DNA of 26,152 nt from the IMG/VR virus record IMGVR_UViG_3300039106_000325, positions 1 to 26,152 of that record; one strand, 5' to 3'. Under the pieces are notes generated by a model. That model was not told the origin of the DNA. It was given only the letters and a program-made list of their open reading frames with translations, and made no database searches. The stretch comes from a virus. This document shows, piece after piece, positions 1-26,152 of this stretch. Position 1 is the stretch's first letter, and every line of letters begins with the position of its first letter. The translations under genes and the position numbers were made by a program.

Positions 1-738
1 AATATAGAAGATGCCCAAAACTATAGAGGATATTTTATTAATTGCTCAGAAGATATATCAAATGAAAAATATTTTTCTCAAGGTAGAAATAAAATGGAAA
101 ATTCAATCAACCTAACCTGCACAATAGGGTGGTATTCAACATACTTTATGAATAGAACACAGGATATAGATTTTGGAATTAATTCTGTAAAATTTAAAAA
201 AGAGTACTATGAATTAGCAGAACAAATAGCAAAATCAATAGGAGATTTTTCTGGAGCACACATTAGGTTAACAGATAATCAATTTGACTATCCACTAAAA
301 AATCAAATACATAGTGGCATAGAGATGCTTGATCAGGCAACAAATTTAGTTATAGCCACAGATCATCCATCTAATGAGGTTGTAAAAGAATTAAAAGGAA
401 TTATTCTAGAAGAATACATATCTCAAAATTTTTATAAAGATTTTTTACAATTTAAATTTACAGATGAAGTTTCTTTTGGTCTTTTATGTAATCTAGTTAT
501 GCATTATTCAAAAGATTTTATTGGAAGCCAAGGAAGCACTTTTAGCGGTTATATACAAAGAAATATAAAGAGTGATATAAAACTTTTTGGAGAAACCAAG
601 TATGTTCAAGATGGTCCATATAGTTGGAATGGATATATTTTCCCAACACTACATAAAAATCCAAGAGATATGAACCCCAATGATATTCAATGGTGGAGAG
701 AGTGGAAAGAGTCTAGATTATTCCCAGAACTTGTCTAG
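1..738 (+). CDS. O-fucosyltransferase-like glycosyltransferase, 5' truncated by window edge
   Basis: The frame is open from base 1, so the gene begins outside the window; the ATG at 94 is internal. Two features fit the GT-B O-fucosyltransferase / NodZ-like superfamily: an H-x-R motif (HIRLTD, His codon at 259, Arg at 265) and a downstream Ser-rich motif (SQGSTFS, about 526-546) followed by a basic residue in YIQRN. In that family these residues contact the GDP-sugar. Donor and acceptor here are unknown; a surface glycan or a virion protein are both possible (inference). The 3' end overlaps the convergent oxygenase gene by 21 bases. Only the C-terminal half of the fold is visible, so the assignment rests on two motifs. 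Confidence 0.6.
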   Translation, partial: NIEDAQNYRGYFINCSEDISNEKYFSQGRNKMENSINLTCTIGWYSTYFMNRTQDIDFGINSVKFKKEYYELAEQIAKSIGDFSGAHIRLTDNQFDYPLKNQIHSGIEMLDQATNLVIATDHPSNEVVKELKGIILEEYISQNFYKDFLQFKFTDEVSFGLLCNLVMHYSKDFIGSQGSTFSGYIQRNIKSDIKLFGETKYVQDGPYSWNGYIFPTLHKNPRDMNPNDIQWWREWKESRLFPELV

Positions 739-1458
739 TGTTCCAGCATTATCATTAAAACCCACTGGAAATCCTGGTAGTTGGTGTTTGGACCAAAAGG
801 CTGTATGAACATATCTAGTACCATTTGTTATTTCTTTAATTCCATGAGGATTAAAAATATTCCCACTAAAAATTACCAGCATTCCAGGCTTAGGTTTAAT
901 TTGAAAATTATCATGATATGGAAAAAACAATTCCCCTCCATCAAAATCCTCATTCATATATAGCATACTGGTATAATTTTTTGTAGTGCAATGCCGCCTA
1001 TAAAGAGATTCTTCATCTTCTGTAAAAAATGAGGAGTCGTAATCTTGAGGCAGTTTAGATCTATCAAAATCTGGATCAATATAATCTATATGTGGCCCTT
1101 GGTGAAATGGAGGATACCACCTAATTGCTTCCCAGCTTTCTAATTGAAAAGAGTTTTCAGCAATATTAAAAAAATCAGATACTTCATTTTTTGCAGATCT
1201 CATTATAGGATATATCTGTTTAAATAATTCTGCATGCTGTTTAGATGAATAAAGAGAGTTAAACTCTACTTTTCTATTGTCCCATTGCTTAGATACAAGC
1301 TCATAGTCTTTACCATCTGGAAATGCTTGGGGCTGGGCATTATTAAAAGACCAAAGATTTTGATTAGTAACATAGTTAATAAACCAATCACAAGTTTCTT
1401 TGGGTACAAAATCTTCAATAATTCTTAGGTTTGGGCTTGTATAGTCTTTTATTTTCAT
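718..1458 (-). CDS. 2-oxoglutarate/Fe(II)-dependent oxygenase, prolyl 4-hydroxylase type
   Basis: This 246-residue protein has the complete iron and 2-oxoglutarate site of the double-stranded beta-helix oxygenases: H123-x-D125 (PHIDY), distal H205 (NPHGI) and R215 (TRYVH). The preceding GGELFFP and KPGMLVIFSG segments are typical of the prolyl 4-hydroxylase / 2OG-FeII_Oxy_3 branch. The family hydroxylates proteins or small molecules using 2-oxoglutarate and O2; the substrate here is unknown. It is the only minus-strand gene in the window and converges with the glycosyltransferase gene, overlapping it by 21 bases. The ATG lies only 6 bases after an extended -10 box on the minus strand and has no Shine-Dalgarno sequence, so its mRNA is probably leaderless. 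Confidence 0.85.
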   Translation of the reverse strand: MKIKDYTSPNLRIIEDFVPKETCDWFINYVTNQNLWSFNNAQPQAFPDGKDYELVSKQWDNRKVEFNSLYSSKQHAELFKQIYPIMRSAKNEVSDFFNIAENSFQLESWEAIRWYPPFHQGPHIDYIDPDFDRSKLPQDYDSSFFTEDEESLYRRHCTTKNYTSMLYMNEDFDGGELFFPYHDNFQIKPKPGMLVIFSGNIFNPHGIKEITNGTRYVHTAFWSKHQLPGFPVGFNDNAGTLDKFWE

Positions 1459-1464
1459 TATTTA

Positions 1465-1473
1465 ATTATATCA
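1465..1473 (-). promoter_or_regulatory. Extended -10 promoter for the oxygenase gene
   Basis: Read on the minus strand this is TGATATAAT, an extended -10 (TGN-TATAAT). Six bases (TAAATA) separate it from the ATG at 1458, which puts the expected +1 on the start codon itself. No convincing -35 box is seen 17 bases upstream. Confidence 0.55.
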
Positions 1474-1480
1474 TCTTTCC

Positions 1481-1491
1481 TGTGCTATAAT
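1481..1491 (+). promoter_or_regulatory. Extended -10 promoter, divergent from the oxygenase promoter
   Basis: TGTGCTATAAT contains the extended -10 pattern TGN-TATAAT. The predicted +1 falls near 1498, close to or inside the AGGAGG at 1497-1502, so the leader would be very short. No good -35 box is visible. It would drive the rightward array that starts at 1507. Confidence 0.45.
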
Positions 1492-1506
1492 TAAATAGGA
1501 GGAAAT

Positions 1507-1683
1507 ATGGATAAATCAGAATTAATTATAACAGCACTAAAACAAAGAATTGGAGACCTTGTTTCTAATTATGAAACCCAGATTGCTATTATTCGGGCAG
1601 ACTTAACGCATCTTATAGCGGAAAATGAACAAAAAGAAAAAACAATGATGGCACACACAGATGCCTCAAAAGAGCAAAAATAA
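1507..1683 (+). CDS. Small predicted coiled-coil protein, unknown function
   Basis: This 58-residue ORF starts with ATG behind a strong AGGAGG (1497-1502) and ends TAA. It is mainly charged and helical, with regularly spaced hydrophobic residues (ALKQRIGDLVSNYETQ, IIRADLTHLIAEN) that would suit a short coiled coil. There is no signal peptide, membrane segment or Cys motif. It is the first gene of the rightward array, just ahead of a zinc-ribbon protein and an HTH protein. I do not recognise a family. Confidence 0.65.
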   Translation: MDKSELIITALKQRIGDLVSNYETQIAIIRADLTHLIAENEQKEKTMMAHTDASKEQK

Positions 1684-1701
1684 TCTAAAAGATGAGGGAA
1701 A

Positions 1702-1893
1702 TTGCTAACTTGTAAAAAATGTAGTGGAAGAATGTTTATTGATAGACAATTTTCTAACATAGACCATATAGAGACATTCTGCATAATGTGCGGGAATAGA
1801 AAGTTCTACCATCCACCCACAGAAAGTCAGGAAGGAAAATGGCTACTACAAAAGGAAAGATTCAGAGCGAAGAATACAATCGTGAGCCTATAA
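1702..1893 (+). CDS. Small zinc-ribbon protein
   Basis: The 63-residue product carries two CxxC knuckles, C4/C7 (CKKC) and C27/C30 (CIMCG), as in treble-clef or zinc-ribbon proteins that are common in phage early regions. No ATG fits. A TTG at 1702 follows GAGGGA (1694-1699), so TTG is the likely start. The last 55 bases overlap the next gene in another frame. The part after about residue 40 has no recognisable motif. A nucleic-acid or protein-binding role is inferred from the zinc motif only. Confidence 0.6.
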   Translation: MLTCKKCSGRMFIDRQFSNIDHIETFCIMCGNRKFYHPPTESQEGKWLLQKERFRAKNTIVSL

Positions 1894-2381
1894 TTAAGGG
1901 TAACCAAAAGATTTGGTTTCTTAATGGTGATTTGGTAAGACTGTATCATAGTTCAAGATCTACTGGTATGGTAACTGTTTATAATATTACAAAGGATAGA
2001 CTTGAGACATGCCTTCGTTCAGACTTTAGAAGAAATAGACAAAGAGCATATACTGTAGCAGAAACTGCTAAACTTGTCAATAGGCATAGAAAGTATATTC
2101 CAGATTTAATTAAACGAGGAATGATTCCTGCACCAGTTGGATCAAGCTTTGAGGGAAAAAGGGGATGGCAAGTAAGAGCCTACTACTCTGAAGACCATGT
2201 AAAAGAAATTCGTGCTATACTTGCAAGTATACATATTGGACAACCAAGAAAAGATAAATTAATAACAAATAACATGACTCCTACAAGCCAAGAGTTGACA
2301 CGGCGAATGGGGGACGGTATACTTACATATACGAAGACAGAAGATGGCAGGTTCATACCAGTCTGGTCTGAAAGTATTTAA
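1839..2381 (+). CDS. MerR/excisionase-like helix-turn-helix DNA-binding protein
   Basis: The 180-residue protein starts with ATG behind AGGAAGG (1829-1835). Residues about 71-97 (YTVAETAKLV, then HRKYIPDLIKRGMIP) match the winged-helix HTH pattern of MerR/Xis/HTH_17 proteins. A YYSEDHVKEIR segment follows, which in these families is the wing and next helix. The first 60 residues (WFLNGDLVRLYHSSRS) look like a small beta domain of unknown role. No metal-binding cysteines are present. It probably binds DNA as a phage regulator or replication accessory (inference). A consensus promoter lies inside the end of its coding sequence (2295-2323). Confidence 0.7.
   Translation: MATTKGKIQSEEYNREPIIKGNQKIWFLNGDLVRLYHSSRSTGMVTVYNITKDRLETCLRSDFRRNRQRAYTVAETAKLVNRHRKYIPDLIKRGMIPAPVGSSFEGKRGWQVRAYYSEDHVKEIRAILASIHIGQPRKDKLITNNMTPTSQELTRRMGDGILTYTKTEDGRFIPVWSESI
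2295..2323 (+). promoter_or_regulatory. Near-consensus promoter inside the end of the HTH gene
   Basis: TTGACA (2295-2300), a 17-base spacer and TATACT (2318-2323) make a near-perfect sigma70-type promoter. The expected +1 is about 2330, 70 bases before the ATG at 2402. It would allow the helicase-primase-polymerase array to be transcribed separately from the upstream regulators. Confidence 0.7.
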
Positions 2382-2401
2382 AACTATGAAATGGGTGGGT
2401 A

Positions 2402-2611
2402 ATGGAAAACGATTCAACAAAAGTAAATGTAACTTTAGGATATACTCTTAATTTGGGCAACTTCCAGTCTCTAAGGCTTGACTTAGGCGTTGTAGATAGT
2501 ACACGCAGTGGAGAGACAGTAGATCAGGCTTTTGAGCGTGTTTATAAGTTTGTAGAAGATAAGCTTACGGCTAAGATTAAAGAAGCACAAGAAGAGGCCT
2601 CTGAAGACTAA
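2402..2611 (+). CDS. Conserved small phage protein, unknown function
   Basis: This 69-residue acidic protein has a beta-rich first half (VNVTLGYTLNLGNFQSLRLD) and a helical, charged second half. It is the first gene after the consensus promoter at 2295-2323 and overlaps the next gene by one base (TAATG). The start codon follows a G-rich GGGTGGG stretch. No catalytic motif, Cys cluster or membrane segment is seen. Its place just ahead of the helicase suggests a replication accessory, but this is inference. Confidence 0.65.
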   Translation: MENDSTKVNVTLGYTLNLGNFQSLRLDLGVVDSTRSGETVDQAFERVYKFVEDKLTAKIKEAQEEASED

Positions 2612-2919
2612 TGGCTGACCGCAAAGACCGAATGGCTTTGCTCAGTAGATTTAACAAATTATATCTGCAAAGATATGAGCAAAAGTCTAACATGAATCTT
2701 AACGTAGAACAATGGGCTGCAGATGCTCTTGTTGAATCCTATGGAGTATCTGAATGCTATGATGTTCTTGAATATTATTTTTCTATAGCACAAGAGCCAA
2801 GTTGGAATTATTTTGCATACAATATGGAAAAAATTATAAACGGTAAAGCAGAAGTAGAACAAGACAAAAAAGACAGAGCAGAACGCAGACGAATGGCTAA
2901 GGAGTGGTTAAGTGAATAA
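2611..2919 (+). CDS. Small helical protein upstream of helicase, possible loader or accessory
   Basis: This 102-residue, mostly helical, charged protein has an aromatic core (YDVLEYYF, SWNYFAYNM) and a very basic C-terminal stretch (KKDRAERRRMAKEW). It starts at the A of the preceding stop and overlaps the helicase start by 8 bases, so it is probably translationally coupled to both. Genes in this position in other phages can be helicase loaders or DnaD/gp59-like proteins. No diagnostic motif is visible here, so that role is only a guess. Confidence 0.6.
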   Translation: MADRKDRMALLSRFNKLYLQRYEQKSNMNLNVEQWAADALVESYGVSECYDVLEYYFSIAQEPSWNYFAYNMEKIINGKAEVEQDKKDRAERRRMAKEWLSE

Positions 2920-4135
2920 TACAGAGGCAAAAGTAATTACCGCAGTATTAGAAGATAAACAAATTCACGTATTACTTCAAGCAAATGTTGAAAATTTACT
3001 AAAGACACATAATGATATCTGGAACTTCATTCGTTTGTATTCAGAAAATAACCAATGCCTTCCACCAGCGGATTTAGTAAGAGAAAAGTTTCGTGACTTT
3101 GAGCCAGTATCTGGAGTCGGCTCTACCAAGCATCACCTTTCAGAACTTCAAACAGAATACCTAAGTGATAGCCTAAAAGACATTCTCCGCTCTGCTGCAG
3201 GAGATGTTCAAAGTGGTAATGGCACAGAAGCGCTTGAACACCTTATTACAAAAACCTCAGAACTTAAAAAGAACACTGCTGCAATTCGTGACATTGATGC
3301 TACGGATCTTGAAGATGCTGTTGCATATTATGAAAGAGTACAGAAACAAAATGAACTTGGTGCGCTAGGAATTAAGACTGGTTTGCCAGGGTTTGACAAC
3401 TACCTGCCTGCTGGAATCATGCCAGGACAACTCGGCGTATTCCTTGCTTACCCAGGAATTGGTAAGTCTTGGATGGCGCTATACTTTGCAGTACAAGCGT
3501 GGAAGCAAGGCAAGTCACCTATGATTATTTCTCTTGAAATGAGTGAGACAGAAGTTCGTAACCGTGTATTTGCAATTATGGGCGAAGGCCTTTGGTCACA
3601 TCGCAAACTAAGTAATGGCGAAGTAGAGATTGATATGCTTCGCAAGTGGCATGCTAACAAGGTTGCAGGTCGTCCAGAGTTTCACATCATCTCCAATGAC
3701 TCTGGTGGAGAAGTAACCCCTTCCGTTATTCGTGGAAAGATTGATCAGTACAAGCCAGATTTTGTTGTGGTTGACTATCTGCAACTTATGAGTCCTAACC
3801 AACGTGCCGATAATGAAACGGTAAAGATGAAGAACCTTTCACGAGAACTTAAACTAATGTCTATTAGCGAAGAAGTACCTATTATTGCTATCTCATCTGC
3901 TACCCCCGATGATGTAAAAGACTTAAGCACACCTCCAACACTTGGACAAACCGCATGGTCAAGACAGATATCTTATGATGCTGACTGGCTTCTAGCACTA
4001 GGTCGTGGAGTAAATAGCGATGTAATTGAGTGTGTATTTAGAAAAAACCGTAATGGTTTTATGGGTGACTTCTTAGTGCAGGTAGATTTTGACAAGGGTT
4101 ATTACCGCTATAAGGATTTTGAAGATGGCAAGTAA
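2912..4135 (+). CDS. dnaB: DnaB-type replicative DNA helicase
   Basis: This 407-residue protein has the DnaB/RecA-fold core. Walker A is at 179-186 (AYPGIGKS), preceded by the TGLPGFDNYLPAG entry typical of DnaB. A conserved SLEMSETEV follows at about 207-214, then Walker B at 284-291 (FVVVDYLQL). The first 130 residues are a helical N-terminal domain. Family members are hexameric 5'-3' helicases that unwind the fork and bind primase. Two oddities: the first Gly of Walker A is Ala, and the usual motif-3 Gln (as in SQLNR) is replaced in IIAISSATPD. The start is a GTG with AAGGAG (2899-2904) 7 bases upstream, overlapping the previous gene by 8 bases. The end overlaps the primase gene. Confidence 0.9.
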   Translation: MNNTEAKVITAVLEDKQIHVLLQANVENLLKTHNDIWNFIRLYSENNQCLPPADLVREKFRDFEPVSGVGSTKHHLSELQTEYLSDSLKDILRSAAGDVQSGNGTEALEHLITKTSELKKNTAAIRDIDATDLEDAVAYYERVQKQNELGALGIKTGLPGFDNYLPAGIMPGQLGVFLAYPGIGKSWMALYFAVQAWKQGKSPMIISLEMSETEVRNRVFAIMGEGLWSHRKLSNGEVEIDMLRKWHANKVAGRPEFHIISNDSGGEVTPSVIRGKIDQYKPDFVVVDYLQLMSPNQRADNETVKMKNLSRELKLMSISEEVPIIAISSATPDDVKDLSTPPTLGQTAWSRQISYDADWLLALGRGVNSDVIECVFRKNRNGFMGDFLVQVDFDKGYYRYKDFEDGK

Positions 4136-5048
4136 TCTATATAGCGAAGAACAGATTCGCAGAGTTATTAATGGCGCTGGCATTGACATAGAAGCAGAGT
4201 TTGGCAATGACTTTATTATTTATTGCCCATACCACAATAACAGCAGAACCCCTGCAGGTGAAGTAGCAAAAGATAGCGGACTGTTCTTTTGTTTTGGATG
4301 CCAGACAACTAAAAACCTTGAAGAGTTTGTTATGTTTATAACTGGTAGATCATATTTTGAAACTGCTCGCTATATTAAAAGCAAAGAGACAGAGACTAAT
4401 ATTGAAAACGTTGTTAACAAAACAATGTATGCTGCACCAGACTTTGTTCAATATGACGAACTGCTTATTAAAAGATTAAGCAAGCAAGCTTTAGAATCTC
4501 CAAGAGCAGTTAGATACTTTGAAGGAAGAAAGATTACAAAAGATTCTGTCCAAAAGTTTGACCTAGGCTACTCCGAAAAGCAAGATTCTGTAACCGTTCC
4601 AATGCACTCTCCAGATGGATTATGCCTTGGCTTTGTTGCAAGAACAGTTGAAGGAAAAGAGTTTAAGAACACCCCAGGATTACCAAAGAGTAAAATCTTG
4701 TTTAACTTGCACAGAGTTAAAACATCTAGTGTTGTATATGTAGTGGAATCATCTTTTGATGCTATTCGCTTAGACCAAGTAGGATTTCCAGCAGTTGCAA
4801 CTCTGGGTGCAAATGTATCTGCATCACAAACTAAGTTGCTAGAGAAGTACTTCAATAATGTTGTACTGATTGCAGATAACGATGAGGCTGGAGCGATCAT
4901 GAAAGACAAGTTAATTGAAAAACTTGGCTCTCTTATAACGGTAATTACAATCGATAAAAAATACAAAGACATAGGAGATATGGATGATGAAACTATTAAG
5001 CAATTAGAGTTTCAGTTTGACAAGTCTATATCCTCTATGCTAAACTAG
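4125..5048 (+). CDS. dnaG: DnaG-like DNA primase with CHC2 zinc finger and TOPRIM domain
   Basis: With the ATG at 4125 (AAGGA at 4112-4116) the product is 307 residues. A longer reading from a TTG at 4089 would lie inside the helicase and is less likely. The N-terminal CHC2-type zinc finger has C34, H37 (CPYH), C56 and C59 (CFGC). The TOPRIM domain has E208 (VVESSFDAI) and D251-x-D253 (IADNDEAG), the metal-binding acids of primase. At 307 residues it is about half a bacterial DnaG and seems to lack the helicase-binding C-terminal domain, as in several phage primases. It overlaps the end of the helicase gene by 11 bases, so the two are coupled. Confidence 0.88.
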   Translation: MASNLYSEEQIRRVINGAGIDIEAEFGNDFIIYCPYHNNSRTPAGEVAKDSGLFFCFGCQTTKNLEEFVMFITGRSYFETARYIKSKETETNIENVVNKTMYAAPDFVQYDELLIKRLSKQALESPRAVRYFEGRKITKDSVQKFDLGYSEKQDSVTVPMHSPDGLCLGFVARTVEGKEFKNTPGLPKSKILFNLHRVKTSSVVYVVESSFDAIRLDQVGFPAVATLGANVSASQTKLLEKYFNNVVLIADNDEAGAIMKDKLIEKLGSLITVITIDKKYKDIGDMDDETIKQLEFQFDKSISSMLN

Positions 5049-5077
5049 AATATAGAGAAAATAGGTTAGGTATATTA

Positions 5078-5620
5078 ATGGATAAAAATATGTTATTAGA
5101 TTCAATAAAAGATACGGATACAATTTCGAATATCTTTATGCAAAACCCTGATAGATTTATGCCAATGTTAGATTTTGCACAAAATATTCTTAGGGAAAAA
5201 TCTTATTTATCGCCAGCAGACAGAGAAATTATTGCAACTTTTACTTCTAGTCTAAATAAGTGTAAGTTTTGTACTGGCTCACATAAAGTTTTTGCAGAAT
5301 CTGTCGGTGCAAACGCCACAGAGATAGATGATATTCTTAGTGATAACTATTCTTCACATAGATTAAAATCAATTTTGGACTATGTAAAGAAATTAACTCT
5401 AGATCCATCTTCTATTACAAGAGTAGATGTAGATGCAGTCATCAATGATGGATTTTCTGAAGATGAATTAAAAGATGCAATTGTTGTTTGTGCAGCATTT
5501 AATTTCTTCAATCGCCTTGTAGAGGGTCATGGAATACAAGAAAATTCTCAAACTTGGAATGAATCAGCAAAGATGATTTCTGAGTTTGGGTACAACCGAA
5601 AAAAAACACAACAAATATAA
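5078..5620 (+). CDS. AhpD/carboxymuconolactone decarboxylase-like peroxidase-related protein
   Basis: The 180-residue all-helical protein carries the AhpD-family redox motif C62-x-x-C65-x-x-x-H69 (KCKFCTGSH), with an acidic residue 12 positions upstream (E50 in ADREIIATF). In AhpD this arrangement relays electrons to peroxide reduction. Uncharacterised peroxidase-related enzymes of the same family keep the motif. The gene is inserted between primase and ssDNA-binding protein, with a 29-base upstream gap and no strong ribosome-binding site. It looks like an auxiliary gene inside the replication array. A role in oxidative stress during infection is inferred; the substrate is unknown. Confidence 0.8.
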   Translation: MDKNMLLDSIKDTDTISNIFMQNPDRFMPMLDFAQNILREKSYLSPADREIIATFTSSLNKCKFCTGSHKVFAESVGANATEIDDILSDNYSSHRLKSILDYVKKLTLDPSSITRVDVDAVINDGFSEDELKDAIVVCAAFNFFNRLVEGHGIQENSQTWNESAKMISEFGYNRKKTQQI

Positions 5621-5632
5621 AAGGAGAAATAT

Positions 5633-6289
5633 ATGAGCGTAATAAAGGGACTCAAAAATATTAATGCCCTGCTCGACAAGCCAAAGTATGACGAAAACTC
5701 ACCAAAGGTAAAGTGGCTAAAGCTTGCCGATGGTCAATCAGTAAAGATTCGCTTTATTGAAGAACTAGATGAAGACTCAGCCAATTATAATGAAGCTCGT
5801 GGTCTTGCTCTAGTTGTTAAGGAACACACTAATCCAAAGGACTATAAGCGTAAGGCTGTAGATACAATGGAAACAGAGGGCCGTGACTGGGCTGAAGAAA
5901 TGCATCGCAAGGATCCAAAGGCTGGCTGGAGAGCACGTCTTCGTTTCTATTGCAACGTTCTTGTAGATGATGGAATAGAAGCACCATTTGTCGCAATCTG
6001 GTCAATGGGTATTAGCAAGCAATCATCATTTAATACAATCAAGGAATACGCTATGGAGACTGGCAGTATTTCAAATGTTGTTTGGAAGTTAAAGCGTAAT
6101 GGTCAGGGAACTGAAACTAATTACACACTTATTCCATCAGCACCAGACAAAGAGCCATTTATTTGGGGAGACATTCAACCGTTTCCATTGGAATCAGCAC
6201 TAAAGAAGATTCCATATGCAGAACAAGAAGCCTTTTATCTAGGCTTTGATGGTCCAACTACTACATCTGCAACAAATACAGACTGGTAG
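5633..6289 (+). CDS. Probable single-stranded DNA-binding protein
   Basis: The 218-residue protein has an N-terminal strand pattern (VKWLKLADGQSVKIRFIEEL) resembling the OB-fold of phage ssDNA-binding proteins. A basic, aromatic middle follows (GWRARLRFYCNVLV, SKQSSFNTIKEYAM). The family resemblance is to phage gp32-like proteins without the zinc-binding cysteines. It has a strong AAGGAG ribosome-binding site, as expected for an abundant protein, and lies directly before the polymerase, separated from it by 3 bases. The role is assigned from position and general pattern, not from a strict motif. Confidence 0.6.
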   Translation: MSVIKGLKNINALLDKPKYDENSPKVKWLKLADGQSVKIRFIEELDEDSANYNEARGLALVVKEHTNPKDYKRKAVDTMETEGRDWAEEMHRKDPKAGWRARLRFYCNVLVDDGIEAPFVAIWSMGISKQSSFNTIKEYAMETGSISNVVWKLKRNGQGTETNYTLIPSAPDKEPFIWGDIQPFPLESALKKIPYAEQEAFYLGFDGPTTTSATNTDW

Positions 6290-6292
6290 TAG

Positions 6293-9200
6293 ATGAGTTA
6301 CGTAGGCTTACACGTACATACCCACTACTCACTATTTGACGGCGTAGCAACTCCACAAGAGTATGTTGACCGTGCTAGTGCTTTAGGTATGCAGGCAATC
6401 GCAATCACAGACCACGGTACGTTATCTGGTCATCGTGAGATGTATCGCATGGCTAAAGAAAAAGGTATTAAGCCTATACTTGGCGTAGAAGGATATTTTT
6501 GTGTTGATAGATTTGATAAGAGGCCGAAGGCAGAACGCACAGAGCCAACAGATTTAATCTATAATCACATTATCCTTCTCGCTAAGAACCAACTTGGATT
6601 AGAAAACCTAAATAAGATTAATGAGATCGCCTGGACTGAAGGATATTTTAATAAACCACGCTTTGATTTTGAAGTTCTTGAAAAGTATAGCGAAGGGCTT
6701 ATTGTTTTATCTGGATGCTTAAATGGTATTATTTTAAAAGCATTAGAGCATGGCGAGTATGCCCAGGCTAAAAAACATATTCAATGGTTTCAACGTGTCT
6801 TTGCAGATGATTTTTATATGGAACTAATGCCACATAATGGATCTGAAATTAATAAACAACTTGAAGAGCTTGCAGATGAATTTAAAGTTCAAACAGTTGT
6901 AACACCAGATTGTCACCATGTTGATGAATCACAAAAAGAGATTCAAGAGTTTAAGTTGCTTATGAACTCTCATGCCAAAGTGCAAAAAGATACTACATAC
7001 GAAAAATCAAAAAAGCAAGATGGAATGATGAAGCGTCTTGACTATTTGTATGGAGAAGATCGCCAAATGTCATTTAATAAATTTGATATCCACCTATTGT
7101 CTTATGATGAAATGAAGCAAGTCATGGAATCGCAGGGAATAGTAAGAGAAGACATGTATATCAACTCCATTGCTATTGCCGATAAGGTAGAAGACTATGA
7201 CATTAAAGATGGCCTGAACCTTTTGCCAGTACAGTATAAAAATCCAGATAAAGAACTTAAAGCACTTGCTCTTGAAGGTTTAAAGACTCGTGGTTTGGAT
7301 GGAAATCAAGAATACCTAGATCGTCTTAATGAAGAACTAGAGATTATTAAAAACAAAAATTTTGGTCCATACTTCCTTGTTGTACAAAACATGATTGCTT
7401 GGGCAAAAAAAGAGGGCATTCTTGTGGGTCCAGGTCGTGGATCATCTGCAGGTTCACTTTTATGCTACGCACTTAGAATTACAGACATTGATCCAATAAA
7501 ATATGGACTACTGTTTTTCCGATTTATCAACCCAGAGCGTAATGACTTTCCCGATATCGATACAGATATTCAAGATACTCGTCGTGAAGAAGTAAAAGAT
7601 TATTTAGTTAGACAGTACCGACATGTTGCTTCTATTGCTACCTTTTTAGAGTTTACTGGAAAAGGTATTGTCCGTGATGTTTCACGAGTGCTAAACATTC
7701 CTTTATCTGATGTAAACAAAGTATTAAAAACTGTAGATACTTGGGATGATTTTTGTAGTTCAAAATCAACAAGAGAATTTCGTGAGAAATATCCAGAGGT
7801 AGAAGTTTATGGAGAACAATTACGTGGACGTATTCGTGGTACTGGCATTCACGCTGCTGGTGTGGTTACTGCAAAAGAGCCAATATTTAGACATGCCCCA
7901 ATGGAAACAAGATCTTCTACTGGTAGTGATGAGCGTATTCCTGTTGTTGGTGTGGACATGGAAGAAGCTGAACGTATTGGCTTAATTAAGATTGATGCTT
8001 TGGGTCTTAAGACTCTTAGCGTACTTAAAGACACTATTGATATGGTTAAAGAAAATCACTATGTAGATATTGATTTATTATCTATTAATATGGATGATAA
8101 AGATGTTTATGAAATGCTTTCTAGTGGATACACCAAGGGTGTGTTTCAGTGTGAAGCAACACCATACACAAATCTTTTAATTAAGATGGGTGTAAAAAAT
8201 CTTAATGAACTTGCTGCGTCAAATGCTTTGGTTCGTCCAGGAGCAGCAAACACAATCGGTAAAGATTATATTGACCGCAAGCATGGTCGGCAAAATATCA
8301 ACTATCTTCACCAAATCTTAAAACCATTTACGGAGGATACTTATGGTTGCATTCTTTACCAGGAACAAGTTATGCAGGCATGCGTACAACTTGGCGGTAT
8401 GTCCATGTCGGAAGCAGATAAAGTTAGAAAGATCATTGGCAAGAAAAAAGATGCTAAAGAGTTTAATGAGTTCCAGGATCGTTTCATTAGTGGTGCTAGT
8501 AAGTATATCGCCCCTAATGATGCTCTGGATCTTTGGCATGATTTTGAAGCGCATGCTGGGTATTCGTTCAACAAATCCCACGCCGTTGCTTACAGTACTC
8601 TCTCGTATTGGACAGCGTGGCTCAAATACCACTACCCGCTAGAGTTTATGTTTGCACTATTAAAAAATGAAAAAGATAAAGATGGAAGAACGGAATATCT
8701 TATTGAGGCAAAAAGAATGGGTATCAGCATTAAACTACCTCACATTAACGATTCGGATAAAGATTTTAAAATTGAGGGTAAGGGTATTCGGTTTGGACTC
8801 AGTGCTATTAAGTTCATATCTGACACGATTGCAGAAAGATATATTGCAGCACGGCCTTTTAAGTCTTACAAAGAACTTGAAGAGTTTACATTCACAAAAG
8901 GAAACGGAGTAAACTCTCGTGCTCTACAAGCGTTAAGAGTTGTTGGTGCAGCAACCTTCTCTGATCATCCACGCAATGATGATGAGATTAAAGAGCATCT
9001 CTATGAATACCTAAACCTTCCAGAATTTAATATTACTATTCCTTCACACTACTATGCATTTATTAGTGATGCAGAAAGTTTTGAAGAAAAAGGATCTTTT
9101 ATTCTTATGGGTATGATAAAATCAATTAAAAGGGGAACTGGATGGTCGAGAGTTGAAATTTTGGACAAAACTGGGAGCGTCGGTATATTTGATGATGAAG

Positions 9201-9565
9201 GTACCGATATTGAGACTGGTCGTACTTATCTTATTCTTGCAAGTGACAATAGGATTGTATCTACAATACCTGTTGATGAGATAAAAGGATCAGATAAGGC
9301 ACTCATAAAGTTTTTAAGTTATAGACAACTTCCGTATACAGAAGAAGAAATGTTTGTTGTATCTTTTAAACCAAGAGTTACTAAGGCTGGTAAAAAAATG
9401 GCAACCTTAACCTTAGCAGACATAAGTAGAGACCTTCACACTGTTACAGTTTTCCCAACTGCTTTTCCAAAAGCATATATGAAAATTGAAGAAGGCAAAG
9501 CATACAAGTTTAGTTTTGGAAAAACAAAAGATGGAACAATAACACTGGAGGATATAAATGCTTGA
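6293..9565 (+). CDS. dnaE: DNA polymerase III alpha subunit (DnaE-type, with PHP domain)
   Basis: The 1090-residue C-family polymerase carries its own PHP domain (about 1-210). PHP metal-site residues are visible: H7/H9 (HVHTH), D40-H41 (TDHG), E66 (GVEGYF) and a later CHH. The palm has GPGRGSSAG (about 377-385) and the catalytic acids in PDIDTD (about 419-424). A finger/thumb region with FNKSHAVAYS follows, and near the C-terminus an OB-fold-like stretch (FILMGMIKSIKRG). The length is slightly below the roughly 1160 of bacterial DnaE. It copies the phage genome. No epsilon-type exonuclease gene is seen here, so the PHP domain may proofread (inference). Its TGA overlaps the next ATG by 8 bases. 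Confidence 0.95.
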   Translation: MSYVGLHVHTHYSLFDGVATPQEYVDRASALGMQAIAITDHGTLSGHREMYRMAKEKGIKPILGVEGYFCVDRFDKRPKAERTEPTDLIYNHIILLAKNQLGLENLNKINEIAWTEGYFNKPRFDFEVLEKYSEGLIVLSGCLNGIILKALEHGEYAQAKKHIQWFQRVFADDFYMELMPHNGSEINKQLEELADEFKVQTVVTPDCHHVDESQKEIQEFKLLMNSHAKVQKDTTYEKSKKQDGMMKRLDYLYGEDRQMSFNKFDIHLLSYDEMKQVMESQGIVREDMYINSIAIADKVEDYDIKDGLNLLPVQYKNPDKELKALALEGLKTRGLDGNQEYLDRLNEELEIIKNKNFGPYFLVVQNMIAWAKKEGILVGPGRGSSAGSLLCYALRITDIDPIKYGLLFFRFINPERNDFPDIDTDIQDTRREEVKDYLVRQYRHVASIATFLEFTGKGIVRDVSRVLNIPLSDVNKVLKTVDTWDDFCSSKSTREFREKYPEVEVYGEQLRGRIRGTGIHAAGVVTAKEPIFRHAPMETRSSTGSDERIPVVGVDMEEAERIGLIKIDALGLKTLSVLKDTIDMVKENHYVDIDLLSINMDDKDVYEMLSSGYTKGVFQCEATPYTNLLIKMGVKNLNELAASNALVRPGAANTIGKDYIDRKHGRQNINYLHQILKPFTEDTYGCILYQEQVMQACVQLGGMSMSEADKVRKIIGKKKDAKEFNEFQDRFISGASKYIAPNDALDLWHDFEAHAGYSFNKSHAVAYSTLSYWTAWLKYHYPLEFMFALLKNEKDKDGRTEYLIEAKRMGISIKLPHINDSDKDFKIEGKGIRFGLSAIKFISDTIAERYIAARPFKSYKELEEFTFTKGNGVNSRALQALRVVGAATFSDHPRNDDEIKEHLYEYLNLPEFNITIPSHYYAFISDAESFEEKGSFILMGMIKSIKRGTGWSRVEILDKTGSVGIFDDEGTDIETGRTYLILASDNRIVSTIPVDEIKGSDKALIKFLSYRQLPYTEEEMFVVSFKPRVTKAGKKMATLTLADISRDLHTVTVFPTAFPKAYMKIEEGKAYKFSFGKTKDGTITLEDINA

Positions 9566-9881
9566 CGATATGGCAGTAGAACTACACAAGAATGCAATTG
9601 AAAAAGGTTTTTGGCCTGAGCCAGATGCTGTAGATGATATTTTTGTTGCAAAGCAATGTATGATGATTGTTTCTGAAGTAACTGAGGTTATGGAAGCAAT
9701 TCGTAAAGATAAGGGTGAAGAAGAAATCACTAAAGAGTTTGCAGATATTATAATTCGTACACTAGATTTGTATGCTGGAGTGGTAGAAGCAGGATACACA
9801 AGGCTATCACTTGATCATGCGCTAAGCGAAAAGGTAGAGTTTAATAAAACTCGTCCAGAAAAACACGGGGTACGATTTTAA
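9558..9881 (+). CDS. MazG-like nucleoside triphosphate pyrophosphohydrolase
   Basis: The 107-residue protein has the all-alpha NTP-PPase signature E40-x-x-E43 ... E60-x-x-D63 (VSEVTEVMEA, then KEFADIII). Phage MazG-type enzymes hydrolyse NTPs or dNTPs to monophosphate and pyrophosphate and are thought to adjust nucleotide pools or alarmone signalling. It is a single-domain form, shorter than bacterial MazG. It is translationally coupled on both sides: 8 bases of overlap with the polymerase and a TAATG junction with the recombinase. A GGAGG precedes its ATG within the polymerase gene. Confidence 0.88.
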   Translation: MLDDMAVELHKNAIEKGFWPEPDAVDDIFVAKQCMMIVSEVTEVMEAIRKDKGEEEITKEFADIIIRTLDLYAGVVEAGYTRLSLDHALSEKVEFNKTRPEKHGVRF

Positions 9882-10897
9882 TGTCAGTAACAATGGAAGA
9901 AGTATTAGCACAACTTAACCCTAAGTTGCGTAAGACTATTATGGTTGGAGACTCAGTTCCTCCAACAGAGTATGCAGAAACACCAAGTTTTGGTTTAAAC
10001 CGTGCTTTGGCAGGTGGACTTCCATATGGTAGACAGGTGTTGGTTTGGGGTTCAAAGTCTTCTGCAAAGTCCTCTCTATGCCTTCAGATGATAGGTCTAG
10101 CACAGAAGGAAGGAAAGATCTGTGCATGGATTGATGCTGAAATGTCATACGATAAGGTTTGGGCAGAACGCCTTGGCGTAGACTCATCTAAACTCATTTA
10201 CTCACAGGCTCGTACTATTAATGAGATGGTCGATGTTGGAACTAATCTAATTAATGCTGGTGTTGATATTGTTGTTGTTGACTCAATTACATCTTTACTT
10301 CCCGCAATTTATTTTGAAAAAGATTCTGATGAACTTAAGCAATTAGAAAATACAAAGCAAATTGGTGCTGAGTCTCGTGACTTTAGCAATGCTTGGAAGA
10401 TGATTAACTATTCTAACAATAAGGTTAAGCCAACGCTATTTGTTCTTATTTCACAATCAAGAAACAATATTAGCGCAATGTATACAAGCCAGCAACCAAC
10501 AGGTGGGCAGGCTACCAAGTTTTATTCGTCAACAGTTATTAAATTGTTTTCATCAGAATCAGATAATCAAGCAATCAAAGGCAAGATTAAGATTGGTGAT
10601 AAGTTGATTGAAGAAAAGGTTGGAAGAAAGATTCGTTGGGAACTGCAGTTCTCTAAGACTTCTCCAGGGTTTCAATCAGGCGAATATGATTTTTATTTTA
10701 GAGGGGATGAAGTGGGGATAGATTCTATTGGAGATTTAGTTGACACCGCAGAGTCTGCAGGACTAGTAAATAGAACAGGCGCATGGTATCAGCTTGAAGA
10801 TGGGACAAAAGTACAAGGACGTGATGGATTTATTGCTCGTGTAAAAGAAGATCTTAATCTCCAGGAATCCTTAAAGAAGAAATTATCTGATGGCTGA
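9881..10897 (+). CDS. recA: RecA-like recombinase
   Basis: The 338-residue protein aligns by eye with RecA/UvsX. It has an SFGLNRALAGGLPYGR entry, Walker A at 57-65 (GSKSSAKSS), IDAEMSYDKVWAERLGVD (about 84-101), Walker B at about 129-134 (DIVVVDS) and a late-strand Gln in LFVLISQS. It would coat ssDNA and promote strand exchange for recombination-dependent replication or repair. The Walker A glycine before the invariant Lys is Ala (SAKS instead of SGKT), which is unusual but keeps Lys63 and Ser64. The ATG overlaps the preceding TAA, and the 3' end overlaps the following zinc-ribbon gene by 8 bases. Confidence 0.88.
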   Translation: MSVTMEEVLAQLNPKLRKTIMVGDSVPPTEYAETPSFGLNRALAGGLPYGRQVLVWGSKSSAKSSLCLQMIGLAQKEGKICAWIDAEMSYDKVWAERLGVDSSKLIYSQARTINEMVDVGTNLINAGVDIVVVDSITSLLPAIYFEKDSDELKQLENTKQIGAESRDFSNAWKMINYSNNKVKPTLFVLISQSRNNISAMYTSQQPTGGQATKFYSSTVIKLFSSESDNQAIKGKIKIGDKLIEEKVGRKIRWELQFSKTSPGFQSGEYDFYFRGDEVGIDSIGDLVDTAESAGLVNRTGAWYQLEDGTKVQGRDGFIARVKEDLNLQESLKKKLSDG

Positions 10898-11069
10898 TTT
10901 TAAAATATTTCCTGGCAAATTTCCATGTAAAAAGTGTCACGAAGAGGTTTTGTCTTTAAGGTTTTGGCTAGAAAGTGGGGATGCAACCTGGATGTGTACA
11001 AATAAGCACATATCAAAGGTTAACTTAATGCCTCAAAAGAAAAAGAAGGCAGACTTTAAAAGTGAGTGA
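10890..11069 (+). CDS. Small zinc-finger protein
   Basis: This 59-residue ORF starts at an ATG inside the 3' end of the recombinase gene (8-base overlap) and ends with an 8-base overlap (GTGAGTGA) into the next gene, so it is flanked by coupled starts. C13/C16 (CKKC), C36 and H40 form a likely zinc site. The tail is Lys-rich (PQKKKKADFK), which suits nucleic-acid binding. No specific family was recognised, and function is inferred only from the metal site and charge. Confidence 0.65.
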   Translation: MADFKIFPGKFPCKKCHEEVLSLRFWLESGDATWMCTNKHISKVNLMPQKKKKADFKSE

Positions 11070-11346
11070 AAGATCAGAATCTAAAAGGCTTGGAGCCAAG
11101 CAGCATAAGAACTCTGGTAGAAATAATACCAAAGGAGATGCCTCCTGGAATAACTTTGTTTTAGATTTTAAAGAATGCTCAAAATCTTTTACTTTAAATC
11201 AAGATGTGTGGGCAAAAGTAGTTACGGATGCGCTAAAAAAAAGTATGGATCCAGCACTTGTTATTGTTTTGGGCGAGGGTACACAGAAAGTACGACTTGC
11301 TATAATTGAATTAGATATGTTAGAACAACTAGTAGAGGGGGAATAA
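11062..11346 (+). CDS. Small PD-(D/E)XK nuclease-like protein, possible Holliday junction resolvase
   Basis: The 94-residue product has the layout of small phage PD-(D/E)XK endonucleases related to Hjc-type resolvases. There is an early acidic residue (E3 or E6 in SERSESKRLGAK), a Gly/Lys/Arg loop, D26 in TKGDASW, and D35-x-K37 in VLDFKEC. A helix with TLNQDVWAKVVTDALKK and a strand (PALVIVLGEG) follow, again as in the family. It would cleave branched DNA. The start is GTG at 11062, overlapping the previous gene. It sits between RecA and a Cas4-like exonuclease, which supports a recombination role. The second catalytic acid being Asp rather than Glu is a minor oddity. Confidence 0.6.
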   Translation: MSERSESKRLGAKQHKNSGRNNTKGDASWNNFVLDFKECSKSFTLNQDVWAKVVTDALKKSMDPALVIVLGEGTQKVRLAIIELDMLEQLVEGE

Positions 11347-11347
11347 A

Positions 11348-11662
11348 ATGACGGAAACAGGTCCACAGCATACAACATTAGATATGGTTAATGGTTTGGC
11401 AGAGATTGCCGACTTTATGGAAGATGAAGAGTTAACTACAGCACTCACAATGATTGCTAAGTTAATTATTAAACCAGATATTCCCATGCCAGTTGCAGCA
11501 ATAGAAATTGTTAGACTTCAGGCAATTGCAGGAAAGTTAGCACTAAAAGCTACTTGGATGGCAAATGTTGATAAAAATAATCGGGCAAAGAAAAACATAT
11601 ATTACACAGCAGCAGAAGCAGTTAACAACTTGGTATCAGCACTTAAATACATCATGCGCTAA
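11348..11662 (+). CDS. Conserved helical protein, unknown function
   Basis: The 104-residue protein is predicted all-helical, with many Ala, Met and Ile residues (GLAEIADFMEDEELTTALTM) and a basic segment near the end (DKNNRAKKNIYYT). There is no Cys motif, membrane segment or catalytic signature. The ATG follows a GAGGGG stretch and starts one base after the previous stop codon. It lies between two nuclease genes and is followed by a promoter-like element. I do not recognise a family. Confidence 0.65.
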   Translation: MTETGPQHTTLDMVNGLAEIADFMEDEELTTALTMIAKLIIKPDIPMPVAAIEIVRLQAIAGKLALKATWMANVDKNNRAKKNIYYTAAEAVNNLVSALKYIMR

Positions 11663-11664
11663 CC

Positions 11665-11673
11665 TGGTATACT
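11665..11673 (+). promoter_or_regulatory. Extended -10 promoter before the Cas4-like gene
   Basis: TGGTATACT is an extended -10 (TGN followed by TATACT), the same 9 bases as in the stronger promoter at 21024-21032. The expected +1 is about 11680, leaving a 15-base leader with AAAGGA before the ATG at 11695. No good -35 box is evident. Confidence 0.5.
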
Positions 11674-11694
11674 TATATAAAACAAAGGAATATA

Positions 11695-12510
11695 ATGACT
11701 AAGAATTTATTGCATGAAGTAATGATAAAAAGTGTCTCTAGGAAAAATAACATCCTAGACTCAGATGCCCTAATCGAGAAAATCCGATCTGGCTATGTTG
11801 TCAATCGTGGTCCAAAATTTACAACAAAGAAAACATTTGCTCCATCTACCATTGCATACTCTCATGGAGAATGCCCAAGATATTGGTATTTAGCATTTGA
11901 TGGACAAACATTTGAGGATAATGCAGATGCCTACGGTGCTGCTAATATGACTGCGGGAACTCTTTCCCATGCTAGAATTCAGGATGCAATGATAGGTGCT
12001 GGCATTGTAAAGGTTTATAAAGACGATGAGGGTAATCCAACTACAGAATTTAAGATTCGTTATGATGATCCTCCCATTTTTGGTTACGGAGACGTAATGC
12101 TTGATTGGGAAGGTGAAGAGATTGTTGGAGAAATTAAGACAATGCTTAACGAGGGGTTTGAATATCGCAAGAATTCAATGAAGCCAAAAACAGGCCACCT
12201 TATTCAATTACTTATTTACATGAAGATTTTAGGAAAGAAGAAGGGCGTTCTTATTTATGAAAATAAAAACAATCACGAACTTCTTATCCTTCCAGTAGAA
12301 GTTGATGATAACTATCGTCAGTGGATTGATAACGCCTTCCAGTGGATGCGTGAAGTACGCCAAGCTTGGGTTGACAGAACTCTCCCAACAAAAAACTATC
12401 GCTCTAATTCTAAGATTTGTAAGACTTGTCCAATTCAGAAAGCGTGTTCAGATGCTGGAGATGGAACAATTAAGATTAAATCAATGGAGAAGTTAGTTGA
12501 AACTTTGTAA
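11695..12510 (+). CDS. Cas4/RecB-like PD-(D/E)XK exonuclease with Fe-S cluster cysteines
   Basis: The 271-residue protein has the full Cas4-type layout. C60 (GECPRYWYL) near the N-terminus pairs with C242, C245 and C251 (CKTCPIQKAC) near the C-terminus to hold a [4Fe-4S] cluster. The nuclease core has H92 (SHARI), D133 (YGDVML), E146-x-K148 (GEIKT) and a Q171/Y175 motif (HLIQLLIYM). Relatives are Cas4, AddB and phage exonucleases that resect DNA ends. No cas1, cas2 or repeat array is present, so this is a stand-alone phage recombination or host-DNA-degradation nuclease rather than a CRISPR component. The ATG is behind AAAGGA. Confidence 0.85.
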   Translation: MTKNLLHEVMIKSVSRKNNILDSDALIEKIRSGYVVNRGPKFTTKKTFAPSTIAYSHGECPRYWYLAFDGQTFEDNADAYGAANMTAGTLSHARIQDAMIGAGIVKVYKDDEGNPTTEFKIRYDDPPIFGYGDVMLDWEGEEIVGEIKTMLNEGFEYRKNSMKPKTGHLIQLLIYMKILGKKKGVLIYENKNNHELLILPVEVDDNYRQWIDNAFQWMREVRQAWVDRTLPTKNYRSNSKICKTCPIQKACSDAGDGTIKIKSMEKLVETL

Positions 12511-12787
12511 TAAGTGTGATACATACTTCACGCCAAAAGTGTCTTATCAGATTTACTGTAGTGAAATGTGTAGAGATGATGCCACAAGAGAAAAAATTGC
12601 AGAACGGTATCAAATTACTCGTAGACAAAAAAGAGTTGGCAAAATAAGAAAATGCTTAGGTGGTTGTGATGTTGATCTTTCAATCTACAACGACTCTGGA
12701 TTTTGTTCTAATTGTAATATTAGTAAAAAGGCAGTTGACAAAATGTTAAAAGAATTAAAGGGGTTTATAGACTATGAGCAAGAATAA
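12497..12787 (+). CDS. Zinc-finger protein with two Cys4 sites
   Basis: The 96-residue product has two probable zinc sites: C4, C7 (CNKC), C21, C25, and C53, C57, C70, C73 (CSNC). A basic linker lies between them (TRRQKRVGKIRKC). The only suitable start is TTG at 12497, behind GGAGAAG, overlapping the exonuclease gene by 14 bases. It overlaps the resolvase gene by another 14 bases at its end. Such proteins in phages usually bind nucleic acid or RNA polymerase; the target here is unknown. Confidence 0.7.
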   Translation: MKLCNKCDTYFTPKVSYQIYCSEMCRDDATREKIAERYQITRRQKRVGKIRKCLGGCDVDLSIYNDSGFCSNCNISKKAVDKMLKELKGFIDYEQE

Positions 12788-13370
12788 ATGGGGGTATTCT
12801 GTTCAGCCAAACACTATTTGTGCAATTGATGCCAGTACTAATAGTCTTGCCTTTGCTATATTTAATACTAAGCAGGAGTCATTAATTGCTGTTGGAAAAA
12901 TATATTTTGAAGGTAATAATACATATGAAAAAGTTATGGATGCTGGTAAAAAAGTAAAAGCATTTCTTGATTTTTATAATGGATTCGAATCAATAATTAT
13001 TGAACATACAGTATTTATGAATAGTCCTAAAACCGCTGCAGATCTTGCTTTAGTTCAGGGAGCAATTCTGGGAGCAGCAGGCCAATCTGGAACTAAGGTA
13101 ATTGGAAAAGTGTCACCAATAACTTGGCAAAATTATATAGGTAATAAAAAAATTTCCAAAGATGAGCAACTATTTATTCGTTCTCAAAATCCTGGAAAAT
13201 CAGTTTCTTGGTATAAGGCTTATGAAAGAATGTTGCGTAAAGAAAGAACTATTAAATTTATTAATACAATTTATGATAAAACTATTACAGATAATGATGT
13301 TGCAGATGCTTGTGGTATTGGGCACTGGGCATTAAAAAATTGGGATAAAGCGATAGGGGTTGATAAATAG
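12774..13370 (+). CDS. ruvC: RuvC-like Holliday junction resolvase
   Basis: The 198-residue protein has the RNase H-fold acidic tetrad of RuvC/phage resolvases: D19 in CAIDAST, E77 in SIIIEHTVF, and a final cluster D173/D175/D178 in TDNDVADACGI followed by a helix with His184. It would cut four-way junctions left by recombination or replication before packaging. The length is close to bacterial RuvC (about 170). The ATG lies inside the end of the zinc-finger gene. With the small PD-(D/E)XK protein at 11062 this would be a second junction nuclease in the same array. Confidence 0.85.
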   Translation: MSKNKWGYSVQPNTICAIDASTNSLAFAIFNTKQESLIAVGKIYFEGNNTYEKVMDAGKKVKAFLDFYNGFESIIIEHTVFMNSPKTAADLALVQGAILGAAGQSGTKVIGKVSPITWQNYIGNKKISKDEQLFIRSQNPGKSVSWYKAYERMLRKERTIKFINTIYDKTITDNDVADACGIGHWALKNWDKAIGVDK

Positions 13371-13374
13371 TATT

Positions 13375-13530
13375 ATGTCTGCTAAACTATATACAAGTGA
13401 GTCTTGGCTTCGTAAGAGATACCTTATGGATAAAAAAACTCCACAAGATATTGCAAAAGAGTGTGGAACAAGCGTAGAAACCATCTACGTATATCTAGCA
13501 AAATTTAATTTAAGGAAAAGTAAAAGATGA
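13375..13530 (+). CDS. Small HTH DNA-binding protein
   Basis: This 51-residue ORF starts with ATG 4 bases after the resolvase stop. Nearly the whole protein is a homeodomain-like helix-turn-helix: ESWLRKRYLMDK, then TPQDIAKECGTSVETIYVYL, with a basic end (NLRKSKR). This matches the short HTH proteins common in phages. It probably acts as a transcriptional regulator or DNA-bridging factor. Its TGA overlaps the ATG of the next small gene (ATGA). Confidence 0.7.
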   Translation: MSAKLYTSESWLRKRYLMDKKTPQDIAKECGTSVETIYVYLAKFNLRKSKR

Positions 13531-13655
13531 AAAAATTTGAAAAGATTTTAATAGCCACAGCAGTTATAGGCATGGTTGGTTTTTCATTTGCTATTTCTAT
13601 GCTAAAGGGTTTGCCAGAGGTATTTGATTGGGAAGATGAAGAAGATGAGCAATAA
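13527..13655 (+). CDS. Small single-pass membrane protein
   Basis: This 42-residue ORF is coupled to the previous gene by an ATGA overlap. It has a basic start (MKKFEK), one hydrophobic segment (about residues 7-26, ILIATAVIGMVGFSFAISML) and a strongly acidic tail (FDWEDEEDEQ), so it is probably an inner-membrane protein with a cytoplasmic N-terminus or a short tail-anchored peptide. The role is unknown. Its 3' end overlaps the DUF3310 gene. Confidence 0.55.
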   Translation: MKKFEKILIATAVIGMVGFSFAISMLKGLPEVFDWEDEEDEQ

Positions 13656-13887
13656 TCTAAACATTACGGTTGACCAAGTAAATCATCCACAGCATTACAC
13701 AACAGACCCTTCTGGAGTTGAGTGTATTCAGATTACTCGCCACCGCAATTTTAACATTGGTAATGCTTTTAAGTACCTTTGGAGAGCGGGACTTAAAGAT
13801 GAATCAAAGACCATTCAGGATCTTGAGAAAGCTATTTTTTATATTAAAGATGAAATCAATAGGCTAGAGGGAAAGTATGTCAACTGA
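13645..13887 (+). CDS. DUF3310 family phage protein (SaV-like)
   Basis: The 80-residue product matches DUF3310: VNHPQHYT near the start, then GVECIQI, FNIGNAFKYLWRAG and a final helix QDLEKAIFYI. The family is widespread in tailed phages, often near nucleotide-metabolism or packaging genes. Its biochemical role is not settled; a nucleotide-binding role has been suggested from its conserved His and Trp-Arg residues (inference). I chose ATG 13645; an in-frame ATG at 13636 would add three residues. It overlaps the previous gene by 11 bases and the next gene by 11 bases. Confidence 0.85.
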   Translation: MSNNLNITVDQVNHPQHYTTDPSGVECIQITRHRNFNIGNAFKYLWRAGLKDESKTIQDLEKAIFYIKDEINRLEGKYVN

Positions 13888-14410
13888 AGAAGAGTTAGTT
13901 AAGCATCTTGACGTTATGAATGACGTTGTTGGAGAATATCTAAAAGGTAGTGATCCAACACAAATCTCAAAAGAATTAGCAATTCCAAGAGTTCGTGTAG
14001 TTGCATACATTGATGAATGGAAAGAAAAAACTTCTAACAATACCGCTATCCGTGCCCGTGCTAAGGATGCACTTGCTGGTGCTGATGCACACTACAGCAA
14101 ACTTATTTTAAAATCTTACGAGGTTATTGATGAAGCCTCTATGACCAATAACCTTAGTGCTAAGACTTCGGCAATTAAGCTTGTTATGGATATTGAATCT
14201 AAAAGAATTGATATGCTTCAAAAGGCTGGCCTTCTTGAAAATAAAGAGTTAGCCGAAGAGATGGTTGAGATTGAAAAACGACAAGAGGTTCTTGTTGGGA
14301 TTCTTCGTGATATTGCATCTGAGCATCCAGAAGTCAGAGATATTATTATGAAACGGCTTTCTGCTATTGCAAAAGAAGGCGAGGTAATTACAGTTGTCCA
14401 CGATGTTTAA
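13877..14410 (+). CDS. Probable terminase small subunit
   Basis: The 177-residue, mainly helical protein has an N-terminal HTH-like segment (about 26-50, DPTQISKELAIPRVRVVAYI) followed by long amphipathic helices (KLVMDIESKRIDMLQKAG), the usual layout of TerS proteins. It lies directly before and overlaps the large terminase gene. Such proteins recognise the packaging site and form a ring that feeds DNA to TerL. No single diagnostic motif exists for the family, so position carries much of the weight. It overlaps the DUF3310 gene by 11 bases at its start. Confidence 0.65.
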   Translation: MSTEEELVKHLDVMNDVVGEYLKGSDPTQISKELAIPRVRVVAYIDEWKEKTSNNTAIRARAKDALAGADAHYSKLILKSYEVIDEASMTNNLSAKTSAIKLVMDIESKRIDMLQKAGLLENKELAEEMVEIEKRQEVLVGILRDIASEHPEVRDIIMKRLSAIAKEGEVITVVHDV

Positions 14411-16181
14411 TGATTTTATTGAAGTATTAAAAAACAATAACTTTGAGGAAATGCCTGTAGATGCAAAAACTTTTGTTGAGGGAGAGCACTATCTTGCACA
14501 GCCACCACTTTCGGATATTCAATACGACATTGTTGAAGCAATGAGTCAAATTTATAGAATTGAAGATGTTATAGATATTCTTGGTCCTGAAAAAGGAAGC
14601 CAATACTATAAAAAATATACAAAGAATGAAATAATTTTGCAACTTGGCAAGGGATCTGGAAAAGATTTTACATCAACAGTAGCCTGTGCATACATAGTAT
14701 ACAAGCTTCTATGTCTTAAAGATCCAGCAAGATACTTTGGAAAACCTTCTGGTGATGCTATTGACATTATTAACGTTGCTATTAACGCTCAGCAGGCTAA
14801 GAACGTTTTCTTTAAAGGTTTTAAAACTAAAATTGAAAAGTCTGAATGGTTTGCAGGAAAATATAATGCAAAAGCCGAAAGCATTGAGTTTGATAAAGGT
14901 ATTACAGTTTATTCTGGTCACTCAGAGCGTGAATCACATGAGGGACTTAACCTTATCCTTGCAGTACTTGATGAGATCTCTGGCTTTGCAAATGAAGTCG
15001 GTACGGGCAATGACCAAGGAAAGACTGCAGATAATATTTATAAAGCCTTCCGTGCTTCCGTAGACTCTCGTTTCCCTGACCTTGGTAAGGTTGCATTGCT
15101 TTCATTTCCAAGATACCCTGGAGACTTTATTTCACAAAAATATGAAGCAGCCATTATGGAAAAAGAAACAATTACATACAACCATAGGTTTGTAATGAAT
15201 CCAGATTTTCCAGACGACCTAGAAGGAAATCATTTAGATATTTCCTGGGATGAAGATCAAATTACATCATACAAGTACCCTGGAGTATTTGCATTAAAGA
15301 GACCTACCTGGGTAGTCAATCCTACTCGCAAGATAGATGACTTTAGGCTTGCATTCTTTACAGATATGGGTGATGCAATGCAGCGTTTTGCTTGTGTACC
15401 AACTTTTGCTTCTGATGCATTTTTTAAACAAAAAGATAAACTTGAAAAATGTATGACGCTTAGAAACCCAATTGATAATAATAAAAGGTTTGACGAATCA
15501 TTTAAGCCAGATCCAGACAAGGTATACTTTGTTCACGCTGACCTTGCACAAAAACACGATAAGTGTGCTGTTGCAATTGCCCATGTTGATAAGTGGGTCA
15601 ATCTTCAGGTTGTTAAAGATTATGAACAGGTTGCGCCTATCATTATTGTAGATGCCGTCGTATGGTGGGAACCAAAGGTTGAAGGTCCAGTAAACCTTTC
15701 AGATGTAAAGCAATGGATTCAAAACCTTCGTAGACAAGGTTTTAATATTGGTATGGTTACATTTGACCGTTGGCAATCATTTGATATTCAACAAGAACTT
15801 CAAGCCGTAGGAATCAGAACTGACACTGTTTCTGTTGGTAAGAAGCACTATGAAGACCTTGCAATGATGATCTATGAAGAGCGTGTTGCTATGCCCTATA
15901 TACCTTTATTGCTTGACGAAATGTCTGAACTTAAAATTATTAATGACAAGAAGGTAGACCACCCACGCAAAAAATCTAAAGATTTGTCAGATGCCGTAAC
16001 GGGTGCGGTATTTGGTGCATTATCCCATACTCCAAAAAATCCTAATATAGAGATAGATATACACACTTGGTCTACTTCTGCATCTCAATTTGCAAAGGAA
16101 CAGAGGAATATGGTAGAATTAGAACCTAAGCCAATGACGGACGATGTTCGTGATTACTTAGATAGATTAAACCTATTATAA
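14394..16181 (+). CDS. terL: Terminase large subunit
   Basis: The 595-residue DNA-packaging motor has both enzyme parts. In the ATPase, Walker A is at 85-91 (GKGSGKD) and Walker B at 187-194 (LILAVLDE), ending in the catalytic D193/E194. The C-terminal RNase H-type nuclease has D383 (VHADLAQ), D458 (TFDRWQS) and D533 (LSDAVTG). It pumps DNA into the prohead and cuts concatemers. The TTG at 14394 is preferred over ATG 14403 because GAGG (14381-14384) is 9 bases upstream of the TTG. It overlaps the small subunit by 17 bases. No portal or capsid gene follows, which is unusual. Confidence 0.93.
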   Translation: MSTMFNDFIEVLKNNNFEEMPVDAKTFVEGEHYLAQPPLSDIQYDIVEAMSQIYRIEDVIDILGPEKGSQYYKKYTKNEIILQLGKGSGKDFTSTVACAYIVYKLLCLKDPARYFGKPSGDAIDIINVAINAQQAKNVFFKGFKTKIEKSEWFAGKYNAKAESIEFDKGITVYSGHSERESHEGLNLILAVLDEISGFANEVGTGNDQGKTADNIYKAFRASVDSRFPDLGKVALLSFPRYPGDFISQKYEAAIMEKETITYNHRFVMNPDFPDDLEGNHLDISWDEDQITSYKYPGVFALKRPTWVVNPTRKIDDFRLAFFTDMGDAMQRFACVPTFASDAFFKQKDKLEKCMTLRNPIDNNKRFDESFKPDPDKVYFVHADLAQKHDKCAVAIAHVDKWVNLQVVKDYEQVAPIIIVDAVVWWEPKVEGPVNLSDVKQWIQNLRRQGFNIGMVTFDRWQSFDIQQELQAVGIRTDTVSVGKKHYEDLAMMIYEERVAMPYIPLLLDEMSELKIINDKKVDHPRKKSKDLSDAVTGAVFGALSHTPKNPNIEIDIHTWSTSASQFAKEQRNMVELEPKPMTDDVRDYLDRLNLL

Positions 16182-16185
16182 GAAT

Positions 16186-16203
16186 TCTGATTAAATAATC
16201 AGA
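16186..16203. repeat. Short inverted repeat between terL and the secreted-protein gene
   Basis: TCTGATTA and TAATCAGA form a perfect 8-base inverted repeat with a 2-base centre. It is AT-rich and not followed by a T run, so it is a poor intrinsic terminator. An operator or a weak RNA hairpin is equally possible. It lies 22 bases before the ATG of the S-layer-like gene. Confidence 0.5.
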
Positions 16204-16224
16204 TATACACAAACAAGGAGAAAG

Positions 16225-17931
16225 ATGAATTCATTTAAGAAAATTGCTTTAGGACTTGCTGCAGCTATGTCCTTTGGCGTACTCTCAGCACTTCCGACAA
16301 GTGCTGCTGTAAATGCACCAACTCTAACCATTGATTCAGCAACAGACGCTGTTACCTCTGGTGAGTCTGCAACAGCAGTAGTTACACTGTCATTTATTTC
16401 AGAAACATCAGCAGATACTGCAACAGTAATCTCTGCTATGTTTTCACAACCAACGGGATCAGCAAAGTCTGCAACCTTATCACTTCTAGAAACATCAACA
16501 GCCTCAGTAATAATTGCAGGTAATAATGTTTCAGCAAATGTTAACTCAACAGTTAATACTCCAACATATGTAACAGCAAAGTTTAAGGTTACACTAGATG
16601 CACCAAGCGTTGCAGGTACATATGAGGCTAAGATTTTAACAACTAGCCCAGTAAATGGACCAACAGTTTCTTGGACAGTTACAGTTAAGGCAGCAGATCT
16701 AACACCTGCAGCAGCAACTACAACATCAGTTCTTAATAAGGGTGAAGTTACAACAGCAACAGCAGACGATGCTGTATATGCTCCAAAGGCTACAGCAACA
16801 GATGCAGCAGCGGTAATCGTTGTTACACCTAAGAATGCAGCAGGCGGATCAGCAACTGAGTCAATTCTTGCAACAGTCTCAGGTTCTGGACTTATCGGCT
16901 ATGGCACAAATGCTACAACAATGTCTGCAACAGGTCGTGCATTGGTAATTCCTACAGGAAACTACATTGGCGTATTTGCTGACGGTACAGCAGGAGTATC
17001 AACAATTACTCTTACAACACTTACAGGTACAGTCCTTGCAACAGAGAAAGTAACATTCTACGGAGACATTGCTTCAGTTGTAGCAACTCCAATTAAGTCT
17101 GTTATCGCAGTAGGTGCAAACACATCAACAGTTAAGGCAGTTGCATATGATGCACTAGGCGTTGTCGTTGGCGCAGGAACACTTAATGCTTATTCAAGCG
17201 ATATAGCAGTTGTGTCTGATTCAGGTACAGCAGCAACAATCGTAAATGGGGAAGCAGTATTTACCCTTACAGGTGTTAAGGCTGGCGGAGTAGCAGTTAC
17301 AGTTAAGTCTGGAACAATCTCATCTGCACCAGTTTCTACTCGTGTGGAAGCAGCAGTCGCAACTGTCAAGTTGTCATTTGATAAGGCAGTTTACTTGCCA
17401 GGAGAAGCAGCAACAATTACTGTACAGGCTCTTGATGCAGCAGGTCTTCCAGTATCTGGTAAGACTCACGCAAACCTTTTTGCAGTAGGAGGAATCACTT
17501 CTAACTACGCATTTGGTGGATCATCAGATGTTCTTACAGCAACATCAATTACAACAGATACATCAACAGCAAAGTCATACAAGGTTTTCATGCCTCTGGT
17601 TGAAAATGATGTAACAATTTCAGCAACTGGTGGATCATCTCTTCCTCTTGCTGGACAAGTTGTAGTAACAGCAACAGCAGAAGTTTCTAATGCAGCAAAC
17701 AAAGCTGCAGTCAAGGCTTCTGAGGATGCAGCAAAGGCAGCACAGGCTGCTACAGATGCAGCAATTGAAGCTTCAAAGGCAGCAGAAGCAGCAACTGTAC
17801 AAGCACAAGCAGCAGTAGATGCAGTCGCAGCGCTTTCTACACAAGTTGCTACATTAATTGCTTCACTTAGAAAGCAAATCACAGCGCTAACTTCTTTAGT
17901 CGTAAAGATTCAGAAGAAGGTCCGTGCTTAA
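16225..17931 (+). CDS. Secreted S-layer-like protein with Ig-like domains and Ala-rich coiled-coil tail
   Basis: The 568-residue protein starts behind a strong AAGGAG (16215-16220). A clear Sec signal peptide (KK, then IALGLAAAMSFGVLSAL, cleavage likely after A27 in PTSA) is followed by Thr/Ala/Val-rich beta domains resembling bacterial Ig-like repeats (e.g. LSFDKAVYLPGEAATITVQA). The last 80 residues are Ala-rich, then TLIASLRKQITALTSLVVKI and KKVRA. I associate this architecture with abundant surface proteins of freshwater acI actinobacteria (from memory). It has no phage-structural motif. It probably coats or crosses the host envelope. Host-derived acquisition is likely, and a role in surface masking or superinfection exclusion is inference. 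Confidence 0.75.
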   Translation: MNSFKKIALGLAAAMSFGVLSALPTSAAVNAPTLTIDSATDAVTSGESATAVVTLSFISETSADTATVISAMFSQPTGSAKSATLSLLETSTASVIIAGNNVSANVNSTVNTPTYVTAKFKVTLDAPSVAGTYEAKILTTSPVNGPTVSWTVTVKAADLTPAAATTTSVLNKGEVTTATADDAVYAPKATATDAAAVIVVTPKNAAGGSATESILATVSGSGLIGYGTNATTMSATGRALVIPTGNYIGVFADGTAGVSTITLTTLTGTVLATEKVTFYGDIASVVATPIKSVIAVGANTSTVKAVAYDALGVVVGAGTLNAYSSDIAVVSDSGTAATIVNGEAVFTLTGVKAGGVAVTVKSGTISSAPVSTRVEAAVATVKLSFDKAVYLPGEAATITVQALDAAGLPVSGKTHANLFAVGGITSNYAFGGSSDVLTATSITTDTSTAKSYKVFMPLVENDVTISATGGSSLPLAGQVVVTATAEVSNAANKAAVKASEDAAKAAQAATDAAIEASKAAEAATVQAQAAVDAVAALSTQVATLIASLRKQITALTSLVVKIQKKVRA

Positions 17932-17947
17932 TTAATCCAACAATTAG

Positions 17948-17975
17948 GGGAGTCAGGAAACTGGCTCCCTTTTTT
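17948..17975 (+). terminator. Intrinsic terminator after the S-layer-like gene
   Basis: A 9-base-pair stem, GGGAGTCAG with CTGGCTCCC (one G-T pair), closes a GAAA tetraloop and is followed by six T residues (17970-17975). It lies 17 bases after the stop codon. It is the only textbook rho-independent terminator in the window. Confidence 0.92.
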
Positions 17976-17986
17976 GTTACATAAAA

Positions 17987-17995
17987 TGATATAAT
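17987..17995 (+). promoter_or_regulatory. Extended -10 promoter for the coiled-coil exoprotein
   Basis: TGATATAAT is an extended -10, just after the terminator. The expected +1 is near 18002. No -35 resembling TTGACA lies 17 bases upstream. It restarts transcription for the gene that follows. Confidence 0.6.
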
Positions 17996-18013
17996 AGGGT
18001 TATCAAACATCTT

Positions 18014-18045
18014 GGAAAGGGTGTGACCCAACATTAAATCTTTCC
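18014..18045 (+). promoter_or_regulatory. Leader hairpin covering the possible ribosome-binding site
   Basis: GGAAAG (18014-18019) can pair with CTTTCC (18040-18045), and inside it GGGT (18019-18022) can pair with ACCC (18026-18029); the two stems share one G. The Shine-Dalgarno-like GGAAAGG would be partly hidden in this structure. It may restrain translation of the exoprotein; this is inferred from base pairing only. Confidence 0.4.
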
Positions 18046-18059
18046 TGCTAAAGAGTGGT

Positions 18060-20507
18060 TTGGTGGGACTATTAGTGGTTTTGTGGCTTATCCTAGCCCC
18101 CGTTGACCATGCCCGTGCAACAGAAGAAGTAACATCTCAAGTCTCTTCATCAGACACCGCAACAGCAACAATTTCTGCAGGATCAACAGTAACAATTGAA
18201 AGCGCAACAGCCATAATTGAGGTAGCACAGGCTACAATAACTCAGGCTGAAACTGCAACGGCAGTCATAGAAACCCAAGCAACAGCCATTACAAGCCCTA
18301 CAGAGACTATCACAGCCACTATCACACAGGCTCAGACCTCTATTACTCAGGCTCAGACAGTAGTAGATAGTGCTACTGTGGCTGTTAATAATGTTATTTC
18401 TACTCAAAATTCCCTGGCCCAAGCGGTAGAAACACAGACCGCAAGATCACAAACGGTAGTATCAGAATCAGCAACAGTCCTATCTTTGACAGATAGTATG
18501 ACAGTTCTTAATGGACAAATAGATAGCCAAACAGTGCTTGTTACAGCCGACAGTGCTACAGTACTTGCTCGCCAAGGAGATGTTACGCTAGTTCAAAACC
18601 AGATTAGGCTAGAAAATGCTGGAAATCCACAGACTACAAATCTTCCAAAAGACGATGATCAAGCATTTATAATGACATTGCCATATGCCATTCGTCATGG
18701 AGATCAAACATATACAGATGTTTATATTGCTACAAATGGCTTAATATCCTTTGGTGTTCCTCAAGGTTGGGGTGGAAATGCTCCAGCAGTTTATATTAAC
18801 TTCCGTGACTGGTGGAATGTTGATTCAGATACCTATGTTAGATATTCAACAACAATTAACTCATTATTGGTTGAGTGGAATGTTGTTCCTTTTGGAACTA
18901 GATCAAACAACACATCAAAGACACAATTAACATTTGATGCTGATGTTAACCCTATTACTGGAGAATGGATTGCAGATATTACATCAACTGGTATGCCAGG
19001 AAATGATACAAATAATCCAGTTCAAGTTAATAAGATTGTGAATAATCAACTTCAGTCATCAACTGTTCCAATAACAGTTCAACAAAATTCTGGTAATACA
19101 TTTAATTTTACGGCTAACATAACTAATCCTAACTATACTGCTTATGTCCCTGCCCCACCAAACAGTAATCTTGCAGCACAACTTGTAACTGCACAATCTA
19201 ATTTATCTTCTGCCCAATTAGCATTAACAGCAGCACAGGTAGTCCTTGCTGGATTAATGTCAAATAAAACTTCCCTGCAATCAGAAATTTCTGCAGCCCA
19301 ACAAGACTTGCAGACTGCACAAAATAATTTAAATACTGCAAACCAACAAGTTATTTATTGGCAGGGACAGGTGAATACTGCAAAGTCACAACTAGATTCA
19401 GCAGTAAACCTTGTAACGCAAGCAGTTAGTGCAATGGGATCAGCCGTAAATGCTGCTGACTCAATTGTAGATGCAACCCTTGCTGCAGAAGAATCAGTTA
19501 GGCAAGCAGCAGCCAGAGCAGAAGCAGAAAGACAAGCAGCCATAGCAGCAGAAAATGCTAGAGCAGCAGAGGCTGCAGCAGCCCAAGCAGCAGCAGAAGC
19601 AAAGGCTGCAGAGGAAGCGGCTGCACAAGCAGAAGCGGATAGAATTGCTGCAGAAGAAGAAGCAGCACAGGCACAAGCAGATGCTGAAAAAGCAGAGGCT
19701 GATCGTATAGCAGCAGAAGAAGAAGCAGCTAAAGCACAAGCAGAAGCAGAAGCAAAGGCGGAAGAAGAAGCAATTGCAGAAGCAGAAAGATTAGAGGCTG
19801 AAGCAGAAGCAGCAAGACAAGCGGAATTAGATGCAATTGCGGAGGCAGAGGCTAAGGAAGCGGAAGCAGAGGCTGCAAGACAAGCAGAAGAAGATGCTAA
19901 AGCAGAAGCGGAAGCAAAAGAAAAAGAATTAGAAGCAGCAAAGGCTGAAGAAGAAAAAGCACAGGCAGAAGAAGCAGCAGCAAAAGCAGAAGAAGAAGAA
20001 TTAAAAGAAATACTTGAAGAGGCAAAAGACGGTAAAGAATTAACTGAAGAACAGAAAGAAGTTCTTGTTGAGGCGCTACTTGAAGATCTCAAGCCTGGAG
20101 AATCAATATCAGCAGCACAGGTACAGGCATCTGGAGTTTCATATGCAGATCTTCCACCTGAAACACCAATTAAGGTTCGTACAGATGAAAATGGAAATGC
20201 ATTAGTTATTACAGCAGAAGTTGCTGCAAATATTGAATTAGTTCAAGATGCAGGAGCTTTATTAACAGCAGCATTTACTGATCCAGGAGCAGCATTAGCG
20301 GCACTAGGAAGTATTGGTGCAGACATGACTGAAGCAGAAAGAGAAGAAGCAACAGATATGGTTGTGGCAACAGTTGTCGCAGCAGGTGCTGCAATTAATG
20401 CTGCAGCAGTTGCTGCAGGCGGAGGCGGCAGCACAGGTGGCGGAGGAAGTTCTGGTGGAGGCTCAGGAAGCAATTCACCAGGTTCAAGAGGAGGAAGAAG
20501 ATGGTAA
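18060..20507 (+). CDS. Large secreted protein with beta domain, TolA-like coiled coil and Gly-rich tail
   Basis: From TTG 18060 the product is 815 residues. No ATG fits. The frame stays open upstream to 18027, and reading from an ATT at 18033 adds KSFLLKSG, giving a better Sec signal peptide (positive start, LVGLLVVLWLILA core, cleavage after HARA). Order: Thr/Ala/Gln-rich helices (about 25-190); a beta domain (about 195-365) with TNGLISFG resembling nidogen-type sandwiches; an Ala/Glu/Lys-rich coiled coil like TolA (about 475-650); a mixed domain; and a Gly/Ser tail ending RGGRRW. It is likely exported or envelope-spanning. A role in spanning the envelope at lysis or in adhesion is inference. 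It overlaps the next gene by 7 bases. Confidence 0.7.
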   Translation: MVGLLVVLWLILAPVDHARATEEVTSQVSSSDTATATISAGSTVTIESATAIIEVAQATITQAETATAVIETQATAITSPTETITATITQAQTSITQAQTVVDSATVAVNNVISTQNSLAQAVETQTARSQTVVSESATVLSLTDSMTVLNGQIDSQTVLVTADSATVLARQGDVTLVQNQIRLENAGNPQTTNLPKDDDQAFIMTLPYAIRHGDQTYTDVYIATNGLISFGVPQGWGGNAPAVYINFRDWWNVDSDTYVRYSTTINSLLVEWNVVPFGTRSNNTSKTQLTFDADVNPITGEWIADITSTGMPGNDTNNPVQVNKIVNNQLQSSTVPITVQQNSGNTFNFTANITNPNYTAYVPAPPNSNLAAQLVTAQSNLSSAQLALTAAQVVLAGLMSNKTSLQSEISAAQQDLQTAQNNLNTANQQVIYWQGQVNTAKSQLDSAVNLVTQAVSAMGSAVNAADSIVDATLAAEESVRQAAARAEAERQAAIAAENARAAEAAAAQAAAEAKAAEEAAAQAEADRIAAEEEAAQAQADAEKAEADRIAAEEEAAKAQAEAEAKAEEEAIAEAERLEAEAEAARQAELDAIAEAEAKEAEAEAARQAEEDAKAEAEAKEKELEAAKAEEEKAQAEEAAAKAEEEELKEILEEAKDGKELTEEQKEVLVEALLEDLKPGESISAAQVQASGVSYADLPPETPIKVRTDENGNALVITAEVAANIELVQDAGALLTAAFTDPGAALAALGSIGADMTEAEREEATDMVVATVVAAGAAINAAAVAAGGGGSTGGGGSSGGGSGSNSPGSRGGRRW
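19490..20000 (+). repeat. Low-complexity GCA/GAA-rich coding repeat
   Basis: About 500 bases of imperfect GCAGAA/GCAGCA-type codon repeats encode the Ala/Glu coiled coil of the exoprotein. They produce long artefactual Ala/Ser-rich open frames on the minus strand. Copies are degenerate, with no fixed unit length. Confidence 0.75.
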
Positions 20508-20680
20508 GAATAATTAAAAACATAATAAAAGATCTAATAGACCAAGCGTGGACTCTCCTTGGAATGTTTATTGCTTGGGTAGTTTTGGACGGAAGTGCAA
20601 AGACTATAGTGGGATATGGAATTATGGCCACTACTACTTTGTGGATACTAACTAGTCCTATTAGAAATAGAGAGGAGTAA
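20501..20680 (+). CDS. Small two-helix membrane protein, possible holin
   Basis: This 59-residue ORF starts inside the end of the exoprotein gene (7-base overlap) behind GAGGAGG. It has an amphipathic basic start (MVRIIKNIIKDL) and two hydrophobic segments (about 17-30, TLLGMFIAWVVL, and 36-52, TIVGYGIMATTTLWIL), ending in a charged RNREE. Size and topology fit class II holins, and the endolysin lies about 2.6 kb downstream. The neighbouring gene is also a two-helix membrane protein, so which of them is the holin is open. Confidence 0.6.
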   Translation: MVRIIKNIIKDLIDQAWTLLGMFIAWVVLDGSAKTIVGYGIMATTTLWILTSPIRNREE

Positions 20681-20682
20681 AC

Positions 20683-20982
20683 ATGAACAGTATCACAAAC
20701 ATTTGGAATATTCTCATGCGTATTGTTGCGGTATTTGCAGCAAATGCATTAGCAGTAATCGGTGCAGGTGCAATTGCAGGAATCTCAGTAGCAAAGGCTA
20801 TGACAGTTGCTGGACTTAGCGCAGTAGCAGTTGTTGTTGAAAAGTTGGCTCGTGCATTTATGGATGACGGCAGACTTACAAGAGATGAAATTAACGCAGC
20901 ATTTTCTACCACAGATAAAAATGCAGTAACTGTGCAAGATGAAGCAGTTGAAAAACGCAGAAAAACATCAAAGACAGCCTAA
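20683..20982 (+). CDS. Membrane protein, holin-like
   Basis: The 99-residue product starts behind GAGAGGAG. Two hydrophobic segments (about 11-33, LMRIVAVFAANALAVIGAG, and 38-57, KAMTVAGLSAVAVVVEKL) are followed by a soluble tail with DDGRLTRDEINAAFS and a basic end. The layout resembles holin-like proteins of actinophages, which pair a two-helix hairpin with a charged C-terminus. It follows the other small membrane gene after a 2-base gap, so they may work as a pair. No signal peptide or enzyme motif is present. Confidence 0.6.
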   Translation: MNSITNIWNILMRIVAVFAANALAVIGAGAIAGISVAKAMTVAGLSAVAVVVEKLARAFMDDGRLTRDEINAAFSTTDKNAVTVQDEAVEKRRKTSKTA

Positions 20983-21002
20983 TTAAGCATATTTGACCTT
21001 GT

Positions 21003-21032
21003 TTGACAGCCCCTTCCAGGCAATGGTATACT
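21003..21032 (+). promoter_or_regulatory. Strong promoter for the Ntn hydrolase gene
   Basis: TTGACA (21003-21008), an 18-base spacer, and TATACT (21027-21032) preceded by TG at 21024-21025 combine a consensus -35 with an extended -10. The expected +1 is about 21039. The leader carries GGGAGGGG before the ATG at 21063. Confidence 0.8.
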
Positions 21033-21062
21033 TGAGTATATCGCTTTGGGAGGGGTTTCTGC

Positions 21063-21593
21063 ATGACTTGTATTGCAGTAGTTCGTGATGACGTAAATAA
21101 TAAAATCTATATGGCTGGAGATCGTGGTGCATCTGATGATGGCACTATACTTGCTCTTGATGCCCCAAAAGTTTGGAAGATTGGTCCCTATCTCATTGGT
21201 TATGCGGGATCAATGGATGGCGAAAGAATTAGATACAACTTTCATCCAACTGCTCCAAATATTAAAGACACAGATAAGTTTATGCAGACTAAGTTTATTA
21301 AAGAACTTAAAGAATTTTATAATGATTTTTGGGTAGACACTTCTAAAGATGGCGATCTTGGTTTAATTATTTGTGTTCGTGGTCAAATCTATGAGCATAG
21401 TTCTGCCGATATGTCTTTATCTAAATACACACTTCCATATCTTGCAATGGGTTCTGGTGCAGAGTATGCCTACGGAGTTTTATATGCAACTGATAAGCAA
21501 AAAAATGCAAGGAATAGAGTTGCACAAGCAGTTAATGCTGCAATTAAATTTAATCCTTCATGTATGGGACCAGTTGACATAGTTAGCCTTTAG
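21063..21593 (+). CDS. Proteasome-like Ntn hydrolase (HslV/20S beta-type)
   Basis: The 176-residue protein reads MTCIAVVRD at its start, so removal of Met exposes Thr2, the N-terminal nucleophile of proteasome-type peptidases. D20 (MAGDRG) and K36 (APKVWKI) keep the Asp-Lys spacing of 16 seen for D17 and K33 of beta subunits. GYAGSMDGERI (about 46-56) fits the Gly-47 loop, and AMGSGAEYAYG fits the later conserved Gly-Ser-Gly. HslV is close in length (about 175). Cys3 as nucleophile is less likely. It may be a self-assembling phage peptidase acting on host or phage proteins (inference). It stands alone behind its own strong promoter. Confidence 0.75.
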   Translation: MTCIAVVRDDVNNKIYMAGDRGASDDGTILALDAPKVWKIGPYLIGYAGSMDGERIRYNFHPTAPNIKDTDKFMQTKFIKELKEFYNDFWVDTSKDGDLGLIICVRGQIYEHSSADMSLSKYTLPYLAMGSGAEYAYGVLYATDKQKNARNRVAQAVNAAIKFNPSCMGPVDIVSL

Positions 21594-21602
21594 GGATATA
21601 AT
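21574..21602 (+). promoter_or_regulatory. Perfect consensus promoter for a leaderless gene
   Basis: TTGACA (21574-21579), exactly 17 bases, then TATAAT (21597-21602) is a full sigma70 consensus. It lies across the end of the Ntn hydrolase gene. The ATG at 21609 begins 6 bases after the -10, where +1 is expected. Confidence 0.85.
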
Positions 21603-21608
21603 TATAAT

Positions 21609-21800
21609 ATGCACAACGAAAACGAAGTTGAAGATGCTGAATTTATAATTTGGCTAGAAAATGGAATTGAGCGGGGATGGATTTCAGACCCGTATTGCAA
21701 TACTCATGATGGTGGATATGAATATATGAGTGAAGAAGAAATTAAAGAGTGGGATGACGGTGGCGACCCATGTTGTCATGTAGTCCGTCTAATAGTATAA
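21609..21800 (+). CDS. Small acidic conserved phage protein, leaderless
   Basis: The 63-residue acidic protein has patterns I associate with a small conserved phage family: EFIIWLENGIERGWISDPYC, THDGGYEYMSEEE, and EWDDGGDPC near the end. The repeated Cys, His and Asp residues might bind a metal. It has no ribosome-binding site; the ATG coincides with the expected +1 of the consensus promoter at 21574-21602, so translation is probably leaderless. Function is unknown. The subtilase gene follows 8 bases later with its own ribosome-binding site. Confidence 0.7.
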   Translation: MHNENEVEDAEFIIWLENGIERGWISDPYCNTHDGGYEYMSEEEIKEWDDGGDPCCHVVRLIV

Positions 21801-21808
21801 GGAGAAAA

Positions 21809-22615
21809 ATGAAAAAAGTAGCAGTGGGATTCGTAGCAGTAATATTTTCAACAATGTTCTTAATGCCTTCCGAAGCAGCAACTCCAAAGGCTTTAGTAAT
21901 CATTGATTCGTACTTTGATTCAAAAGTATACAATGCAGATGTGGTTTGTATTACACTTCAAAATACATCATGTACAGATGTTGTGACAGTAACAAGTACA
22001 TCACTTTCAAGTGAAATTAATCATGGAAATGCCATGGCTGAGGTTGCCAAGAAGCAAAATCAATCACTATCAATTATTTTATTGAGAGCAACAACTCCAT
22101 CATCAAAAACTGTTAATCCAGTAAATGCTGGAAACTTTATTGATGCTCTAAACTGGGTAAATGCAAACTCTTCAAAGGTTGGCGCAGTTTCAGTATCAAG
22201 ATATTTTAATGGAACCAAACCGTGTTCTCCAGCAGCCGTAAACACTGCTGGCGTGTATGGTGGAGTTGCCAAGGCTGATAAGACTATTCGTACCTTAATT
22301 TCTATGCTAAATTCAAAGGGGATTCCAGTATTTGTTTCAACTGGTAACAAGATGGGTACAAAGATTGACTATCCTGCATGCATTCCAGATGTAGTTTCTG
22401 TCAGTACTGGCGGAAAAAATGCACAAGGAACTATCGTTAGTGTTAATGCATTTGATAATGATACTGACTATTTTGCTTCATCTGAACTCAATAATTATGA
22501 TTCAAGTGTTTTTGGGTTAATCCCACAAACAACTTCATCGGCTACCGCAGCAGTTGCTGCTCAGTGGCTAACAGTTGGAAATCTTTCAGACAAGGTTGTT
22601 CTAGTTAAAAAGTAG
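21809..22615 (+). CDS. Secreted subtilisin-like serine protease (S8 family)
   Basis: From ATG 21809 (AAGGAG at 21799-21804) the product is 268 residues; an upstream in-frame TTG at 21770 is not needed. A signal peptide (MKK, then VAVGFVAVIFSTMFLM, cleavage near SEA) precedes a compact subtilase domain. It has D33 (VIIDSYFD), H72 (EINHGNAMAEV), oxyanion N180 (VSTGN) and S243 in TTSSATAAVAA, which replaces the usual GTSMATPHVA. All catalytic positions are therefore present, although the Gly and Pro around Ser are lost. No pro-domain is seen. It would act outside the cytoplasm, perhaps on surface proteins (inference). Four Cys (C47, C55, C139, C191) could form disulfides. Confidence 0.78.
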   Translation: MKKVAVGFVAVIFSTMFLMPSEAATPKALVIIDSYFDSKVYNADVVCITLQNTSCTDVVTVTSTSLSSEINHGNAMAEVAKKQNQSLSIILLRATTPSSKTVNPVNAGNFIDALNWVNANSSKVGAVSVSRYFNGTKPCSPAAVNTAGVYGGVAKADKTIRTLISMLNSKGIPVFVSTGNKMGTKIDYPACIPDVVSVSTGGKNAQGTIVSVNAFDNDTDYFASSELNNYDSSVFGLIPQTTSSATAAVAAQWLTVGNLSDKVVLVKK

Positions 22616-22622
22616 TAGGTTT

Positions 22623-22695
22623 TGGTCTGTAGCTCAGTTGGTAGAGCGTCGCACTGTTAATGCGAATGTCGCAGGATCGTGACCTGCCAGACCAG
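22623..22695 (+). tRNA. tRNA-Asn (anticodon GTT)
   Basis: The cloverleaf folds well: 7-bp acceptor (TGGTCTG with CAGACCA), D-arm GCTC/GAGC, anticodon stem TCGCA/TGCGA with loop CTGTTAA (anticodon GTT), and T-stem GCAGG/CCTGC. The discriminator is G95, as expected for tRNA-Asn. The T-loop ATCGTGA departs from the usual TTC start. CCA is not encoded. Confidence 0.9.
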
Positions 22696-22699
22696 CAAT

Positions 22700-22773
22700 G
22701 CGGATATTGCATAGTGATAGTGCGTAACCTTGCCAAGGTTAACGTGTGGGTTTGATTCCCGCTATCCGCTCCA
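22700..22773 (+). tRNA. tRNA-Gly (anticodon GCC) with encoded CCA
   Basis: 7-bp acceptor (GCGGATA with TATCCGC), D-arm GCAT/GTGC, anticodon stem TAACC/GGTTA with loop TTGCCAA (anticodon GCC), T-stem GTGGG/CCCGC with one wobble. The discriminator is T (22770), usual for tRNA-Gly, followed by encoded CCA (22771-22773). The T-loop TTTGATT is slightly atypical. It is 4 bases from the tRNA-Asn gene. Confidence 0.9.
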
Positions 22774-22778
22774 GAATA

Positions 22779-22787
22779 TGATATAAT
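22779..22787 (+). promoter_or_regulatory. Extended -10 promoter for hsp20
   Basis: TGATATAAT, the same 9 bases as at 17987-17995, begins 5 bases after the tRNA-Gly CCA. The expected +1 near 22794 starts a GTAC...GTAC inverted repeat (22794-22797 with 22809-22812) in the 49-base leader. No -35 box is clear. Confidence 0.6.
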
Positions 22788-22842
22788 AAATATGTACTGC
22801 CTACGGGGGTACACTAACTTATTCGCTTGAAAGGGGAATAAA

Positions 22843-23259
22843 ATGGTAACACAGTTCGCAATGGATCTATTCAATGATCCTTTTTTTATTGGTTTTAATA
22901 GAGAATTAAGCCGTCTAAATACCGCACATAAAGTAAATTCGCAATCATATCCTCCTTATGATCTTCTTAAGCTAGATGAAGATACATACAGAATTACTCT
23001 TGCTATTGCAGGATTTACAAAGGAAGATATTGATCTATCAGTAGATAGTGGAACTCTTGTAATTAAGGGTGAAATCACAGAAGTAATAGATGCTGAGGTA
23101 GTCCACAAAGGTATCGCTGGTCGTAAATTTGTACGATCATTTGCTCTTGGAGAATACATGGAAGTAACTGGTGCCGAAATGAAGGATGGTATGCTACATA
23201 TTAGTATAGATCGTATTATTCCTGAAGATAAAAAGCCTAAACAGATTGTAATTAACTAG
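22843..23259 (+). CDS. hsp20: Small heat-shock protein (Hsp20/alpha-crystallin)
   Basis: The 138-residue protein has the alpha-crystallin domain (about 38-132) with strands YRITLAIAGFTKEDI, DLSVDSGTLVIKGE and a later MKDGMLHISIDRI. The C-terminal IVI (QIVIN) is the IxI motif that locks dimers into larger oligomers. The N-terminal FNDPFFIGFNREL matches the IbpA-type start. It is an ATP-independent holdase that could protect phage or host proteins during infection; T4-like cyanophages also carry Hsp20. It has its own promoter and an AAAGGGG ribosome-binding site. Its 3' end contains the next promoter. Confidence 0.92.
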   Translation: MVTQFAMDLFNDPFFIGFNRELSRLNTAHKVNSQSYPPYDLLKLDEDTYRITLAIAGFTKEDIDLSVDSGTLVIKGEITEVIDAEVVHKGIAGRKFVRSFALGEYMEVTGAEMKDGMLHISIDRIIPEDKKPKQIVIN

Positions 23260-23274
23260 TATATAGGCTATAAT
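23246..23274 (+). promoter_or_regulatory. Promoter for the endolysin gene
   Basis: TTGTAA (23246-23251), a 17-base spacer and TATAAT (23269-23274) form a good sigma70-type promoter overlapping the end of hsp20. The expected +1 is about 23281, giving a 47-base leader that ends in AGGAGG before the ATG at 23328. Confidence 0.65.
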
Positions 23275-23327
23275 TGATATACGGTCCTAAGCATGACTAT
23301 AAACTGCTTTTCTAATTAGGAGGAAAA

Positions 23328-24026
23328 ATGGCAGTAAAAGGTTCAGTAGAGGCAATCGTTGAGGTTGCAAAAAAAGAACTAGGGACAATAGAAGGCCCTA
23401 AAGATAATGAAACAAAGTATGGGGCATGGATGAAGGTTAACTTTCAACCTTGGTGCCAATCATTTGTTTCTTGGTGTGCATACACAGCAGGTGTAGCAAA
23501 GTTTCCAAAATCTGCATCAACAGTGGCAGCATCAGATCAGTTTAAAAAAGAGGGTCGTTGGTCAGATGCCCGCAATGATGACCCAACACCAGGAGACTGG
23601 ATCTATTTTGATTTTCCAGATGATGGGGTAAATAGAATTTCTCACGTTGGTCTATGTATCAAGAATAATGGTGATGGAACTATTCAGGTTATTGAAGGAA
23701 ACACTTCAGGAACTGCAAAAGGGGACCAACGCAACGGCGGAATGTGCGTAGAGAAAACTCGTGGCTATGTAAAGAACAATAAGAAGAAATTACTTAATGC
23801 TGTAGTTGGTTGGGGCCGTCCAGTGTATGCTGGAGAACAAAATCTTCCGTTACTTTCAAAAGTTGGTTCATCTAATGTTCCAACTAAAAGTAGCACACCT
23901 TCAAGAGAACTAGATGAAGCATCAAATCCAACAAACATCTATGCTCAAGTAGAAGAGAATTCTGCTACTTATACCAGCACTGCTGATGTATCCCGTAAAG
24001 CTCTTAAAGCAAAAAAGGCAAAGTAA
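23328..24026 (+). CDS. CHAP-domain endolysin
   Basis: The 232-residue protein has an N-terminal cysteine peptidase/amidase domain of the CHAP type: C43 (QPWCQSFVSWC), H106 (RISHVGL) and E123/N125 (VIEGN) in the expected order. PGDWIYFD before the His is also typical. It would cut peptidoglycan cross-links or the amide bond at lysis. It has no signal peptide, so a holin is needed; two holin-like genes lie upstream. Residues about 175-232 are Ser/Thr-rich and basic at the end (RKALKAKKAK), perhaps a wall-binding tail. A strong AGGAGG precedes the ATG. Confidence 0.85.
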   Translation: MAVKGSVEAIVEVAKKELGTIEGPKDNETKYGAWMKVNFQPWCQSFVSWCAYTAGVAKFPKSASTVAASDQFKKEGRWSDARNDDPTPGDWIYFDFPDDGVNRISHVGLCIKNNGDGTIQVIEGNTSGTAKGDQRNGGMCVEKTRGYVKNNKKKLLNAVVGWGRPVYAGEQNLPLLSKVGSSNVPTKSSTPSRELDEASNPTNIYAQVEENSATYTSTADVSRKALKAKKAK

Positions 24027-24227
24027 ATGGAATCAACCAAAAGAACTTTGCTAAAAACAGCAAGTTGGGAAACATTTCACCTTGTTGGTGTTGCGGGAGT
24101 AATATATCTATTTACTGGTGAATGGGAGTATGCAAGCCTTGGTGCTCTTATCTACATTGGCTGGGAAGCGCTTGGATATTTTCTACATGAAAGAGTCTGG
24201 GCAAAGTTTGGAAATAAAGTAAAGTAA
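24027..24227 (+). CDS. DUF2061 membrane protein
   Basis: The 66-residue product matches DUF2061: KRTLLKTASWE at the start, a first membrane segment (FHLVGVAGVIYLFTG), a second (YASLGALIYIGWEALGYFL), and the signature HERVWAKFG. Its function in bacteria is not established. It begins directly after the endolysin stop (TAAATG), so it is co-transcribed and may be a lysis accessory or an envelope factor. The ribosome-binding site is a modest AAAAGG. Confidence 0.85.
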   Translation: MESTKRTLLKTASWETFHLVGVAGVIYLFTGEWEYASLGALIYIGWEALGYFLHERVWAKFGNKVK

Positions 24228-24228
24228 T

Positions 24229-24414
24229 ATGCCAGCCTACGAATATATATGTGAGTCTTGCAATAAAGATTATACAAAGGTTCGTAGTATAAAAGATAAC
24301 GATCCAGGGTATGATTGTGAAACTTGCAATCTACCACTGGTTCGTGTATACTCTAATGTAGGAGCAGTTTTCAATGGTAGTGGCTTTTATAGCACTGATA
24401 ATAGAAAGAAGTAG
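24229..24414 (+). CDS. FmdB-type zinc-ribbon protein
   Basis: The 61-residue protein has the FmdB pattern: MPAYEYICESC at the start, two CxxC pairs (C8/C11 and C30/C33), LVRVYS and GSGFYSTD near the end. Family members are putative regulators; in FmdB the ribbon is N-terminal. It starts one base after the DUF2061 stop codon and is probably co-transcribed with the endolysin. Its target is unknown. Confidence 0.85.
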   Translation: MPAYEYICESCNKDYTKVRSIKDNDPGYDCETCNLPLVRVYSNVGAVFNGSGFYSTDNRKK

Positions 24415-24420
24415 TATACT
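24415..24420 (+). promoter_or_regulatory. Possible -10 box before the DUF7455 gene
   Basis: TATACT overlaps the end of the FmdB gene, 9 bases before the ATG at 24430. The expected +1 (about 24427) leaves almost no leader. There is no clear -35 and no TGN extension, so the call is tentative. Confidence 0.35.
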
Positions 24421-24429
24421 TTGAATACA

Positions 24430-24648
24430 ATGATTACTGAAACAGTTACAGAAAAAGAGTGGATTCTTGGAGCAACAGATCGTTGTGATTCTTGTGCAGC
24501 AGAGGCATTGGTCAAGGTAACAGGATCTCTAGGCGAACTTTTATTTTGTGGCCATCACTATAATAAAATTATGGATAATCCAGAAGGATATAAAAAAATG
24601 ATGGGATTTGCTTTAATAATTCTTGATGAAAGAGAAAAGTTACAGTAA
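24430..24648 (+). CDS. DUF7455-type zinc-binding protein, probably leaderless
   Basis: From ATG 24430 the product is 72 residues; an in-frame TTG at 24421 would add three. C19/C22 (DRCDSCAAEALVKV) with C40 and H42/H43 (LLFCGHH) form a Cys/His zinc site typical of the DUF7455 family, which I know mainly from Actinobacteria and their phages. This is one of the host clues in the window. No Shine-Dalgarno sequence is present, and a TATACT box ends 9 bases upstream, so the mRNA may be leaderless. Function is unknown. Confidence 0.75.
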   Translation: MITETVTEKEWILGATDRCDSCAAEALVKVTGSLGELLFCGHHYNKIMDNPEGYKKMMGFALIILDEREKLQ

Positions 24649-25515
24649 ATGCTAAAGTTCCATCACATGTGGAGAGGAAAACCTTTGAGCGCAAATGCTC
24701 TTAGAGATCTTTCCATTGATTTAGAGCAGGCTGGATATGATTCAGTTCTTCTTACCTTTCATTCTGAGTCTCCAGACTATCTTATAAAGTCTGCTGCTGC
24801 ACTTATCCCAGGAAATAAGCTAAAATATATGATTGCACTAAGGCCATATCATATTAGTCCTCAGTATTGCGCTATGATTGTAGAAGGATTTAATCAAATA
24901 GATGAGGGTAGATTAGTTTTTAATTGGATTGCTGGAGATTCGCACAATAGGGTAGACGAAAATCTCCAGATGGACGTTTATGGTAATACAGAAAATCTTG
25001 ATAGTATTATTAAAAGAACAACCTTTTTACGCAATTTTATTGAACAGTATAACAAAATGCCAGTTGTTACAAAGCATCCACCAATGGTTTTTAGTGGATA
25101 CTCGGAGTACACGCTTCAAACTGCAACTATGTTTAATGGAACATCCTTATGCATGATAGATGATTATCAAAACAATATTGAAAGATTTTCAAATATAAAA
25201 AAAAGAATGATTTGTGTAGCTCCTATTATTTTAAAATCTTCAGATGAGGTAGAGGCATATAAAAAATTATTGCCTAAGTTTGGATCAAGATTTTTAAATA
25301 TGTGCATAGTTGGAGAAAAAGATTACGTAAAAGATCAACTTGTGAAACTAGAGAATGATGGAATAACAGATATTCTTGTTAATACACATAGACCAGAATT
25401 CTTAGGAAGACCAAGCGAGTTGAGTGAAAAAAACAACATACTTATAAATGAATTAGTTAAAGAAATTAACACAGAATATGGAAAAGAAAGTGAACTTTCA
25501 CTGGATCAACAATAA
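24649..25515 (+). CDS. Luciferase-like (flavin-dependent) monooxygenase, full-length copy
   Basis: The 288-residue protein resembles bacterial luciferase-like/SsuD-type TIM-barrel enzymes. LSIDLEQAGYDSVLLTF is the first barrel unit. MIALRPYHISPQYCAMIVEG and DEGRLVFNWIAG match the SsuD region (RP...SP...A, then GR...N...G). A late segment, MCIVGEKDYVKDQLVKLEN, matches the end of the barrel (VGxxxxV...L). Known relatives use FMNH2 and O2 to oxidise alkanesulfonates or other small molecules; the substrate here is unknown. It starts directly after the DUF7455 stop. It is unusual cargo for a phage and has a partial paralogue immediately downstream. Confidence 0.8.
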   Translation: MLKFHHMWRGKPLSANALRDLSIDLEQAGYDSVLLTFHSESPDYLIKSAAALIPGNKLKYMIALRPYHISPQYCAMIVEGFNQIDEGRLVFNWIAGDSHNRVDENLQMDVYGNTENLDSIIKRTTFLRNFIEQYNKMPVVTKHPPMVFSGYSEYTLQTATMFNGTSLCMIDDYQNNIERFSNIKKRMICVAPIILKSSDEVEAYKKLLPKFGSRFLNMCIVGEKDYVKDQLVKLENDGITDILVNTHRPEFLGRPSELSEKNNILINELVKEINTEYGKESELSLDQQ

Positions 25516-26104
25516 AGAATTGCTGGTTGATGAAATTAGTGAATTATCAACAACTTTGGATAATTATGGATTCGAATCTTTATTGCTAACTTTTACAGAA
25601 CGTGAAGCAGACTATTGGATAAAAGCAGCAAGGGCACTTTCTATAGGGCAAAAAATTAAGTATATGATAGCATTAAGACCATATGCAATTAATCCAACAT
25701 ATGCACTTATGATGGCAACGGCTTTTGAGCAAATTGATAAAGATAGGCTAATGTTAAATATAATTGCTGGAATAAATGATTTTGAAGCAGATCGCTTTAA
25801 TGTAAACCTAAATGTTGAAGAAAGAAAACAGGCATGTTCTTTATTTTTAAAAGAAATGATTGCCGCCAATGAGAGTAATTGGGCTATTAATATAGAATAC
25901 AAGCTTAATAAATTTCCAGATATAGTTATTAGTGGTTCTTCTCCAGAAATGATTGAATGCACAAATAAATATGGAGATATTAGCTTAACAACATTAAGTA
26001 ATTATATGATATACTTAAAAGATAAAGATATTTTCGCTCCTGTTGTAAACTCTACACCAGTAAACCCCTCTTATAGCGATCCTTTTAGCGATACGACAAG
26101 GTAA
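25490..26104 (+). CDS. Luciferase-like monooxygenase paralogue, C-terminally short
   Basis: The product is 204 residues from GTG 25490, chosen because NFHWIN then aligns with the start (KFHHMW) of the upstream paralogue and GGA lies 7 bases before it; ATG 25478 would add four residues. LDNYGFESLLLTF, YMIALRPYAINPTYALMMAT and KDRLMLNIIAG align with matching segments of the first copy. The final part of the barrel is missing: the protein ends in a Pro/Ser-rich stretch (TPVNPSYSDPFSDTTR). It overlaps the first gene by 26 bases, in another frame. It may be a non-catalytic partner subunit, as in two-chain luciferases, or a decaying duplicate (inference). Confidence 0.72.
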   Translation: MNFHWINNKELLVDEISELSTTLDNYGFESLLLTFTEREADYWIKAARALSIGQKIKYMIALRPYAINPTYALMMATAFEQIDKDRLMLNIIAGINDFEADRFNVNLNVEERKQACSLFLKEMIAANESNWAINIEYKLNKFPDIVISGSSPEMIECTNKYGDISLTTLSNYMIYLKDKDIFAPVVNSTPVNPSYSDPFSDTTR

Positions 26105-26108
26105 TAAT

Positions 26109-26152
26109 ATGGAATTCCAAGAACCTAGCGACTCAGACAAAGAGATAGTAAA
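26109..26152 (+). CDS. Start of a gene cut by the window edge
   Basis: ATG 26109 opens a frame (MEFQEPSDSDKEIV) that continues past the window. It starts 4 bases after the preceding stop, behind AAGG. Too little is visible to name it. Confidence 0.45.
   Translation, partial: MEFQEPSDSDKEIV

Follow-up and report, generated by a model that had tools for sequence, protein, structure and literature searches.

A putative phage version of the hypervariable acI surface protein occupies an exchangeable slot beside the terminase gene

The window analysed here comprises the whole of an IMG/VR record, 26,152 bases, and since relatives of this DNA reach ~112 kb it is probably a fragment. The gene of interest encodes a protein of 568 residues, designated P0001, and lies between the gene for the large terminase subunit and that for a further secreted-type protein, designated P2. 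The features of the locus are:

14394..16181, + strand: large terminase subunit (TerL), the fixed left neighbour of the slot, from PHROG terminase matches and synteny
16215..16220, + strand: Shine-Dalgarno sequence AAGGAG, 4 nt before the ATG, read directly; AGGAG is kept in relatives
16225..17931, + strand: coding sequence of the phage surface-layer-like protein P0001 (568 aa), with an ATG start, relatives encoded on 330 viral stretches and host homologues
16225..16305, + strand: signal peptide, aa 1-27, probable cleavage between TSA and AV, layout as in host MSTKTTFKRIALVAVAALGLGVLSVAPSSA
16312..17685, + strand: ectodomain of about four Ig-like β-sandwich domains, aa 30-487, from AlphaFold, structural matches and a weak Big_1 match
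17692..17928, + strand: Ala-rich helical tail, aa 490-568, ending LVVKIQKKVRA, an exchangeable module common to phages and hosts
17946..17977, + strand: intrinsic terminator, an 11-bp stem (stem region 17946-17971) plus a T run; relatives' terminators have different stems
17987..17995, + strand: TGATATAAT, candidate extended -10 element of the next gene, recurring in most aligned relatives but a consensus match only
18060..20507, + strand: P2, secreted-type and coiled-coil-rich, the usual right neighbour, from sequence and synteny

The P0001 signal peptide, MNSFKKIALGLAAAMSFGVLSALPTSA with A following the cleavage point, is of the Sec type as read from the sequence, without SignalP, and its layout is held in common with the surface proteins of the host. 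It is followed by an ectodomain rich in Thr, Ala and Val and then by the Ala-rich tail with its KIQKKVRA end. An AlphaFold model, generated from a 31-row alignment of phage and host sequences, has a mean pLDDT of 85 and contains about four β-sandwich domains between residues 30 and 487, with the tail predicted as a single continuous helix of 78 residues (490-567); the pTM of 0.58 leaves the relative placement of the domains uncertain. The signal peptide and Ig-like domains reported in an initial annotation of this DNA are thus both recovered, the latter with only a weak, sub-threshold Pfam Big_1 match (E 5e-4). The same annotation described the tail as an Ala-rich coiled coil, of which the Ala-rich helix and its KIQKKVRA terminus stand, while oligomerisation has not been shown and a coiled coil is no more than plausible from the model.

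Among the best structural matches to the P0001 model are the Ig-like surface proteins FdeC, SbsC, intimin, invasin and Sap, Big-domain adhesins among them, with SbsC domains 4-5 superimposing at a Z score of 11.7 and an rmsd of 2.8 over 92 residues; such matches of a predicted model are informative as to fold, not function. The S-layer proteins SbsC and Sap are chains of Ig-like domains at a Gram-positive surface, as is proposed for P0001, but no sequence homology to either was seen. No SLH-type anchor domain was matched in P0001 using Pfam, although this domain is common rather than universal in S-layer proteins. With no two-dimensional lattice shown, the status of P0001 as a strict S-layer protein is inferred only, and it is not filed as such. 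Searches of PHROGs and NCBIfam with P0001 returned no family, and a tblastn search of annotated phage records gave no match. The ectodomain is under purifying selection, with dN/dS of ~0.25 as against 0.10 for TerL.

The gene carries the signals expected by the initial annotation, which had pointed to a strong ribosome-binding site and a dedicated terminator as suggestive of high expression. The terminator stem has a folding energy of -24.5 kcal/mol (z -6.1) and is the longest among seven candidates. Matches to sigma-70-like promoters did not exceed the level expected by chance; the P0001 gene is therefore not assigned a promoter here. A small inverted repeat, CTGATT..AATCAG (16186-16204), lies directly 5′ of the ribosome-binding site, and three relatives (L003, L012 and L015) have different stems there. 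Codon use was then scored against acI ribosomal-protein operons, a reference that is approximate because all open reading frames below 420 aa in three operon regions were taken by length. On this scale the P0001 gene has a codon adaptation index (CAI) of 0.723, the highest in the window and 8.8 z units above expectation from the phage's own codon use; two host copies of the surface gene score 0.726 and 0.665. The surface gene outscores TerL in all 66 phages compared and ranks as the most host-codon-adapted gene in 38 of 39 loci, with other proteins found at the same position scoring 0.67-0.73. Codon use therefore lends independent support to high expression of P0001, for which there are no expression data.

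In most loci encoding P0001 relatives the order TerS-TerL-P0001 gene-P2-holin-HslV-lysin is retained. In four loci (L021, L026, L075 and L079) the surface gene is instead found away from the TerL slot, close to a distant region with an HslV-like gene or P2, which indicates that the cassette moves. Elsewhere in the window are HSP20, HslV-like and mycosin-like genes (21063-23259) and two adjacent luciferase-like monooxygenase genes of low codon adaptation (24649-26104). P2 itself consists of coiled coils, a β-domain and a Gly-rich end, GGRRW, and its last 60 residues match proteins of two host genomes.

This neighbourhood brings to mind a role in egress, in which an ill-fitting phage subunit, once built into the surface layer of the host, would weaken that layer and so help lysis. 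Genes for a holin-like protein and a CHAP endolysin are close by, and the adjoining P2 is likewise of the secreted type. The P0001 gene is, however, separated from the downstream genes by its own terminator and occupies another genomic place in the four loci just described, and an aid to egress is considered improbable.

In order to guard against bait bias, the slot was also scanned using TerL instead of P0001 as the key. Among the best 80 contigs, eight stop too early and 72 are readable after TerL; since the viral scans list the best 80 loci, these phage counts are samples. A signal-peptide protein was present in the slot in all 72 readable contigs, 49 being P0001 homologues and 23 having other ectodomains. 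Each of the 23 begins MNS(F/L)K followed by a signal peptide, and these occupants include proteins of 327-398 aa, most with the tail termed B, and a family of ~538 aa. Every occupant is a signal-peptide protein, while the ectodomains vary, which makes the slot a cassette for surface proteins whose ectodomains can be exchanged. One slot protein (L493:3529-5214) has a different C-terminal motif, CVKGKLTKKVTAVAPICPTGYKKK (TCVKGKLTKKVTAVAPICPTGYKKK), and a similar end was seen in a protein on a host contig.

Homologues of P0001 were sought in bacterial genome contigs. A first alignment gave nothing, only two patterns drawn from it having been used, but an alignment of the tail found 44 host loci, largely in freshwater actinobacterial MAGs, single-cell genomes and complete acI chromosomes. 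The host proteins start MST(K/T)T.FKR and end with the same tail as the phage proteins; the last 80 residues, which the initial annotation had singled out for a search of acI genomes, are thus held in common. The resemblance is not confined to the tail, as the P0001 ectodomain alone matches host proteins with E values down to 8e-60, the best matches being 35-39% identical. Homologues were present in all eight genomes picked from the tail-found loci, as expected from the way in which they were chosen, and in an order-wide profile search 72 of 296 Nanopelagicales (acI) genomes gave a match. Many genomes of the order therefore lack a detectable homologue, either because the gene is not universal or because the ectodomain has diverged beyond detection. 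From these similarities the host of the 26,152-base contig is inferred to be acI. Two host proteins of ~2,300 aa (L167 and L168) have only the first domain in common with the phage protein. Four loci with acI-type genes (L085, L093, L100 and L117) come from records titled Bifidobacterium breve or Streptomyces griseus; such species titles on several MAG records look wrong and suggest mislabelling.

The host gene lies between genes for an ECF sigma factor and a Wzy_C protein (O-antigen ligase family), as in Planktophila lacus MMS-21-148 (L095/L128). Its product has the same signal peptide, Ig-like ectodomain and Ala-rich helical tail as P0001, and its codon adaptation is likewise high. The phage gene, by contrast, is found after TerL and has no ECF sigma/Wzy_C context, making it a homologue and not the host locus gene, and the phage ectodomains fall mostly in a clade of their own. 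A viral scan with the single P. lacus protein returned nothing, so that this allele showed no near counterpart among phages. Comparison of ten host loci having all three genes revealed marked variability: one pair (L138/L141) is 99% identical in the sigma protein, 41% in the ectodomain and 89% in the tail, and another (L128/L179) is 98%, 33% and 96% identical, respectively. A near-identical sigma gene beside a divergent ectodomain indicates that the ectodomain is replaced while the locus stays in place; a role of phages in driving such replacement is an inference.

It could still be argued that P0001 is an Ig-like decoration or adhesion protein of the virion, given that Ig-like domains are frequent in phage virions and that a Foldseek search with the P0001 model matched many viral Ig-like proteins. 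Set against this are the signal peptide, the homology to host chromosomal proteins and the map of a 112-kb relative (G569), in which the P0001 homologue (27.8-29.5 kb) lies outside the virion morphogenesis module. The portal, head protease, tape measure and tail genes of this relative are located at ~44-76 kb, some 15-47 kb away and behind the replication genes, and its fibre-like genes are at 84-90 kb. Map position alone cannot rule out a virion protein; added to the signal peptide and the homology to hosts, however, it renders a virion role unlikely, and very little weight is given to such a role here. The initial annotation had likewise judged that the protein resembled a host surface protein and not a virion protein, and had named homologues found only in virions, or an absence of resemblance to host surface proteins, as findings that would refute it; neither was encountered. 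Its main claim, read here as a phage-encoded copy of a host surface protein, is borne out well beyond mere resemblance.

Phylogenetic analysis, which the initial annotation had proposed for dating the transfer, indicates an old main capture and at least one separate capture. The main phage clade forms a single branch among the host sequences (SH-aLRT 100). A single capture, as the first set gathered with P0001 as bait had implied, is contradicted by one protein, L393, encoded directly after TerL, which groups with a host protein (L154) with support of 100/100 and is 43-45% identical to the host but 29% identical to P0001. Monophyly of the phage proteins including L393 was rejected (AU p 3e-25), a value that is optimistic because the group was tested after L393 had been noticed. 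The 538-aa slot family also has host counterparts, in four genomes (G136, G074, G092 and G061); in G136 and G092 these lie at the same ECF sigma/Wzy_C locus, and the tails in G136, G074 and G092 are close (NADVLKxIVxLIASINKQI). For the short slot family the host match is weaker (G148, 37% over 167 aa), so that three captures from hosts have good sequence support, with a fourth possible. The host-to-phage direction of transfer is assumed, the trees being unrooted.

The tails of phage proteins resemble particular tail types of hosts. Over the last 45 residues, phage tails are 91% (L044 to host L142), 87% (L029 to L138) and 84% (L079 to L152) identical to host tails, and the P0001 tail is 73% identical to that of a host (L085). 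Mapped onto a tree built from 127 phage ectodomains, tail class shows ~13 changes, the minimum for six classes being five; this number is approximate, as the classes were defined from patterns once the sequences had been seen. No clear host counterpart of tail B (KWNxxNP) was found in the 296 genomes of the order or in 297 genomes sampled evenly across the class. The sole match, a protein in G044, looks unrelated and was rejected as its source; the end of the G148 protein is loosely similar to tail B.

A host-type tail, high codon adaptation and a position beside packaging and lysis genes would all be compatible with maintenance of the envelope, whereby synthesis of the host surface protein is halted and a phage substitute keeps the cell intact until lysis. 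Such a substitute should, however, match the host ectodomain, whereas most phage ectodomains belong to one clade while those of hosts vary strongly, and in certain slot occupants the ectodomain is both short and of another kind (whole proteins of 327-398 aa). We infer that a constant foreign surface on a host-matched anchor is not needed for lattice repair, and envelope maintenance is regarded as unlikely. A comparatively constant ectodomain joined to a host-type tail does suit a phage that shows a single surface of its own choosing, anchored on hosts of various kinds.

Together, these data lead us to propose, with a probability of roughly 55%, that in P0001 the phage has its own form of the hypervariable acI (Nanopelagicales) surface protein, that P0001 recoats the infected cell and that superinfection is thereby limited. 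The portion of this proposal read from the sequences comprises full-length host homology, the signal peptide and tail layout, ribosomal-protein-like codons, the TerL slot, repeated capture and tail exchange. The remaining steps are inferred. P0001 would be made in large amounts during infection and, in the absence of localisation data, is presumed to be exported by Sec; its C-terminal helix may hold it on the cell by fitting the same anchor as the host protein, an anchor that has not been shown; and the phage ectodomain would then replace or dilute that of the host. By a further inference, other phages would meet an altered surface, with less superinfection and less wasteful adsorption of progeny. 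Superinfection exclusion is one of several conceivable purposes of recoating and, without functional data, speculative; it is favoured because the phage ectodomain stays mostly within one clade while the anchor follows the host. Against the proposal as a whole, the host surface protein has not been established as a phage receptor, and tail B lacks a clear host counterpart in the 296 genomes of the order. A surface-type protein that is secreted and has the codon use of highly expressed genes could also be shed as a decoy binding foreign phages, or form an altered coat that shields cells from grazers, and the evidence does not separate these possibilities from recoating. Nevertheless, a tail matched to host type suggests retention on the cell and not release, and shed decoys could, we infer, also bind the phage's own progeny; a decoy or shield is considered a distant prospect.

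Comparison with known systems places recoating by P0001 in context. Phage T5 encodes Llp, a small lipoprotein for superinfection exclusion that blocks one receptor at the cell surface; it resembles P0001 as a phage product acting against phages at the surface, but it is not a copy of a host surface protein. To our knowledge, the domains of CwpV, from Clostridioides difficile, are unrelated to those of P0001. CwpV is a bacterial surface protein giving phage resistance and is host-encoded and phase-variable, unlike P0001 (PMC4737114). A phage-encoded parallel with the same proposed purpose is gene_23 of phage Melnitz (OM43 host), a putative S-layer-type protein for which superinfection protection was proposed (PMC9004378). 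This is a single annotation in a phage of a proteobacterial host, and a host ortholog, tail matching and slot exchange are not described in the portion of that source available (PMC9004378). Literature searches found no phage-borne S-layer protein in acI phages and no equivalent phage surface cassette, the Melnitz paper being the one that proposes this purpose for another phage S-layer protein.

Overall, the sequence comparisons extend the initial reading, in that P0001 is one among the alleles of a surface cassette present throughout these phages, with a hypervariable locus of the host as its counterpart, its function being untested. More tentatively, and short of an even chance, this large group of lake phages may universally carry an exchangeable surface-coat cassette, each with its own allele on a host-type anchor, with which the infected cell is repainted in order to control infection; if so, host and phage would draw on one common pool of surface alleles. 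The acI bacteria are among the most abundant microbes of fresh water, and their interactions with phages are hardly known. If correct, the present analysis would name a likely main variable surface protein of acI, with an ectodomain that is swapped between near relatives and of which phages carry and re-anchor alleles of their own. The drivers of acI surface microdiversity would then be directly testable, and cultivated acI hosts and phages exist (LanE-43, PMC10202952). Tail type may, in addition, serve as a host-group marker for uncultured phages.
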